Below the pieces are notes generated by a model, which had not been told where the DNA came from, ran no database searches, and saw nothing but the letters and a program-made list of their open reading frames with translations. Below, in pieces: positions 1 to 64,000 of a stretch of DNA of 64,000 nucleotides. Positions within the stretch are counted from its first letter, which is position 1; each line of letters begins with the position of its first letter. A program made the translations under genes and the position numbers. The stretch covers positions 767,001-831,000 of the forward strand of contig NZ_CP147020.1 in the NCBI RefSeq assembly GCF_037126435.1, read 5' to 3'. The DNA is from Bernardetia sp. ABR2-2B. GTDB lineage: Bacteria > Bacteroidota > Bacteroidia > Cytophagales > Bernardetiaceae.

Positions 1-3000
1 ACAATTGGAGCTTCAGTAAATAATATTACCTTACCACAAAATCAATTTGATTTGTGTCCAAATACACCTACTACTCTTGAAGTAGATGGAAATGGAGTAG
101 TAACTTGGTATGATTCCCCTACAAACCCTGTTTCTATTCACACAGGAAGTAGTTTTGTTACACCACCTCTGACACAAGATTCTACTTATTTTTATGTTCA
201 AGATTCAGTAGTTGGCTGTGGAGTGAGTAATAGATTGCCTATATTGGTTACTACTTCATCAATGGAAAACATGACGCCACCTCAAAATCAGTATGGAGTA
301 TGTTTGAATGATACTACTGTTTTAGAAGTTAGTGGAAATGGAACAGTCTATTGGTACGATTCTCCTACGAGTACAACTCCTATTCATACAGGAACTCGTT
401 TTACTACTCCAGTTCTGACCCAAGATTCTACTTATTTCTATGCCTTTGATTCTATTGTAGGTTGTAATAATGAAAGGCTAGAACTTTTAGTAACTGCTTT
501 ATCATTGCTAAATGCAGTTAGTAAAACAAACTATACAGCTTATTTAGATGCTACTGGGCAGATTGACGTGAACGCTGTTTTGTTGGATAGTATTAGTTCA
601 GCAGGTTGTGGTAATACAATTGCTTCTTATCTTTATGATGATACAGGATTTGCTACTCGTTCTTTTTCTTGTTTGGATTCTATTCAAAATGTGATTTTAC
701 GAGTTACAGATAATAGTGGAAATACAGATACTTCTTCTACGGTTATTCATGTGAAAGACACTATTCCTCCAATCTTTACCACACGCATTGTTCCTGTTCA
801 TTTTGGAGCGAGCAACCAAGCTGTTGTTCCTGCAAATTATTTCATTACGACATTGAGTGATAATTGTACTGATTCTACAGATATTTCTGTGGTTTTTAAT
901 CATAGTGGAAGAGATAGTGTAACTTTATATTGTGGTAATCCACTTAGAAATCTTCAACTACGAGTTACTGATAGAGCAGGCAATGTAGTCATTCAGCCTG
1001 TTGAAATCCGTCCTACTTCTTCTATTTATGATTTTAATGTCAATATTGTGGGAGGCGTTTTCCGTCCTGCTATTCCTACTACGATTACTGTTTTGGCTAA
1101 TAACTATTCTTGTGCGCCAAAATCGGGTGAGCTAAAGGTAACTTTGCCTTCTACAGTAGCTTACAATTCTGCTTCTATCACACCAGATAGAATTGTGGGA
1201 AATAATCTATTTTGGGATGTAACAGATTTAAGTTATGATAGAAATTTTGTGGTAAGAATTTCTGTAACTCCAAATATTAGCTTAAATATTGGCGATGAAG
1301 TTTGTTTTTCAGGACATATTACCCCTGAAGTAAATGACCTTACTCGTTTGAATAACTTAAAACAATACTGCTTCCCAATCGTAAACTCTTACGACCCTAA
1401 CGACAAACAAGTCTATCCACAAGGAGTCTGTGATGAGAAATTTACGCAGCGTTCAGATTTGCCTCTGACTTATACGATTCGTTTCCAAAACACAGGAAAC
1501 GCACCTGCTTTGAATGTAAATATTGTAGACTCGTTGAGTAATTTGTTAGATAGAAGTTCTTTAAGAGTTGTTGGAAGTAGCCATCCGATGGTGGTTGATA
1601 CAACAGCAAATAATAATGTTATTAATTTTAAATTTGATAATATTAATCTTCCTGATAGCACTTCTAGTCCAGAGTTAAGTCAAGGTTATGTTATTTTTGA
1701 GGTTTCTGAACAAGATACAGGTCGTTTGGACACTGCACGTATTGAAAACAAATCCTATATTTATTTTGATACGAACGCACCGATTATCACAAATACAGTC
1801 AAAAATACAGTGGTAGATATTTTACCAAACTGTAATCCATCTGATGGAACTCCAATTGCAGATTGTCAGTTGCCAACCAATCTGACAGCAGAAACACTTT
1901 CTGCAACAAGAGTAAAACTTTCTTGGACAACTCCAGCAAATACGAATGCAATCAATTATGAGATTTATAGAAATAATCAATTACTACAAACTGTCGTTGC
2001 TTCTCAATTATCATTTATTGATTCATTAGTTAGTTCAAGTACACAATATACGTATTTCATAAAAGCGATTTGTGGAAATAATACAGCTACTTCAAACACC
2101 GTTCAAGTACGTACAATTCCATCAACGCCAACTCTGTTCTCTTTAGAAGCTGCTTGTAAAGGAGAAAGCGGAGTTATTGAAGTGCGAAGTAGTGGAGCTG
2201 TATATCGTGTTTATGATTCTCAAGATGCTACAAACCCAATTTTAGAAACGGATAATGCAACGATTCAAACTCCTGCTTTGAATGACACAACTACTTTTTA
2301 TATTTCTGTTATTATAAATAATTTAGAGAGTGAAAGGCTAGAAGTTGTTGTTCCAATAAAAGAAGTTTTTGAGGCAATTATTGAGCAAGGAAGTTTGCTT
2401 GAGTCATGTACTCGTGCGTTTGCCCTTTCGGCTAATGAAGTAGAAAATGCTTCTTATCTTTGGTTTAGAGATAATATCCAAGTAGGAACAGAAAGAACGC
2501 TGAGTGTTTCTATTGAAGGAAAATATACTGTAAGGATTGAAAAAGATGGTTGTCGTGCAGAATCAGAAATTACACAAACTGCTTTTGTCAATGCTCCGAC
2601 AGCACAAATCGAACAAGGAAATACAGTTATTTTCTGTGGAAATGGAATACTAAATGCACAAGATACGAGCGCAAATGTAACTTATACATGGTCTCTAAAT
2701 GGAACTGATATTGGAAACGGAACATCAATTTCTGTTTCAAAATCTGGAACTTATACCTTGAAAACTAGTCAGCCTTCGTGTTCGGATAGCACAAGTATTG
2801 CCGTTACAATTGCAGACTTACCTACGGCTGTTCTTTCTACTGATAAAACAGAAATTTGTCCGAGTGAAGAAACTACACTTTCTGTTACAGAAAATACAGG
2901 TTCTATTTATAGTTGGTTTAGAAATGGAACAGCTATTCTGAATGATTCATCTACTTTAGTAACTTCTGAAATCGGAACATACAAAGTAGAAATTACAACA

Positions 3001-3555
3001 GCAGAAAATTGCAAATCAGAATCAAATGAAGTAGAAATTACAGAAGCACAAGCTCCAACAGCAACAATTACAATAAACAGAGAAAATTCTTTAGATAAAA
3101 CAATTACCGTTTCATCTTCTGATTCTATTGTTTCAGTAGTTTGGTTTAAAGATGGAAGTGAAGTTGCTGGTTTCAATAATCAGAGAACGGTTCAACCTAC
3201 TGAAAGTGGAAATTACAAAGCAAAGGCAACTTACCTTTCAGGCTGTGAGTTTGAAACAGAAGAAAAGACTTTTACTTTTGATGTACAAACTGGAATTGAA
3301 GAAGAGTCTGCAAAAGTATTTTCTATCTATCCAAATCCAAATAATGGTTCGTTTAAAGTAGAATTTGCAACAACTACCAACCAAAAAACAAACCTTGTTT
3401 TGGTAGATGCACTTGGTAGAACAATTTATAGCAAAGAAATTTCTATGAATCAAAAAACTACTCCTATTACACTTCCAAAAATAAGTGCAGGGGTTTATGT
3501 TGTTCAGATTGTTTCTCAAGGAAAAGTATATACAAAACAATTGATTATTCAATAA
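1..3555 (+). CDS. T9SS-sorted multidomain surface protein (5' end outside window)
   Basis: The reading frame is open from base 1, so the true start lies upstream and the first in-window TTG (52) is not the start. In order it carries two Ig-like modules sharing WYDSPT and DSTYFY motifs (about 40-480), two beta-sandwich modules (500-1010), a DUF11/DUF7619-like block containing SYDPNDKQVYPQG (1020-1820), a fibronectin type III-like domain (1860-2125), four Ig-like modules (2130-3260) and a type A T9SS sorting domain beginning IYPNPNNGSFKVEF (3328 on). Such proteins are exported by Sec, cross the outer membrane through T9SS and are attached to the surface. It is a close paralogue of the next gene, matching it from about 5550 onward but with an extra FN3/Ig block. 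The lost N-terminus may therefore also hold DUF285 repeats (inference). Substrate or partner unknown. Confidence 0.9.
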   Translation, partial: TIGASVNNITLPQNQFDLCPNTPTTLEVDGNGVVTWYDSPTNPVSIHTGSSFVTPPLTQDSTYFYVQDSVVGCGVSNRLPILVTTSSMENMTPPQNQYGVCLNDTTVLEVSGNGTVYWYDSPTSTTPIHTGTRFTTPVLTQDSTYFYAFDSIVGCNNERLELLVTALSLLNAVSKTNYTAYLDATGQIDVNAVLLDSISSAGCGNTIASYLYDDTGFATRSFSCLDSIQNVILRVTDNSGNTDTSSTVIHVKDTIPPIFTTRIVPVHFGASNQAVVPANYFITTLSDNCTDSTDISVVFNHSGRDSVTLYCGNPLRNLQLRVTDRAGNVVIQPVEIRPTSSIYDFNVNIVGGVFRPAIPTTITVLANNYSCAPKSGELKVTLPSTVAYNSASITPDRIVGNNLFWDVTDLSYDRNFVVRISVTPNISLNIGDEVCFSGHITPEVNDLTRLNNLKQYCFPIVNSYDPNDKQVYPQGVCDEKFTQRSDLPLTYTIRFQNTGNAPALNVNIVDSLSNLLDRSSLRVVGSSHPMVVDTTANNNVINFKFDNINLPDSTSSPELSQGYVIFEVSEQDTGRLDTARIENKSYIYFDTNAPIITNTVKNTVVDILPNCNPSDGTPIADCQLPTNLTAETLSATRVKLSWTTPANTNAINYEIYRNNQLLQTVVASQLSFIDSLVSSSTQYTYFIKAICGNNTATSNTVQVRTIPSTPTLFSLEAACKGESGVIEVRSSGAVYRVYDSQDATNPILETDNATIQTPALNDTTTFYISVIINNLESERLEVVVPIKEVFEAIIEQGSLLESCTRAFALSANEVENASYLWFRDNIQVGTERTLSVSIEGKYTVRIEKDGCRAESEITQTAFVNAPTAQIEQGNTVIFCGNGILNAQDTSANVTYTWSLNGTDIGNGTSISVSKSGTYTLKTSQPSCSDSTSIAVTIADLPTAVLSTDKTEICPSEETTLSVTENTGSIYSWFRNGTAILNDSSTLVTSEIGTYKVEITTAENCKSESNEVEITEAQAPTATITINRENSLDKTITVSSSDSIVSVVWFKDGSEVAGFNNQRTVQPTESGNYKAKATYLSGCEFETEEKTFTFDVQTGIEEESAKVFSIYPNPNNGSFKVEFATTTNQKTNLVLVDALGRTIYSKEISMNQKTTPITLPKISAGVYVVQIVSQGKVYTKQLIIQ

Positions 3556-3583
3556 AACTTGTGGTCTAAATAGTATGCTACAC

Positions 3584-3616
3584 AAAAAAGCCTTTACGAT
3601 TTGTAAAGGCTTTTTT
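3584..3616 (+). terminator. Intrinsic terminator after first surface protein gene
   Basis: A perfect 14-bp stem (AAAAAAGCCTTTAC with its complement) around a 5-nt loop ends in a T run. It lies 28 bp after the stop codon and is nearly identical to the hairpin at 7659-7691, because both lie in the duplicated segment. Confidence 0.85.
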
Positions 3617-3646
3617 GTGATTTTAAGAATAAAAACTACTCTAAAT

Positions 3647-3732
3647 CTATTCCATCTTGCTTAATTTCAAAACATTAGTTCTTTGTTTTTCATCGATTGG
3701 CATACTGGCAGTATTGACAAACAAATCTCCTC
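3647..3732 (-). pseudogene. Relic of pyruvate kinase 3' end
   Basis: On the minus strand this stretch still encodes the last 27 residues of pyruvate kinase (GDLFVNTASMPIDEK through the terminal SKME and stop) with no amino-acid change from the intact gene at 7722-9155. Similarity stops abruptly near 3731. The four base differences in the coding part are all synonymous. It has no start and no upstream gene body. It is best read as the end of a segmental duplication that copied the surface-protein gene, its terminator and the tail of the convergent pyk gene. Confidence 0.85.
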
Positions 3733-4141
3733 CTGTGCCTCGCAAGAAATAAAACGGCTGTTGTTCCTTCTGATTATGTATTATCTGATAAAGAAAATAT
3801 AGATTAATAAATTAAAAGTAATTTTTAGCAAAAAAAACAAAAGTTTATTTTTTATTTCAAATAAAGACGTATATTTGTCCTCATACTATTGAGAAAATTT
3901 GATATTATTCAATGTTATCTAGCTGCTATTTTTATCATTCTTGACTTTCTCAATCTGTATAACAATCTCACTAACTAAATTAATTATCATACGCTATCAC
4001 TTTAAAAAAGTGTAATCATTTTTCTTTCTCTATTTGGATAGGTATTTACAAATACTGCCAAACAGAAATTGAAAAACTTTAGATTACAGTTTTAATGAGA
4101 TAGATTCTATTGTTTATTTTTTTAAATTAATTTATTCTTAG
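3733..4141. other. Intergenic region, no gene seen
   Basis: This AT-rich stretch follows the pyk relic. No open frame with coding character was found on either strand. The only recognisable signal is a Bacteroidota -7-like box at 3870-3877, which would leave a 5' leader of roughly 260 nt before the next gene. Confidence 0.6.
3870..3877 (+). promoter_or_regulatory. Putative -7 box for DUF285 surface protein
   Basis: TATATTTG matches the Bacteroidota -7 consensus TAnnTTTG. No clear TTG -33 element lies 17-23 bp upstream, so the call rests on one box. Confidence 0.4.
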
Positions 4142-7100
4142 ATGAGAAATCTTCATTGCTCTTTACACAGCCTATTTCTATGTGCTGTTTTCTTTACTCT
4201 ATACTTGTTTTCTGTAGATACAGCAGAAGCACAAGCTTTTCGTACCACTTGGGTAACCGATGACGGGACAATTACTATTCCTACAAATTCAAATAGTGGA
4301 GCATATAATTATGATATTACTTGGACAAATCTTACTAATACAGGCGTAGGTAACGGTTCTTCTACAGGACAAACAAGAAACTATACCATTTCAGGGCTTA
4401 CAAATGGAGATACTTATGAGATAGCTATTACAGGAGTTTTTCCTCATTTTTATATGTATAATGATACTACTCATAGGGCAAAATTACGCACTATAGAAGA
4501 GTGGGGAAACATAGAATGGAAAAGTCTGAATAGTGCTTTTTATGGCTGCTTTAACCTTACTTATAATGCTATTGATAATCCAAATCTTATAGGAGTGAGT
4601 AGTATGAGTAGTATGTTTAGAAGTTGTACTATTTTTAATGGAAATATTGGAAGTTGGAATACAGAAACTGTAACCGATATGCATTGGATGTTTGTTGATG
4701 CCACTTCTTTCAATCAAGATATTGGAAACTGGAACACGGAAAATGTAACAAATATGAATCGCATGTTTTACAATTGTACTAACTTCAATGGAAACATTGG
4801 AAACTGGAACACGGAAAATGTAGAATCTATGTTTGAGATGTTTGGAAAAGCTACTTCTTTCAATCAAGATATTGGAAATTGGAACACGGAAAATGTAATA
4901 AATATGAGTGCCGTGTTTAAAGGAGCAACATCTTTCAATCAAAATATTGGAAACTGGAATACAAGTAATGTTATTAGTGTGAATTCGATGTTTGAAGGAG
5001 CAACATCTTTCAATCAAAATATTAGAAACTGGAATACAAGTAATGTTGCTGGTATGTATTGGACATTTAGAGGAGCAACATCTTTCAATCAAGATATCAG
5101 CAACTGGAACACGGAAGATGTAACAACTATGACTGGGATGTTTGAAAGAGCTACTTCTTTCAATCAAGATATTGGAAACTGGAATACAAGTAATGTTACC
5201 AGTATCAGGTTTATGTTTAGAGGTGCTACTTCTTTCAATCAAGATATTGGAAACTGGAATACGGAAAATGTAACAGATATGAGATGGATGTTTTTGAATG
5301 CTAGTTCTTTTAATCAGAATATTGGGAGTTGGGATATCAGTAATGTTACAGATATGACAGACATGCTTACTAGGTCAGGGCTAAACACCTCTAACTATGA
5401 TGCTACACTAATAGGCTGGGCAACACAAGACGTACAACCAAATGTAGCTTTAGGAGCTACTGGTCTAACTTATTGTCGTTCTGTAGTAGCACGTAATATT
5501 CTTACCTCTGCTCCTAATAACTGGATTATTACAGGAGATATACAAAATATAAGTGTATCATTAAATAACATAACATTACCACAAAACCAATATGGCTTAT
5601 GTATAAATACACAAATTACTTTAGAGACTGATGGAACAGGAACAGTTTATTGGTATGACTCTCCTACAAGTAATACACCCATTCATACAGGAAGTAATTT
5701 TACTACACCAGTTTTGAGCGCAGATTCTACTTATTTTTATGCTCAAGATTCGTCGTTAAATTGTGGAATTAGTGATAGATTGGAATTCTTAGTAACAACT
5801 TCTCAAAGTTTACAAGCCATTAGCAAAGCTAATTATACAGCTTATTTAGATAATAATGGAAATGTAGAAGTAAATGCAGCTTTGTTAGATAGCATCAGTT
5901 TTCCAGCTTGTGGAGACAGTATAGTTTCCCTTCTTTTTGATGATACAGGACTAACTACTCGTTCTTTTTCTTGTGCTGATACAAATGCAGTTAATGTAGT
6001 TTTGAGAGTTACAGATAACAATGGAAATACAGAAACTTCTCCTACAATTATTCCTGTAAAAGATACAATTCGTCCAGTTGTTTCTGTCACAGTCTTGCCA
6101 GTAATTTTTAATACTTCTAATCAAGCAACAATTTCAGCAAGGGATTTTATTACTTCTTTAAGTGATAATTGTACAGATTCAATAGATATAGAAGTTGTAT
6201 TTGATGATACAGGGCTTGAAACTATTTTTTTTGATTGTGGAAATACTTCTGTAGAAAGTTTGAACTTACGTATTACAGACCAAGCAGGAAATCAAACTAT
6301 CCAACCTGTTATTATAAATCCTTCTGCTACAAGCTATGACTTTAATGTAAATATTATTTCTGAGCCTTTGCGTCCTGCCATAATTTCTACAATTACAGCT
6401 CTTGTTAATAATTATTCTTGCGCTCCCAAATCTGGCGAACTCAAAGTTACTTTACCTTCAAATGTTACTTACGTTTCTTCATCTATTAATCCAAACAGAA
6501 CTGTAGGAAATAATTTATTTTGGGATGTTACAGATTTGAGTTTTGATAGAAGTTTTTCCGTTAGAATACAAGTATTACCAAACGATAGCTTGAATATTGG
6601 TGATGAGGTTTGTTTTTCAGGACATATTACACCTGAAACAAATGACCTTACTCGTTTGAATAATATAAAACAATACTGTTTCCTAATCGTAAACTCTTAC
6701 GACCCCAACGATAAACAAGTCTATCCACAAGGAATCTGTGATAATAAACTTACAAAACGTTCTGATTTACCTCTTACTTATACAATTCGTTTCCAAAATA
6801 CAGGAAATGCCCCTGCTTTAAAAGTAAATATTGTAGATTCATTGAGCAATTTATTAGATAGAAGTTCATTGAAAATTGTGGAAAGTAGCCATACGATGGT
6901 TGTTGATACAGTAGCCAATAGTAATGTTATCAATTTCCGTTTTGATGATATTAACTTACCTGATAGCACTTCTAATCTAGAAGGCAGTCAAGGTTATGTT
7001 ATTTTTGAGTTGGATGAGATTGCAGCCCATTCAGATACTTCAAGAATTGAAAATAAATCTTATATTTATTTTGACACCAATGAACCAATTATCACTAATA

Positions 7101-7630
7101 CAGTCAAAAATACGATTGTGGATACCTTGCCAACAGCAACAATTACAATAAACAGAGAAAATTCTTTAGATAAAACAATTACCGTTTCATCTTCTGATTC
7201 TATTGTTTCAGTAGTTTGGTTTAAAGATGGAAGTGAAGTTGCTGGTTTTTCAAATCAGAGAACGATTCAACCAACTGAAAGTGGAAATTACAAAGCAAAA
7301 GTAGTTTATGAAACAGGCTGTGAATTTGAAACAGAAGAAAAGACTTTTACTTTTGACATACAAACTGGAATTGAAGAAGAATCTGCAAAAGTATTTTCTA
7401 TCTATCCAAACCCAAATAATGGTTCATTTAAAGTAGAATTTGCAACAACTATCGACCAAAAAACAAACCTTGTTTTGGTAGATGCACTTGGTAGAACAAT
7501 TTATAGCAAAGAAATTTCTATGAATCAAAAAACTACTCCTATTACACTTCCAAAAATAAGTGCAGGGGTTTATGTAGTTCAAATTGTTTCTCAAGGAAAA
7601 GTATATACAAAACAACTGGTTATTCAATAA
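4142..7630 (+). CDS. BspA-like DUF285 repeat surface protein with T9SS sorting domain
   Basis: A 1162-residue secreted protein. Residues 1-31 form a Sec signal peptide ending in AEAQA. Ten tandem 25-residue DUF285 repeats (unit like FNQDIGNWNTENVTNM...MF..ATS) run from about residue 165 to 414 (nt 4634-5383). An Ig-like WYDSPT module, two beta-sandwich modules and a DUF11/DUF7619-like block with SYDPNDKQVYPQG follow, then one Ig-like module and a C-terminal T9SS sorting domain almost identical to that of the preceding gene. DUF285 (BspA-type) repeats in other bacteria form leucine-rich-repeat-like solenoids used for adhesion. Adhesion here is inference. The 3' part and downstream terminator are duplicated from, or homogenised with, the gene at 1-3555. 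Confidence 0.93.
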   Translation: MRNLHCSLHSLFLCAVFFTLYLFSVDTAEAQAFRTTWVTDDGTITIPTNSNSGAYNYDITWTNLTNTGVGNGSSTGQTRNYTISGLTNGDTYEIAITGVFPHFYMYNDTTHRAKLRTIEEWGNIEWKSLNSAFYGCFNLTYNAIDNPNLIGVSSMSSMFRSCTIFNGNIGSWNTETVTDMHWMFVDATSFNQDIGNWNTENVTNMNRMFYNCTNFNGNIGNWNTENVESMFEMFGKATSFNQDIGNWNTENVINMSAVFKGATSFNQNIGNWNTSNVISVNSMFEGATSFNQNIRNWNTSNVAGMYWTFRGATSFNQDISNWNTEDVTTMTGMFERATSFNQDIGNWNTSNVTSIRFMFRGATSFNQDIGNWNTENVTDMRWMFLNASSFNQNIGSWDISNVTDMTDMLTRSGLNTSNYDATLIGWATQDVQPNVALGATGLTYCRSVVARNILTSAPNNWIITGDIQNISVSLNNITLPQNQYGLCINTQITLETDGTGTVYWYDSPTSNTPIHTGSNFTTPVLSADSTYFYAQDSSLNCGISDRLEFLVTTSQSLQAISKANYTAYLDNNGNVEVNAALLDSISFPACGDSIVSLLFDDTGLTTRSFSCADTNAVNVVLRVTDNNGNTETSPTIIPVKDTIRPVVSVTVLPVIFNTSNQATISARDFITSLSDNCTDSIDIEVVFDDTGLETIFFDCGNTSVESLNLRITDQAGNQTIQPVIINPSATSYDFNVNIISEPLRPAIISTITALVNNYSCAPKSGELKVTLPSNVTYVSSSINPNRTVGNNLFWDVTDLSFDRSFSVRIQVLPNDSLNIGDEVCFSGHITPETNDLTRLNNIKQYCFLIVNSYDPNDKQVYPQGICDNKLTKRSDLPLTYTIRFQNTGNAPALKVNIVDSLSNLLDRSSLKIVESSHTMVVDTVANSNVINFRFDDINLPDSTSNLEGSQGYVIFELDEIAAHSDTSRIENKSYIYFDTNEPIITNTVKNTIVDTLPTATITINRENSLDKTITVSSSDSIVSVVWFKDGSEVAGFSNQRTIQPTESGNYKAKVVYETGCEFETEEKTFTFDIQTGIEEESAKVFSIYPNPNNGSFKVEFATTIDQKTNLVLVDALGRTIYSKEISMNQKTTPITLPKISAGVYVVQIVSQGKVYTKQLVIQ
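4634..5383 (+). repeat. Ten 75-bp in-frame tandem repeats (DUF285 units)
   Basis: Ten consecutive 75-bp units each encode 25 residues beginning FNxxIxxW. Several neighbours are almost identical at DNA level (for instance the units starting near 4859, 5084 and 5159), whereas positions after NV vary. This pattern suggests expansion and contraction by recombination within a surface-exposed array. Confidence 0.9.
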
Positions 7631-7658
7631 AACTTGTAGTCTAAATAATATGCTACAC

Positions 7659-7691
7659 AAAAAAGCCTTTACAAATTGTAAAGGCTTTTTT
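7659..7691. terminator. Bidirectional terminator between surface protein and pyk
   Basis: A 14-bp perfect stem with A run before and T run after, loop aaatt, lies between the convergent genes ending at 7630 and 7722. It can serve both strands. Confidence 0.85.
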
Positions 7692-7721
7692 GTGATTTTA
7701 AAAATAAGAACTATTCTAAAT

Positions 7722-9155
7722 CTATTCCATCTTACTCAACTTCAAAACATTAGTTCGTTGTTTTTCATCGATTGGCATACTGGCAGTATTGACAAACAAA
7801 TCTCCTTTTTGAATATGTCCTTTTTCAAACAAAATCTCTTGTGTATCTTTAAAGGTTTGGTCTGTCGAAACAAATTTATCGTAATAATAACCACGAACTC
7901 CCCAAACTAAATTAAGTGTAGTGAGTAAGTTATGATTAGATGTAAAGATAAAAATACCTGCCTTCGGACGATGACTAGCCAACTGAAAAGCTGTATAACC
8001 TGATTGTGTCATCGAAATGAGTGCTTTTGCATGAACATTTTGAGCCAACCTACAAGCTGTCGTAATTACACTCTTACTTGTATAATCATTCATTGAAGTA
8101 GGAATTGGATAATATTGATGATAAATTGATTCTACATTTACTTCAATCGAACTAATCGTTTTTACCATACTTTTAATTACCTCAACTGGATATTTTCCAA
8201 CAGCCGTTTCCCCACTAAGCATAAGGGCATCTGCTCCGTCCATCACTGCATTAGCTACATCATTTGTTTCTGCACGAGTAGGACGAGGATTTTCTATCAT
8301 TGATTCCATCATCTGCGTAGCAATAATAACAGGTTTTGCAGCTTCATTACACTTTCTAACGATTCGTTTCTGAACTACTGGTACTTCTTCAGCATTAATT
8401 TCTACTCCCAAATCTCCACGAGCTACCATTAGTGCATCAGCTTCTTCGATAATACTATCAATATTTGCAACTGCTTCTGGGCGTTCGATTTTCGCAACTG
8501 TTCTCATTTTGCTGTCATGTTTTGTAATAATTTCTTTCAAACGAATCATATCACTAGCATTACGAACAAAAGAAAGAGCTACCCATTCTACATCATTTTC
8601 AATTCCAAACATAACATCTTTCAAATCTTTTTCTGTCATAGACGGCGCAGAAACCTGTGTATTAGGAAGGTTAATTCCTTTTCGTGGCTTTAGAGTTCCT
8701 CCTACAATTACTTTTGCAATAACATCATTTTGGTCTTTTTCAGAAACAACAAGCTCTAGCTTTCCATCGTCCATCAAAATAGGCTCTCCAACTTTTACAT
8801 CTCTAACAAAATCTTCGTAAGCACAACTAATTCGTTCTTTTGTTCCCATTACACCCTCATCAGTCGTAATTCTAATTTTTGCTCCTTTTACAAGCTCAAG
8901 TTCTCCTCCTTCAATGTCTCCTACACGAATTTTAGGCCCTTGTAAATCTTGAAGAATACAAACATTAAACTCAAACTTATGATTAAGCTCTCTAATTATG
9001 TCTAATACTTTTTTGTGATCGTCGTAAGTGCCATGTGAAAAGTTGAGACGAAAAACATCTACTCCTGCTACCATAAGCTCTAAAAGCTGCTCACGAGTAG
9101 AAGTGGCTGGGCCCACAGTTGCAATTACTTTTGTTTTATTGAAGCTAAATTTCAT
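7722..9155 (-). CDS. pyk: Pyruvate kinase
   Basis: The 477-residue protein transfers phosphate from phosphoenolpyruvate to ADP in the last step of glycolysis, in the cytoplasm. It opens with KTKVIATVGPATST and FRLNFSHG. It contains the PK active-site region VAKIERPEAVANID and MVARGDLGVEI (Mg2+/PEP binding), then ATQMMESMI and PTRAETNDVANAV, and a C-terminal domain of about 120 residues. Length is normal for the family. It is transcribed toward the surface-protein gene and shares a terminator hairpin with it. Its last 27 codons are duplicated at 3647-3732. Confidence 0.97.
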   Translation of the reverse strand: MKFSFNKTKVIATVGPATSTREQLLELMVAGVDVFRLNFSHGTYDDHKKVLDIIRELNHKFEFNVCILQDLQGPKIRVGDIEGGELELVKGAKIRITTDEGVMGTKERISCAYEDFVRDVKVGEPILMDDGKLELVVSEKDQNDVIAKVIVGGTLKPRKGINLPNTQVSAPSMTEKDLKDVMFGIENDVEWVALSFVRNASDMIRLKEIITKHDSKMRTVAKIERPEAVANIDSIIEEADALMVARGDLGVEINAEEVPVVQKRIVRKCNEAAKPVIIATQMMESMIENPRPTRAETNDVANAVMDGADALMLSGETAVGKYPVEVIKSMVKTISSIEVNVESIYHQYYPIPTSMNDYTSKSVITTACRLAQNVHAKALISMTQSGYTAFQLASHRPKAGIFIFTSNHNLLTTLNLVWGVRGYYYDKFVSTDQTFKDTQEILFEKGHIQKGDLFVNTASMPIDEKQRTNVLKLSKME

Positions 9156-9301
9156 ATTTATTGTGAAGTCGGTTATGAATATGTATTTTTGTTATCTAAT
9201 TACGAACTTAGTCAATTAGCAATTAATAAGTAAGTTTTAGAAATTATTTTTTTATGAAGATTTTTATAAATTGTCTTTTCAAATTAGGCAATTTACTGAT
9301 T

Positions 9302-9340
9302 ACTAGTAACTTTTACTGGTAACTGATAACTGATAACTGC
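9302..9340 (+). repeat. Heptamer array directly upstream of GGGP synthase start
   Basis: Successive heptamers of the type ACTGGTA and ACTGATA (9315-9335) run straight into the start codon, whose ATG overlaps the final ACTGCAT unit. A degenerate ACTAGTA unit begins at 9302. The same array type lies 5' of mutS2, hisF and the acyltransferase gene in the same sense relative to each gene. Confidence 0.8.
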
Positions 9341-10093
9341 ATGAATGTATATCCTAAAATTTTGGAAGCTGCCTTAAAAGGTCAAAAAATGTTGGCTGTT
9401 TTGATAGACCCTGACCGTATAGACCCTAAAAAAACAGCTCTTTTAGCTGCACAAGCTGCTCATTACGGAATTTCTTTTTTTATGGTAGGAGGAAGTCTTC
9501 TGACAGAAGGCGAAGTTTCTCAAACTGTAAAACTCATAAAATCTCATGCAAAGCTACCTGTTGTTTTGTTCCCAGGGCATCATACTCATCTTGCTCCAGA
9601 GGCTGATAGTTTGTTTCTACTTTCTCTTATTTCGGGCAGAAATCCAGAATATTTAATAGGGCAACACGTTGCAGCAGCTCCACGACTCCGTAGAATGGAT
9701 TTGGAAGTTATCCCGACAGGTTATATGCTTGTTTTGTGTGATAACTTGACAACTGTTTCTTATATTAGTCAGACGTTGCCAATTCCTTATGAAAAGGCAG
9801 AAGTTGCAGCCAACACAGCTCTTGCAGGAGAATACTTAGGAATGCGTTTGGCTTATTTAGACGGTGGAAGTGGTGCAGCAAAACCAATTTCTCCAAGAAT
9901 GATTCGAACTGTAAAACAGAGTATAAATATCCCTTTAATAATTGGAGGAGGAGTCCGAACGCCTGAAGCATTACACATGGCTTTTGCTGCTGGTGCTGAT
10001 GTGGTGGTAGTCGGAACACGCTTAGAAGAAGAACCTGCTCTAATTGCTGACTTTGCAGCCGTTTTACATCAATTCAATAAAAAGAAAAAATAA
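9341..10093 (+). CDS. Geranylgeranylglyceryl/heptaprenylglyceryl phosphate synthase family protein
   Basis: The 250-residue TIM-barrel protein of the GGGPS/PcrB family joins a polyprenyl diphosphate to sn-glycerol-1-phosphate through an ether bond. The family is best known from archaeal membrane lipids, but group II enzymes occur in Bacteroidota. Visible motifs are AVLIDPDR near the N-terminus, FMVGGSLLTEG, YLDGGSGAAKPI and the phosphate-binding LIIGGGVRTPEAL and ADVVVVGTRLEE near the C-terminus. The start is an ATG embedded in a heptamer repeat array. It is followed by a 56-residue repeat protein 30 bp downstream. Family assignment is secure; the in vivo lipid product is not known from sequence. 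Confidence 0.9.
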   Translation: MNVYPKILEAALKGQKMLAVLIDPDRIDPKKTALLAAQAAHYGISFFMVGGSLLTEGEVSQTVKLIKSHAKLPVVLFPGHHTHLAPEADSLFLLSLISGRNPEYLIGQHVAAAPRLRRMDLEVIPTGYMLVLCDNLTTVSYISQTLPIPYEKAEVAANTALAGEYLGMRLAYLDGGSGAAKPISPRMIRTVKQSINIPLIIGGGVRTPEALHMAFAAGADVVVVGTRLEEEPALIADFAAVLHQFNKKKK

Positions 10094-10123
10094 CCTATCT
10101 GAAAGATAATAAATTAAAAAGCT

Positions 10124-10294
10124 ATGGCTGATTTATCACGTATTTATGGAAAAATTCAATTTGTAGATAATTTTGCAGACTACAAAGTACAAGTTGTGGA
10201 TAATTTCGCTGATATAGATGTTCAAATTGTAGATAACTTTGCAGATTCAGCAGGAAAATGGCAAATCGTCGATAACTTTCCTAAAGTAAATTAG
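10124..10294 (+). CDS. 56-residue four-repeat VDNFAD protein
   Basis: A short ORF begins at ATG 10124 and ends at TAG 10292-10294. It encodes four near-identical beta-strand-like repeats of 10-13 residues (IQFVDNFADYK, VQVVDNFADID, VQIVDNFADSAGK, WQIVDNFPKVN) after an eight-residue lead-in. There is no signal peptide, Cys or membrane segment. The repeat pattern recalls small cytosolic bacterial proteins of the DUF6150/7(1) septoil knot type, which are built from similar short strands around a Trp-bearing repeat. That resemblance is from memory and tentative. It lies 30 bp after GGGP synthase on the same strand and may be co-transcribed with it. Function unknown. Confidence 0.75.
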   Translation: MADLSRIYGKIQFVDNFADYKVQVVDNFADIDVQIVDNFADSAGKWQIVDNFPKVN

Positions 10295-10332
10295 AAGTTT
10301 TTATTTATTGGAATTGTAAGTGTTTCTTATCG

Positions 10333-11070
10333 TTACTTCTTTTTCACTAGTCTAATTCCTAATAATTTATCAAACCATGAATAATTATTTTCTATGCTTT
10401 GTTTGATATAGAAAACATTCACAGTAATAGACAAAACGCCAGTAAAAAAATATAGTAGTACATTATCTTCTATTTGATTCTCTAATGCCTTTATAGTAAT
10501 AAATAAAAGAGCAAAAATTCCGTTCATTACCCAATAAAGCAAATTTCTACCTAATGTTTGCCAAATCGTAGCAGGAAGATTTGTTGTAATATCTATAAAA
10601 TACATCTTCTGAAATGCTTTTCCGATACTTTTATTTATCAAAAGACTATCTCTAAAAGTAAATAAAAGAAAACTTATAGGGGCATAAAAATAAGCATTTG
10701 TATGAATATGCAATTTTGCATTAATGATTGCAAAGGCAAAACAAAGAACTCCTATTACAAATATGTCGATACAAAATGCCGTAGTTCGATTGTCTGTATC
10801 TGCAAAAGCAAAAGGTAGTTCAATCGGTTTTTGAAGGATCAATTTTTTAGTTCTTGGAAAGACAGGTAAGGTAGAGCGTTGGTCGCAGTGTTTATTTCCC
10901 ATATAGCTCCAAGAATCTTTCAAAAAAGCAGACTTACACACGCTGCAAAAAACCACTTCATCTCCCTCTGAAAAATTATCGCCCGTAACAGGGTCATTTC
11001 TATTTTCCAATAAAAAATGTTGATGACTTTCTTCTTTAATATGATAAGAATTAACTGACCTAAAACGCAT
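10333..11070 (-). CDS. RDD family membrane protein with N-terminal Cys-rich finger
   Basis: The 245-residue protein has an N-terminal part with a treble-clef/RING-like pattern (CSVCKSAFLKDSWSYMG then KHCDQRS). An RDD-type membrane domain follows with about four hydrophobic segments (roughly 95-115, 122-140, 170-195, 205-222). The INKSIGKAFQKMYFID stretch matches the usual RDD loop after the second helix. RDD proteins are poorly characterised inner-membrane proteins, some linked to ion or proton exchange. It is transcribed alone, convergent with the small repeat protein. The zinc-finger reading of the N-terminus is inference from Cys/His spacing. Confidence 0.7.
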   Translation of the reverse strand: MRFRSVNSYHIKEESHQHFLLENRNDPVTGDNFSEGDEVVFCSVCKSAFLKDSWSYMGNKHCDQRSTLPVFPRTKKLILQKPIELPFAFADTDNRTTAFCIDIFVIGVLCFAFAIINAKLHIHTNAYFYAPISFLLFTFRDSLLINKSIGKAFQKMYFIDITTNLPATIWQTLGRNLLYWVMNGIFALLFITIKALENQIEDNVLLYFFTGVLSITVNVFYIKQSIENNYSWFDKLLGIRLVKKK

Positions 11071-11164
11071 TTTGGAACAAATTATGAATGAAGTAAACTA
11101 ATAACTTAGACTAAGTAATTGAGTAAAATTACTTGTAAGTTATTATTGAATGTTTCTCTAGAAT

Positions 11165-11260
11165 AAAACCCATAACTTTAGTTATGGGATAACACTAGGG
11201 ACTAGGGACACTTTCTATCGTTTTGCGACTTTTTTTCCACGATTAAAATCGTGGGTTTTG
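11165..11260. repeat. MITE-like element, copy 1 (A-B palindromes)
   Basis: Palindrome A (CCCATAAC/GTTATGGG, 11169-11188) and palindrome B (CCACGATT/AATCGTGG, 11237-11254) lie at the two ends, bounded by AAAACCC and GGGTTTT inverted ends. An AAGTAATTGAGTAAAATTA box that also precedes copy 2 lies upstream, near 11112. No coding capacity. Confidence 0.8.
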
Positions 11261-11351
11261 TTATATTTAATTCTGTTTAATTACCTAATTTTAATTATCT
11301 ATAAGCTAAAGCCTTAATTACCCTACTATAACTATTTCTCAAATCTCTCTT

Positions 11352-12944
11352 ATGAATATACGTAACTATCCATTTTTAGCTGCATTATCTTTTGTATTTA
11401 TGCAGTTTATCTTTATTTTTTCTGTTTCTGCTCAAAATTTTTCTTCTATTCCTTCTGATAAAACAAAATATTGGGTTTTCTTTTCTCAAAAAGACACAAC
11501 AGATTATGATTATACTTTTGCTGTTTCTGCCAAAACAATTGAAAACAGAAAACTACAAAAACTTCCTTTAAGGCAATATAGTGATATTTCCGTTTCTGAA
11601 AAATTTGTACAAAAAGTAGAAAACTCTGTAACTGATAAGTCAATCGTAAAATCAAAATGGCTTAATGCAATTTCTATTTATCTCAACGAAGAAGAAGCTA
11701 TACGGGTTCAGAATCTTCCTTTTGTTACACACTTACAAGCCTTAACGACAAAGTGGAAGCCTTTATCTTACTCTAAAATACAAAAAAGAAAAATGGGAAA
11801 AGCTATGGAACAGCTAGAGCTTTCTATTTTAAAAAAAGAAAATCTAACAGGAAAAGGTGTTACAATTGGCGTTATTGATGCTGGTTTTTACGGAAGTGAT
11901 AAAAGTAATTATTTAAAACATTTAGACACAAGTCGTGTGTTGGGAATGCGTGATTTTGTAAACCCAAAACAGAAAGACCTTTTTAGAGAAAAAGAAACTT
12001 CTGATGATTCGCATGGAGCAACAGTTCTGGAAATGATAGGAGGTTATAATGATGATAAAGATAATTCTAATCAAGTGGGAGCAGCTTCAGAAGCGCAATT
12101 TTATCTTGCCAGAACCGACCACGGCGTTACAGAAACACGTTCCGAGGAAGATTTTTGGGTTGCTGCAATGGAGTGGATGGACAGTTCAGGCGTAAAGCTT
12201 ATCAATACTTCGCTAGGTTATTCCGTTGGTTTTGATGATAAAAAGGAAGACTATGATACGAAACAAATGGATGGAAAGACGAGCGTTGTCAGTAAGGCTG
12301 TAAATATGGCTTTCAATGAAAAGGGAATTTTGATTGTTGTTTCAGCAGGAAATGAAGGTTGGGACAAATGGAAAATCGTCTCTACTCCGGGGGATAGTCC
12401 GTTTGCGCTTTCTATTGGAGCAACCAATGGAGCAGGATTAAAAATGGGTTATAGTAGTATAGGAGCAGATTTTGTAGAATTTCTAAAACCAAATGTTGCT
12501 TGTTATTCACTTACAGGAACGTCTTTTTCTGCGCCAAATATCACAGGTTTCGCAGCTTGTTTGTGGCAAAAGAGTCCGAAAGCAACGAATAAGGAAATCT
12601 TTGAAGCCATAGAAAAATCAGCTTCTTTATATCCTTTTGGAAATAATTTTATAGGTTATGGAATCCCAAAGGCATCCAATGCAATCAAAATTTTGGACGG
12701 TAAAAAAATAAAAACTACAATCAAAGAAGTTGAGGAAAAAGGAAACTCTTTCAAATTTGATTTGAAGGCAGGAGAGCGTTATGTTGTTTTTCATAAGCAA
12801 GACAAGCGAATTGTAGTAGAACAAGACTCAGAAAAAGCTGCCAGTAGAAAGGATATTAAAATTACTCTCAAAAGACCTAAAGACACAAATTTCTCTACAA
12901 TTTATATAGACGGCGTGGGTGGTTTTGAAATAGAATGGAAATAG
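11352..12944 (+). CDS. Secreted S8 (subtilisin-like) serine peptidase
   Basis: The 530-residue protease has a Sec signal peptide ending VSAQ near residue 28 and a prodomain-like region to about 165. The S8 catalytic triad follows: Asp176 in VTIGVIDAGFY, His221 in DDSHGATV and Ser391 in TGTSFSAP. The oxyanion Asn is in VVSAGNEGWD. The last roughly 90 residues form a small beta-rich tail without an obvious T9SS sorting signal. It probably acts in the periplasm or outside the cell on proteins. It stands alone, with a MITE-like element upstream and a palindromic hairpin downstream. Substrate unknown. Confidence 0.93.
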   Translation: MNIRNYPFLAALSFVFMQFIFIFSVSAQNFSSIPSDKTKYWVFFSQKDTTDYDYTFAVSAKTIENRKLQKLPLRQYSDISVSEKFVQKVENSVTDKSIVKSKWLNAISIYLNEEEAIRVQNLPFVTHLQALTTKWKPLSYSKIQKRKMGKAMEQLELSILKKENLTGKGVTIGVIDAGFYGSDKSNYLKHLDTSRVLGMRDFVNPKQKDLFREKETSDDSHGATVLEMIGGYNDDKDNSNQVGAASEAQFYLARTDHGVTETRSEEDFWVAAMEWMDSSGVKLINTSLGYSVGFDDKKEDYDTKQMDGKTSVVSKAVNMAFNEKGILIVVSAGNEGWDKWKIVSTPGDSPFALSIGATNGAGLKMGYSSIGADFVEFLKPNVACYSLTGTSFSAPNITGFAACLWQKSPKATNKEIFEAIEKSASLYPFGNNFIGYGIPKASNAIKILDGKKIKTTIKEVEEKGNSFKFDLKAGERYVVFHKQDKRIVVEQDSEKAASRKDIKITLKRPKDTNFSTIYIDGVGGFEIEWK

Positions 12945-12970
12945 AATACTTTAACACTTTTTTTGTTATA

Positions 12971-12998
12971 GTAGGGGCAATGCATACATTGTCCCTAC
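12971..12998. repeat. GTAGGG...CCCTAC palindrome
   Basis: A near-perfect hairpin reads GTAGGGGCAATG, four loop bases, and the complementary arm with one G-T position. No T run follows on the plus strand, so it is a dispersed palindrome rather than a clear intrinsic terminator, although it could still help end the protease transcript. Confidence 0.6.
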
Positions 12999-13132
12999 AC
13001 GTAAATGCTGTTTCTGAAAAATAAATTTCTAAAGCTATCAAATCCCAAACACCCTTCAAGCTCATTTTACGGACTTTTTAAAGAAGATTAATAAAAAAAA
13101 TAAAAAAAATCATTTTTTTTCCTACACCTTTG

Positions 13133-13142
13133 CAGCACTTTC
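13133..13142 (+). promoter_or_regulatory. Putative -7 box for sigma/anti-sigma operon
   Basis: TACACCTTTG followed by C resembles the Bacteroidota TAnnTTTGC box with two extra spacer bases, roughly 80 bp before the sigma factor start. No clear -33 element is seen. Confidence 0.4.
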
Positions 13143-13222
13143 AAACTTTACTGCGTAAGGACTTTGAAAGCAACTTAAATAAATAGACTCATAACCCTGA
13201 GCGAACAATTAATTATTAATTT

Positions 13223-13801
13223 TTGGTGAAAGCCATAGAGCTAACAGATATTGAACTTCGCCTTATTGAAGGCTGCCGAAAAAAACACGCAAAAAGTCAA
13301 GAAATGTTATACAAGCATTTTTATGGGTATGCGATGTCGGTGTCGCTACGTTACTGTAAAAGCAAAGACGAAGCGAGTGAGGTTTTGAATGATAGCTTTA
13401 TGAAAGTATTTACAAAAGTAAATCAATATGACACCAAAAAATCATTTAGAGGTTGGCTTCGAAGGATAATCATTAATACAGCCATTGATTTTTATCGTAA
13501 AAATGAAAAACATAGTAATCACTTAGATGTAGAATATGCTGATAGAGAAGAGGATTCGACAGGTAATGTTATTGACCAAATGAGTGCAGAAGAAATATAT
13601 GCACTTGTACAAAAGTTACCTGATGTTTATCGGCTTACCTTTAACCTCTATGAAATTGAAGGCTATTCACATGAAGAAATTGGAGAGCAAATGGGAATAC
13701 CAGCAGGAACTTCTCGTTCGAACCTATCCAGAGCAAAACAAAAATTACGCTTACTAATAAAAGAGCATTTCGGAAAAAAGTATGAAGCATATATACGATA
13801 A
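13223..13801 (+). CDS. ECF-type RNA polymerase sigma-70 factor
   Basis: The 192-residue protein is a group IV sigma factor directing RNA polymerase to its own regulon. Region 2 is visible as EMLYKHFYGYAMSVSLRYCKSKDEASEVLNDSFMKV within the first 70 residues (quoted here in parts: YGYAMSVSLRYC, DEASEVLNDSFMKV). Region 4 has the helix-turn-helix YSHEEIGEQMGIPAGTSRS near residues 150-170. The start is TTG at 13223 or GTG at 13226, with no ATG in a good position. Its 3' end overlaps the next gene by 20 bp, implying translational coupling with a presumed anti-sigma partner. Confidence 0.92.
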   Translation: MVKAIELTDIELRLIEGCRKKHAKSQEMLYKHFYGYAMSVSLRYCKSKDEASEVLNDSFMKVFTKVNQYDTKKSFRGWLRRIIINTAIDFYRKNEKHSNHLDVEYADREEDSTGNVIDQMSAEEIYALVQKLPDVYRLTFNLYEIEGYSHEEIGEQMGIPAGTSRSNLSRAKQKLRLLIKEHFGKKYEAYIR

Positions 13802-15245
13802 CCAAGACGGGAATCACAAATCATCAGAAGAGCGTTTTACAGAACGGTTTAGAGAGGTTGCAAATAATTACGAACCTACTTTTCAACCTGCTGATTGGTC
13901 GGCTATGCAAACAAAATTGGCTGCTCATAATGAAAAAGACCGTAAAGCAGTAGTATTTCGTCGTTTAGCTGTCTTTGCAACTATGGGAGCTGCAGCAGTA
14001 ATTTTACTTTTTGGAGGGTATCAATTTTTAGATAATTCAGCAAACAAAGTTTCAAATCAAAATATAGCTCTTGAAGAAAAAACTATACAAAATAAAACTA
14101 ACCAAAACTCTACGGATGAAAAAACAACTACACAAAACGATTTAATAGAAAATTTAGCATCTAATAAGAAAAATAATTTCGATAATTACTCAGACAATAA
14201 TTCAGAAAAAAACACTAAAAAATTCACTAAAACAAAATCATATTCTGATTCAAAAAGTCAGATAGAAAAAAATTCTGAAAATAGTCAGATAGCTCAAACT
14301 AATTCTGTATCAAACTCTTTGTTTAATGAAACATCAGAGACTAAAAATACTCAAATAGCTTTTAATTCTTCTTCAAACGATAATTTAGAAGAAAAAAGCG
14401 CAAAAAATAGCTTGTTGGAAAATGGTAATATAGAATCAGATAAAATGCTTAGTGCATTAAAATTAGAACAAAATAATTTTGATTTATTTGTTGATATTAC
14501 GCCAAATGAAATTGCATTACCAGAGCTACAAATTGATGAAACACTTCTTGCTTCTAATAAAAATGAGGAACTGATTATAAAAAAACCAGTAGTGAGTGCT
14601 ATCGGAAAATGGAGAATTGGAGCTGCTATTATGGCAATGACAAATATTTATAAGAGTAATGATAAACAAGAAATGAATTATGAAACTGGATATGGGATAA
14701 TGGCTGACTATCAAGTCTCTAAAAGATTCAATGTTTCAGTTGGAGCAGTTTATACACAAAAACAAATTGCCTTAGAAGAGCCTTCAGTTATCACAGATAT
14801 TACAAACCTTTATAATCCAAATCTAAATGAAGATGCTTGGGTAAAGAAAAACAAAACTCAAATAAATTGGCAATTAATAGAATTACCTATACATTTGCGA
14901 TACAATGCAATTCAGACAGATCGAAATAAGTGGTTTGTATCAGCAGGTACATCAAATTATTTCTCTTTGAAAGAAAATTATGAATCAGATTACACTGTTT
15001 CATATCAAGATATTTATGACCCACGACTTACTCGCTCACAAGAAGTAGTAAGACAGAGGGAAACACAATCAGCTTTACAGCTTTTTGCAACCATTAATGT
15101 TTCTGCAGGACTTGAAACCTCCTTAGGAAAGCATTTAACGCTACAAGTTGAACCGTATTGGAAATTTCCAGTACGCTCACTTGGTTCGGAAGGGGTATTT
15201 GTTCAGACAGGTGGATTACTTACACGCATTAATTTCGCATTGTAA
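13782..15245 (+). CDS. Putative anti-sigma factor fused to C-terminal outer-membrane-type beta-barrel
   Basis: The 487-residue protein overlaps the sigma gene by 20 bp. Residues 1-60 are a charged cytoplasmic-type segment with a PADWSAMQTKLAAHN motif seen in Bacteroidota anti-sigma-like proteins. Residues about 62-85 are one transmembrane helix. Residues 90-270 are a low-complexity Asn/Ser/Lys/Glu-rich linker. The C-terminal 210 residues (from IGKWRIGAAIMAMTN) look like a PorT/OmpA-type beta-barrel with alternating hydrophobic strands. The natural reading is inner-membrane anchoring of the sigma-binding part, with the C-terminal domain reaching the periplasm or outer membrane. Role inferred from overlap and layout, not from a catalytic motif. 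Confidence 0.75.
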   Translation: MKHIYDNQDGNHKSSEERFTERFREVANNYEPTFQPADWSAMQTKLAAHNEKDRKAVVFRRLAVFATMGAAAVILLFGGYQFLDNSANKVSNQNIALEEKTIQNKTNQNSTDEKTTTQNDLIENLASNKKNNFDNYSDNNSEKNTKKFTKTKSYSDSKSQIEKNSENSQIAQTNSVSNSLFNETSETKNTQIAFNSSSNDNLEEKSAKNSLLENGNIESDKMLSALKLEQNNFDLFVDITPNEIALPELQIDETLLASNKNEELIIKKPVVSAIGKWRIGAAIMAMTNIYKSNDKQEMNYETGYGIMADYQVSKRFNVSVGAVYTQKQIALEEPSVITDITNLYNPNLNEDAWVKKNKTQINWQLIELPIHLRYNAIQTDRNKWFVSAGTSNYFSLKENYESDYTVSYQDIYDPRLTRSQEVVRQRETQSALQLFATINVSAGLETSLGKHLTLQVEPYWKFPVRSLGSEGVFVQTGGLLTRINFAL

Positions 15246-15276
15246 CAAATCAACGTTACTGAATAAATATTATCAC

Positions 15277-15314
15277 AAATTGGCAATCTTCTTTGAGGAT
15301 TGTCAATTTTTTTT
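15277..15314 (+). terminator. Intrinsic terminator of sigma/anti-sigma operon
   Basis: The stem ATTGGCAATC pairs with GGATTGTCAAT around a short loop and is followed by eight T. It lies about 35 bp after the stop codon. Confidence 0.75.
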
Positions 15315-15551
15315 GCGTTAATTTGTAAGATAATGTTTCGGATTTGGAAATATAAAATTCTATTAAAGATATTGTGTTGTTCTGCAACTCCAATCGCTAA
15401 TTAGTAGGATAGTGTCATATTATTATATTAGAGGGATACTCCCTTTAAATCAGTTTCTTATAATATATCAAGATAGGGTTCAACTGTAATCAAAAGTCAA
15501 ACCCCAAACTTTTTCAAGTTACACACTTTATAAGGTAGTGCCTTAATCTAC
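15315..15551. other. Intergenic, no gene seen
   Basis: The stretch is AT-rich. It holds a small hairpin (GAGGGATACTCCC near 15430) and no frame longer than about 25 codons. It separates two convergent transcripts. Confidence 0.5.
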
Positions 15552-17975
15552 TTACTTCAATTCTACAAGCGTAATTCCTGCGCCACCTCTGTCTGCGTGT
15601 TCGTCTTTTATCGTCTTGACTTGCGAATACTGACGAAGTGCATCTCTAACTACTTGACGCAAAACACCTTCTCCCTTTCCGTGCAAGATTCGAAGACTTT
15701 TCTTAGAAAGCATCACAGCATCGTCCATAAAAGCTGTAACAATTGGATTTACTTCTTCTGCACGTTTGCCACGAATATCTAATTCTGGACTAAAATCTAA
15801 GACTTTGCTATGAAGTGTAGAACCCGAGTTTGAAGACTTTGTGTTTTTAGTTCCAGTAATAGAAGTTGGTAAAATGGTTTCATCTACTTTTTGCAAACGA
15901 TTCATCTTTACAGTCGTTTTGAGAGAACCAATTCGAAGCAAGGCATCTTTATTTTTGATAGAAAGAACCTCAGCAACTGCCGTTTGTCCTTTTATTTGTA
16001 CAAAATCGCCCTCTTTTATTTCAGAGTCTACATAACGAATCATCTCATCTTCGTTTTTAGGGGTTGATTTTTGAGTGGATTCAAATTCTACCTTATCTAA
16101 TTCATTTTGCAAACCATCTAAATCTTTTCTAACTGCTTTTGTTTTCTGTTTGTCAGCTTGTTGTTCTTTGATGGCTCTGATAGTATTTTCGATGCGCTGG
16201 TTTGCATTTTGGAGTAAAGCTTGTGCTTCTTTTTTTGCTTCTTGCATGTATTTTTGCTTGTTTTTCTTCAAATCATCCTTTAAAGATTGGTTTTCTCTAA
16301 GCAATTTATCTACTTCCAAGCCTTGTTTTCGAAGGTTGGTTTGTTCTCTATCTAAATTCGAACGTTGTTTTTCTAACTGTCTCAAAAGTCTTTCTACTTC
16401 TACTTGTTCACCTCCTATTTTTGAACGAGCCGATTTGATAACATCAGAAGGCAAACCTATTTTTTTAGCAATTTCTAGTGCAAACGAACTCCCTGGTTTT
16501 CCTATTTCTAACTTAAAGAGAGGCTCTAATTTATCAACATCATAACGCATTGCTCCATTGACAATAAACTGTGATTTTTCTGCCATAAATTTCAGATTGG
16601 CATAATGCGTAGTAATTACGGCATACATTCTCTGTTTTTCAAACTCTTCTAAAATGGCTTCTGCTATCGATGCACCTACTTGTGGCTCTGTTCCTGTTCC
16701 AAATTCATCTATCAAAGCAAGGGTTCTTTTATTTCCTGCAATGAGAAATTTTTTCATATTATAAAGATGCGAACTATACGTACTCAAATCGTTATCAATG
16801 GATTGCTCATCTCCTATGTCTATAAAAAGCTGGTCAAAAATTCCAATTTTTGAGCCTTCTTGAACAGGAATCAATAAACCACTCTGATACATATATTGAA
16901 GTAAACCAACCGTTTTCAAAAGAACTGATTTACCACCTGCATTTGGTCCTGAAATAAGTAAAATTCGCTGATTTCCATCTAAAAATAAGGTATTTGGCAG
17001 AACTGTTTTTCCTTGTTTTTTATGCGATAAATATAAAAGAGGATGATACGCATTTTGCCAATCTATCAAAGCACGTTTTTCAAAATCTGGATTAATTGCA
17101 TTTAATTTTACAGCAAAACGAGCTTTTGCACGAATAAAATCTACTTGAGCCAAAAATTCATACGCATATTTCAATGTATATAAATGAGGGCGTAAAAAAG
17201 TCGTCAGGTCAGTCAGAATACGCACAATCTCAAATCGCTCTTGGTGCATAAACTGTTTAATGTCATTATTCAAATCTACAATAGCTTCAGGTTCTATAAA
17301 AATAGTTTGCCCTGTTGAAGACGTATCATGAACAATTCCTTTTAGCTGTTTGCGATATTCTGTTTTGATAGGAACAACCATTCTACCTTCTCTGACTGTT
17401 GTATCAACATCAGAGCGCAAATAATCATTTTTTCGTAAACCTTCTACAATTGAAACCAGTTTTTTACGAAGTGTAACTTGCGTTCTAACAATAGCTTGAC
17501 GGATTTTTTGAAGCTCTGGAGAAGCATTACTTCTCATCTGTCCTTTATCATCAATAACTCTTTCTATATCTTGAATGACTTCATAAGGAACATCTATATC
17601 TTGACACATCGATTGAAGACGTGGAAATTCTTCTTTTGGCTGCCTTCGAATCACTCTTAAAGTCTGATATAATGTATCTAAAGAACGCTTAACATCATAA
17701 AATTCAGATTCTGTTAGAAAATTATTAACAATAGAAGCCTTTGCAAGATATGCCGAAACATCAAAATAATAACTTTCAGGAGGGCTTTGTCCTGTCTCTA
17801 TTAATTTCTTAAATTCTGCTGTTTGTTCTGTCAGACTAGCAATGGTTTCATAATCATTATGAAACTCCATCTTTTCTATAAGCTGTCTGCCCAAAATGCC
17901 TTGACATTCTTCTCCTAAAAGCTCACGGATTTTATCAAACCCTAATTTTGACTCTATATTTTGTGGATAAACCAT
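15552..17975 (-). CDS. mutS2: MutS2 family endonuclease / ribosome-collision ATPase
   Basis: The 807-residue protein has the MutS2 order: N-terminal core helices, clamp segment with RQIFIEP-like TGQTIFIEPEA (about 210-225), ABC-type ATPase with Walker A SGPNAGGKS (Lys349), Walker B ALIDEFGTGTEP and the MutS dimer region. A long coiled coil follows (about 515-610), then a KOW-like segment with IKEGDFVQIKG and a C-terminal Smr nuclease domain with LDIRGKRAEE and LRILHGKGEGVLR. MutS2 suppresses recombination in some bacteria and rescues collided ribosomes in Bacillus. The ATG follows a four-unit heptamer array. No mutL or mutS neighbours are present. Confidence 0.96.
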   Translation of the reverse strand: MVYPQNIESKLGFDKIRELLGEECQGILGRQLIEKMEFHNDYETIASLTEQTAEFKKLIETGQSPPESYYFDVSAYLAKASIVNNFLTESEFYDVKRSLDTLYQTLRVIRRQPKEEFPRLQSMCQDIDVPYEVIQDIERVIDDKGQMRSNASPELQKIRQAIVRTQVTLRKKLVSIVEGLRKNDYLRSDVDTTVREGRMVVPIKTEYRKQLKGIVHDTSSTGQTIFIEPEAIVDLNNDIKQFMHQERFEIVRILTDLTTFLRPHLYTLKYAYEFLAQVDFIRAKARFAVKLNAINPDFEKRALIDWQNAYHPLLYLSHKKQGKTVLPNTLFLDGNQRILLISGPNAGGKSVLLKTVGLLQYMYQSGLLIPVQEGSKIGIFDQLFIDIGDEQSIDNDLSTYSSHLYNMKKFLIAGNKRTLALIDEFGTGTEPQVGASIAEAILEEFEKQRMYAVITTHYANLKFMAEKSQFIVNGAMRYDVDKLEPLFKLEIGKPGSSFALEIAKKIGLPSDVIKSARSKIGGEQVEVERLLRQLEKQRSNLDREQTNLRKQGLEVDKLLRENQSLKDDLKKNKQKYMQEAKKEAQALLQNANQRIENTIRAIKEQQADKQKTKAVRKDLDGLQNELDKVEFESTQKSTPKNEDEMIRYVDSEIKEGDFVQIKGQTAVAEVLSIKNKDALLRIGSLKTTVKMNRLQKVDETILPTSITGTKNTKSSNSGSTLHSKVLDFSPELDIRGKRAEEVNPIVTAFMDDAVMLSKKSLRILHGKGEGVLRQVVRDALRQYSQVKTIKDEHADRGGAGITLVELK

Positions 17976-18003
17976 GTTCAGTTATCAATTATCAGTAACC
18001 AGT
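17976..18003 (-). repeat. Heptamer array directly upstream of mutS2 start
   Basis: Read on the gene strand, four in-phase heptamers (types ACTGGTT, ACTGATA, ATTGATA, ACTGAAC) end exactly at the ATG. Orientation relative to the gene is the same as at the GGGP synthase and acyltransferase genes. Confidence 0.8.
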
Positions 18004-18139
18004 TAATTTCATTTAATGAATAGATAACCCATTTTTCTTGTTTTTGATTCAAAAAGATAAAACTTTTTCAGAACTGATTGTAAATCAGGGTAAAAGCGAC
18101 CTTCTTTACTTCTTATATAAAAAGAAAAAACACATAGGT

Positions 18140-18170
18140 TTTGAAAAAACTAACTTCATGACTACTTTTG
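18140..18170 (+). promoter_or_regulatory. Promoter of hisD
   Basis: TTTTG (-33 region, ending 18143), a 19-bp spacer and TACTTTTG (18163-18170) fit the Bacteroidota TTG-N17-23-TAnnTTTG consensus. Transcription would begin near 18177, about 80 nt before the start codon. Confidence 0.65.
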
Positions 18171-18256
18171 CCTAACATTCTAATATATCAAAAGATTACT
18201 ACCTTTTATTTCGGATTTAACTCCGTTTATTATCAAAACTTAGCCTTTATTTACTA

Positions 18257-19528
18257 ATGAAAGTATATAACCAACCTGCTCGTAGTGAGTGGGAATCTAT
18301 CTGTGTTCGCCCTACGTTTTCTTTAAAACAAATTGAATCTCAAGTTCAAAATGTTTTGAGTGCTATAAAAAAAGAAGGGGATAGTGCCATTCAAAAATTT
18401 ACAAAAGAATTTGATAAAATAGATATAGAGAAGTTTAGAGTAACTACAAAAGAACTTCAAGAAGCTGAAAATCTTATTTCTGAACCTCTCAAGACGGCTA
18501 TTAATCAAGCTTATAAAAACATTTTGGTTTTTCACCAAAGCCAACAAGAAGAAATAAAAAAAGTTGAGATTACTAAGGGAATTACCTGTTGGAGAAAAAG
18601 TGTAGGCATTGAAAAAGTGGGTTTGTATATACCAGGTGGAACAGCTCCTCTTTTTTCTACTGTTTTGATGCTCGGTATTCCTGCCAAAATTGCTGGTTGT
18701 AAGAATGTGGTTTTATGTTCTCCTCCCAATAAGGAAGGCAAAATACACCCTGCGATTCTATATGCTGCTCATCTTGTAGGAGCAACAGATATTTTCAAAA
18801 TTGGAGGAATACAGGCAATTGGTGCAATGGCGTACGGAACAGAAACAGTACCGAAAGTATATAAAATTTTTGGACCTGGAAATCAATATGTAACTGTTGC
18901 CAAACAGCTTATTCAAAACGAAGGAGTTGCTATCGATATGCCCGCAGGTCCTTCTGAGGTAGCTGTTTTGGCTGATAAAAGTTGTGTTCCTAGCTTTGTC
19001 GCTGCTGATTTACTCTCTCAAGCTGAACATGGAAAAGATAGCCAAGTAATTTTGATGACAGACAGTGAAGAAACAGCAAATCAAATTAAAATAGAAACAG
19101 AAAAACAATTAGAATCACTACCTAGAAAGGAATTTGCTCAAAAATCATTGGAAAATAGCCGTTTTGTAGTCTTGAAAAATAGACAAGAAATTTTGGATAT
19201 GAGTAATTTTTATGCTCCAGAACATTTGATTATTGCTTTAGAGAATTCAGAAGAAGCAGCTAATCATATCATTAACGCAGGTTCTGTGTTTTTGGGAAAT
19301 TATACGCCTGAATCAGTTGGAGATTATGCTTCTGGGACAAATCATACACTTCCAACAGACGGACATGCAAGAGCATATAGTGGAGTTTCTTTAGATAGTT
19401 TTGTCAAAAAAATTACGTTTCAATCACTTACAAAAGAAGGTCTGAATCAAATCGGACAAACCGTAATTGAGATGGCAGAAGCAGAAGAATTGAAAGCTCA
19501 TGCAAATGCTGTGCGTGTGAGGTTGTAA
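18257..19528 (+). CDS. hisD: Histidinol dehydrogenase
   Basis: The 423-residue zinc enzyme oxidises L-histidinol to L-histidine with two NAD+, the last two steps of histidine synthesis. Family motifs include VGLYIPGGTAPLFSTVLM, KIFGPGNQYVTVAKQL, IDMPAGPSEVAVLAD, the metal-binding LLSQAEHGKDSQ, APEHLIIA and a C-terminal GHARAYSGVSLDSF. Full length. It is a single-gene unit with its own promoter, about 4.6 kb from hisA and hisF, so the his genes are split. No histidine leader peptide was found in its 5' region. Confidence 0.97.
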   Translation: MKVYNQPARSEWESICVRPTFSLKQIESQVQNVLSAIKKEGDSAIQKFTKEFDKIDIEKFRVTTKELQEAENLISEPLKTAINQAYKNILVFHQSQQEEIKKVEITKGITCWRKSVGIEKVGLYIPGGTAPLFSTVLMLGIPAKIAGCKNVVLCSPPNKEGKIHPAILYAAHLVGATDIFKIGGIQAIGAMAYGTETVPKVYKIFGPGNQYVTVAKQLIQNEGVAIDMPAGPSEVAVLADKSCVPSFVAADLLSQAEHGKDSQVILMTDSEETANQIKIETEKQLESLPRKEFAQKSLENSRFVVLKNRQEILDMSNFYAPEHLIIALENSEEAANHIINAGSVFLGNYTPESVGDYASGTNHTLPTDGHARAYSGVSLDSFVKKITFQSLTKEGLNQIGQTVIEMAEAEELKAHANAVRVRL

Positions 19529-19544
19529 TATTTTGTTTGAAGTC

Positions 19545-19713
19545 AAGTAATTGAGTAAAATTAAAATATAACGAAACCCACGATTTCAATCGTGGGAAAG
19601 CAGGTAAAATAAGAACAAAAATAGACTTCCTGCTATCCCATAACTAAAGTTATGGGTTTCGTTTTGAAACCAAACTTCATTATTGTCTTATAATTAAATC
19701 TGCTCAATTATTT
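19545..19713. repeat. MITE-like element, copy 2, with outer and inner inverted repeats
   Basis: Inner element 19570-19663 has perfect 11-bp inverted ends AACGAAACCCA/TGGGTTTCGTT. Each end runs into a palindrome (B at 19577-19596, A at 19638-19656). Outside these, AAGTAATTGAGTA (19545) and its imperfect complement TGCTCAATTATTT (19701) form a second inverted pair, giving about 169 bp overall. No coding capacity. Confidence 0.8.
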
Positions 19714-19784
19714 AGTAGGGCAAGGGCATTTGTTTTTAGCCTACTTGATATAACATTTTTCTGTTTTTTTAACTGAAATAATGT

Positions 19785-19792
19785 TATCTTTG
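19785..19792 (+). promoter_or_regulatory. -7 box for TPR-phosphatase gene
   Basis: TATCTTTG matches TAnnTTTG. Transcription would begin near 19798, which argues against an ATG at 19798 as the start and for the ATG at 19855. Confidence 0.55.
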
Positions 19793-19854
19793 AATAGATG
19801 ACGGTTTTATGTCATTCAATAAACCTATCCCTCCTTATTTTTTATGTTTGTGTG

Positions 19855-21723
19855 ATGATGCAAAAATTTCTATTTCTTTTCCTTTTTTATATTTTATTGG
19901 TTTTTTCTACAAAAGCCCAATTTGTAACAAATGATGGTCAAAAACTGACGGTTGAGATGTGTTTGGAAAAGTCGGAAGAACGCAAAAATCAAGGCGATTA
20001 TAGAGGGGCAAGTGATTTTCTGAATAAAGCTGCACTCATTCATTGGGATAAAAAAGAACTCCGACCAGCCATTACCTACTTTCAAAAATCATTAATTTTT
20101 AATCAAAAAGTAGATAATCAGAGTGGAATGTATGGGATTTATAGTAATCTTGCTACTATTTATGCTGATTTAGAAAAGTTTGACTCCTCTTTAGTATTCT
20201 TTCAAAAAACCTTAGAGGGGCGTAAAAAACAAGGCGTAAAAGAACCTATAATTTCGGCTCAAATAAATACGGCAGTTGTTCTTAATAATCTAAAAAGACA
20301 TGATGAAGCAGCACAACAGCTTTTAGATGGACTAAGTATAGCAAAAGAAAGTTTGGATTTAGAGCAAATGAGAAGCATCTATGGAATGCTTGCCGAAACA
20401 TATGAAAAAGCAGGAAATTCTGAAAAAACAAAAGAATATTTTGATTTATATCGAAATTTTCATGAAATGTCTCAACAACGAAAAATGGCTGTTGTAAGTG
20501 CAGAAGCTGACAAAGCAAGGCTACAAGCAGCTTTAGCTGAAACAGAAAAGCAAAGAGCAGAGCTAGAAATTGCCTTAAAAAACACAAAATTAAAAGAGCA
20601 AGAAAAACACATAGAAAGCAAGAATGAAGAACTAAATAAATTAGAATCTAACTTTACAAAACAAGAACTTGCTTATAAAGTTCTTCAACAAGAAACTGAC
20701 TTACAAGAAGCTAAATTTGCACAAGAACAAGCCGAAAATGAACAAAAAATAGCAAAACAACGCTTATATATTGGAGCAATTGCAGGTGTTTTATTGCTTT
20801 CTTTTATTGGAATATTTTTTATTTATAGAAGTCAGCAACAAAAGAAAAGGGCAAATCTGATTTTGCAAGATAAAAATGAAGAAATTAGCTTCCAACAAGC
20901 TCAAATTTTAGAACAAAATCACGAATTGGAAATTGCAGTAAACGAAATTGAAGATAAAAACAAAGAGATTACATCAAGTATTACTTATGCCAAACGTATT
21001 CAAGAGGCAATACTTCCAAATATCATAAATATCCAGAAAGTGTTACCCGAATCTTTCGTTTATTTTCGTCCTCGTGATATTGTAAGTGGAGATTTTTACT
21101 TTTTTCATGAGATTAAAGAAGAACAAAAAATAATCTTAGCAGCCGTTGATTGTACAGGACATGGCGTACCGGGGGCATTTATGTCTATGGTAGGAAATGA
21201 GATTTTGAGTAGAATTGTAGCAGAAAATAATATTACCTCACCAGCAGAAATATTAAATCGCTTAAATAAAGGCATAACTACAGCTCTACACAAAGATGAA
21301 ACAGATATTCATGACGGAATGGATTTAGCTTTAGTTTGTATAGACAAAAAAGCCAAAACACTTACTTTTGCAGGAGCTAAAAACCCTCTTTTTTATATTC
21401 AAAATAATAATTTGGAAGTAATAAAAGGAGATAAAATGCCAATTGGTGGTTCGGATAGAGAGCATAAAGGAGATTTTACAGAACACGTAATTGATACTTC
21501 TATTCCTACAACATTTTATATTTTTTCTGATGGCTTTCAAGACCAATTTGGAGGAGAACAAGGGCGCAAATTTATGGTCAAAAACTTTAGAAACTTACTT
21601 TTTGAAATTCATAAAAAAGATACAGCCGAGCAAAAACAAATCCTTTATCAAACCTTTAAAGATTGGATTGGAAATGAACACAAACCTATTGATGATGTAC
21701 TTGTGATTGGAGGAAGAGTATAA
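19855..21723 (+). CDS. TPR and SpoIIE-type PP2C phosphatase, membrane-anchored
   Basis: The start is placed at ATG 19855 (MMQKFLFLFLFYILLVFSTKAQF) because this gives a clean signal peptide and the upstream ATG at 19798 coincides with the predicted transcription start. The 622-residue product has periplasmic TPR repeats (about 35-220), a coiled coil (225-300), a transmembrane helix (about 303-325), a second coiled coil and a C-terminal SpoIIE/PP2C domain. Metal-binding signatures there are RPRDIVSGDFYFF, AAVDCTGHGVPGAFMSMVG and FSDGFQDQFGG. Such proteins dephosphorylate anti-sigma-antagonist-type regulators after sensing through the TPR part. No partner kinase or STAS gene is adjacent, so the target is unknown. 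Confidence 0.9.
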   Translation: MMQKFLFLFLFYILLVFSTKAQFVTNDGQKLTVEMCLEKSEERKNQGDYRGASDFLNKAALIHWDKKELRPAITYFQKSLIFNQKVDNQSGMYGIYSNLATIYADLEKFDSSLVFFQKTLEGRKKQGVKEPIISAQINTAVVLNNLKRHDEAAQQLLDGLSIAKESLDLEQMRSIYGMLAETYEKAGNSEKTKEYFDLYRNFHEMSQQRKMAVVSAEADKARLQAALAETEKQRAELEIALKNTKLKEQEKHIESKNEELNKLESNFTKQELAYKVLQQETDLQEAKFAQEQAENEQKIAKQRLYIGAIAGVLLLSFIGIFFIYRSQQQKKRANLILQDKNEEISFQQAQILEQNHELEIAVNEIEDKNKEITSSITYAKRIQEAILPNIINIQKVLPESFVYFRPRDIVSGDFYFFHEIKEEQKIILAAVDCTGHGVPGAFMSMVGNEILSRIVAENNITSPAEILNRLNKGITTALHKDETDIHDGMDLALVCIDKKAKTLTFAGAKNPLFYIQNNNLEVIKGDKMPIGGSDREHKGDFTEHVIDTSIPTTFYIFSDGFQDQFGGEQGRKFMVKNFRNLLFEIHKKDTAEQKQILYQTFKDWIGNEHKPIDDVLVIGGRV

Positions 21724-21746
21724 GAATACTTTTTTACAGATAGAGA

Positions 21747-21772
21747 TTTGAAGTAGTATTTTCGTAAATTTG
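21747..21772 (+). promoter_or_regulatory. Possible promoter of dusB-gldH unit
   Basis: TTTG (21747-21750) and TAAATTTG (21765-21772) are present, but the spacer is only 14 bp, shorter than usual. The -7 box is good; the -33 is doubtful. Confidence 0.4.
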
Positions 21773-21827
21773 TAGCATCAAAGTTTGCTTCAGATAAAAA
21801 AACAAGAAGATTAATATACAAAAGAAT

Positions 21828-22832
21828 ATGGTAAAGATTGGAAATGTAGAGTTAGGAGAGTTCCCACTTTTACTTGCGCCGATGGAAGATGTAAGTGACC
21901 CTCCTTTTCGTGCTGTCTGTAAAGCTTGTGGCGCAGATATGATGTACACCGAATTTATTTCAGTAGAAGGGTTGATAAGAGATGCTGATAAAAGTGTAGA
22001 AAAACTAGATATTTTTGATTATGAAAGACCAGTAGGTATTCAGATTTTTGGTGCAGAGCTAGATTCTATGCTCAAAGCTACTGAAATTGTAGAAAGAGAA
22101 AACCCAGAAGTTTTGGATATAAATTTTGGTTGTCCTGTCAAAAAAGTAGTATGCAAAGGAGCAGGAGCAGGTATTTTGAAAGATATTCCTAAAATGGAAC
22201 TTCTTACAAAAGAAATTGTAAACCGTTCGAATCTTCCTGTTACTGTCAAAACTCGTTTGGGTTGGGATCACGATTCTATCCAAATTTTGGAAGTCGCAAA
22301 ACGTTTGCAAGGCGTTGGTATTCAGGCACTTTCTATTCATGGACGTACTCGTAAGCAGATGTACACAGGTGAGGCTGATTGGTCGTATATTGCAGAAGTA
22401 AAAAATAGTGCTGATATTCATATTCCTATCTTTGGAAATGGCGATATTGATTCTCCTCAAAAGGCTTTGGAATACAAAAACCGTTTTGGTGTCGATGGAA
22501 TTATGATAGGACGTGCTGCCATTGGCTATCCTTGGATTTTTAGAGAAATAAAACATTATTTGGCTACTGGCGAACTTTTGCCACCTCCAACACTAGAAGA
22601 ACGTTTAGATATTTGCAGAAAACACTTTGTTTTTTCTTTAGAATGGAAGCAAAATGAAACGGTAGCTATCAATGAAATGAAGCGTCATTATGCAGCTTAT
22701 TTTAAAGGACTAAGAGGAATCAAACAATATAGAATGAGACTTGTTCAGTCTAATAGTTCGCAAGAAGTATTTGATATTCTTAATGAAATCGAAACTGAGT
22801 ATCAAGGAGTTGAATTTGCGCACGTATATTAA
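21828..22832 (+). CDS. dusB: tRNA-dihydrouridine synthase B
   Basis: The 334-residue FMN TIM-barrel enzyme reduces uridine to dihydrouridine in tRNA. Motifs are LLAPMEDVSDPPFR at the FMN-binding N-terminus, VGIQIFGAE, DINFGCPVKKVVCKGAGAG with the catalytic Cys, VKTRLGWDH, ALSIHGRTRKQMYTGEADW and FGNGDIDSPQKALE, followed by GIMIGRAAIGYPWIF. The C-terminal helical domain is complete. It is followed after 30 bp by gldH and probably heads that operon. Confidence 0.95.
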   Translation: MVKIGNVELGEFPLLLAPMEDVSDPPFRAVCKACGADMMYTEFISVEGLIRDADKSVEKLDIFDYERPVGIQIFGAELDSMLKATEIVERENPEVLDINFGCPVKKVVCKGAGAGILKDIPKMELLTKEIVNRSNLPVTVKTRLGWDHDSIQILEVAKRLQGVGIQALSIHGRTRKQMYTGEADWSYIAEVKNSADIHIPIFGNGDIDSPQKALEYKNRFGVDGIMIGRAAIGYPWIFREIKHYLATGELLPPPTLEERLDICRKHFVFSLEWKQNETVAINEMKRHYAAYFKGLRGIKQYRMRLVQSNSSQEVFDILNEIETEYQGVEFAHVY

Positions 22833-22862
22833 AATTACTAAGTATATTAAACCAAAATTATC

Positions 22863-23348
22863 ATGAAATTTATCAAGTCTATTTTTCCAATTCTTACTTT
22901 AGCTGTTTTGTTCTTGTTTTCTTCGTGTGGTGATGGAAGGAATATTTATAGAGAACATACAGATGTAAATTCAGTAGGCTTTAAGTGGAATATGAGTGAT
23001 GAGAAAACCTACAAAGTAAATGTAGAAGAAGCAGGAATGTATGATATTTCGATAGAATTACGCCACGGAATTAGTATTCCTTTCAAAAATCTAATTTTGG
23101 TTCTTACTTATGAAACTCCAGACGGAAAAGCAACAGAAGAGAAAGTAGATTTTAGATTGCGTGATGAAGGTGGACGTGCAATAGGTGAAGGCGTAGGCGA
23201 TACTTATGATACAAGACAGGTTGTAATGCCTAATTTTAAACTAGAAAAAGGAACTTATACCTTCAAAATCAAACATGCTTTACCTGATAATGACCCAATA
23301 AGTCCAATTTTAGAAGTTGGTTTGGTTGTAGATAAAGTAAAAAAATAA
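22863..23348 (+). CDS. gldH: Gliding motility lipoprotein GldH
   Basis: The 161-residue lipoprotein has a signal peptide with lipobox LFSSC (Cys22) and the GldH pattern: a short N-terminal strand region, ISIELRHGISIPFKNL, then LTYETPDGK, RLRDEGGRAIGEGVGDTYD and a C-terminal ISPILEVGLVVDK. GldH is needed for gliding in Flavobacterium and supports the T9SS/gliding machinery in the cell envelope. This fits the T9SS cargo proteins elsewhere in the window. It sits between dusB and an Rpn-like nuclease gene, with gaps of 30 and 10 bp. Confidence 0.85.
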   Translation: MKFIKSIFPILTLAVLFLFSSCGDGRNIYREHTDVNSVGFKWNMSDEKTYKVNVEEAGMYDISIELRHGISIPFKNLILVLTYETPDGKATEEKVDFRLRDEGGRAIGEGVGDTYDTRQVVMPNFKLEKGTYTFKIKHALPDNDPISPILEVGLVVDKVKK

Positions 23349-23358
23349 ATAATTAGAT

Positions 23359-24141
23359 ATGAAACTAATTCATTTTGATTGGGCAATAAAAAAGCTGCTT
23401 CGCCATAAAGAAAATTTTGGAATTTTGGAGGGTTTTCTGACCGAACTTCTAAAGTTTGACCTCAAAATAGAACGCATTTTAGAAAGTGAAGGTAACCAAG
23501 AAGAGCAGCGAGACAAGTTCAATAGAGTAGATATTTTGGTCAGAACAACGAAAGGAGAACTTGTCTTGGTAGAGCTTCAAAATACCCCTGAAACAGATTA
23601 TTTTCAGAGAATGCTTTATGGTGTTTCTAAGCTATTAACTGAATATTTCAAATTAGGGGAGTCGTATGAAAGAATCAAAAGATTTTATTCCATCAATATT
23701 GTTTATGGTTCATTCGGACAGGGGGAAGATTATATCTATCAACACCAAGGTAGTTTTGTAGGTACTCACTCAAAAGATAATTTAGAAAATGAAAATTTCC
23801 CAAAATACTATATTCTAAAAGTTAATAATTTTGATGATGTAGTAAAAAATACTTTAGATGAATGGATTTATTTCTTGAAAAAAAGCGAAGTAAAAGATGA
23901 ATTTAAGGCGAAAGGAATGGAAGAAGTAAGAGAAAAGATGTGTTATGAAAAGCTGGATAAAGACTCCAAAATTGCCTATAATCGTTTTCAAGAAAATCTT
24001 AGAATAGCAAAAAGTATAATTGAAACAGGAAGAAAAACAACTATACTAGAAATTGCAAAAGATTTTAAAAATGCTGGTATTGCTATTCATGAAATCGCAA
24101 AAAGTACAGGACTTTCAGAAGAAGAAATAAATGATTTATAA
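23359..24141 (+). CDS. Rpn/PD-(D/E)XK family putative transposase-type nuclease
   Basis: The 260-residue protein is of the Rpn (recombination-promoting nuclease)/PDDEXK transposase-like family. The core D-ExQ motif is visible as RVDILV (Asp58) and LVLVELQN (Glu72, Gln74), followed by a helix with YFQRMLYGVSKLL. The C-terminus has a helix-turn-helix-like stretch (AIHEIAKSTGLSEEEINDL) common in this family. Rpn proteins cut DNA and stimulate RecA-independent recombination; some act in phage defence. It starts 10 bp after gldH and ends 33 bp before hisA, so it lies inside a row of housekeeping genes. No inverted repeats flank it. Confidence 0.85.
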   Translation: MKLIHFDWAIKKLLRHKENFGILEGFLTELLKFDLKIERILESEGNQEEQRDKFNRVDILVRTTKGELVLVELQNTPETDYFQRMLYGVSKLLTEYFKLGESYERIKRFYSINIVYGSFGQGEDYIYQHQGSFVGTHSKDNLENENFPKYYILKVNNFDDVVKNTLDEWIYFLKKSEVKDEFKAKGMEEVREKMCYEKLDKDSKIAYNRFQENLRIAKSIIETGRKTTILEIAKDFKNAGIAIHEIAKSTGLSEEEINDL

Positions 24142-24174
24142 AACTCATTTAAAACAATTACTAAAACATAAAAA

Positions 24175-24876
24175 ATGAACCTTCAACTCATTCCAGCCAT
24201 TGATTTAATTGATGGCAAGTGTGTTCGTCTGACACATGGCGATTACGACACAAAAAAAATATATAATTCAGATCCTTTAGACCAAGCCAAAATATTTGAA
24301 AATAAAGGAATAAAACGCCTTCATATTGTCGACTTAGATGGTGCAAAAGCTGGTAAGCCTCAAAACCTAAAAGTATTAGAAAAAATAGCTTCTCAAACTG
24401 ATTTAATTATCGATTTTGGTGGTGGAATACGTAATTCAGAAGCTGTTGAAAGTATTCTTTCAAGTGGCGCAAAAATGGTAAGTGTAGGCAGTATTGCTGT
24501 AAAAAGTCCAGAAGTCTTTGAAAATTGGCTCTCAAAGTTTGGTGGAAACTCCATTTTATTGGCTGCTGATGTTCGTGGAGAAAAACTTCTTACTGATGCG
24601 TGGAAAAACGAAAGTGAGTTTACTGTTTTTGAGTTTATTGAAAGTTGGAAACAAAAAGGACTTACGCAGTTTTTCTGTACTGATATTACAAAAGATGGTG
24701 CATTAGAAGGCTTGAATACTGATTTTTATGGAGAATTAAAGACTAAATTCCCAACTCTTACAGTAATTGCAAGTGGTGGCGTAACCAGTCAAGACGATTT
24801 AGTTTTGCTTGACAAACTAGGCGTTGATGGCGCAATTGTAGGAAAGGCTATTTATGAAAATAGAATTTCAATTTAA
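24175..24876 (+). CDS. hisA: 1-(5-phosphoribosyl)-5-[(5-phosphoribosylamino)methylideneamino]imidazole-4-carboxamide isomerase
   Basis: The 233-residue TIM barrel isomerises ProFAR to PRFAR in histidine synthesis. It begins LIPAIDLIDGKCVRLTHGD with the catalytic Asp, then has HIVDLDGAKAG, IDFGGGIRNSEAVE (phosphate site), the second catalytic Asp in TDITKDGALEGLN and ASGGVTSQDDL. Its C-terminus is shorter than in many homologues but complete. hisF follows after 73 bp on the same strand, so the two successive pathway enzymes are paired. The other his genes, apart from the distant hisD, are not in the window. Confidence 0.95.
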   Translation: MNLQLIPAIDLIDGKCVRLTHGDYDTKKIYNSDPLDQAKIFENKGIKRLHIVDLDGAKAGKPQNLKVLEKIASQTDLIIDFGGGIRNSEAVESILSSGAKMVSVGSIAVKSPEVFENWLSKFGGNSILLAADVRGEKLLTDAWKNESEFTVFEFIESWKQKGLTQFFCTDITKDGALEGLNTDFYGELKTKFPTLTVIASGGVTSQDDLVLLDKLGVDGAIVGKAIYENRISI

Positions 24877-24910
24877 CTATTAAATAGTTGATATAGCTTA
24901 TTTGCATTTC

Positions 24911-24941
24911 ACTAATAACTTATCACTAATAACTTATCACT
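24911..24941 (+). repeat. Heptamer array upstream of hisF
   Basis: Alternating in-phase heptamers ACTAATA and ACTTATC (two of each, then ACT) end nine bases before the TTG start of hisF. This is a variant of the ACTGATA-type arrays seen at other start codons in the window. Confidence 0.75.
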
Positions 24942-24949
24942 ATATTATT

Positions 24950-25708
24950 TTGCTATCCAAAAGAATAATTCCCTGTTTAGATATAAAAGACGGACAAACT
25001 GTAAAAGGCGTACAGTTTGAAGAGCTTCGTTTTGCTGGAGACCCAGTAGAATTAGGCGAAAAATATGCAAAAGAAGGGGCTGATGAACTTGTCTTCTTAG
25101 ATATTACGGCTACTCATGAAAAACGAAAAACACTCAAAGAACTTGCCTTACGTATTGCCAAAAACTTAAATATTCCTTTTACTGTTGGTGGTGGCGTAAG
25201 TAGTGTTGAAGATGTTTCAGTTTTGTTAGAAGCTGGTGCAGACAAAGTTACTATCAATTCGGCTGCTGTTCTGAATCCCAAACTCATTGAAGAAACTTCC
25301 AAAAAATTTGGTAATCAATGTATTGTTATTGCGATTGATGCAAAAATTAATGATGCTGGAAAATGGGAAGTTCATACAGGAGGAGGACGAAAAAACTTGG
25401 GTATTGACCTTTATGAGTGGGCAAAAGAGGCACAAGAAAGAGGTGCAGGAGAAATTTTGTTTACTTCAATGAGCCACGACGGAACAAAGAATGGCTTTGC
25501 CAATGATGTTTATTCAAAACTTAGCACTATTTGTAGTATTCCGATTATTGCTTCTGGAGGTGCAGGAAATACACAGCATTTTGTAGATGTTTTTAATGAA
25601 GGAAAAGCTGATGCTGCACTTGCTGCTAGTATTTTTCACTTTGGAGAAATTCCTGTTCCTGTTCTGAAAAAAGAGCTCTTTGAAAAAGGAATTCATGTTA
25701 GAGTATAA
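24950..25708 (+). CDS. hisF: Imidazole glycerol phosphate synthase cyclase subunit
   Basis: HisF uses ammonia from HisH to convert PRFAR to IGP and AICAR. The start is set at TTG 24950, giving [15 protein letters not shown], the standard HisF N-terminus with catalytic Asp11. A longer frame from 24902 would add 16 unrelated residues encoded by the heptamer array. The product is 252 residues, normal for the family. Other motifs are [34 protein letters not shown] (second catalytic Asp) and [14 protein letters not shown]. hisH is not adjacent. A strong terminator follows. Confidence 0.95.
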
Positions 25709-25729
25709 GATAGATAATCTATTATGAAA

Positions 25730-25766
25730 AAAAGCCTATCAAACTGTAAAAAGTTGATAGGCTTTT
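25730..25766. terminator. Bidirectional terminator between hisF and hydrolase gene
   Basis: AAAAGCCTATCAA pairs perfectly with TTGATAGGCTTTT around an 11-nt loop, with A and T runs on the two sides. It lies between convergent genes ending at 25708 and 25780. Confidence 0.85.
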
Positions 25767-25779
25767 ATAAAAAGATATA

Positions 25780-27273
25780 TTATTCTTGCGCAATAGCAGG
25801 ATGATAAATATTTGTTTTACTTTTATCATCTAGTGGTACAAATTCTAGCATAGGATAACTCAAATCAACATCTTCTATTTTCTCATCTTTTAGAAAAGAA
25901 ACCATTGCAGCATTTGCTTTCGGATGGCGACGGATTTGCTCGTGTCCTGCATTTTTGATAATGATATGTTCACTATTTGGAAATCCCCAGCGCACTTCTT
26001 CGGCTTGATAAGGTGGCGTATTAAAATCTAGTGTTCCACTCAAGAAAAGAACAGGAATATCACTTGCAAATGGACTTCTAAATTCATCTCCTAAGTCTAT
26101 ATTTAATTCCTTATCATTTTTGCTTTCTGTTTCCTTAAAGATATTTGCAAACATACTTTCTTCAAGTTCGTGCTTTATTTTTTCGTTTCGATAAGCAGTT
26201 GCCCCAGAAGCCTTATCTGTCATCATACTCATTCCATTAATGCCATAAAACATTCCTATTCTCTTCTGTACAAACCATTTTAGAATATCATAATTATCTT
26301 GACTTGCATCATAAAGTAGCTTAGGAAAAATAGGAATATCACTTGCATCACCAATATCAAAACGAAGTATCATATTGAGCGCATAACCGTTTAGTTCAAT
26401 TTTCATAGGCTTTCTGGTTAGAGGTGATATTATTTTCATCTCAACTGGATTGCTGTTTAATTTTTCTATTACAATTTTATGGAGTTCTAATAGATTAGGA
26501 ACTTTCTCACTCACTTCTTTTTTTTGAGCTGCCATTAGAGCAATTTTCTTAAACTGCATATCCATACTCAAAGGTGTTTTTTTGGTATGATTTAGTCCTT
26601 CTGTTCCTATTAAAATAGCCTTCTCTACATTTTCGCCATAGTATTTCATATAAGTTTGTGCTAGATGTGTTCCATAACTAAAACCCATCAATGATATTTT
26701 TTGATAAGATAAAGCAATACGCAACGCTTCAATATCTGCTGCGTTTTGTAGTGTTGTATAGCCTTTCAAATCTACACCTCGTTCTTTGAAAGCATTCAAA
26801 GCATTCTCTTCTACATTATTGAAATAATCTTGACGCAGCTTTTCATCAACAAAGATTTTTGAAGGTACATCTTCACTTACAATATGCGTTACTCTTCTTG
26901 CGCCTTGTCCTGTGCCACGTTGGTCTAGCAAAATTACATCAGAATACTCTAAGAGTTCTACCCAGCTTTCCAAATACTCTGGGTAAGTTGCTTGCCACGT
27001 AGAACTAGAGCCAGGACCTCCTTCTAAATAGACTAAAGGATTTTCAGATGTAGGAGTTGAGCTTTTCAGTTGGATAAAAGAAATAGAAATCAATTCAGAG
27101 TTAGGATTTTTTCTATTTTCTTTTACTTGCATACGCCCCATAATTGCCTTTATTTTTTTACCTGATTCAGACACAAATACAGTATCTGTGGTAGAAAGAT
27201 TGGAAGAACCGTTTTGTGCAAATGATAAAGTAAAGATGAGAATTGATAAAACGAAAACAAATAAATATTTCAT
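25780..27273 (-). CDS. Secreted alpha/beta-hydrolase, proline-iminopeptidase/TAP-like
   Basis: The start is placed at 27273 (MKYLFVFVLSILIFTLSFAQ) because this gives a good signal peptide; an in-frame ATG 19 codons upstream does not. The 497-residue enzyme has the oxyanion motif VYLEGGPGSS, the nucleophile elbow GFSYGTHLAQ, and a late acid/His region with LFLSGTLDFNTPP and NAGHEQIRRHP. The C-terminal part resembles TAP-like domains of prolyl or tripeptidyl aminopeptidases. It probably cleaves peptides in the periplasm. An esterase role cannot be excluded. It is transcribed alone, convergent with hisF. Confidence 0.85.
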   Translation of the reverse strand: MKYLFVFVLSILIFTLSFAQNGSSNLSTTDTVFVSESGKKIKAIMGRMQVKENRKNPNSELISISFIQLKSSTPTSENPLVYLEGGPGSSSTWQATYPEYLESWVELLEYSDVILLDQRGTGQGARRVTHIVSEDVPSKIFVDEKLRQDYFNNVEENALNAFKERGVDLKGYTTLQNAADIEALRIALSYQKISLMGFSYGTHLAQTYMKYYGENVEKAILIGTEGLNHTKKTPLSMDMQFKKIALMAAQKKEVSEKVPNLLELHKIVIEKLNSNPVEMKIISPLTRKPMKIELNGYALNMILRFDIGDASDIPIFPKLLYDASQDNYDILKWFVQKRIGMFYGINGMSMMTDKASGATAYRNEKIKHELEESMFANIFKETESKNDKELNIDLGDEFRSPFASDIPVLFLSGTLDFNTPPYQAEEVRWGFPNSEHIIIKNAGHEQIRRHPKANAAMVSFLKDEKIEDVDLSYPMLEFVPLDDKSKTNIYHPAIAQE

Positions 27274-27500
27274 TGTCATAAAATTTAAAGTGGTTGTAAA
27301 CATAATTTCTACTTCAAACTTACAACTCAATTTGCCTCCTAATTTAAAATATCGTTCAAACTGCTTTTCTGTACTATGGATAGGTATTTTATACTATTTT
27401 TAAAGTGAAAAGGGATTTATCTTTGGCTTATCCTGTACAAACCCTTTTTGATGGGTAGCAAACTCTGTTTTATCTTTTTTCTGTTTGTTCAAATAGATTT

Positions 27501-28640
27501 TTGCGTATTTTCATTTTTAGAATATATTCAAAATCATCGACTAGAAAACATAAATCAAACAAAACATCAGAAAAAGTGATAAAATTTAATAACCTTATAG
27601 ACTGGCTAACTGAAAAACGATTATGGCGACATATTTTGTTTTGGTTGGCTGCTTTCCTCATAGCTCCTCTTACTTCTAGTGAAGATGTTTCTGAATTAGG
27701 GGAGGCTTTTGTTTTTAGGTTGGTAGGAATGCCCATCAAAATTTTGGCAACTTACTTTTTAGTTTATTATCAGATTCCGAAGTTGCTTATTCCTAAAAAG
27801 TATATTTTATTTGTGAGTAGTATTTTTATGAGCGTGTTCGTGTTTTGCGTTTTATATAGAATAATGAATGTTCATATTGCAGAACAAATTATTTATCCAA
27901 ATACAGAAAAGGAGTCTATTGTAGAAATAATAATACAAGTAGAAACGACCGTTTTTTGGTATGTAGGCAAAGTCTATTTGTTTTCTTTCGTATTTCTATT
28001 CTTCAAAATGTTTAGAGATTCGACAACAGAAAAAAGAAAAATCCAGCAGTTGGAAAAGCAAAAAACGATTGCCGAACTCAATTTTCTGAAAGCTCAAATT
28101 CATCCTCACTTTCTGTTCAATACGCTCAATAATTTATATATGCTGACACTTACAGGTTCGAAAAAAGCTCCAGATGTAGTGGCTCGTCTTTCAGATATGT
28201 TAGATTATATTTTGTATCAATGCAAAGCCGACAGAGTAAGTATAGAAAAGGAAGTTATCTTGATAGAGAATTATATAGAATTAGAAAAATTGCGCTATGG
28301 AGATAGAATTTTGATAGAACTAAATACTTCTATTGATGATTTTCAAACGCCAGTTCCTCCTTTGCTTTTAATTTCTTTGGTAGAAAATGCTTTCAAACAC
28401 GGAGCAAGTGGAGTGATAGAGAATGCTATCATAGAAATTTCCATCAAGACAGAAAAAGGTAGATTATTTTTTGAAATATTTAATACCAAATATGATACTC
28501 AACAAGAAGATAAAGAGGGGTACAAAGAAGGAATTGGAATAAAAAATATTACTCAACAACTAGATTTGTTGTACCCAAATGCTTACGAATGGAAAGTAAA
28601 AGATGAAAAAACAAGTTATAGAGTAAAATTATCGATTTAA
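27501..28640 (+). CDS. LytS-type sensor histidine kinase
   Basis: A membrane kinase with about four transmembrane helices (roughly residues 45-170), a short coiled coil and a His_kinase (PF06580) domain. The phosphoacceptor is in KAQIHPHFLFNTLNNLY (His201 if the TTG at 27501 is used). The ATPase part has LLLISLVENAFKHG and GIGIKNITQQLDLLYP. No ATG fits the N-terminus; TTG 27501 or GTG 27576 are the candidates, so the first 25 residues are uncertain. It lies 6 bp before its response regulator gene. No periplasmic sensing domain is visible, so the signal probably reaches the membrane part. Confidence 0.9.
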   Translation: MRIFIFRIYSKSSTRKHKSNKTSEKVIKFNNLIDWLTEKRLWRHILFWLAAFLIAPLTSSEDVSELGEAFVFRLVGMPIKILATYFLVYYQIPKLLIPKKYILFVSSIFMSVFVFCVLYRIMNVHIAEQIIYPNTEKESIVEIIIQVETTVFWYVGKVYLFSFVFLFFKMFRDSTTEKRKIQQLEKQKTIAELNFLKAQIHPHFLFNTLNNLYMLTLTGSKKAPDVVARLSDMLDYILYQCKADRVSIEKEVILIENYIELEKLRYGDRILIELNTSIDDFQTPVPPLLLISLVENAFKHGASGVIENAIIEISIKTEKGRLFFEIFNTKYDTQQEDKEGYKEGIGIKNITQQLDLLYPNAYEWKVKDEKTSYRVKLSI

Positions 28641-28646
28641 AAAACT

Positions 28647-29363
28647 ATGCAACATCCAAAAACGAATTGCCTAATAGTAGAAGACGAACCTTTGGCAGCA
28701 CAACTTTTAGAAAAACACATTAGTAATTTTTCTTATCTCAATTTGGTATCTATTTGTACAAATGCAATTTCAGCGTTTGAAGTCTTGAATACTGAAAAGA
28801 TTGATTTGATTTTTTTAGATATTCAGATGCCTGTTTTGGACGGAGTAAAGTTTGCTAAGTCCCTCAAAAATCCTCCTTCCATTATTTTTACTACTGCGTA
28901 TCGAAACTATGCGGTAGAAAGTTATGAGCTTGAAGTAGTAGATTATTTATTAAAACCCATTACAATTGAACGTTTTTTAAAATCTATGGATAAATATTTT
29001 TCAAAAAATAATACCATTTCAGTACCAAAATACTTACCAAAACAAGTTAGTCAAGAAGACGAGAAAACTTATTTTTTTATTAATGTAAATAAGAAACATA
29101 TCAAGGTAAATTTTGAAGAAATAGAATACATTGAAAGTCTGAAAGACTATGTGGGGATTTATGTAAAAGCAAAAAGACATGTTACGAAGCTCAAAATAAG
29201 TGACTTAGAAACCTCTTTGCCTTCTTACTTTCTTCGTATTCATCGTTCTTATATTGTCAATAAAAATCATATAACAGCTTTTACTATGCAAGACATTGAG
29301 ATAGGAAAAATGGAAATCCCAATAGGAGATTCTTACAAGGAAAGAGTTGTTAATGCTTTATAG
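28647..29363 (+). CDS. LytTR-family response regulator
   Basis: The 238-residue regulator has a receiver domain (phosphoacceptor Asp58 in LIFLDIQMPVLDG, Lys in YLLKPI) and a C-terminal LytTR DNA-binding domain with IEYIESLKDYVGIYV and LRIHRSYIVNK. It is coupled to the upstream LytS-type kinase by a 6-bp gap. LytTR regulators often bind direct repeats upstream of cell-envelope or secreted-protein genes. The target here is not evident. A hairpin follows the stop codon. Confidence 0.95.
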   Translation: MQHPKTNCLIVEDEPLAAQLLEKHISNFSYLNLVSICTNAISAFEVLNTEKIDLIFLDIQMPVLDGVKFAKSLKNPPSIIFTTAYRNYAVESYELEVVDYLLKPITIERFLKSMDKYFSKNNTISVPKYLPKQVSQEDEKTYFFINVNKKHIKVNFEEIEYIESLKDYVGIYVKAKRHVTKLKISDLETSLPSYFLRIHRSYIVNKNHITAFTMQDIEIGKMEIPIGDSYKERVVNAL

Positions 29364-29369
29364 AAAGCA

Positions 29370-29401
29370 AATCTCTTTTAGAAGTGCTTCTAAAAGAGAT
29401 T
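29370..29401. terminator. Hairpin between LytTR regulator and redoxin lipoprotein genes
   Basis: AATCTCTTTTAGAA pairs perfectly with its complement around a 4-nt loop. The following sequence is A-rich rather than T-rich on the plus strand, so termination strength is uncertain. It lies between convergent genes. Confidence 0.6.
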
Positions 29402-29411
29402 AAAATAAAAA

Positions 29412-30224
29412 TTACTTCATATCCTTTATTTTCTCTAAAACCTCTCTAGGTTCTGCACGTTTTTTATAGTCTGCATCTAGGAAAGCATAAACTATTTCAT
29501 TTTCAGAATTGACGATGTATGTCGCAGCCAAAGGTAATGTATAAGACGCATCTCCGTTATATTTTTCCAATCCCATATTTTTATAGGCTTCTTTAATAGA
29601 CTCATCTAATGGAAAAACGATTCCGTATTCTTTTGCGACCTTATTTCCTACATCACTCAAGACCTCAAACTCTAAAGCATTTTTTTCTTTTGTAGAAAGC
29701 GACATATCAGGAACTTCGGGAGAAATAGCAAGAAATTCTACATTTTCTGCTTTTATTTCTGGTAAAATATCTTGCCAAGCAGCCAATGTAAGGTTACAAT
29801 AAGGACACCAACCACCTCTATACCAAGTGATAATTGTATATCCATTTTGAGTTTTGTCAGTCAAAGAAACCTGTATTCCTGTTGCATTTGGGAGCGTAAA
29901 ATTAGGAGCTTTATCGCCCTCTTTCTTAGATTTTTCTACGATACCACTTGCAGCTACTTTTTCAATCGCAGCTTCATACGTTTTTACTTTTTCTGGGTCT
30001 GCTTTTTCTTTGAAAGCATTTGCTTTGTCTGATAGTTGGTCTGTAAGAGAAGGCATAATTGTTTCTGTTTCGCTACTTTCATCTATAATAATTTCTTCCT
30101 CAACTATCTCTGTTTGTTCTTCACTTTGTGCTTTTTTGTTGTCTGAACACGAAAAAAAGCCAAACGTTAGTAATAAAGAAAAAGTACATAAAAGGTTTGA
30201 AAAATTGAATGGTTTGTTAGTCAT
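29412..30224 (-). CDS. Thioredoxin-like (AhpC/TSA, redoxin) lipoprotein
   Basis: The 270-residue protein has a signal peptide with lipobox FFSC (Cys26), an acidic linker, and a peroxiredoxin-like/redoxin domain starting KEGDKAPNFTLPNATG. The active-site motif is GGWCPYCN (Cys140, Cys143), a WCxxC thioredoxin-type site rather than the TxxC of typical AhpC. It is probably anchored to an envelope membrane and acts in disulfide or peroxide reduction, with the exact partner unknown. It is transcribed alone, convergent with the LytTR gene. Confidence 0.88.
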   Translation of the reverse strand: MTNKPFNFSNLLCTFSLLLTFGFFSCSDNKKAQSEEQTEIVEEEIIIDESSETETIMPSLTDQLSDKANAFKEKADPEKVKTYEAAIEKVAASGIVEKSKKEGDKAPNFTLPNATGIQVSLTDKTQNGYTIITWYRGGWCPYCNLTLAAWQDILPEIKAENVEFLAISPEVPDMSLSTKEKNALEFEVLSDVGNKVAKEYGIVFPLDESIKEAYKNMGLEKYNGDASYTLPLAATYIVNSENEIVYAFLDADYKKRAEPREVLEKIKDMK

Positions 30225-30744
30225 TTTTGAAATCTGTTTTTCTAAAAAAAAATATTTAATGTATGTATTTCTTTCCCTTTTTGTAAATCTAAATAAATCA
30301 AGGCATTTGTTTCAATCGAAAAGTCAAATTTGTAATTAAATAACATATTTCTTTTTGCTTCTAAGCAAGATAAAAAGAAATTAGAAAGCTACAAACAGAT
30401 AAGATTTGCACAGCACAGCACCACGTTTTGTCTATAAATCTAATCAGAATTAGAAAAAGCCTAGAGTCAAATAAAATGCTCAAATTTTTAGTTTATTTTT
30501 TCTACAACTCTTGCAAATGTTTAGATTGTTACTTAACTTTGCTAAAAATAATAGCATAATTAACTAATTAAATTTATTTTGATAAAAAAAATGGAATTTA
30601 ATCAAATTACATTTTGATATTTGAAATTAATTACAAATATAATTAGCAATAAAAAGGAGTTACAAAAACTCAATTGTGAAAAGTTAGCTATAAAAATCAA
30701 AGAGAAATCATACAAGCAAATATTTACTATTTACATAGTCAAAG
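30225..30744. other. Intergenic region between divergent genes
   Basis: The region is AT-rich. Apart from the promoter-like motif at 30511-30541 no signal was recognised. The longest frame with an ATG is a 27-codon one at 30476 with hydrophobic and Cys-rich residues, too weak to call. Leaders of about 200 nt would result for the downstream gene. Confidence 0.5.
30511..30541 (+). promoter_or_regulatory. Putative promoter of glucosaminidase gene
   Basis: TTG (30511-30513), a 20-bp spacer and TAACTTTG (30534-30541) fit the Bacteroidota promoter consensus. The start codon is about 200 bp away. Confidence 0.55.
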
Positions 30745-31941
30745 ATGAAAAATATAATTAAAAATAAATTCTTACCTATTTCCATCAATTTGGATAAGAT
30801 AAGAGACCATAGACACATAGAAATTCCTATTAAACTCATAATAGGAAAAAGGTATTTTGAGTATAATATTTCTTTTGTTATAGAAAATTATATGCTCATT
30901 GTAGTTGCTTTATTTTTAGGAGCTGTTGCGCTTTATGGAAGCTGGGGAGAGACACAAAGCACTTATATCAAAAATTTATGGGTTCAGATAGGGCAAGAAA
31001 CCCCTTTTGAATTATGGAAAAAAATGGAAGAAAAACAAGCACTGACTTTTGCCTCTGCAAGTATTTTTTCTGATAATCAAAATGAAGAATCTGCTACCAT
31101 GCAGCTTATGAAGCTTACTTCTTCCAATTCTGATAATCAAAACTCTCCTAAAAAAGATATAAAAAATGGACTTCCTATTTTTGTTCATTCGGTGGCTGAT
31201 TATGATAATTTAGCAAGTCTTGCAAAGAGTGAAAATATGATGGAAGAGTTTATGATACAGAAGCAAATTCGTATTACGAAGGCACTTATTGAAAATAAAG
31301 CTTCTCGCCTTGACCAACTCAATGATAGCATTCTTTTAGTTATGAATAGAGATATTAGCCGTATGTTTATGGATTTAGTCTTGAAAAACTTAAATGCACC
31401 TGCTCATGTTTGGGCTTATTTTGCAGATACAATTCATCTTCGTAAAATAGAGACAGCTCTTATGGAACAAGTAAAATATAATGTTCCTGTTTCAATAAAA
31501 CTGGCACAATCTGCTTTAGAGACTGCTTACGGTTCAAGAGTCATTCATAATAATTATTTTGGAATAAAAGATAAAAATAGAACAGGCGAAAAAACCATTA
31601 CAACAGAATATTTTACAGCAGAAGAAGCTTCGATGAATCAAGATATTATTCTTACTCAAAAACCATTTATCAAAAAAGGAACTGTTTTGTATGAGTGCAA
31701 GGTACAAGATTATTTTTCTCAATATAAAAGTGCTTGGCAGTCATTTAGAGGGCATTCAGAATTTTTATCAACGCATAAAAGATATGCACCACTCTTTACA
31801 AAGGGTAAAAATTATGAAGATTGGGCAAACAAAATTGGTTCGGAAAGAACTGGAGGTGTAGGTTATGCTACTTCGCCACTTTATGGAGAACTCTTGAAAA
31901 AAATTATAAAAAGGTATCAATTACATCTTTTAGACCACTAA
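30745..31941 (+). CDS. Membrane-anchored glucosaminidase-domain peptidoglycan hydrolase
   Basis: The 398-residue protein has a cytoplasmic-type N-terminus, one transmembrane segment (about 46-65, ENYMLIVVALFLGAVALYG) and a long helical spacer. The C-terminal glucosaminidase domain (PF01832) is recognised by SIKLAQSALETAYGSRV with the catalytic Glu, HNNYFGIKDK, and FRGHSEFLSTHKRYAPLF, ending with a GYATSPLYGE stretch. This domain hydrolyses beta-1,4 bonds in peptidoglycan. Membrane anchoring places it in the periplasm facing the wall. It is followed by a terminator shared with phaB. Confidence 0.9.
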   Translation: MKNIIKNKFLPISINLDKIRDHRHIEIPIKLIIGKRYFEYNISFVIENYMLIVVALFLGAVALYGSWGETQSTYIKNLWVQIGQETPFELWKKMEEKQALTFASASIFSDNQNEESATMQLMKLTSSNSDNQNSPKKDIKNGLPIFVHSVADYDNLASLAKSENMMEEFMIQKQIRITKALIENKASRLDQLNDSILLVMNRDISRMFMDLVLKNLNAPAHVWAYFADTIHLRKIETALMEQVKYNVPVSIKLAQSALETAYGSRVIHNNYFGIKDKNRTGEKTITTEYFTAEEASMNQDIILTQKPFIKKGTVLYECKVQDYFSQYKSAWQSFRGHSEFLSTHKRYAPLFTKGKNYEDWANKIGSERTGGVGYATSPLYGELLKKIIKRYQLHLLDH

Positions 31942-31947
31942 GAAACA

Positions 31948-31974
31948 ATTACAAATTACGAATTTAAAATTATG
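31948..31974 (+). repeat. Degenerate heptamer run ending in ATG, no gene behind it
   Basis: In-phase units ATTACAA, ATTACGA and ATTTAAA run into an ATG at 31972 that opens only an eight-codon frame. It resembles the heptamer arrays 5' of real genes and may be a relic of a lost gene start. Confidence 0.4.
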
Positions 31975-32108
31975 ACTATCAGCAAGTTAAAGCATTGAAA
32001 ATATCAATTTATTTAACTTCTATTCTCAGGCTAATCTAAACTCATTAATTTTCAATTCTAAATTGGTATTTAAAGACAACCGAGTGATCGGGTTTTGGAA
32101 GATAGCTG

Positions 32109-32141
32109 AAAAAAAGCGATACAGTTTGTATCGCTCTTTTT
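32109..32141. terminator. Bidirectional terminator between glucosaminidase and phaB
   Basis: AGCGATACA pairs with TGTATCGCT with A and T runs on the two flanks. It serves the genes ending at 31941 (plus) and 32164 (minus). Confidence 0.8.
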
Positions 32142-32163
32142 GTTTTATATCAACTTATTATTT

Positions 32164-32910
32164 TTAATAAACGTGCTGTCCACCATTAATAGCAAAGTTT
32201 GCTCCTGTAACAAAACCTGCTTTATCCGAAACGATATAAGAAATAATTTCTGCAATTTCTTCTGGTGTTCCTAATCTTCCCATCGGAACTTCAGCAATAA
32301 TTTGTTTAAGAATATCTTCTGGAACTGCCATAACCATATCGGTAGCAATATAACCAGGAGAAACAGTATTGATAGTAACACCCTTACGAGCCGTTTCCAT
32401 TGCCAAACTTTTCGTAAATCCGTGCATACCTGCTTTGGCTGCACTATAATTTACCTGTCCGAACTGTCCACGCTGACCATTTACAGAAGAAACATTGATT
32501 ACTCTTCCAAATCCACCTTCTAACATTGGGTTAATAGCATGACGACAACAATTAAAAACGCTTGTCAAATCGGCATCGATAACGGATTTCCATTGATCAA
32601 AAGACATTTTACGGAAAGAACCATCACGAGTAATACCTGCATTGTTTACTAAAATATCTACTGTTCCTACTCTATTTTTGATGTCTTCGAACATTTTTTC
32701 TACTTCATCAAAGTTGGAAACATCAGCCATTACTAAAGGCAAATCGTAGCCATCTTCTTTTAGTTTTGTGTTCCATTCTTCAGCTTTTTCACGGTTGCGA
32801 TAATGCGCTACAACAGTATAACCTTCGTCGTGTAGCTTCTTACAAATAGCTGTTCCGATTCCTCCTGTTGAGCCTGTTACTAAAGCAACTTTTTTATTGT
32901 TTTTGTCCAT
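32164..32910 (-). CDS. phaB: Acetoacetyl-CoA reductase (PhaB-type SDR)
   Basis: The 248-residue short-chain dehydrogenase reduces acetoacetyl-CoA to (R)-3-hydroxybutyryl-CoA with NAD(P)H, the step before polyhydroxybutyrate polymerisation. It has the Rossmann motif VTGSTGGIGTA, NNAG at LVNNAGITRDG, and the catalytic Ser-Tyr-Lys set in NVSSVNGQRGQFGQVNYSAAK. The SVNGQRGQFGQ stretch and the terminal NGGQHVY separate PhaB from FabG, with which it could be confused. phaA and phaC are not in the window; a 3-hydroxybutyrate dehydrogenase is at 47.6 kb. Single-gene unit. Confidence 0.88.
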   Translation of the reverse strand: MDKNNKKVALVTGSTGGIGTAICKKLHDEGYTVVAHYRNREKAEEWNTKLKEDGYDLPLVMADVSNFDEVEKMFEDIKNRVGTVDILVNNAGITRDGSFRKMSFDQWKSVIDADLTSVFNCCRHAINPMLEGGFGRVINVSSVNGQRGQFGQVNYSAAKAGMHGFTKSLAMETARKGVTINTVSPGYIATDMVMAVPEDILKQIIAEVPMGRLGTPEEIAEIISYIVSDKAGFVTGANFAINGGQHVY

Positions 32911-33482
32911 TTCTTGAATGTGTTGTGTGTGTGAATTGTTATTGTGTTGGTTTATTTTGGCTCAAAGCTACTACTTTTTTTGTTAAGTGTTCTCTTAAAA
33001 TGAAAAGTTTCATACAAACTTAAACTTCAGGGAAACAATAAACCTTTTTTCTCTAAATTATTTCATTATACTTAGTTATATTAAAATCAAAATGTTAAAA
33101 ATTAAATTTTTATAAGTAGATTAATACATATTTTATCAAAAAAGTAATCAAATACTATAAACTTAACCTAGTTAATTAATTTCCTTTTTTAGAACGTTAT
33201 TTTTATTTTTTTTTACTGTAAAAACCTCAAATTATTTAAAAAATTAAAATTAATATTTGCATTTTACAATAATGAATACTTATATTTGAGACATGAAGAT
33301 TTTTAAAATTGTATAAATCTAATTCAAAGTATTATTATTGTTGAATAATAATCAGTTTTAATTTTCATAAAAATATTTTTATAGTTAAACTATTTTTATA
33401 AATTTTTAATTTATTCTTCTAACTATATTTTACACCAAGACACTAAATAATCCCTTTATTTTTATAAAATACACACAAACAA
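32911..33482. other. Intergenic region between phaB and amidase genes
   Basis: Very AT-rich (long A and T runs), with no coding frame of note. It holds a good promoter for the amidase gene at 33256-33288, and on the minus strand a TAGCTTTG box (32963-32970) that may serve phaB but lacks a clear -33 partner. Confidence 0.55.
33256..33288 (+). promoter_or_regulatory. Promoter of PGRP amidase gene
   Basis: TTTG (33256-33259), a 21-bp spacer and TATATTTG (33281-33288) match the Bacteroidota consensus closely. The predicted leader is about 190 nt and AT-rich. Confidence 0.65.
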
Positions 33483-35894
33483 ATGCAGAAAGTTATTTTC
33501 TCGGTAGTCTTATCTTTTATTTTATCTTTTGCTTCCTTATTATTTCCGACTTATCTAGCAGCACAGGAATCAGAAAATAAAGATACTACTACAACGCCAA
33601 ATCTTGAAAAAATTACTTTTCAAAATGAATCAAGAACACAAACCAGTTTTTCGCTTTCAAATGTAAAAAGTCTTTCAGAAAATCAGAACCTCCTTTTTAG
33701 AAAAAACAAAAATGGAGTTACGCTTCAAGACATCAAACAAAAAGGTAGTTTTACTACAAAAGCTATCGAAATTGAACTCAAAAACCCAACACCTTTTATT
33801 TCTGCTTATACAACTTGGAAAGGAGAGAATCTTCACGACGAGTTTCTGACTATCGAACAGAGAACATCTGTTGATGGTAGAAGCTGGAATATTTGGGAGC
33901 AAACAGCTTTTGATGGACACGTAAATATTGAAAATCACAAAGAAGCCAAGCGAATCACTTCAGTAGCTAGTTTTCTTCCTAAAGAAACACGTTTTATTCA
34001 ATACAGAATTTCTTGGAAAATAGGAAGTGAGCAAACAGCAAGTATTGAAGATGTAGATGTCTCTTTTTATAGCCCAGGGGAAACTCCAAAACAAACGCTA
34101 AAAAAAGCGAAAGATGATATGACAAATTACATGCAAAGTGGTGGTTGTTCGCAGCCTCCTGTAGTTTCTCGTAGCAGTTGGGGCGCACGTTCTCCAAGAA
34201 GTAGTTATTCTTATACAAATGTTACGCATTTGGTAGTTCATCATGCGTATGGATATGATTGGAACGATGGTGCAGCAGCAGTTAGAGCTGTTCAAGATTT
34301 GCATCAAAATTCAAATGGTTGGTCAGATATTGGGTATAATTATTTGATTCATAAATCAGGTGTGATTTATCAAGGAAGACCAGAAAACGTAATTGGAGCG
34401 CATTTTTGTGGTTATAATTCTCGTACACAAGGAATTTGTATGTTAGGAACTTTTACAAGCCAAAATCCAACAAATGCAGCCATGACAAGTCTGAAAAAAC
34501 TTTTAGCATGGAAGGCAGACAAAGAAGGAATCAATCCTTTAGGTTCTTCCTATCATTATTCGACAGGTGGAAATGTCAAAAATATTGCTGGTCATCGTGA
34601 TGGTGGTGGCTGTACTTCTTGCCCTGGTAATTCGCTTTACTCACTTCTTCCAACAGTAAGAGCCGATGTAAATTCATTGATTCAAAATGATTGTGGTGGT
34701 ACTCCTCCTCCTCCTCCTCCAACTAGCGATACTACTGCTCCAACGACAAGTATTTCTGCTCCAAACTCTGCAACAGATAATTTTACAGTAACTTTTACAG
34801 ATGATGATAATGTAGGTGTAGTTCGTCGTTTTTATCAAGTTTTGGAATCAGTAAATGCTGAATGGAGAGGAAATAAAACTAAAGGTTTCTTTAATGATAA
34901 CTTTGGAAATGTATCTATTCATTCGGATTATACAAAAGGATTGGGCGATTGGGAAGGCACTTGGTGGGAAACTTCTCAAGGGCGTTTGCGACAATCTAGC
35001 TTGAGTTCGAATACAGCTATGTCGACAGAGCTTTCTCAAACTCAAGGAAATGCGTATTTATATAATTTTGCAGCAAAAGTAAATAATACATCTGGAAATC
35101 GTCGTTTTGGAATGCACATTATGGCAAGTTCACAAACACAAAGAGAACGTGGAAATTCGTATCTAATTTGGTTTGCTACCGACGCAAATAAAGTTTATAT
35201 ATACGAAACGATAAATAACGTACTCTATAACCGTGCAAGTGCTACGCTTTCAACAGACAATAACTGGGCAGATTATAAAATTGCTTACAGTACAAACTCT
35301 GGAAAAATAGAAGTTTTCAAAAATGGTCAGCCTGTTTTGGATTGGACAGATGCTAGTCCACTTACTTCTGGTTCGTATATGTCTTTCCGTACCAATGGTG
35401 CATCGGTTGATTTTGATGACTTGAAAGTCTTCAAATCTCGTGGAACAAGCCAAACTGTCTTTGTAGGAACAACGGATTGGAATGATGTACGAGTAAATGG
35501 AAGCCCAGCAGCAAAGATAAAATCACTTGTAAAAGATGCTGCTAATAATTGGTCTTCTTTAGGAGATGCAGAAGTAAATATTTCGAATATTTCATCAAAA
35601 ATTGCTACTAATCAAGAAGAGGAAGAGCAAATAAGTAAACTCTCTTTATATCCAAACCCAATATCAGGTTCTCGTTTAAATATCGTTTATTCTTTAAAAG
35701 AATCTTCTCAGGTCAGTATTCGTTTGTATAATGTTTTGGGCGAAGAAATTTCTATTCTTTATCAAGGAAATAGAGAAGCAGGAAATCAAAATGAAGAGTT
35801 TGAGCTTTCTAATTTGAGGTTAAAAGCAGGAACATATATTATTCGTATCTCTACAAAAGAAGGAGTAAAAACACTTCGTTTGGTTAAAATTTAA
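33483..35894 (+). CDS. Secreted N-acetylmuramoyl-L-alanine amidase (PGRP) with T9SS sorting domain
   Basis: The 803-residue protein has a signal peptide (cleavage near LAAQ, residue 27), a beta-rich region (30-210) and an amidase_2/PGRP domain (about 230-400). Zinc ligands are His253 (VVHHAYG), His371 (AGHRDGG) and Cys380 (TSCPGN), and Tyr285 is in GYNYLIH. A polyproline linker (408-413), a low-complexity Thr/Ser region, a lectin-like beta-sandwich (about 455-660) and a type A T9SS sorting domain (SLYPNPISGSRLN to the end) follow. It cleaves the amide between muramic acid and the stem peptide. T9SS export suggests activity against foreign cell walls, as in predatory or scavenging bacteria, rather than its own (inference). 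Confidence 0.93.
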   Translation: MQKVIFSVVLSFILSFASLLFPTYLAAQESENKDTTTTPNLEKITFQNESRTQTSFSLSNVKSLSENQNLLFRKNKNGVTLQDIKQKGSFTTKAIEIELKNPTPFISAYTTWKGENLHDEFLTIEQRTSVDGRSWNIWEQTAFDGHVNIENHKEAKRITSVASFLPKETRFIQYRISWKIGSEQTASIEDVDVSFYSPGETPKQTLKKAKDDMTNYMQSGGCSQPPVVSRSSWGARSPRSSYSYTNVTHLVVHHAYGYDWNDGAAAVRAVQDLHQNSNGWSDIGYNYLIHKSGVIYQGRPENVIGAHFCGYNSRTQGICMLGTFTSQNPTNAAMTSLKKLLAWKADKEGINPLGSSYHYSTGGNVKNIAGHRDGGGCTSCPGNSLYSLLPTVRADVNSLIQNDCGGTPPPPPPTSDTTAPTTSISAPNSATDNFTVTFTDDDNVGVVRRFYQVLESVNAEWRGNKTKGFFNDNFGNVSIHSDYTKGLGDWEGTWWETSQGRLRQSSLSSNTAMSTELSQTQGNAYLYNFAAKVNNTSGNRRFGMHIMASSQTQRERGNSYLIWFATDANKVYIYETINNVLYNRASATLSTDNNWADYKIAYSTNSGKIEVFKNGQPVLDWTDASPLTSGSYMSFRTNGASVDFDDLKVFKSRGTSQTVFVGTTDWNDVRVNGSPAAKIKSLVKDAANNWSSLGDAEVNISNISSKIATNQEEEEQISKLSLYPNPISGSRLNIVYSLKESSQVSIRLYNVLGEEISILYQGNREAGNQNEEFELSNLRLKAGTYIIRISTKEGVKTLRLVKI

Positions 35895-35918
35895 AATTAG
35901 TTCTTTTAAGTATAGAAT

Positions 35919-36095
35919 ATACGCACTTTATCTTAGAAGCTGTTTAAGAATGCAGATTTTTCCTTAGAATTGGATTTGCAAACCCAATTCTAAGGAAAAA
36001 TAACCTCGCCTTTGTTTGGTGTTTTAGCGTAGCGACACCAACAAATGCACGTACGAAACCTATTCTTAAACAACTTCTTAGCTTAGAGTGCGTAT
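35919..36095. repeat. Nested inverted-repeat element of about 177 bp
   Basis: Left arm 35919-35951 (ATACGCACTT...GTTTAAGAAT) and right arm 36062-36095 are complementary over about 33 bp with few mismatches. Inside lie a 17-bp palindrome (TTTTTCCTTAGAATTGG and complement, 35958-36000) and a C-family hairpin (36011-36043). A T run follows the right arm, so it may also end the amidase transcript. No coding capacity. Confidence 0.8.
36011..36043. repeat. C-family hairpin, copy 1
   Basis: The stem GTTTGGTGT/ACACCAACAAA surrounds a TTTAGCGTAGCG loop. It is almost the same hairpin as at 38777-38812 and 61061-61094. Confidence 0.7.
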
Positions 36096-36174
36096 TTTTT
36101 TATGAAATCTTCACGAAGAAAGTAAAAGATATTTTTTTGAATCAATTAAATAACTGACGTTATGCAGCTAGAAA

Positions 36175-36246
36175 GCGAAGCCCATAACTTTGTTACGGGA
36201 AAGTAAAATATGCTGTTTTCCCACGATTAAAATCGTGGATTTCGTT
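36175..36246. repeat. MITE-like element, copy 3 (short spacer)
   Basis: Palindrome A variant (CCCATAACTTTGTTACGGG) and palindrome B (CCCACGATT/AATCGTGG) are bounded by GCGAAGCCC and GGATTTCGT ends. The spacer is shorter than in the other copies. The downstream ACAGAAATTTTATT is shared with the flank of copy 5 at about 60081. Confidence 0.7.
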
Positions 36247-36293
36247 TTTTAATATAAAAGAATTACAGAAATTTTATTTTTGTATAATAAAGG

Positions 36294-36404
36294 TTATCAC
36301 GGTTATTTTTGTATAACAGTCTTCCAGACTGTTGGATAGAATAAAATACTGCTTCTTATGTTCAGACAAGATGTCTGAACTACCTTAATACAAACCGTGA
36401 TAAG
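36294..36404. repeat. D-type MITE-like element
   Basis: Outer inverted ends TTATCACGGTT (36294) and AACCGTGATAA (36393) enclose two perfect inner palindromes, AACAGTC/GACTGTT (36315-36333) and GTTCAGACA/TGTCTGAAC (36360-36380). The architecture equals that of the A-B element, but the sequence is unrelated. Confidence 0.75.
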
Positions 36405-36416
36405 TTGTAATGTCAG

Positions 36417-37838
36417 TTAAATAATAGTCATTTTCTTATCAATTTCTAATGCCATTGCTTCTTGCTGTAATTCTACTTTTAGCGTTTTGATATAATCAAC
36501 TACTTCGTCAAGATATTTATTCATATCCTTTTGAGTAACATAAGTATGAACAACATATACTTTTTCATCTACTAAACCTGCTTTTTCACTATTCCAAACG
36601 CCTTTTGCTTCTTTGCTAGTTGCTCCTCCAAAACGCTCTGCCAAAAACTTGAGTGTTTGTTCGACATACTTAGTTGTATCAATTGGCTTATCAACCGAAA
36701 TGGTAGAAGGAATAAAAACACCAATCTGATGCGTACGTTCCAAACGGTCTATAATCGAACCCAGCATTTCTTCTATCGGACGAGGGATTTTATAGTTTGA
36801 ATCTTCTGAATCTACAAGCAAAGGTAAATCTGGAATATAAGGAACATCAAAATCTGAACTTCCCTTAATCTGCGTTTTCTCATGTTCTGGACTACAACGA
36901 TTGATGATTGTAAAAATAGTGGCTTCATCACTTCGCACATGGTCACGGATTTGTTTTTGTAATCTTGGTACAACGTGCATTGCTTCTTCCAAAGGAGGAG
37001 TAACAATAATAATCTGATTGACAAACTCCAATAGCATTGCCAAATTCTCATCAATATAGGTTTGATTTTTTAGTGTAATGATGATATTCTCATAATCAGA
37101 CATCATCGAATCTAAAAATAAAGTCAGACGAGCAGAAAGAGGCAAGTCTGTGTTTTCATCTTGAGAGAGTAAAATATCATAACCTGCACTATGTTTATAA
37201 ATCTTTGCTCTTTTACGAATATTCAAATCCGAAATCAAATTTTGAGGCGTTGGATATTCTGTATAAACAGTCGTTTGTTTGGTCTGTGCGTGTAAAATAC
37301 GAGCTAAAGAGTTTCCAATATTTGTTCCTCCTGCATTTGGCGTAAGACTAAAAACCAAAATCAAACGAGCTTTTTTTGATGCCCTTGTTTGTCTTCTATT
37401 AGATTCTACCAAATATTTTCCTAACATCTTACAAAGACCAATACCGATTTGAGGATAATCATACATCATTTGTATAAAATCATCTCGCTGAATAACCAAT
37501 ACATCAACATCACTAAGAGCTGAAACAGTAGCTGAACGAGGTTGATTTTCTAATATTCCTACCTCTCCAAACGTATTTCCTGCCATCAGATAGGCAAAAA
37601 TTTGTTCTTTTCCACTTGCAATGATTTTTTTTACTGCCACAATTCCGTTGATAATCAAATACAAGCTATCACTTGCTTTACCTTGCCAAACAACTGTTTC
37701 ATCAGGAAAAAACTGACGCATTTTTGCTTTTGCAGCTATTTTTTCTAGTGCTTCTTGAGGAAGTGAAGTAAAAAGAGGAGATTGCCTAAGTGCTTCAACT
37801 TTATTAAGAGACTCTATGTTATTAATTCTATCTATCAC
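36417..37838 (-). CDS. Cyclic-nucleotide-binding domain fused to MinD/TadZ-like ATPase fold
   Basis: The 473-residue cytoplasmic protein opens with a CRP/CAP-type cyclic-nucleotide-binding domain (about 20-140) with a phosphate-binding cassette GEVGILENQPRSATVSA. There is no CRP helix-turn-helix. A MinD/ParA/TadZ-like domain follows (about 155-400), beginning KKARLILVFSLTPNAGG. The deviant Walker A region FSLTPNAGGTNIGNSLA has no Lys in the usual GKT position, so ATP hydrolysis is doubtful. The last 70 residues (VYVVHTYVTQKDMNKYLDE) are a small alpha/beta tail. It may couple a second messenger to a positioning or scaffold function. No neighbour clarifies its role. Confidence 0.75.
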   Translation of the reverse strand: MIDRINNIESLNKVEALRQSPLFTSLPQEALEKIAAKAKMRQFFPDETVVWQGKASDSLYLIINGIVAVKKIIASGKEQIFAYLMAGNTFGEVGILENQPRSATVSALSDVDVLVIQRDDFIQMMYDYPQIGIGLCKMLGKYLVESNRRQTRASKKARLILVFSLTPNAGGTNIGNSLARILHAQTKQTTVYTEYPTPQNLISDLNIRKRAKIYKHSAGYDILLSQDENTDLPLSARLTLFLDSMMSDYENIIITLKNQTYIDENLAMLLEFVNQIIIVTPPLEEAMHVVPRLQKQIRDHVRSDEATIFTIINRCSPEHEKTQIKGSSDFDVPYIPDLPLLVDSEDSNYKIPRPIEEMLGSIIDRLERTHQIGVFIPSTISVDKPIDTTKYVEQTLKFLAERFGGATSKEAKGVWNSEKAGLVDEKVYVVHTYVTQKDMNKYLDEVVDYIKTLKVELQQEAMALEIDKKMTII

Positions 37839-38103
37839 GGCAATTTTTTTTTAAACTGTTAGGCAGGAATACAAATATTAGAATGAACTCTAAAGTTACT
37901 ATTTTTATTAGTAAAATGGTAGATTTTTTTTGTAAAATAGATAACCTCTACTTAGCTTTTATTTTCCATAATTAATAGTTGTAGGTTTTGTTTTTGATTG
38001 TGTAAGATAAGTAAACTTCCTTTGAGATTTTATAATAGAATAATTCATTGTACTTTTGTTTTATTATATCGAAAAGCAAATATTTTGGTTCTTCCATTGA
38101 GCC

Positions 38104-38124
38104 ATTCGTAATTTATAACTGAAC
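38104..38124 (+). repeat. Degenerate heptamer array upstream of DUF3109 gene
   Basis: Three in-phase units, ATTCGTA, ATTTATA and ACTGAAC, end two bases before the ATG. The last unit is identical to the one next to the mutS2 start. Confidence 0.55.
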
Positions 38125-38126
38125 AA

Positions 38127-38699
38127 ATGATTCCTATAAAAAATACTCTTGTTAGTGATAATGTAGCTTTTACTCAATTTGTTTGCAATCTTAGCAAATG
38201 CAAAGGCGCATGTTGTGTAGAGGGCGAAATGGGCGCACCCTTAGAAGATGATGAACGACATATTTTAGAAGATATTTACGAAGATGTAAAACCATTCTTG
38301 ACCAAAGAAGGTATTGAAGCCATAGAAAAAAACGGAAAGTACGTATTAGATGAAGACAATGAGTTCTCAACGACTTTGATAGAACGCAATACAGCTTGTG
38401 CCTATGTTACCTACGACGAAAAAGGAATTACAAAATGTGGAATAGAAAAAGCCTACGAAGCAGGAAAAATAGATTATCAAAAGCCTATTTCGTGTCATTT
38501 GTATCCAATCCGTGTAACAAAATACGCTAGTTTTGATGCTGTAAATTATGACGAATGGGAAATTTGCACACCTGCTTGTAGCCTAGGTAAAGAGTTAAAA
38601 GTACCTGTTTATAAGTTTTTGAAAACTCCTTTGATTAGAAAATACGGAACAGAATGGTACGATGAATTAGCTACTTTTATAGAAAAAGAATTATTGTAA
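38127..38699 (+). CDS. DUF3109 family Cys-rich protein
   Basis: The 190-residue cytoplasmic protein has eight or more conserved Cys: [11 protein letters not shown] near the N-terminus, NTACAYV and KCGIEKA in the middle, CHLYPIRV and [10 protein letters not shown] toward the C-terminus. This is the DUF3109 pattern, related to the YkgJ zinc/iron-cluster family. It probably binds a metal cluster; no enzymatic role is known. It is preceded by a degenerate heptamer array and stands alone. Confidence 0.88.
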
Positions 38700-38735
38700 T
38701 TTGAACTTTTCTTATAAGTAATTGAGCAAAATTAA

Positions 38736-38814
38736 ACAAAACCCACGATTAAAATCGGGGAAAAAGCTTTCCTGCTGTTGTTGGTGTTTTAGCGATAGCG
38801 ACACCAACAACAAG
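38736..38814. repeat. Half A-B element (palindrome B) joined to C-family hairpin, copy 2
   Basis: Palindrome B (ACCCACGATT/AATCGGGG, 38741-38760) has one arm worn. It is followed by the C hairpin GTTGTTGGTGT/ACACCAACAAC (38777-38812) with loop TTTAGCGATAGCG. The upstream AAGTAATTGAG box also occurs at copies 1 and 2 of the A-B element. Confidence 0.75.
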
Positions 38815-38842
38815 AAATCCTAAACCCTATATTAAACTTGAA

Positions 38843-41491
38843 TTAATTATCAATTTCAGAAAGCTGTTTTATGGCTGCTTGTGTAGCATAATGTTGTTCT
38901 CCATTACTCTGGACTAAAATATCTATGGCTTTTTGAAGATATGCTTTCCCTTTTTCTTTTTCATTCAAGGAAATATAACAACTTCCTAGACGAAAATTGA
39001 CCATTCCTCTATAATAATGAATCGTTGGAATTGGAGGAGACGATAGCAATTCATCTGCTTTTTGAGCATCTTGCATCGCTTTTTGAGGTTGGTTTTTTCC
39101 TAACAAAATTTCTGTTCTAGCCAAAAGGGGAACACCAGTAACATAATGATTTTCTCCAAAAAGCTGTTTATAGATTTCATTTGCTTGATTGACAAAAACT
39201 AATGCAGAATCAAATTTATTTAATTTTGTATAATAAAAGCCCACATTTAGTGCTGCTGCTGCTGTTTTGTCATTTTTCTCTCCATATTTACTCAAAAATC
39301 CATTGTAAGAACGCAATGCAATTGGCTTTCCCAAATCGTGCCTTCCTTGAGCTGCGTAAACGGCTGCCAAATTATTGAGTGCAGTAAGTGTGTGTTTGTG
39401 TTCCATTCCTAACTCCTCTTCCATAACTTTAAGAGCTTCTTGATTTATGGTTTCGGCACGAATGAGATTTTGCTTTTTGAAATAGACAGAAGCCATATTT
39501 ACTTTTACAAGTGCTAATCCGACTGAATCTTGATTTACTTTTTGCTTGATAAATAATTCTCTCTCATATAACGAAAGAGCTTCATCTAGCCTTCCCATTT
39601 GATTGGCAATCAGTCCACGAAATGATAAATTATTTCCATAATCGGCTGTAAGTGTATCATTTTTTACAAAAATACCTCCTGCTTGTTTCAAAACAGAATC
39701 AGCTTTTTCTAAATCAGCTCTTGATATTTGCAGAAACAATCCATACTCATTGAGCAGAACAGCGTATTTATTATGTTCTTTTGTATATGTTTTTTCAAAA
39801 ATATCAAATCCTTCTTGAAAAATGGAGTCTGTTTTCTCAACGCTTTTACTTGTTTCGAAAGACCATGCAGCCAATTTTCTAATGCTTTCAGCTGCCTGTG
39901 GAGAGTTTTTGCCATATTGCTTGATAAACTTTGGCAATAATTTTTTTTCTAATTCAGTTCCCTCTTTTGCCAAGTTCATATTATCATACAAATCAGATAA
40001 AATAGTCAGAAGTTCAGTTTGAAGTGCTGGTTGGTTTTCCAAATTTCTAAATACTTTCTTTTCACTTGCTTTCAAAAACTCACTCACTTTTATATCTTTT
40101 CCTTCTGAATCTGAAAGTCTCGGGTCTGGACTTTTAAACAAATCTGTTATGAATGCTAATGTTTGTTCTGCTCGTTGTTTTTCTTTTTTTGTCTTATAGG
40201 CTTGATAAGTTGTTCCAAATATTCCACCAACAAGAGCCAAAAAAAGCAGTACAAAACCTACCCAAGCTAATTTGTTTCGTTCGAAAGCCTTTCGTGTTTT
40301 ATACCCCCAAGAATTAGGCTTTGCTATAATAGGACGTTTTTGTAAATACCTTTCAATATCTTCTGCAAGTTGCTCGGCAGATTGATAGCGCCTTTCAGGT
40401 TCGGAGCGAAGAGCCATCAAGACAATAGATTGTAATTCAGATTTTAAGACTCTTTTGAGTTGTTTTTTGTCTGTTTTTCGTTCTTTAGCCACTTTTTTGG
40501 CTTCTTTTTCTGAAAACTCTTCATAAATCTTGGAAGGTGTTGGAGGTTGAGAAGTTGTAAGTTTCTTTTCCCATTCTAAAACAGATTCATTTTTATCAAA
40601 AATAAATGGTCTTCTTCCACTAAGTAGTTCAAATAAAAGGATTCCTAATTGATAAATATCACTAGATGTGCTGATGGCTGCACCTTGTATTTGTTCTGGA
40701 CTTGCGTATTCAGGCGTAAGAAGGCGCATTGCCGTTTTAGTTCTCAAATCGTTATCTTCTCCTAGCACTTTAGCAATTCCGAAGTCTAATAATTTTAATG
40801 AATTACGTATGTTTTTAGAATTGTTTTCTGGGTTTTTTTCTACTAGAATATTTGAAGGTTTCAAATCTCTATGAATGACTAAGTTTCTGTGTGCGTGTTG
40901 TAATGTTCTACAAATTTGGACAAAAATTTCTAAACGTTCTTTTATGGAAAGGTTATTTTCATTGCAATACTCAATAAAATCAAGACCTTCTATATATTCC
41001 ATTACAAAATAAGGCAAACCGTTTGGCGCAAGTCCACTATTCAATATTTTGGAAATATTTGGATGATTAAGTGAAGCCAAAATCTGTTTTTCAGCCATAA
41101 AGCGTCTCAAAACCTCATCAGAATCCATTCCTCGTTTGATGACTTTGATAGCTACTTTTTGCTCAAATTCGCCATCAATACGCTTTGCTAAATAAACAAC
41201 TGCCATTCCTCCACGCCCAATTTCCTTTTCAATTTGATAGACACCTACCTTTTCGCCCTCTGAGAGAAGTGTTGTTTCGGCAGCTTTTTGCCAAGCATCA
41301 GAAACTTTATCTTCTAAACCTCCAAAAAAACTATCTGCTCTTTCAGCTCCTTCCAAAAGTTTTTCAACCTCTTGTTTGAGTTCTTTATCATCTTTTGTTT
41401 TAAATGAAAGATAATTTTCTCTTTCCTCTCCTTCTAGTTCTAAAGCTTCTGAAAAAATATCTTGAATAAATTGCCAACGGTTTGCGTCCAT
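38843..41491 (-). CDS. Membrane Ser/Thr protein kinase with C-terminal TPR sensor
   Basis: The 882-residue Hanks-type kinase has an N-terminal helical segment, a glycine loop GRGGMAVVY (92-100), VAIK (Lys116), HRDLKPSN (207-214) and DFG (236-238) with a TPEYASPEQ activation/APE region. A single transmembrane helix (about 405-428) is followed by eight or more TPR repeats to the end, including a Kinesin-light-chain-like NLAAVYAAQGRH series. The kinase lies in the cytoplasm and the TPR part in the periplasm. It is unlinked to other signalling genes, and the phosphorylation target is unknown. Its start codon overlaps an ACTGATA heptamer (ACTGATATG). Confidence 0.95.
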   Translation of the reverse strand: MDANRWQFIQDIFSEALELEGEERENYLSFKTKDDKELKQEVEKLLEGAERADSFFGGLEDKVSDAWQKAAETTLLSEGEKVGVYQIEKEIGRGGMAVVYLAKRIDGEFEQKVAIKVIKRGMDSDEVLRRFMAEKQILASLNHPNISKILNSGLAPNGLPYFVMEYIEGLDFIEYCNENNLSIKERLEIFVQICRTLQHAHRNLVIHRDLKPSNILVEKNPENNSKNIRNSLKLLDFGIAKVLGEDNDLRTKTAMRLLTPEYASPEQIQGAAISTSSDIYQLGILLFELLSGRRPFIFDKNESVLEWEKKLTTSQPPTPSKIYEEFSEKEAKKVAKERKTDKKQLKRVLKSELQSIVLMALRSEPERRYQSAEQLAEDIERYLQKRPIIAKPNSWGYKTRKAFERNKLAWVGFVLLFLALVGGIFGTTYQAYKTKKEKQRAEQTLAFITDLFKSPDPRLSDSEGKDIKVSEFLKASEKKVFRNLENQPALQTELLTILSDLYDNMNLAKEGTELEKKLLPKFIKQYGKNSPQAAESIRKLAAWSFETSKSVEKTDSIFQEGFDIFEKTYTKEHNKYAVLLNEYGLFLQISRADLEKADSVLKQAGGIFVKNDTLTADYGNNLSFRGLIANQMGRLDEALSLYERELFIKQKVNQDSVGLALVKVNMASVYFKKQNLIRAETINQEALKVMEEELGMEHKHTLTALNNLAAVYAAQGRHDLGKPIALRSYNGFLSKYGEKNDKTAAAALNVGFYYTKLNKFDSALVFVNQANEIYKQLFGENHYVTGVPLLARTEILLGKNQPQKAMQDAQKADELLSSPPIPTIHYYRGMVNFRLGSCYISLNEKEKGKAYLQKAIDILVQSNGEQHYATQAAIKQLSEIDN

Positions 41492-41651
41492 ATCAGTAAT
41501 TAATAGTTGTTTTCAATCTCAATTTACGAAGAGGATTTTTAAAAAAAAGAATTTTATCATTTTTTGAATCTTTTTTTATGCTTTTTGGCTCAAAAAATGC
41601 CAACTTTACTGTAATAACAAATTTATATTATCTTTTTAAAATTCATTTTTC

Positions 41652-42395
41652 ATGAAAAAAACAAGCAGAGCAATTCGTATCTTATCATTATTTATTCTTA
41701 TTAGTGTAGTAGGTTTTTACACTAGTTGTACTTCTCAACAAATTACAGGTGTTTTGGGAAGTATTGGAGGCGTTCCTCTTACAAAAGAGGAAATTGCAAA
41801 AGCATTGAAAGATGCTCTTGTACAGGGAGTTGTAAAAGGAACTGGACTGGCTTCAAAAGATGGTGGTTATTTCAATAATGCACTTATCAAAATTCCTTTT
41901 CCAAAAGATGCAGAAAAAGTGGCTACTACTTTACGTGATTTGGGTTTGGGTTCAGAAGTAGATAGATTCGTCAAGACACTAAACCGAGGAGCAGAAGAAG
42001 CCGCTAAAGAAGCTGCTCCAATTTTTAAATCTGCTATTACTTCTATGTCTATTCAAGATGCTTATGGAATTTTGAAAGGAGATAAAGATGCAGCTACACA
42101 ATATCTTATACGTGCTACAACAGACCAACTAAAAGCAAAATTCAAACCTGTTGTTTCTAGAAATCTATCAAAAGTAAATGCAACTCGTTATTATGGCGAT
42201 TTGGTAGGAAGATATAATAAAATTCCATTTGTTCAGAATGTAAATCCAGATTTGGATGATTATGCAACTGAATTAGCTATTGAAGGACTTTTTAAATTAG
42301 TGGCAGAAGAAGAAAGTAATATTCGTAGTAATATTTCGGCTCGTTCGTCTGAACTTATGAAAAGAGTATTTGCTCAAGCTCCACAGGCACAATAA
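41652..42395 (+). CDS. DUF4197 family lipoprotein
   Basis: The 247-residue lipoprotein has a signal peptide and lipobox FYTSC (Cys26), then the DUF4197 pattern: ITGVLGSIGG, KEEIAKALKDALVQGV, FFNNALIKIPFP-like NNALIKIPFPKDAEKV and LNRGAEEAAKEAAPIF. The fold is all-helical. The family is widespread in envelope fractions but its function is unknown. It is a single-gene unit ending at the bidirectional hairpin shared with the chorismate mutase gene. Confidence 0.88.
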   Translation: MKKTSRAIRILSLFILISVVGFYTSCTSQQITGVLGSIGGVPLTKEEIAKALKDALVQGVVKGTGLASKDGGYFNNALIKIPFPKDAEKVATTLRDLGLGSEVDRFVKTLNRGAEEAAKEAAPIFKSAITSMSIQDAYGILKGDKDAATQYLIRATTDQLKAKFKPVVSRNLSKVNATRYYGDLVGRYNKIPFVQNVNPDLDDYATELAIEGLFKLVAEEESNIRSNISARSSELMKRVFAQAPQAQ

Positions 42396-42416
42396 AAATT
42401 TATTAAAGAATCAATT

Positions 42417-42464
42417 TTTAAGTTCTATCAAAATTCATTGTATGTCTTTTGATAGAACTTTTTT
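42417..42464. terminator. Bidirectional terminator between DUF4197 and chorismate mutase genes
   Basis: AAGTTCTATCAAAA pairs with TTTTGATAGAACTT around a loop of about 13 nt, followed by T run. It lies between convergent genes ending at 42395 and 42483. Confidence 0.85.
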
Positions 42465-42482
42465 ATTGAGTTTAAAATCGTA

Positions 42483-42791
42483 TTATTTACTTTGTGTTTG
42501 AATTGCCATTTGATGAATGACTTCGAAAATATCTAGGACTAAGTCAGAAGGCAAGTCTAACTCTTCTGCTATTTTTTGGCGAGAATCTAAGATAGTTTGC
42601 CATCGATTGGGTTGAAGAGTTTCTAATTTGTGTTTGCGTTTGTGTTCTCCTATTTTTTTGACAATTTCCATTCGTTGAGCTATAATTTTGATAAGTTCAG
42701 TATCAATTTTATCAATTTCTTGACGAGACTGATTTAGACAAGTTTCAGAAGAAAATAAATCAAGACCTGGTTTTTTTTGAGAAGCATTCAT
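42483..42791 (-). CDS. Chorismate mutase (AroQ type)
   Basis: The 102-residue all-helical AroQ enzyme rearranges chorismate to prephenate. It has the CM_2 pattern CLNQSRQEIDKIDTELIKI, then AQRMEIVKKIGEHKRKH and PNRWQTILDSR with the usual active-site Arg and Lys residues, and DLVLDIFEVIHQMAIQTQ. It is the second gene of the phenylalanine operon, 38 bp after prephenate dehydratase. In enterobacteria the two activities are fused as the P-protein; here they are separate. It ends at a strong terminator. Confidence 0.9.
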   Translation of the reverse strand: MNASQKKPGLDLFSSETCLNQSRQEIDKIDTELIKIIAQRMEIVKKIGEHKRKHKLETLQPNRWQTILDSRQKIAEELDLPSDLVLDIFEVIHQMAIQTQSK

Positions 42792-42829
42792 AATTGAAAT
42801 GATTTAGAGTAAAATATTATTTTTTTAGT

Positions 42830-43387
42830 TTATTTACTAGCAATTGCTAAAAATTTAGTGGCATTATTATGATGGTCATGAATATTTTTTTGGATAGCTT
42901 GAAGTCTATAATAATGAATTGCCTCAATTCCTCCAATGGCAGCCGAATCTAAGTTTTTATGTTGATTTTGTTGCTCTCCTATCCAACGAATTGCACCAGC
43001 TGTATCACTAAAATTAGTTGGAGTGATTTTTTTGTTTTTAGATAGAAAAATTCCACATTCAGCTAGGGCAACGGGGTGAGAATAAACGGTACGCAAATCT
43101 GAAACTTGAGTTCCTTTTTTTGCTGCTAAATGAAGTTGAATAGGTAAATCTATTTCTCCCAAAACCCTCAAGTTCATTGCTTCAATTTTCTCATAATTAT
43201 CAGAGACCTTTCCGACAAGTGAGTTTTCGACGGCAATCATTCCCATAGACACCCTTTTTTTTGCAACGGCATGTAATAATTCATCAAAGTTTTGACAATG
43301 CAACCACTGGTTTTTTTCTCCAAACTGTTTTTGGGCTGCAAGATGATGGAAAGAAAAAAGTTTTCCTTGGATAGCGATAGTTTTCAT
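42830..43387 (-). CDS. pheA: Prephenate dehydratase without ACT domain
   Basis: The 185-residue enzyme converts prephenate to phenylpyruvate, committing carbon to phenylalanine. The PDT domain is recognised by KTIAIQGKLFSFHHLAAQ, MGMIAVENSLVGKVSDNYE, VYSHPVALAECGIFL, NFSDTAGAIRWI and the NNATKFLAI motif (usually NxTRF). The chain stops after that motif, about 90 residues short of usual, so the C-terminal ACT domain that binds Phe for feedback inhibition is absent. Only 38 bp separate it from the next gene, leaving no room for a lost ACT part. Expression appears to be governed by the attenuator upstream. Confidence 0.88.
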   Translation of the reverse strand: MKTIAIQGKLFSFHHLAAQKQFGEKNQWLHCQNFDELLHAVAKKRVSMGMIAVENSLVGKVSDNYEKIEAMNLRVLGEIDLPIQLHLAAKKGTQVSDLRTVYSHPVALAECGIFLSKNKKITPTNFSDTAGAIRWIGEQQNQHKNLDSAAIGGIEAIHYYRLQAIQKNIHDHHNNATKFLAIASK

Positions 43388-43413
43388 AGTTTGTTTTAGT
43401 TATGTTAGTGCAC

Positions 43414-43445
43414 AAAAAAAACCCTAACTATTTAAAGTCAGGGTT
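43414..43445 (-). terminator. Attenuator terminator of phenylalanine operon
   Basis: On the minus strand AACCCTGACT pairs with AGTTAGGGTT around a six-base loop, followed by a run of eight T. It lies between the leader peptide and the pheA start, i.e. inside the 5' leader. An AGTCAGG stretch within the leader-peptide gene (43510-43516) is complementary to CCTGACT in its 5' arm and could form an antiterminator. Confidence 0.85.
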
Positions 43446-43485
43446 TAGAATTTTTTAGATGTAGTTGGTTCTTAAATTTTGACAA

Positions 43486-43572
43486 TCAACTTTCAATCTG
43501 CTTCTTCGTCCTGACTAAAGGGCTAAAAAAGTAGAAATAATAAAAGTTGAAAGAGAAAATAGTAAGAGTCAT
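43486..43572 (-). CDS. pheL: Phe/Tyr-rich leader peptide of attenuator
   Basis: A 28-codon ORF (ATG 43572, TGA 43488-43486) lies 99 bp upstream of pheA on the same strand. Residues 5-16 read IFSFNFYYFYFF: six Phe and three Tyr in twelve residues, the tail being SPLVRTKKQIES. Its position directly ahead of an intrinsic terminator and the phenylalanine operon is what is expected for a regulatory leader peptide on which ribosomes stall when charged tRNA-Phe (or tRNA-Tyr) is scarce. Reading of the role is by analogy with enterobacterial pheL. Confidence 0.85.
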   Translation of the reverse strand: MTLTIFSFNFYYFYFFSPLVRTKKQIES

Positions 43573-43609
43573 CTGTTTTTTACAAATTTGAATGTTTTTT
43601 GTATTCAGT

Positions 43610-43637
43610 TAAATATAACTGATTACCTACACACAAT
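43610..43637 (-). promoter_or_regulatory. Promoter of phenylalanine operon
   Basis: On the minus strand TTG (43637-43635), a 17-bp spacer and TATATTTA (43617-43610, one mismatch to TAnnTTTG) give a transcription start near 43603, about 30 nt before the leader-peptide ATG. Confidence 0.6.
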
Positions 43638-43891
43638 AATAAAGACTTATTTTGATTTTTGCAAGGATTATTTGGAATAATATGAAAATAAATTATTGAC
43701 ACCTCTGATAATCAATGATTTATTCAAAAAAAAAGAAAATAGATTGTTGCTTTTTTATTCTTAATTAGGTAATATTTTGTAGATTTGCGCCTTTGGAAAT
43801 TTAGAAATTTAATTTTCAGAACAAAATGAGTAAGGTCTAAAACATCTACTCCCACACTCACTAATATTATTTTTTACTAAAATCCAACTAA

Positions 43892-44797
43892 ATGGACTTT
43901 AAACGCATTTTGCTATCTTTTTTGTGTGTTCCTCTGATTTTTATCTCTACAGCTTTTAGTACATCACACTTAGAAGTTACTCACCCAACAGGTAAAACTA
44001 ATAAAGGTAAAAAAAGAAAAAAACGTTTTTCTAACCTTGTTACTACCTCTCCAACCTCAACTAATTCTTCTTCTAATTTATCCTCATCTTTCAGTTGCTT
44101 CCCCGTTTCTTTAGAATTAACTAATTTTCATTTAGTAGTTAAAGATTCTACAGATAAAGAAAACACACCTCTAGAAGCTGATAGTAAGCAAGAAGAACAA
44201 GACAATATTTTAGCTTTGCTTGATGAAGAAGCCAATCAAAAGACAAATGAAAATAATATTGATTTAGATGTAGAAGAGATTAATATGACAGATTTTTCTA
44301 CTCCTAACAATCTTTCTATTTCTCCTCAATTATTAGAAAAAGTAGTAATAAGAGAAAGGTTTATAAATTCAGTAGTTGATATTGCTGTTGCTCAAGAAGA
44401 TGTGCCTTACATACATGGAGGAAAATCACCAAAAGGTTTTGATTGCTCTGGTTTTGTATCTTATGTATATAGTCAATTCGAAATTAATCTTCCTGCTTCG
44501 TCTAGTTCGTATGATTATGTTGGTAAGAAAGTACAACTAGAAAATGCACAAGTAGGTGATGTAATCTGTTTTACAGGTAGAAATTTGCATTCTGGACGCA
44601 CAGGACACGTCGGAATTATTATTGAAAATAACCCTAATGAACCCATAAAATTCATTCATGCAGCATCTGGAAGTAGAAGGAAAGTTACATATAGTACAAT
44701 GGAAAGTAGTTATTATAAACCTCGTTTTCGCTCTGTCCGTAGGATTTCTACTCCTAGTATAAAAGAAATTTTACAAGAAATTGAAAGTGCAGAATAA
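43892..44797 (+). CDS. NlpC/P60 (C40) peptidoglycan endopeptidase
   Basis: The 301-residue protein has a signal peptide (about 1-22), a basic then Ser/Thr-rich and acidic linker (30-150), and a C-terminal NlpC/P60 domain. The catalytic triad is Cys185 in GFDCSGFV, His239 in TGHVGII and the third polar residue His256 in FIHAASG. It hydrolyses D-Glu-meso-DAP type bonds in wall stem peptides. It is divergent from the phenylalanine operon. A TAGATTTG box at 43780-43787 may be its -7 element. Confidence 0.93.
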   Translation: MDFKRILLSFLCVPLIFISTAFSTSHLEVTHPTGKTNKGKKRKKRFSNLVTTSPTSTNSSSNLSSSFSCFPVSLELTNFHLVVKDSTDKENTPLEADSKQEEQDNILALLDEEANQKTNENNIDLDVEEINMTDFSTPNNLSISPQLLEKVVIRERFINSVVDIAVAQEDVPYIHGGKSPKGFDCSGFVSYVYSQFEINLPASSSSYDYVGKKVQLENAQVGDVICFTGRNLHSGRTGHVGIIIENNPNEPIKFIHAASGSRRKVTYSTMESSYYKPRFRSVRRISTPSIKEILQEIESAE

Positions 44798-45402
44798 GTA
44801 TATTTGATTTAATTATTTATTGTGGGTATTATAAAATACGATATTTATTATTTCTGTTAGTTGAAGTTATTGTATATAGATAAAAATAGGTATCGTGCTT
44901 TAAAAAAAATACTTATAAAAACTTTTTCAAGAAGTATTAGCTGTTTCAAATTTATTTTTAATTTGTCTATCTTTGAGCAAAAGAAGTCAATTTAAAATTA
45001 TTTCTAGCTTTATACACTTATTCCTATTGCTTTTTATTAAATAAACGTACAGAAGTAGTATAAAAATAATAAGAAATTTAAGTTTTTTTAAATTTGGTCT
45101 TGCGTTTGCTTATACTATAACATAAAATAAATTAGCCTCTTGTTTGAGGTCTTGTTGAAAAACAACTATTAAGGAGAAATTATTGAAATAATGAAGGTTT
45201 TTTGAATATACTCAACAAAGTATCAACATTCTTTCTGTTATTTTATCATTATCTTTAATAACTCAAGTTAGTTAAGTTTATTTGTTTGGTAATTTTTTAA
45301 TTTACGCACACCTCTTTTACATGAATTAAATTCTACATTCCTTTTGAGAGCTTCTCAATTAGTTTTACGAGAGATTTATAAGAAAAAATGACATTTAACT
45401 GA
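44798..45402. other. Long 5' region of glycosyltransferase gene
   Basis: No open frame longer than a few codons was found. A TATCTTTG box (44968-44975) would give a leader of about 420 nt. In it are small hairpins (CCTCttgtttGAGG near 45134 and GTTGaaaaaCAAC near 45150). No riboswitch family was recognised. Confidence 0.5.
44968..44975 (+). promoter_or_regulatory. Putative -7 box of glycosyltransferase gene
   Basis: TATCTTTG matches TAnnTTTG followed by AGC. No -33 TTG at proper spacing; distance to the start codon is about 430 bp. Confidence 0.4.
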
Positions 45403-46701
45403 ATGCGAAATAACCAACATAAGATGAAAATAGGAATTGTAGTCAATTCTTCTTGGAATATTTATAATTTTAGAGCAGGTTTAATCAAAGCCTTTTTACA
45501 AAACCATGAAGTAATTGCCATCGCACCTGATGATGGATACCGAAAATCATTGGAAGAAATGGGCTGTATTTTTGAGCCTGTGCCAATGGAGTGTAAGGGA
45601 ACAAACCCAATTAATGATGCACTGCTTGTCAAAAGATTAGTAACTGCTTATAAAAAGCATAGTCTTGATGTAGTATTGCATTATACCATAAAACCCAATA
45701 TTTATGGCACACTAGCTGCTCAACTTCTCAAAATTCCTTCTATTAATAATGTAACAGGACTAGGAACTGTGTTTTTGAGAGAGGGTATTTCCTCTAAAAT
45801 TGCTCAATACTTATATCGTTTTACATTTCGCTTTCCTAAAACTGTATTTTTTCAGAATAAAGATGATAGAGAACTCTTTATTAATAAAAGTTTAGTAAAA
45901 GAATCTATTGCTCGTCTTTTACCAGGTTCAGGTATAGATACTAATCATTTTGTTCCTAAAAAACCTACATTATCTGTTCCAAGTAAAAAAGAAAAAAAGG
46001 CATTTACATTTTTGCTAATTGCGAGAGTGCTTTATGATAAAGGGATTGCAGAATACGCTGATGCTATAAAACTTTTGAGAAGTAAAGGTATTAATGCTCG
46101 TTTTCAGCTTTTAGGGAAAATAGATGAAACAAAAGGCTTGGGTGTACCTGAAAAGCAGATAAAGGAATGGGAAAAAGAAGGGATTTTGAAATATCTAGGT
46201 ACTACTGGTGATGTTCGTCCACTTATCTCAAGTGCAGATTGTATTGTTTTGCCTTCATATAGAGAAGGAACTCCACGTACGCTTTTAGAAGCTGCTTGTT
46301 TGGGCAAACCAATTATAACGACTGATGTTCCTGGATGTAGAGAAACTGTTATCCATAATTTTAATGGTTATTTATGCGAAGTAAAAAATGCTTATGATTT
46401 GGCTGATAAAATGCAAAGAATGATTTGTTTAGATAAAGGAAAGCTGAAAGAAATGGGTATCAACAGTCGTTGGTTAGCTGAAACAAAATTTGACCAACAA
46501 ATTATTATTAAGAGATACACAGAAGTGTTAGATAAAGTTAGAGTAGAAGATGCAAGAAAAGATTTTACTACTAGTCGTTTTGGGAAAATGCGCTCTAAAG
46601 TAGAAAATAGAAAGCAAAAACAAAGACGAATAGCATCTATTCAACAAGAGAAAGTAAACCCAAACGTAAGAAACTCTAGAACTGTTTTGATAGAATCATA
46701 G
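45403..46701 (+). CDS. Family 4 glycosyltransferase
   Basis: The 432-residue GT-B enzyme has an N-terminal Rossmann half starting KIGIVVNSSWNIYNFRAGL and a donor-binding half with FLLIARVLYDKGIAEY, SSADCIVLPSYREGTPRTLLEA (quoted in parts: DCIVLPSYREGTPR) and GKPIITTDVPGCRETV, typical GT4 E-x7-E motif. The best matches by eye are PglA/WbpX-like enzymes adding a sugar to a lipid-linked glycan. The last 60 residues are a basic tail (KVENRKQKQRRIA), unusual for the family and perhaps membrane-associating. Start at 45403 or ATG 45424. No other glycan genes are adjacent. Confidence 0.9.
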   Translation: MRNNQHKMKIGIVVNSSWNIYNFRAGLIKAFLQNHEVIAIAPDDGYRKSLEEMGCIFEPVPMECKGTNPINDALLVKRLVTAYKKHSLDVVLHYTIKPNIYGTLAAQLLKIPSINNVTGLGTVFLREGISSKIAQYLYRFTFRFPKTVFFQNKDDRELFINKSLVKESIARLLPGSGIDTNHFVPKKPTLSVPSKKEKKAFTFLLIARVLYDKGIAEYADAIKLLRSKGINARFQLLGKIDETKGLGVPEKQIKEWEKEGILKYLGTTGDVRPLISSADCIVLPSYREGTPRTLLEAACLGKPIITTDVPGCRETVIHNFNGYLCEVKNAYDLADKMQRMICLDKGKLKEMGINSRWLAETKFDQQIIIKRYTEVLDKVRVEDARKDFTTSRFGKMRSKVENRKQKQRRIASIQQEKVNPNVRNSRTVLIES

Positions 46702-46702
46702 T

Positions 46703-47617
46703 TTAGGAATGACAAACAGACGGAAATACATAATATTTAGATTTACAAGTTGGACAAATTATATCTCCAAAAAGAAAAGTAATAATTTCTTTTAGAGAAT
46801 CTATTTCTAATAAATCTATATAAGCAACCATCCACTCTTGATAATTATCAGACTGAATAGTTGCTTTTTTTCGGTCTATATGTTTGGGAATAATTACAAA
46901 AGGAGTTTGTTTTTTTTCAAATACTGGGTCTTTTATATATCCATTCAATTTATCTTCTTCATTCCAAAGATGAAATTCAGAATTACAATTTGGACAAATA
47001 CTCATATATTCATCATTACCATTGAAGGTAATAAGCATATCTGTAATAAAATAGCTTTTTTTAGATAAGGCGATAAGAGACAAAAAATATCGTTTTTCAG
47101 CTTCTTCTATTTTTTTGACTTCATCAATAAACTGAGGTAATAATTCAAAAAAACTTTTATAACTTTCCTTGAAGGAGATATATAGATTCTGTTTTATTTC
47201 ATTATCTAATTTATAATTATCATCTTCAATTATACTGTTCAAATGCACTTCATTTTCATACAATACAGCAATGATAACACCTAATGAAGTATAAGCATCT
47301 AACTGTATTGCTCTATTCTCTTCTTTGGTAATAATTTTTAGTAAATAAGGAAAAGCTGCAATAGTAGATTGATAAAGACTACCTTGATGATAAATATATT
47401 CCCAACAAATAGTATCAAATAGTTCTTGTTCAAAATGATTATCTAATTGTTGTAAAAGTGCTGGTAATTCATCTGAACTTCCATAGGGGTTACTGAATTT
47501 TTTCCAATACTTCTCTTCTAATGGTATCATAAAGAATTTCATAAAATTAAAGGGAACAAACATATCTTGTTTATTCCCTTTATTATTTTGATATTTTTTA
47601 ACTATTGAGCTGTCCAA
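46703..47617 (-). CDS. Uncharacterised protein with HEAT-like helices and two CxxC zinc motifs
   Basis: Up to 304 residues. The first ATG (47617) overlaps the end of the upstream dehydrogenase gene by 16 bp. A start at MFVPFNFMKFFM (47563) or later is also possible. The N-terminal half has the helical pattern SSDELPALLQQL, WEYIYHQGSLYQSTIAAFPYLLKI, shared by helical-repeat proteins near polymorphic-toxin loci in other bacteria. Two CPxC knuckles, CPNCNSEFHLW and CPTCKSKYYVF, lie about 90 residues apart and may bind one zinc. No toxin gene is adjacent. Function unknown; an immunity-like role is only a suggestion. Confidence 0.65.
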   Translation of the reverse strand: MDSSIVKKYQNNKGNKQDMFVPFNFMKFFMIPLEEKYWKKFSNPYGSSDELPALLQQLDNHFEQELFDTICWEYIYHQGSLYQSTIAAFPYLLKIITKEENRAIQLDAYTSLGVIIAVLYENEVHLNSIIEDDNYKLDNEIKQNLYISFKESYKSFFELLPQFIDEVKKIEEAEKRYFLSLIALSKKSYFITDMLITFNGNDEYMSICPNCNSEFHLWNEEDKLNGYIKDPVFEKKQTPFVIIPKHIDRKKATIQSDNYQEWMVAYIDLLEIDSLKEIITFLFGDIICPTCKSKYYVFPSVCHS

Positions 47618-48369
47618 CCTCCATCAATTGGAATAGCTGTTCCTGTAAATGTACTGGCTTCTTTTGAGGCTAAAAATAAAGCCATTCCTACAAGAGCTTC
47701 AATAGAAACAAAATCTTTTACAGCCTGTTTTTTGAGCATTACTTTTTCTACTACTTCATCTTCACTCATTCCGTGTGTTTTGGCTTGGTCTGCAATCTGT
47801 TTTTCTACTAAAGGCGTTTTGACATACCCTGGACAGATAGCATTTGCAGTAATATTATAAGGCGCACCTTCTAAACTCAATACTTTTGTAAGCCCAACAA
47901 TTCCATGTTTGGCAGCTACATAAGCTGATTTAAACTCTGAAGCACGAAGTCCGTGAGCAGAAGCAATATTGATAATTCTACCAAATTTTTGTTTTTTCAT
48001 GTCTTCCCAAACAGCTTGTGAAGTATGAAAAGCCGAACTCAAATTGATGCCAATAATAGCATTCCATTTTGCAGCAGGAAATTCATCAATAGGCGAAACA
48101 AACTGAATACCTGCATTATTTATCAAGACATCAATAGTTCCAAATTTTTGTTTTGCTTCATCTATCATTTGATTGATTTGCTCTGGATAAAGCATATTTG
48201 CATCAGAAAACATCGTCTGAACGCCATGTTCTTTTGCTACATTGGCCGCTATTTCTGCGCCATTATCCTCCAATCCATTAAAGACTACATTGTAACCTGC
48301 CTTTGCAAAATGCTTTGCGATACCTAAACCAATTCCACTTGTGCTTCCTGTAATGAGTACTGTTGCCAT
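47602..48369 (-). CDS. 3-Hydroxybutyrate dehydrogenase
   Basis: The 255-residue SDR oxidises D-3-hydroxybutyrate to acetoacetate with NAD+, the first step in use of PHB-derived monomer. Motifs are VLITGSTSGIGLGIA, DVLINNAGIQFVSPI, the catalytic IINIASAHGLRASEFKSAYVAAK and the C-terminal GTAIPIDGGWTAQ. The HGLRAS and GGWTAQ stretches are typical of 3HBDH. It overlaps the following hypothetical gene by 16 bp. Together with phaB at 32 kb it suggests a PHB cycle. Confidence 0.92.
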   Translation of the reverse strand: MATVLITGSTSGIGLGIAKHFAKAGYNVVFNGLEDNGAEIAANVAKEHGVQTMFSDANMLYPEQINQMIDEAKQKFGTIDVLINNAGIQFVSPIDEFPAAKWNAIIGINLSSAFHTSQAVWEDMKKQKFGRIINIASAHGLRASEFKSAYVAAKHGIVGLTKVLSLEGAPYNITANAICPGYVKTPLVEKQIADQAKTHGMSEDEVVEKVMLKKQAVKDFVSIEALVGMALFLASKEASTFTGTAIPIDGGWTAQ

Positions 48370-48388
48370 AAAAAATGTTGTTGAGTAG

Positions 48389-48475
48389 TCGTCGGTGGAG
48401 ACACCGACAACGGCTGTTTATAAGTTAAAAAATAAAATTCTGGTAAATTTATTATATTTTGGCGTTGTTGGTGTC
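48389..48475. repeat. C-family hairpin variants, copy 3
   Basis: GTCGTCGGTG/CACCGACAAC (48389-48412) forms a tight hairpin, and GTTGTTGGTGT (48463-48473) is the left arm of another, matched by a worn right arm (ATCAACGAC). Both are related to the C family at 38777 and 61061. Confidence 0.55.
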
Positions 48476-48498
48476 CTTATCAACGACAAATCTATCAA

Positions 48499-49140
48499 TC
48501 AATTTATGGAATAATTAACTAAGAAAGCAGCCAAACGTTTAAAATTTGATTGAATACTTTCATTTGCTTTTTGATGAATCAGAGTTCTATAATAAAGCTC
48601 TACTAATTCATCGTATTTTAGATTGTTAGTAACTTTAGCTAAAACAATTCCCTTAAAAAAACGATGAAATTGATTATGAACATATAAAATAGGACGTTTT
48701 GGCACTTTATTAAATGTTGAATCTAGTTCTTGAAGGGAGTTTTTGTTTTCCAAAAAAGTCATTCCTTCTTCTGTCATAAATTTTATAAGTTCTTCGGCGC
48801 AAACTTCTAAGTCTTCTTCATTTTCAGCTTTGTATCTAAAATAGGGGTTTTGATTTAATTTACCTAAAGAAACAGAAATAGTAGTTGTTTGATTTTGAAA
48901 ATCAGTAAGGTTTGATAAAAAAGGTTGGGTAATTCGTTCTACTTCATCTTTTCTTATTCCTAAAGTTACTTCAATCCATATTTCTTCTTCATATTGTGAA
49001 ATAGATAAAATTACATTTTGAAAACCCATTTTATCCGTTTTTCTGAACTGACTATACGTATCTATATATTTAAAGCCCCATTCTCTGAAAAATGGAATAA
49101 GTTGTTTTACAAAAAAAGTTTGAGCTGAAATAATATCCAT
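48499..49140 (-). CDS. Uncharacterised DUF4304-like protein
   Basis: The 213-residue soluble protein has no signal peptide or membrane helix. The N-terminal pattern FVKQLIPFFREWGFKYIDTYSQFRK followed by beta strands ILSISQYEEEIWIEVTLGIR recalls DUF4304 proteins, which are common next to toxin/immunity or stress genes. The match is by pattern only. The start ATG 49140 is the only good one. Function unknown. Confidence 0.6.
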   Translation of the reverse strand: MDIISAQTFFVKQLIPFFREWGFKYIDTYSQFRKTDKMGFQNVILSISQYEEEIWIEVTLGIRKDEVERITQPFLSNLTDFQNQTTTISVSLGKLNQNPYFRYKAENEEDLEVCAEELIKFMTEEGMTFLENKNSLQELDSTFNKVPKRPILYVHNQFHRFFKGIVLAKVTNNLKYDELVELYYRTLIHQKANESIQSNFKRLAAFLVNYSIN

Positions 49141-49195
49141 GAAATAGGAAACGGGGTTGGGAAATGGGAATTAGAGATTGAATATCATATTTTTA

Positions 49196-49228
49196 TAAAA
49201 AAAGCCTTCTCATTTTAAAGAATGAGCT
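49196..49228 (-). terminator. Terminator after acyltransferase gene
   Basis: On the minus strand CTCATTCT with partner AATGAG forms a short hairpin followed by AAGGCTTTTTTT, 11 bp after the acyltransferase stop. Confidence 0.55.
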
Positions 49229-49238
49229 ACATTTTGAG

Positions 49239-49955
49239 CTATATATTTTCTTTTATTGTAGAATCAATGAGTTGAAAGGTTTTGTTTTTCAAATCTTCTA
49301 CATCTTTCTCATCCAAATTTGTGGTGTCTATTGGAGAGTGATAAATCATTTTACATTTATGATGGGTAAATTTAAAAGGCTGTTTGTCTGGAAAAATTAT
49401 CCAATTATAAAGAATAGTTACTGGAACTAATTGTTTTTTTGTTTGAATAGCTGCACGAAAAGCACCATCCTTAAAAGGATTTAACTTAGGTTGGTTTGTA
49501 CCAATAATTCCACCTTCAGGATAAATCAATACATTTTTTCCTTCTGCTAATGCTTCTTTTACTTTTTCAAAGGCTTCAATACGACTTGCACCCTTTCCAC
49601 GACTTACAGGAATATGAATTTTTTTAAAAATATAACCAAATAGAGGAGTTTTGCTTAGCGATGCTTTTCCCATAAAAACGCTGAAATTAGGAACAGTCAT
49701 TACCATTGCAGAAATATCAAGATAGGAAGTATGATTAGAAACATAAATATAATTTTGATTTTTGGCAGGTTCGAATTCCCATTCAGTTTCCATTTTTATT
49801 CCTATTCCAAAGTAAAGGATTTTTGCCCAAATTCGATATAAAAAGCCATTCCAATGATGCCATTCTTTGCGTTGAGTAGATAGCCATAAAGCAGGATATA
49901 AACATAAAAAGACAAGCATAAACCAAAACATGCACCAAATAGTGTATAAATTCAT
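49239..49955 (-). CDS. plsC: 1-acyl-sn-glycerol-3-phosphate acyltransferase (PlsC-type)
   Basis: The 238-residue inner-membrane enzyme acylates lysophosphatidic acid to phosphatidic acid. It has an N-terminal membrane helix (about 8-25), the catalytic HX4D motif NHTSYLD (His75, Asp80), block II PVSRGKGASR, block III VLIYPEGGIIGT and block IV VPVTILYNW. Its ATG lies right after a heptamer array. A paralogue with another acyl acceptor cannot be excluded. Confidence 0.88.
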   Translation of the reverse strand: MNLYTIWCMFWFMLVFLCLYPALWLSTQRKEWHHWNGFLYRIWAKILYFGIGIKMETEWEFEPAKNQNYIYVSNHTSYLDISAMVMTVPNFSVFMGKASLSKTPLFGYIFKKIHIPVSRGKGASRIEAFEKVKEALAEGKNVLIYPEGGIIGTNQPKLNPFKDGAFRAAIQTKKQLVPVTILYNWIIFPDKQPFKFTHHKCKMIYHSPIDTTNLDEKDVEDLKNKTFQLIDSTIKENI

Positions 49956-49960
49956 TTTTT

Positions 49961-49992
49961 CAGTTATCAGTAACCAGTTATCAGTAACCAGT
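49961..49992 (-). repeat. Heptamer array directly upstream of acyltransferase start
   Basis: On the gene strand, alternating ACTGGTT and ACTGATA units (two of each, in phase) end with ACTG and five A before the ATG. It is the most regular of the arrays in this window. Confidence 0.85.
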
Positions 49993-50022
49993 TTTTTAGT
50001 TTAAAATATAATAAGGCAGTAT

Positions 50023-50073
50023 CCCACGAATATTTCATATAGATAGAATAAATAATTCTAAGTTATTCGTGGG
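50023..50073. repeat. CCCACGAAT hairpin
   Basis: CCCACGAAT (50023) and ATTCGTGGG (50065) are perfect complements around 33 bp, followed by TTTTATTTT. It resembles the B end of the A-B elements but with a different core. Confidence 0.55.
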
Positions 50074-50083
50074 TTTTATTTTC

Positions 50084-50683
50084 TTACTTCCAAAGTGAGA
50101 GCTTCGAACAGGTCTGGCTCATCTGTTGCATTTCTGTATTTAGAAATTTTTCCATTACTTTTTCTTGAAATTCCATGCCTATCAAAATAAGCATTCCACT
50201 TATATTTCGTTCTTTGAAACGAACAATTGCCCCCACTTTTTTTTGTTTTTCATTATAAACATCAGCTACAACTACTTCTGCATTCGAATTTGGTAATCTA
50301 ATCACTCTAAAAGCAGAAAGAATAAGACCTTCTGAAAGATAAGTTTTACTTGCTTCTCCATAAGCTTCATAAGTGAAATTAGCTGCCTGTGCAGAGGATT
50401 CTACCCATAAGAGTTCGTGCAACCATAAGTCAGAATCTTCAAACTCATAGGTATAAAGAAGCGAACCATCGCCATAATCTTCTTTTTCTATTTCTTCTCC
50501 TGCACTTGCGTTTTCATATACTATTCCTAAAGGTTCAAGGCTCTCTATGGTTGTGAAAAGTTTTCTTTCTTCATCAGAAATAATATCTTGAGCCAATAAG
50601 GAGTTTGAAAGTCCACTTATTAGAAACAAGAAGGCAAATAACAGAAAATAATTTATTTTTTTGTGAATTAACATAACTGACAT
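50084..50683 (-). CDS. Uncharacterised secreted protein
   Basis: The 199-residue protein has an N-terminal signal segment (LLFAFLFLISGLSNSLLAQ, cleavage near residue 32; an internal Met at 3 or 4 may be the real start). The mature part is a mixed alpha/beta domain with EDSDLWLHELLWVESSAQ and FKERNISGMLILIGMEFQ. I do not recognise the family. It is a single-gene unit, divergent from the next gene. Periplasmic location inferred. Confidence 0.7.
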   Translation of the reverse strand: MSVMLIHKKINYFLLFAFLFLISGLSNSLLAQDIISDEERKLFTTIESLEPLGIVYENASAGEEIEKEDYGDGSLLYTYEFEDSDLWLHELLWVESSAQAANFTYEAYGEASKTYLSEGLILSAFRVIRLPNSNAEVVVADVYNEKQKKVGAIVRFKERNISGMLILIGMEFQEKVMEKFLNTEMQQMSQTCSKLSLWK

Positions 50684-50848
50684 ATAAGTTTCTTTTGGAA
50701 GATAGATAGGGAGTTTCTTTTTGGCAAAGAAAGCAAATACTATTCTATTTTAATAGATTTTTATAAAAAAACGGTATTAAAACACAATTCGTTTTTTTTG
50801 GTTAATTCTAATAAGATGATTTTCTATGTATATTTACAAAAAACAACT

Positions 50849-50856
50849 TAACTTTG
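50849..50856 (+). promoter_or_regulatory. -7 box of outer-membrane-like protein gene
   Basis: TAACTTTG matches TAnnTTTG, about 43 bp before the start codon. No TTG at -33 distance. Confidence 0.45.
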
Positions 50857-50899
50857 AGTCAGACAAAGCATTTCGTTTAATTTATAACTTTTAGCATTT

Positions 50900-51622
50900 A
50901 TGAAATTTCTATTTTTTCTTCTAACAGCATTTTTTATTAGCTTTTACTCTTTCTCACAAGATACTACTGATGATTTTGATTACACCACTCAATTTGTATA
51001 TGGTATTAATCTAAATACGCAGTCTGGTTTGATTGGTGGTTTTTCTTTTCGTTATGCCAAAGCCATCAATGAAACTATGTTTCATAGTTTTTCCTTGGAA
51101 CTTGTTGATGTAAGACACCCAAAAGAACAACGAAGACCAAGTAGATTATCAGGCGAGTTTTTTACACCTGGTAAACGCAATTTTTTATATGTTTTACGTC
51201 CTCAATATGGTAGAGAATGGATTTTGTTCGAAAAAGCAGAAGAGCGAGGTATTCAAGTAAATGCCATTGGAGCAATCGGTCCAACTATCGGAATTGTAGC
51301 TCCTTATATCATTGATTATCGATTTGATAATGAAATAATACGAACAGAGCAGTACGACCCTAATATACATACTTCTTTTGAGTCTGTAGTAGGTACAGGT
51401 TCTTTTGCTCAACGGATGACAGATGCCAAAATACAATTAGGAGCAAGTTTGAAAGCATCTCTTGCTTTAGAGTTTAGTGCTTTTAAAGGTTCTCAAGTGG
51501 GTTTTGAGGCTGGAATGATGCTAGATGCTTATTCACAAAAAATAGAAATTATGGGGTTAGCAGATAACAAACAAATATTTCCTTCTGCATTCTTTACGCT
51601 TTTCTATGGAATCAGTAAATAA
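50900..51622 (+). CDS. Uncharacterised outer-membrane beta-barrel-like protein
   Basis: The 240-residue protein has a Sec signal peptide (MKFLFFLLTAFFISFYSFSQ) and a mature part of alternating strands such as TQFVYGINLNTQSGL, IGGFSFRYAKAI, HSFSLELVDVRHP and KRNFLYVLRPQYGREW, ending with a strand closing in aromatic FTLFYGISK. This suggests a small outer-membrane barrel. The conserved RHPKEQRRPSR loop is basic. No characterised family is recognised. Similar proteins are common in Cytophagales. Confidence 0.7.
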   Translation: MKFLFFLLTAFFISFYSFSQDTTDDFDYTTQFVYGINLNTQSGLIGGFSFRYAKAINETMFHSFSLELVDVRHPKEQRRPSRLSGEFFTPGKRNFLYVLRPQYGREWILFEKAEERGIQVNAIGAIGPTIGIVAPYIIDYRFDNEIIRTEQYDPNIHTSFESVVGTGSFAQRMTDAKIQLGASLKASLALEFSAFKGSQVGFEAGMMLDAYSQKIEIMGLADNKQIFPSAFFTLFYGISK

Positions 51623-51823
51623 ATTTAACGCTATTTGTATTTGCTTGGATTAATTCTTGTAAAATTGATGATTATCTAATTAAAACAGAATAAAAAACCG
51701 TTATTTCAGTCTAAAAAGCTATTTTTACACACTTATTTTTTAAATTATATTCGTTTGATAGGCATTAATTTATAATTATTTTAATTTTTACTTATTCAAA
51801 CTCATTTTCAAATTTATATTTTT

Positions 51824-52774
51824 ATGATACACTCATCATCTCCTTCTCATTCAATGAGAGCATTTCAAAACTCCCTTTCTAAGATTTGCTTTGTATTAAT
51901 CCTATTATTTTCTTCCTCATTATTCTACTCCACACTATATGCCCAAAAAAAATCTTCCATAAGTGAAGAAGAAAAGCAAAAAGCAAGAGACAAGGCTGCC
52001 GAAGTAATTATAAAGAAAAACCTAATGGAATTTGCAAATGCTTATTCAAAATTAGGAGATACAAAAGACGTAAAAGCCGTAATGGAACATATGGCAAAAG
52101 ATGTTACTTCTACGTTAGTTACTTTCAATATTTCAGATAGAGGTTCTGTTTTGAATAGTGATTATGAAGGTTTTTTGAGCTATCTGACAAAAATTACACG
52201 TACGGAAGGTTTAAAAATAAACTATTCTGTAAAAGATGTCTTGAAAAATGAAGTAAAAGGAGCTATTGGCGTTATTGTTTATGTAGTAGAATATGCAATC
52301 ACGAAAGACAAAGATATTTGGTCAAAGGGAACAGAAACAGTTTCAATGGTTTTTAGAAATGAGAAAAAAACAGGAGACTGGAAGATTGCACATTATTCAG
52401 TTATAGGAACAGAAGACGAGCGCATAAAAGGTGTTTGTTCGTGTGAGTTGTATAAATCTAGTACAGGTGTAAACTCTGGAAATTATTTGGTAAAGACAAT
52501 TGTTCCGAGTGGTAAAAATTACTCTACTATGGTAAGTAATTTTGAATTTCTATACGAAAATCAAGGAGGGCAAGATGGAGAACGTACTGTAAGAGTAGGC
52601 GATAATGTCTATAATTGGACACAGACGGGAGATATTTTCAAAAAAAATGCAGATGGAACACAAGGAGATTTAATAGCCAAATCACACCCTAATGATGAAG
52701 TTCTTGCTATTATGTCAATACTAAAATATGACGTTTATTCAGATAATTGCACAAATATCAATCTAAGAAGATAA
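51824..52774 (+). CDS. Secreted SnoaL/NTF2-like protein with C-terminal beta domain
   Basis: The 316-residue protein has a signal peptide after a 15-residue lead (RAFQNSLSKICFVLILLFSS, cleavage near LYAQ). An NTF2/SnoaL-like domain follows (about 50-205; AKDVTSTLVTFNISDRGS, AIGVIVYVVEYAI, TGDWKIAHYSVIGTEDE), then a C-terminal beta region of about 110 residues. The SnoaL-like fold binds small molecules or mediates dimerisation. No catalytic residues can be assigned. Followed by a strong terminator. Confidence 0.7.
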   Translation: MIHSSSPSHSMRAFQNSLSKICFVLILLFSSSLFYSTLYAQKKSSISEEEKQKARDKAAEVIIKKNLMEFANAYSKLGDTKDVKAVMEHMAKDVTSTLVTFNISDRGSVLNSDYEGFLSYLTKITRTEGLKINYSVKDVLKNEVKGAIGVIVYVVEYAITKDKDIWSKGTETVSMVFRNEKKTGDWKIAHYSVIGTEDERIKGVCSCELYKSSTGVNSGNYLVKTIVPSGKNYSTMVSNFEFLYENQGGQDGERTVRVGDNVYNWTQTGDIFKKNADGTQGDLIAKSHPNDEVLAIMSILKYDVYSDNCTNINLRR

Positions 52775-52798
52775 ATATTCAAGATATTTTTATTCTAC

Positions 52799-52834
52799 AA
52801 AAAAGCACTTTCTAAAAATAGAGAGTGCTTTTTT
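52799..52834 (+). terminator. Intrinsic terminator after SnoaL-like gene
   Basis: AAAAAAGCACTTTCT pairs with AGAGTGCTTTTTT (one mismatch) around a short loop, 25 bp after the stop codon. Confidence 0.85.
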
Positions 52835-52839
52835 GCTTT

Positions 52840-52859
52840 CCCACGATTAAAATCGTGAG
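52840..52859. repeat. Solitary palindrome B of A-B element
   Basis: CCCACGATT/AATCGTGAG follows the terminator without a matching palindrome A, so it is a half or worn copy. Confidence 0.6.
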
Positions 52860-52901
52860 TTTTATTTATACAAGAAACTTTATCTTTAAATTAACATTAC
52901 T

Positions 52902-53714
52902 TTATAACCTCCCTGTCATATCATAAACTATATAACCCATCATTTCGTGGATAATCTTTCCCCATTTTGCCATTGCGTCTTCTGTTGGAATCAAACTCAA
53001 AATGGTAAGCATATTTTTTCTTTCAGTAGCGATGAAATCAGTAGAAAATCCATCAATATTTAATCCTGCTTCTTCAAAACATCCTAATGAACGTCTCAAA
53101 TGGAAGGCTGAAGTAATCACTAATAATTGATTTTTATTAGCTGTTTGAAAACTTGATTTTAAATTTAACTTACTTTCATTTTTCTCTAAAAACTGTGCTG
53201 CAAATTGTGCATTCTCATAGGTGTTTTTTGAGTTAGACTCTATCAAAATATCATCCTCTTTTATACACATATCTTTTAGCATATCTTTGTATTTATAAGT
53301 TCTTTTGGGTAATTTTTCTTCGCCACTTACCCAATCTATTTCTTCTGACATTCCCACAATCATTATTTTTTTAATCTTACCTTCTTTATATAAGCGAACT
53401 GCTTGTAAGAGTCTATCAATCCCAGCACTCGCATAAATTCTATCTTTTGGCTCTTTTCCTGCGTTGCTCATTCCTGTCAGAACAATTCCTATTTCATAAC
53501 TCTTAACTTCTTTTATTGGAGTTGGAGGAATCTCCCACAACAAATACATCTCATTTGCCAAAAATGGATTCGTAAAAAGTAAAAATAGCAAAACACCTAC
53601 TTTGAGAGATTTAAGACACCATTTTTTTGAAAAAATAGCAATCAATAAAAAAAGCGTAACCCAAGTAATGGGCATCAAAAAATAAAATAACGTTTTAGAT
53701 AAAAAGAAAAACAT
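52902..53714 (-). CDS. YdcF/ElyC/SanA family membrane protein (DUF218)
   Basis: The 270-residue protein has two N-terminal transmembrane helices (about 8-28 and 36-52) and a periplasmic DUF218 domain with IGIVLTGMSN, DRLLQAVRLYKEGKIKKIMIVG, the motif ESNSKNTYENAQFAAQFL and LLVITSAFHLRRSLGCFEEAG. ElyC and SanA affect envelope integrity and peptidoglycan or undecaprenyl metabolism in E. coli. The same place, next to a VanW family protein, hints at envelope function. Single-gene unit. Confidence 0.88.
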   Translation of the reverse strand: MFFFLSKTLFYFLMPITWVTLFLLIAIFSKKWCLKSLKVGVLLFLLFTNPFLANEMYLLWEIPPTPIKEVKSYEIGIVLTGMSNAGKEPKDRIYASAGIDRLLQAVRLYKEGKIKKIMIVGMSEEIDWVSGEEKLPKRTYKYKDMLKDMCIKEDDILIESNSKNTYENAQFAAQFLEKNESKLNLKSSFQTANKNQLLVITSAFHLRRSLGCFEEAGLNIDGFSTDFIATERKNMLTILSLIPTEDAMAKWGKIIHEMMGYIVYDMTGRL

Positions 53715-53767
53715 ATTGTATTTGATTAGGAAATAAATTTTATGGAGTATAAACTACTTGAGTAAAA

Positions 53768-53861
53768 GCGAAACTCACGATTTTAATTGTGGTAAAACAA
53801 GTAGAAAAAGATAGAAAATAGCACATTTTATTTTTCCATAACTAAAGTTATGGGTTTCGTT
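53768..53861. repeat. MITE-like element, copy 4 (B-A orientation)
   Basis: GCGAAACTC and GGGTTTCGT form the ends. Palindrome B is worn (CTCACGATTTTAATTGTGG), palindrome A is intact (CCATAACTAAAGTTATGG, 53836-53853). It lies between two minus-strand genes. Upstream CTTGAGTAAAA recalls the box near copies 1 and 2. Confidence 0.75.
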
Positions 53862-53877
53862 TTTTAATTGTGTAACG

Positions 53878-54699
53878 CTACTGACTACTAATAAAAGGTT
53901 CATACATCAAAAGTGCGTGATTTTGGGCAATAATTTCTCTCACTATTTCTTGGTTTGTTTCTTTGTCTGTCAAGATTCTTTCTAATTCATTATGACGAGA
54001 ATAACCTCCCCAATCTTCTTGACGAAAAAAATGTTTGTTTTCTTTTATTTCATAATTTTCTTTCAAGTCAATGTTTGTTAATAACTCTCCTTTCAAATGA
54101 GTTTCATTTATCTCAAAGTTTAATTGAAAATCTTGTAAAGTGGTATTTTTAAATTGCAAATCTATGTAATTATAAGCTACTGTTGCTCCACTTCCAAATG
54201 GAACTTTTCGCCGAGCATCAGGAAAAACATCATAACTATGTCGCCAACGTTCCGTGATTTGTAAGGGCGAGTGCAGCAAAATCCAATGCAAAAGATTAGC
54301 AAGTTGGCAAAGTCCTCCCCCAATTCCGATAGCAGCTTTTCCTTTCTCTAAAACCAATCCTTCCAAAAAACCTCGTTTTTTAGTTGGTTTGCCTACCAAA
54401 AACCAAAAAGAAAACGTCTGATTTGGTTTTATTATAAGTCCATTCATTCTGTCAATGGCAAGTTTCAAGTTTGTAATTTTTTGTTCTTGTAATTTCATAT
54501 CTACTCCCATGAGTGGACGGAGGAGCATAGATTGATGATTTTTGACCAAAAAAGAAAGCTTCTTTTGGGTTTGTAACTCTTTGGCAAATGAAGTTGAATG
54601 AAAATACCAGTAAAAATAGCGTTTACTACGGTAGTATTGTTTGCCTAAGAAAGTTCTTAATTTTGTTCTTTTAATAGGTTTGGGTAAATAGAGTTGCAT
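53878..54699 (-). CDS. VanW family protein
   Basis: The 273-residue protein belongs to the VanW family: PNQTFSFWFLVGKPTKKRGF, LEKGKAAIGIGGGLCQLAN, LHSPLQITERWRHSYDVFPD and a VPFGSGATVAYNYIDLQFKN stretch. There is no signal peptide. VanW proteins occur in some vancomycin-resistance clusters but the family is broad and its role unknown; no van genes are near. It ends close to a MITE-like element. Confidence 0.9.
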   Translation of the reverse strand: MQLYLPKPIKRTKLRTFLGKQYYRSKRYFYWYFHSTSFAKELQTQKKLSFLVKNHQSMLLRPLMGVDMKLQEQKITNLKLAIDRMNGLIIKPNQTFSFWFLVGKPTKKRGFLEGLVLEKGKAAIGIGGGLCQLANLLHWILLHSPLQITERWRHSYDVFPDARRKVPFGSGATVAYNYIDLQFKNTTLQDFQLNFEINETHLKGELLTNIDLKENYEIKENKHFFRQEDWGGYSRHNELERILTDKETNQEIVREIIAQNHALLMYEPFISSQ

Positions 54700-54875
54700 A
54701 AGGTAATGTTTTAATGAGTATTTTTTTGTAATTTCGGTTTACAATTTAAAATAAAATTTGGTTCATTAGTATTCTTATTTTACAGCTTTAATGCCATCTA
54801 TAAATAATCTAATTTTAGATAGAAGATGAAAAAAGTTACTACTTTTTCAATAAAGACAATTATATTCTAATTTTT

Positions 54876-57800
54876 ATGTCAAAAAATAATATACTGCTAT
54901 TTATACTTTTTCTACTCTTTGCCTTACAACCTACTTTTAGTTTTGGACAGGAAAATGGAGCAGAAAAACAGTTGCAAAGAAACTTAGAAATTACCGAACG
55001 CTACTTTGAAGATGGAGATTATAAAAAAGCTCTATCAGAAGCTGAAAAGCTTTATAAAAAAACTCAAAAAAAAGGAAATATTGATTTATCTACAAAAATA
55101 GAAAAGTATTTAATCAAATATTATGAAGCGACAGGCGAAATTGCAAAGTTTCACGCCATTACAAAAAAATTTATATCTCATAGACAAAAGCAAGGAGAAA
55201 ATAGTAAAGGATATGGACTAGCACTCCTACACGCTGCAAAATATTATGCTGAATATTCATTTACACAACAAGCAGAAACTTATCTGAAAGATGCTAAAAA
55301 AATCTTAGGCGAAAAACCGTCAGAAGATTATATTTTTTCAGATATGTATTATACACAATTACTGATTGATTTTCATAGAGGAAATTTTCTAAACATACTA
55401 GATTATCAAATTCAAGACTTACTTAGTGTTCAAAAATCACTTATCGGAAAAGAAACACAGTTTTTTAGTGATGTTAGTAAGCAAACAGAAACTCGCAGCT
55501 TGTCAGATAGAGAAAAAGTGAGAAAAAAAACAGACTATGCTCAAATTCTTTCTCTACGAGCAGATGCAGCAAGATTAGCAGGTAGATATGTAAAAGCAAG
55601 TAAGTACCTAGAAGAAGCTGATAATTTTATCAAAACAGAATTATCTACTCGTCAGATTGCTTACATTCGCAATCAATATGTTAGGATTCAGCTGATGATT
55701 GATAATGGAGACGAACGAGAAAAAATAAGAAAATTATTAGAAAAAACGCTCTATCGTGCCGAAAGAACTGTCGGAACGGTTCATAAAGATTATATTCAAC
55801 TACATACTCTATTGATTGATTATTATGTCAATAGTGGATTTGTAATACAACAAGAAGAGGGGAATAAAGGGTTTTCTTTATTGCCAAAGTTCTTACAAAA
55901 CATAAAATATAATACACAAAATATTCGTCAGCGTTGGGAATTAGAGCGAAATGCAGCAAAATATTATGGCACAGGATATTTACAATATTCTACTGCCCTT
56001 CAAGCAGATGCCATGTGGAATTATGAAAATCAACGTTACTCTCAATCATTAAAAACACTAACTGACGTATATAAAAACACAGCATTAGTTCCTGAAAATC
56101 ATCAAAAACGTTTGGCTATCATAGAAGATATTTATTATGTTCGTTTGGCTGCCGATGATTATCAAGAAGCAGGTAAATTGATGGAAGAATGGGTAGCTTC
56201 TCATGAACGTATCCACGGAACAAATACACTTGGTTATCATCTAGCAAATCTAAAACTCGCCAAATTTTATTTTAATTATACAGAAAAGTTTAAGGAAGCA
56301 GGGCAGCTTTATGAGCTTCACATGAAAGCCTTGACAAATTTTGTAGAACCTCAAAGTCTTATTTATATCAATTCATTGAATGATTGGATTGATTATTATA
56401 TGGCAAATGACCAATTTGAAGAAGCAAACACAAAATCGAAAGAAGCATTAGACTTAATCCAACAAAGATACGGTGAAAAACACCCACGTTATGCTGCCCA
56501 ACTAGAGATAGCTGCTCGTCTGAATATGCAACAAAGTAATTATAAAGAAGTTGATGCACAAGTAAGTCAAATACTACAAATCTATGAAAAGCAGTACAAC
56601 CCTTCTTTAGCCTTCGAACATGCACAAGCATTAGAAACATCAGCGCATTATTATATGACAATGGGACTTTATGAACGTGCAGAAGATTTACTAAATCAAG
56701 CTAAAAGAAGATTTAATCGTTCTAGCCAATCTATTGCAAACTCTAGCACAGCAGAAGAATTAGCATTTTTGTATATAGAAACAGCTGATTTTAGCGCAGC
56801 CGAACAGCTTTTGAAACAAACTATTGCAGAAAAAGAAAAAAGATATGGAACTGAAAGTCGTTTTTTAATCAACACCTACAATCAGAGTGCAAATTTAGAG
56901 TTTGCAAATGGGAAATACGTAGAGGCAGAACAGTTTGCTAATAAAGGCTTAACGATTGCTCAAAATATATTTGGTCAAAAATCACTTCGTACTGTTGAGA
57001 GTTTGAGTATTTTGGCAGATTATAACCTAGCTATTGGAGATTATGAAAAAGCACAAGAGTTGGCTCAAAAGGCACTAGCAATAAAAACCGAAGTTCTTGG
57101 AGAAGAGCATCTAGATAGAGCAAGTACACTTATTCAACTCGCTAGAATTAACTTTTACTCAACAGCTGACTGGGAAAAGGTTACTAAAGAACTTAATGAA
57201 GCTGATAAAACACTTGTTGATAATTTAGGAGAAAACACACCTGTTTATGCAGGATTCTTAAAGACTTCTGCCGAGCTTTATGCTGCTCACAAAGACATAA
57301 AAAATGCCTCTAAAAAACTAGAAAAAGCATTAACTATTTTAGAAAAAATTCCTTCTGCATCACTCGTAAGTTTGGCAGAAATAAATATTTTGCTGGGAGA
57401 TTTAGAGATTCAACAAGATAACCCTGATAAAGCAAAAGATTTTTATGAAGATGCTCGTAAAAAATACTCAAAAGTATTTAGTGATGTACACCCGAAATAT
57501 GTAGAGGTATTGGGGCGCATTGCTCGTATGTATTATGTAAAAAATAATTACAAGAAAGCAGAAAAGTATTTAAGTCAAGTTTTGGAAAAACATAAAGAAT
57601 ATATCAATACTACTTTTGCTGTACTTAGTGAACGAGAAAAGGCAAAAAATTGGGAGCAAATTCGTCCAGATTTTGAATTTTTTACACATCTTGTTATTCA
57701 ATTGCAGCCTAAAAAGAAAAAATTATTACGTGATTTGTATGATAATATTTTGCTTACAAAAGGAATTTTGCTTGGAGAATCTCAAAAATTACGTAATCAA

Positions 57801-59162
57801 ATTTATGAAAGAAGTCCTGAAGATACGTTGCGTATCAATTTTGAAAAATGGCAATTAAAGAAGATTCAGCTCAATTCAGCTTTGGCATTAAGTCCTGAAC
57901 AGCTAAAACAGGAGAATATCGATGTTCGTACATTGCAGAAAGAGATTGAAGACTTATCAAAAATTCTCTCTCGTCAGTCTTCTGATTTTGCAGCAGCCAC
58001 CGACCAAGAAGCAATTAGCTGGAAAGATATTCAGAAAAATCTAGGTAATAAAGAGTATGCTGTCGAAATTATTCGCTACCGTCAGTTTGATAAAGATTTT
58101 ACAGATAGCATAAATTATATTGCTTTAGTTTTGCCTTCTTCTGGAAATATTAGATTAGCTCAAATGCCAAATGGTAACAAAATGGAAGATGGAGATTTAC
58201 AGTATTACAGAAATACCGTAGAGTTTTCATTAGAAGATTATGATTCTCATGAGATTTATTGGAAACCTATTGGAGAAAAAATAGATAAAGATGCAGGTAA
58301 GATTTACCTCGCCTGTGATGGTGTTTATAATCAACTTAATGTAGAAACATTTAGAATGGGAGAAAGTGATTTTGTAATAGATAACTATTTTATTGCACAA
58401 CTTACAAGCACTCGCCAAATCGCTGAAGCAGAAATAAAAAACACATTTCCAAACAACTTTGTTTTATTTGGGAATCCTCTTTTTTATATAGATTATAAAG
58501 GAGCGCAAAGTTTTCCTACTCTTTTGGGAGCAGAACGTGAGGTAGAAATTATCTCTTCTCAGCTACAAGGAGGGAATAAAAACGTAACTACTTATCTGAA
58601 AGAGAATGCAAAGGAAAAGCAAATAAAAGAACTGAATAGTCAGAATAACACTGTTTATCATATTGCTACACACGGTATTTTTAAGGAGGATATTTCAGAG
58701 CAAGAGCGTGAGCGTTCAGCCGTTTTGGGAACATACAATGACCCGCTGATGCGTTCGGGACTTCTTTTTACAGGAGGAGGAGATATGGTTCAGAATAAAA
58801 GTGTACACGAATATAACAAAGCAGATGGTGTCTTGACAGCTTCTGAAGTCGCTACAATGAATATTAATTCTCCTCTCTTTATTCTTAGTGCGTGTGAAAC
58901 AGGACGTGGAGAATCTAAAGTAGGAGAAGGAGTTTATGGTCTGCAAAGTGCTTTTTTATTGGCTGGTGCTGATGCGCTTCTAATGTCTTTATTTAAAGTA
59001 GATGATGATGCAACGCAAGAATTAATGCGTATTTTCTATACAAAATGGAGAGAAACAGGCGATAAAAGAATAGCTATCAGAGAGGCAAAACGAGAACTTC
59101 GCAAGAACACAAAATATGCAGAACCTATTTATTGGGGTGCATTTGTGATGATAGGTAGATAA
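54876..59162 (+). CDS. CHAT-domain caspase-like protease with long TPR array
   Basis: The 1428-residue protein has a signal peptide (1-25, ending FSFGQ), then about 20 TPR-type helical repeats up to residue 960. Signatures are NLEFANGKYVEAEQFANKGL and DYEKAQELAQKALAIK. A C-terminal CHAT domain (about 1080-1428) has the catalytic dyad His1266 in HIATHGIF and Cys1340 in ILSACETGRG, then YGLQSAFLLAGADALLMSL and YWGAFVMIG. CHAT proteins are clan CD peptidases; some act in anti-phage defence (Craspase type) or as separase-like enzymes. The signal peptide here points to a periplasmic or surface version. No gasdermin, Cas or partner gene is nearby. Confidence 0.93.
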   Translation: MSKNNILLFILFLLFALQPTFSFGQENGAEKQLQRNLEITERYFEDGDYKKALSEAEKLYKKTQKKGNIDLSTKIEKYLIKYYEATGEIAKFHAITKKFISHRQKQGENSKGYGLALLHAAKYYAEYSFTQQAETYLKDAKKILGEKPSEDYIFSDMYYTQLLIDFHRGNFLNILDYQIQDLLSVQKSLIGKETQFFSDVSKQTETRSLSDREKVRKKTDYAQILSLRADAARLAGRYVKASKYLEEADNFIKTELSTRQIAYIRNQYVRIQLMIDNGDEREKIRKLLEKTLYRAERTVGTVHKDYIQLHTLLIDYYVNSGFVIQQEEGNKGFSLLPKFLQNIKYNTQNIRQRWELERNAAKYYGTGYLQYSTALQADAMWNYENQRYSQSLKTLTDVYKNTALVPENHQKRLAIIEDIYYVRLAADDYQEAGKLMEEWVASHERIHGTNTLGYHLANLKLAKFYFNYTEKFKEAGQLYELHMKALTNFVEPQSLIYINSLNDWIDYYMANDQFEEANTKSKEALDLIQQRYGEKHPRYAAQLEIAARLNMQQSNYKEVDAQVSQILQIYEKQYNPSLAFEHAQALETSAHYYMTMGLYERAEDLLNQAKRRFNRSSQSIANSSTAEELAFLYIETADFSAAEQLLKQTIAEKEKRYGTESRFLINTYNQSANLEFANGKYVEAEQFANKGLTIAQNIFGQKSLRTVESLSILADYNLAIGDYEKAQELAQKALAIKTEVLGEEHLDRASTLIQLARINFYSTADWEKVTKELNEADKTLVDNLGENTPVYAGFLKTSAELYAAHKDIKNASKKLEKALTILEKIPSASLVSLAEINILLGDLEIQQDNPDKAKDFYEDARKKYSKVFSDVHPKYVEVLGRIARMYYVKNNYKKAEKYLSQVLEKHKEYINTTFAVLSEREKAKNWEQIRPDFEFFTHLVIQLQPKKKKLLRDLYDNILLTKGILLGESQKLRNQIYERSPEDTLRINFEKWQLKKIQLNSALALSPEQLKQENIDVRTLQKEIEDLSKILSRQSSDFAAATDQEAISWKDIQKNLGNKEYAVEIIRYRQFDKDFTDSINYIALVLPSSGNIRLAQMPNGNKMEDGDLQYYRNTVEFSLEDYDSHEIYWKPIGEKIDKDAGKIYLACDGVYNQLNVETFRMGESDFVIDNYFIAQLTSTRQIAEAEIKNTFPNNFVLFGNPLFYIDYKGAQSFPTLLGAEREVEIISSQLQGGNKNVTTYLKENAKEKQIKELNSQNNTVYHIATHGIFKEDISEQERERSAVLGTYNDPLMRSGLLFTGGGDMVQNKSVHEYNKADGVLTASEVATMNINSPLFILSACETGRGESKVGEGVYGLQSAFLLAGADALLMSLFKVDDDATQELMRIFYTKWRETGDKRIAIREAKRELRKNTKYAEPIYWGAFVMIGR

Positions 59163-59189
59163 AGAGCAGTTGATAATTTTGGTAGAAAA

Positions 59190-59220
59190 TTGATAAAGTA
59201 AGCTAAAAGTTTTACCTTTG
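59190..59220 (+). promoter_or_regulatory. Promoter of inorganic pyrophosphatase gene
   Basis: TTG (59190-59192), a 20-bp spacer and TACCTTTG (59213-59220) followed by C match the Bacteroidota housekeeping promoter well. The leader is about 70 nt. Confidence 0.75.
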
Positions 59221-59298
59221 CACTCCCTTTTGTAAAAAAAGATTGGGCATATCACATAAAATAAAAATAATTAGTAATTATTATTAAATAAAAAAATA

Positions 59299-59829
59299 AT
59301 GGCAGAGCAAAATGATTTTACCTTCGATGTTATCGTCGAAATTCCGAAAGGAAGTAGAAATAAATACGAATATGATGCTGAAAAACGCATGATTCGTTAT
59401 GACCGTATGATTTTTTCTTCAATGCACTATCCAAGTGATTACGGATTCGTTCCAGAAACACTTGCCTTAGATGGAGATGCGCTAGATGTTTTGGTTTTAG
59501 TCTCTGAACCTACTTTTCCTGGTTGTTTGATTGAAGTTCGTGCTGTTGGTATTTTTAATATGACAGACGAAAAAGGACCTGATGCAAAAGTGCTTTGTGT
59601 ACCTGTTTCTGACCCTATTTGGAATAGTATTCATAAATTTGAAGACGTAAACCCTCATTTATTGAAAGAAATTGGACACTTCTTTGAGGTTTATAAAGAC
59701 CTAGAAAAAAAGAAAGTTTCGGTAGAAGATTGGCAAGACGAAAAACATGCTGTTGAAATTGTAAAACAATGTAGAGACCGTTATCAAGAAAATAAAAAAG
59801 AAGTATTTAATATTCGTCCAGGGATATAA
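59299..59829 (+). CDS. ppa: Inorganic pyrophosphatase (family I)
   Basis: The 176-residue cytoplasmic enzyme hydrolyses pyrophosphate to drive biosynthetic reactions. The family I pattern is present: VIVEIPKGSRNKYEYD, the metal-binding DYGFVPETLALDGDALDVLVL region (quoted in parts: DYGFVPETLALDGD, with Asp58, Asp60 and Asp63), and FFEVYKDLEKKKV. Length is typical. It has its own promoter and a strong terminator. Confidence 0.97.
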   Translation: MAEQNDFTFDVIVEIPKGSRNKYEYDAEKRMIRYDRMIFSSMHYPSDYGFVPETLALDGDALDVLVLVSEPTFPGCLIEVRAVGIFNMTDEKGPDAKVLCVPVSDPIWNSIHKFEDVNPHLLKEIGHFFEVYKDLEKKKVSVEDWQDEKHAVEIVKQCRDRYQENKKEVFNIRPGI

Positions 59830-59853
59830 AATATATCAAGCTTATTCTAAATT

Positions 59854-59890
59854 AAAAAGGCATAGATTATAATAATCTATGCCTTTTTTT
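59854..59890 (+). terminator. Intrinsic terminator after ppa
   Basis: AAAAAGGCATAGATT pairs perfectly with AATCTATGCCTTTTT around a 5-nt loop and ends in a T run, 25 bp after the stop. Confidence 0.88.
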
Positions 59891-59966
59891 GAAAGCGTAT
59901 TTTATTTAAAAATGAAAGATTTTACTTTGTGTTTCAAAATAATTTATAATTATTTCATATTCAAAA

Positions 59967-60062
59967 AACGAAACCCATAACTTTAGTTATGGTCAAAAGA
60001 CATGCTATTTTCTAGCTATCATGCATCTATTTTTCCCCACGATTAACATCGTGGGTTTCGTT
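59967..60062. repeat. MITE-like element, copy 5 (type copy)
   Basis: Perfect inverted ends AACGAAACCCA (59967-59977) and TGGGTTTCGTT (60052-60062) enclose palindrome A (CATAACTTTAGTTATG) and palindrome B (CCACGATTAACATCGTGG) with a 40-bp spacer. Total 96 bp, no coding capacity. ACAGAAATTTTATT beyond the right end (60081) is shared with the flank of copy 3. Confidence 0.85.
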
Positions 60063-60117
60063 TATTTATATAACTAATTTACAGAAATTTTATTCTTGTC
60101 AATATCAGTTATTTATT

Positions 60118-60987
60118 CTAATAATCTCCATAAGTAGATTCATTCTGAGCTAAAGCAACTTCTAATTGTTCGTCATTTGGAGCTACTCCGTGCCACTTGT
60201 GTGTTCCCATCATATAATCTACACCATGTCCCATTTCAGTTTTCATTAAGATAACTGTTGGTTTGTGATTTCCTGTAAGGTCTTTTGCTTGTCTGATAAT
60301 TGGAATCAATGTATCAAAGTCATTTCCATTATTACACGTCAAAACATTCCAACCGAAGGCTTTATACTTTTCTTCTAATCCTTTTAATTCTCCTAAGCTC
60401 ATTACATCTTCTACGTCTCCATCAATTTGCCTTCCATTTGCATCAATAACTGCAATTAAATTATCTACTTTTTGATGTGCTGCAAAGATAGCTGCTTCCC
60501 AAACTTGTCCTTCTTGCTGTTCGCCATCTCCCATCAAAATAAATACTGTTTTGTCATCATTATTCATTTTCTTAGAAAGTGCTGCGCCAATAGCTACCGA
60601 AAGTCCTTGACCTAGCGAACCCGAAGCAATACGAATGCCTTCTAGTCCTTCTTCTGTGGCTGGGTGTCCTTGCAAACGAGAGTTTATTTTACGGAAAGTA
60701 GCCAAATCATTGATACTAAAATAGCCACTACGAGCTAAAACACTATACCAAACAGGCGAAATATGACCATTTGAGAGGAAAAACAAATCTTCATTATTTC
60801 CGTCCATATCAAAAGAAGGATTGTGTTCCATAATCTCAAAATAAAGTGCTACCAAAAGTTCGGCACAACCCAAAGAACCTCCAGGGTGTCCAGAATTTAC
60901 TTGATGAACCATTCTGACAATATCTCTACGGACTTGTGAGACCATATTTTCTAAAAATTCCTTGTCATTTTTTTTGTACGAAGCCAT
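60118..60987 (-). CDS. Transketolase, N-terminal (TPP-binding) subunit
   Basis: The 289-residue protein covers only the N-terminal thiamine-diphosphate domain: VNSGHPGGSLGCAELLVALYF, LSNGHISPVWYS, ASGSLGQGLSVAIGAAL and the TPP motif MGDGEQQEGQVWEAA with VIDANGRQIDG. Split transketolases are known in which a second gene encodes the pyrimidine-binding and C-terminal half. That gene would be expected directly downstream, but ppa on the other strand is there, so the partner must lie elsewhere. It transfers two-carbon units in the pentose phosphate pathway. Confidence 0.93.
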   Translation of the reverse strand: MASYKKNDKEFLENMVSQVRRDIVRMVHQVNSGHPGGSLGCAELLVALYFEIMEHNPSFDMDGNNEDLFFLSNGHISPVWYSVLARSGYFSINDLATFRKINSRLQGHPATEEGLEGIRIASGSLGQGLSVAIGAALSKKMNNDDKTVFILMGDGEQQEGQVWEAAIFAAHQKVDNLIAVIDANGRQIDGDVEDVMSLGELKGLEEKYKAFGWNVLTCNNGNDFDTLIPIIRQAKDLTGNHKPTVILMKTEMGHGVDYMMGTHKWHGVAPNDEQLEVALAQNESTYGDY

Positions 60988-61060
60988 TTTGAAATAGATT
61001 TGAAATGAGTTTGTTAGTTGATTTTTTAGTGGTGGTGTAAAAAGTAGGATGGGTTATTTT

Positions 61061-61094
61061 GTTGTTGGTGTCACTACGCTAAAACACCAACAAC
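61061..61094. repeat. C-family hairpin, copy 4 (inverted)
   Basis: GTTGTTGGTGT and ACACCAACAAC enclose a 12-nt loop. Its reverse complement is almost identical to the copy at 38777-38812. It lies in the leader of the transketolase gene. Confidence 0.75.
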
Positions 61095-61268
61095 GGCAGG
61101 TTAGGTATTTATGCTAACCTTGAAATACTTTAATATAAATCATACTTTATTAAAACATCACCATTTTTTTATAATTGCATTATCGAAATGCTCAAATGCT
61201 CTTATTTTACAAAAATACAAAAGTGTAGCTAAGTGTTACTATTCAAGTTAGAATAAACTAAAATAAAT

Positions 61269-63422
61269 TTATGGAATTGTTTCTTGTTGTTTTTGATATG
61301 CCACAGCAGCACGAATTTTGACATAACTCATTTTTTCTTCTAAGTATTCAAATACAAATTTCATTCGGAAAGTCTCGTCTTTTGGGATTCGTTTTCTAAC
61401 TGTTTTTATAGCTTTATCAATAATTTCGATTTCTTTTAAGCTTACAAACTCTAACCAATCAATCTCAAAACCATCTTGACTTGCTTTATACAAATGCCCC
61501 AACGCTGTTCCTTCTGTAATTTTTCTCTCTTCTGCTATTTGAGCTAATGATTTATTTTCTTTGGAAAACATTTCATAGGTTACTTGGTGCGAACTAGTCA
61601 GTTTTGCTTTGTTTGCCACATCTTGATTTTTGAGGAAACCTACTACTGCATCTAAAAATATTTGTCCAAATTCTCTTAATTTTACATCTCCAACTCCAGA
61701 AACTTGTCGCATCTGAAACAAATGAGTAGGCGATTTATCAACCATATCTTTGAGTGTTGCATCTCCAAAAACCATATAAGGAGCAATTCCTTTTGAGTCT
61801 GCAATTTGTTTTCTAAGCTGACGTAATTCTTCAAAAAGTCCATCTTGAAGTTCACGTTTTTTGCTTTTTGGTCGTTCAAATTCTTTCTCTCTTTCTTTTT
61901 TAGATTTGAATTCAAATTTAACCAAATCTACTTTCTTTTTCTTAAACAAAACTGCCTTTGCAGCCTCCGTTAATTTTAAAGCATTGTTTTGGTCATACGC
62001 AATTTCTATCAAACCCATATTGAGAAACTGTAACAAATGCTGTTGCCAAATTCCAGATGAAATATCCGAACCTGCACCATAAGTTTTTATTTTATCATAT
62101 CCTTTTTCCAAAACTTCATGACGTTGTGAGCCTCTCAAAACATCAATAAGCATCGTAAAACCTACTTTTTCATCTAAGCGCATCATTGCCGAAAATGCTT
62201 TTTGAGCGATAACTGTTCCATCAAAATGCTTAGGAGGATTCTGACAAACATCACAGTTTCCACAGTTTTCTAAAAGTGTTTCTCCAAAATAACTTAATAG
62301 AATTTTTCTTCTACAAATTTGAGCATCTGCATATTGTTGCATACGGTCAAGTTTGGCAAGTTGTAGTTCTTTTTGTCCACTTTCTTCTGCAAAACTTTTC
62401 AGAATTGCCAAATCTTGGAAGCTATAAAAAAGTAGTGTATCACTTTTGAGTCCATCTCGTCCTGCACGTCCAATTTCTTGATAATATCCTTCAATATTTT
62501 TGGGAATATTGTAGTGCATTACCCAACGAACATTTGGTTTATCGATACCCATTCCGAAGGCAACTGTTGCACAAACAATGGGCGTTCGGTCTGCAATAAA
62601 ATCATCTTGAACTCGGTTTCGCTCATGCGAAGTCAAACCTGCATGATAATAATCAGCCTTTACACCTGCTTTTTGAAGTCGGGCAGCTACATTTTCTGTA
62701 TTTCTTCTACTCAAACAATAAATAATTCCTGATTCATTTGGTCTTCTCAAAATATAATTTACAATGCTATCCATACGCTTATAGGCTGGTAAAACATTGA
62801 GCGAAAGATTAGGACGATTAAAAGAAGCTACAAATTCTGTTGGATTTTCTAAGCCCAATTGACTTACAATATCTCGCCTCGTTATTTTGTCTGCCGTTGC
62901 TGTAAGGGCAATTATAGGGACAAACGGAAAACGATTTTTTAATGATTTTAGCTGGGTATATTCTGGTCTGAAATCGTGTCCCCATTGCGAAATACAATGT
63001 GCTTCATCAACTGCAAAAAGAGAAACATTCAAAGACTGCAAAAAATAAGTAAATGAATCTGTCAATAATTTTTCTGGAGAAACATAAAGGAGTTTGATAA
63101 GTCCTTGCTTTACTTCTGCTTCAATTTCTCTTTGTTCTCCTGCATCTTGTGAAGAGTTGAGATAAGCTGCCGAAATTCCATTTGTTTGCAGTGCATTTAC
63201 TTGGTCTTTCATTAGGGCAATCAAAGGCGAAATGACAATACAAATTCCATCTAAAGTAACAGCAGGAATTTGATAACAGATAGATTTTCCTCCACCTGTT
63301 GGCATCAAAACAAGCGTATCATTTTTTGCATAGACCGATGAAATAATATCTTCTTGCAAAGGACGAAAAGACGAATAACCAAAATACTGTTGAAGAGCGT
63401 GATGAGCTTTATTGAGATTCAT
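61269..63422 (-). CDS. recQ: ATP-dependent DNA helicase RecQ
   Basis: The 717-residue 3'-5' helicase acts in recombination and replication-fork repair. It has motif [15 protein letters not shown] (Lys46), motif [19 protein letters not shown], motif [12 protein letters not shown], a RecQ-CT zinc cluster ([20 protein letters not shown]), a winged-helix region and an HRDC domain ([19 protein letters not shown]). The C-terminus has a further helix-turn-helix-like segment ([20 protein letters not shown]), common in Bacteroidota RecQ. Divergent from the CorA-like gene. Confidence 0.96.
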
Positions 63423-63586
63423 TTAAAGACAATTACGATTATACTACTGTTTATTTTATAATTTTAAAGATAACTCTTTTTTATAAAACGATGGTATTTT
63501 TTGCAAAAAACTATTTTATTTAGCAGATATAAACCAAACTTTACCATTACTAGTGTCTTCTACTAATGACTTCCAAAATTACTTTA

Positions 63587-63615
63587 TTGAATACAGAGAA
63601 ATATTCTTAAATTTG
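63587..63615 (+). promoter_or_regulatory. Promoter of CorA-like transporter gene
   Basis: TTG (63587-63589), an 18-bp spacer and TAAATTTG (63608-63615) fit the consensus. Transcription would start near 63621. Confidence 0.6.
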
Positions 63616-63658
63616 TAAGACTTATTTCTATTCTATCCTCCCAAACAAAAAAATATTT

Positions 63659-64000
63659 ATGATAAAAACTATTCTAGAAGCCGAATCGGGTTATCAATGG
63701 GTAGATGTAATCAGTCCAAGTGATAAGGATTTAAGAGAACTTATTCGTCAGTACAAAATGCCAGCTTCTGCTGTTAAAGATTGTATGGCTGCTTTTCATA
63801 TGCCAAAAGTAGAGCCGATAAACGATTGGACTTATTTTATCGTACGATATTACGACCTTTATTGTGAAGACGATGCAGATACGATTCAAGAAATTACGAA
63901 TAAAGTAGCTATTTTTGTTAGTGAAAAATATATTCTGACCATACACAGAACAGGTCAGCCTACACTTGCACAACTTGCCAATGAGTGGAGAAACGGTTCG
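63659..64000 (+). CDS. corA: CorA-family Mg2+ transporter, N-terminal part (runs off window)
   Basis: ATG at 63659 opens a frame that stays open to the window end (114 codons). The product has the cytoplasmic N-terminal pattern of CorA-type channels: GYQWVDVISPSDKDLRELI, KDCMAAFHMPKVE, DWTYFIVRYYDL, ITNKVAIFVSEKYILTIHR. The two C-terminal membrane helices and GMN motif lie outside the window, so family assignment rests on the N-terminal domain only. Confidence 0.75.
   Translation, partial: MIKTILEAESGYQWVDVISPSDKDLRELIRQYKMPASAVKDCMAAFHMPKVEPINDWTYFIVRYYDLYCEDDADTIQEITNKVAIFVSEKYILTIHRTGQPTLAQLANEWRNGS

Follow-up and report, generated by a model that had tools for sequence, protein, structure and literature searches.

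A mixed Phe/Tyr leader ORF and competing RNA hairpins upstream of pheA suggest ribosome-mediated transcription attenuation in Bernardetia

The stretch of DNA analysed here (the window; 64 kb of Bernardetia sp. ABR2-2B) carries a pheA operon preceded by a leader region, both on the minus strand. The first structural gene, pheA, encodes a prephenate dehydratase of 185 aa (43387–42830; PF00800, residues 4–184), and the second operon gene encodes a type II chorismate mutase of 102 aa (42791–42483; PF01817). Upstream of pheA lies a leader peptide ORF of 28 codons, MTLTIFSFNFYYFYFFSPLVRTKKQIES (43572–43486), which we recognized from its sequence and from its conservation in six species. Residues 5–16 of the peptide consist of nine Phe/Tyr residues plus Ile, Ser and Asn, and the control codons 6–16 (43557–43525) comprise six Phe and three Tyr codons. 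A short ORF with a run of end-product codons thus lies 5′ of the operon for the corresponding biosynthesis. Between the end of this leader ORF and the first structural gene, pheA, are 98 nt, which include an intrinsic terminator (43446–43419). An earlier note, made from the sequence alone, had described the ORF with its Phe/Tyr composition, a segment AGTCAGG within the ORF that is complementary to the 5′ arm of a following terminator, the terminator itself and the two genes downstream; all of these were found, AGTCAGG at 43516–43510 in codons 19–21.

The combination of a Phe/Tyr-rich ORF and a terminator occurs only once in the window. Both strands were searched for ATG-initiated ORFs of 8–45 aa with at least six Phe/Tyr in ten residues and a terminator nearby, and the pheA leader was the single occurrence. 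In dinucleotide shuffles of one strand, the chance level of such ORF–terminator pairs was a mean of 0.025 at the threshold of at least 6/10 Phe/Tyr; none was obtained in 40 shuffles at thresholds of at least 7/10 or at least 8/10.

Transcription of the leader probably starts near 43630. The near-invariant sequence TATTATTG (43641–43634) is a probable −7 element with the consensus TAnnTTTG, as quoted in PMC9723704. A TTG (43664–43662) is found 20 nt upstream of TATTATTG and at the equivalent place in relatives; from the known −33/−7 promoter type of Bacteroidota, we take it as the probable −33 element. A hairpin, GTAATCAGTTATATTTAACTGAATAC (43626–43601), folds at the same place in all six species, with differing sequences, and perhaps protects the 5′ end of the mRNA. 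The promoter proposed in the earlier note, TTG-N17-TATATTTA, had to be discarded because TATATTTA is unconserved: it forms the loop of the 5′ hairpin and is absent from the relatives, and the conserved candidate is located about 25 nt further upstream. A perfect TTGACA-N17-TATAAT match on the plus strand (42658–42686), inside the chorismate mutase gene but on the strand opposite to it, is probably a chance match, given that the phylum uses another promoter type.

The terminator has the sequence AAACCCTGACT-TTAAAT-AGTTAGGGTTT-TTTTT and is kept in the six species. Sequence and folding define a 5′ arm, C (AAACCCTGACT, 43446–43436), and a 3′ arm, D (AGTTAGGGTTT, 43429–43419; AGTCAGGG in four relatives), followed by a U tract and probable termination zone (43418–43412), where transcripts would end. 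The AGTCAGG segment, B, copies the 3′ arm of the terminator; it is kept in 42/42 cells of the six-species comparison. It is predicted to pair at seven of seven positions with CCTGACT (43442–43436) of the 5′ arm under ribosome stalling, and its longest match compared with shuffles gave p values of 0–0.005. In the absence of a ribosome, folding predicts a hairpin in which segment 1a (UCAACUUUU, 43550–43542), inside the control run, pairs with segment 1′ (GAAAGUUGA, 43494–43486) at the end of the ORF. This helix is paired in 54/54 cells, with changes only between G-C and G-U or between A-U and G-U. In the same hairpin, segment 1b (CUUUUUU, 43531–43525) pairs with GAAGAAG (43507–43501; 42/42 cells). 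Within segment 1′, AGUUG (43491–43487) has an alternative partner, CAACU (43467–43463; 30/30 cells), which would make up the inner part of the antiterminator. The sequence AGCCCU of codons 17–18 (43524–43519) is able to pair with AGGGUU in arm D of the terminator (36/36 cells), and in the model this can hold that arm in the antiterminated state.

To relate these pairings to ribosome position, the RNA left free by a parked ribosome was folded for each position, using a footprint that extends 14 nt from the first base of the A site, a textbook value that may not be that of Bacteroidota. The free leader has a folding z score of −3.5. When no ribosome is present, the leader is closed on itself by UCAACUUUU:GAAAGUUGA and CUUUUUU:GAAGAAG, leaving AGUCAGG in the loop region, and the terminator is formed. 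When the A site is at codons 6–14, seven B:C pairs (AGUCAGG:CCUGACU), enclosing AGUUG:CAACU, are formed before arm D emerges. At codons 11–12 the AGCCCU:AGGGUU pairing, which engages arm D, keeps this antiterminator the best fold even once arm D has been made. From codon 20 onwards, the terminator alone is predicted. The completed terminator is the stabler fold at most stall sites, so that antitermination would be kinetic, depending on the order of synthesis. A ribosome at the stop codon, with the usual footprint, falls narrowly short of AGUCAGG; the off state would therefore rely on refolding of the leader or on fast read-out. Folding and conservation together thus predict that a ribosome stalled at the control codons releases an antiterminator whose pairing precludes the terminator.

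Six of the seven Bernardetia genomes (the window's own and five others) contain pheA, and the leader is present in all six. In the seventh (G004), which is rated 93% complete, neither a prephenate dehydratase nor a leader was found, possibly reflecting Phe auxotrophy or an assembly gap. Among the six species, the ORF is 94% and the terminator 90% identical, compared with 64% for the 5′UTR before the ORF and 43% for the spacer from the terminator to pheA. Five codons vary within codons 5–25, and all of these changes are synonymous, with no replacement, where just 17% of random substitutions would be expected to be synonymous; replacements are confined to codons 2, 4, 26 and 27. Small as these numbers are, the synonymous-only change in codons 5–25 argues for selection of the leader ORF as a coding sequence, and the ORF is presumably translated. 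All named helices are 100% paired in all six species, and variable pairs are only G-C/G-U or A-U/G-U. The earlier note had called for an alignment of relatives with compensatory changes. The ORF, the terminator, the AGTCAGG/CCTGACT pairing and the competing hairpin are indeed kept in the six species, but the B:C helix is invariant across them and therefore shows no independent covariation in Bernardetia.

The Bernardetia prephenate dehydratase, at 185 aa, lacks a C-terminal ACT-type (regulatory) region. Enzymes of relatives, about 275–310 aa long, have that C-terminal region; their ACT scores are below the Pfam cut-off (none for L157), so that ACT in these proteins denotes length and weak matches only. 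Judging from its length and domains, the 185-aa enzyme may be without product feedback. Loss of ACT was rejected as the reason for a gain of the leader, since relatives with the longer C-terminus also have leaders. Prephenate dehydrogenase TyrA (PF02153) was detected in none of the seven Bernardetia genomes, while 14/14 control genomes were positive. Phenylalanine 4-monooxygenase is present in all seven (PF00351), with TIGR01267 above its cut-off. Because Bernardetia has this phenylalanine hydroxylase but no TyrA, its Tyr is probably made from Phe, and pheA probably feeds both amino acids, which is why a mixed Phe/Tyr leader still fits this genus. In four relatives, the operon encodes a dehydratase, an aminotransferase, a prephenate dehydrogenase and a DAHP synthase-mutase (domains checked for L156). 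Such an operon would serve the synthesis of both Phe and Tyr, and a mixed leader suits it.

Leaders of similar design precede other operons of the genus. In the same genome, trpE is preceded by a leader with the motif WWW, MTNTILNITYLSTSANSAWWWHYIKDIGDKSCAF, and a terminator (L140, G000:C1 near 1127331). The ORF contains GATAAGTC, complementary to GACTTATC of the terminator GACTTATC...GATAAGTC. In the same fold test, stalling at WWW frees GATAAGTC, and the dependence on ribosome position is as for pheA. A trpE leader with three consecutive Trp codons is found in all seven Bernardetia genomes (L134–L140), with a terminator detected in at least six. The gene ilvD, itself found in two of the seven genomes, has Ile-rich leaders, MQPITYTILISVIIITALF and MNSFTNIILISIIIITVPIW (L148 and L149; G005 and G001), followed by terminators. 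No His leader was found before hisG in Bernardetia, nor was an aromatic leader found at either of its DAHP-synthase-family genes.

Beyond the genus, we analysed 95 upstream regions of prephenate dehydratase genes, with Bernardetia counted once. A Phe/Tyr leader with a terminator precedes pheA at 12 of these loci, compared with about 0 in shuffles, and such leaders occur in other Cytophagales and in Flavobacteriales. The distant leaders have the Phe/Tyr codon run in common and differ in RNA sequence (for example MKRFNAYFWFYYYYFKALPGFERVAVCC and MSNNRFYFSNSFYFFFRK). Several contain a copy of the terminator arm in the ORF, about 18–33 nt before the ORF end and of differing sequence; in several others, a simple search revealed no convincing antiterminator segment. 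At many pheA loci of the phylum (for example L043–L072), the upstream region contains no aromatic leader, and the class is therefore not universal. Upstream of one pheA locus (L101, genus g66), a Flavo-1 RNA (RF01705, 78.6 bits) was detected at 457–534.

The least expected part of the analysis lies outside the window and concerns leaders in tandem. In the genus g15, probably Hymenobacter judging from its sequences and its place in the order, 27 of 30 loci (L166–L195) have two successive Phe/Tyr leader ORFs before the pheA operon; in L166 these are located at −316 and −161 relative to pheA. The first leader usually has its own terminator, and the second leader starts after it. Many of the second leaders contain an ORF segment complementary to the next terminator arm, for example GCGGGGCC:GGCCCCGC. 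The pairs thus appear to be tandem attenuators of a single specificity. A literature search on tandem attenuators returned none for Hymenobacter.

These data make it very probable that the pheA leader of Bernardetia is a classical ribosome-mediated transcription attenuator, sensing charged Phe-tRNA and, together with it, Tyr-tRNA. The earlier note had seen the same layout, a view now supported by conservation in six species, by the purely synonymous change in codons 5–25 and by the analogous distant leaders. In the proposed mechanism, transcription would start near 43630 and a ribosome would start translating the leader of 28 codons. On shortage of Phe or Tyr, the ribosome would stall in codons 6–16, break the leader hairpin and expose AGUCAGG. 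The exposed segment would pair with CCUGACU as this emerges, helped by AGUUG:CAACU and possibly by AGCCCU:AGGGUU. With the antiterminator formed, the terminator would not fold, and pheA and the mutase gene would be transcribed. With ample Phe and Tyr, the ribosome would continue through AGUCAGG as far as the stop codon, or the leader would refold on itself; the 11-bp terminator would then form, and transcription would stop after about 220 nt. Translation presumably keeps pace with transcription, such that amino-acid supply would set the level of read-through. Given an ORF rich in Phe/Tyr codons and an RNA hairpin switch, the cell probably makes more of the pheA-operon enzymes when Phe or Tyr is short.

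A structured leader with a terminator would, by itself, also fit an RNA that senses a ligand or tRNA, such as a riboswitch or T-box, or an attenuator bound by a protein, with the ORF being incidental. We consider this very unlikely: no Rfam family reaches its gathering threshold anywhere in the window (0 matches), the low-threshold matches are at chance level and far below cut-off, codons 5–25 vary purely synonymously, and what distant pheA leaders have in common is the Phe/Tyr codon run, not the RNA sequence. The peptide is nearly invariant in the genus, down to the SPLVRTKKQ that follows the aromatic run, and this might instead point to nascent-peptide arrest, as in TnaC, in which the leader peptide would stall the ribosome in response to free Phe/Tyr or another signal. 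The SPLVR stretch is, however, explained by RNA pairing, since AGCCCU and AGUCAGG are located there, and leaders of other families have in common the Phe/Tyr run and no peptide motif. In a biosynthetic operon, moreover, arrest on an abundant product would regulate in the wrong direction, barring an inverted switch. There is accordingly only a slight chance that arrest of this kind operates at pheA.

The leader might also act without sensing Phe/Tyr at all, either by holding read-through at a constant level or by promoting pheA translation as an upstream ORF, through reinitiation. Such reinitiation has been suggested to occur at leader ORFs of bacteria, Bacteroidetes among them (PMC4833913), but the leader genes of Bacteroidetes peak at a distance of 11–14 bp in that work, whereas the present ORF is 98 nt away from pheA, with the terminator in between. 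The codon bias also fits the downstream pathway at both pheA and trpE, and we regard this explanation, too, as highly improbable.

As judged across the genomes compared, attenuation, hardly described in Bacteroidota, turns out to be apparently widespread there. With less confidence than for the Bernardetia leader itself, we favour the view that mixed Phe/Tyr ribosome-mediated attenuators without Shine–Dalgarno initiation form a phylum-wide, uncatalogued class that follows the evolution of the pathway and is doubled in series in Hymenobacter. A conserved example in Bacteroidota would imply that translation and transcription are closely coupled in a phylum that mostly initiates without Shine–Dalgarno pairing. 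The leader further suggests a way in which synthesis of Phe and, via hydroxylation, of Tyr may remain under control in a genus without the Phe-binding ACT-type region in its prephenate dehydratase. Two Hymenobacter attenuators of the same specificity in series would, if confirmed, sharpen the response; these leaders are a natural test of how two stacked, like sensors affect a dose response.

The principle of ribosome-mediated attenuation is textbook knowledge, and its best-known cases are from Proteobacteria. In Bacteroidota, translation is mostly initiated without Shine–Dalgarno pairing. In 2010, leader peptide systems were described as known only in Proteobacteria and Actinobacteria, apart from the atypical ermC leader and the Firmicutes case reported in the same paper (PMC2965389). 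Leader-like short ORFs are mentioned in Bacteroides thetaiotaomicron (PMC7366714). The statement in the earlier note that no well-studied example for Phe was known in the phylum needs a caveat, as a transcriptome study of Flavobacterium psychrophilum describes strong indications of leader-peptide attenuation ahead of operons for amino-acid biosynthesis, together with a structured pheA 5′ element that is conserved in Flavobacteriaceae and has no Rfam match (PMC9723704). The main text of that study gives neither a leader sequence nor a mechanism for pheA, and F. psychrophilum belongs to the same phylum as Bernardetia but to another order, Bernardetia being a member of the Cytophagales. The Bacteroid-trp RNA motif (RF01692, PMC2864571), a proposed cis-regulatory RNA of Bacteroidetes, is linked to trp genes by name; it has no match in the window nor in the Bernardetia trpE leaders L134–L140.

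The leader resembles pheL/pheA of enterobacteria (Phe_leader, RF01859) in its short Phe-rich ORF, its mutually exclusive antiterminator and terminator, and the presence of pheA downstream. It is no member of that family, scoring 14.8 bits with the covariance model against a gathering cut-off of 55. In contrast to the enterobacterial system, the Bernardetia leader has a mixed Phe/Tyr run, its antiterminator segment lies within the ORF, some 30 nt ahead of the ORF end, its start has no Shine–Dalgarno-like signal, and its pheA enzyme is without an ACT-type region.

The two leader ORFs of the Salmonella mgtCBR operon sense different signals. With two short leader ORFs on one operon, these tandem attenuators provide a precedent for the tandem arrangement in Hymenobacter (PMC3641672), in which, unlike in mgtCBR, both leaders are Phe/Tyr-rich.
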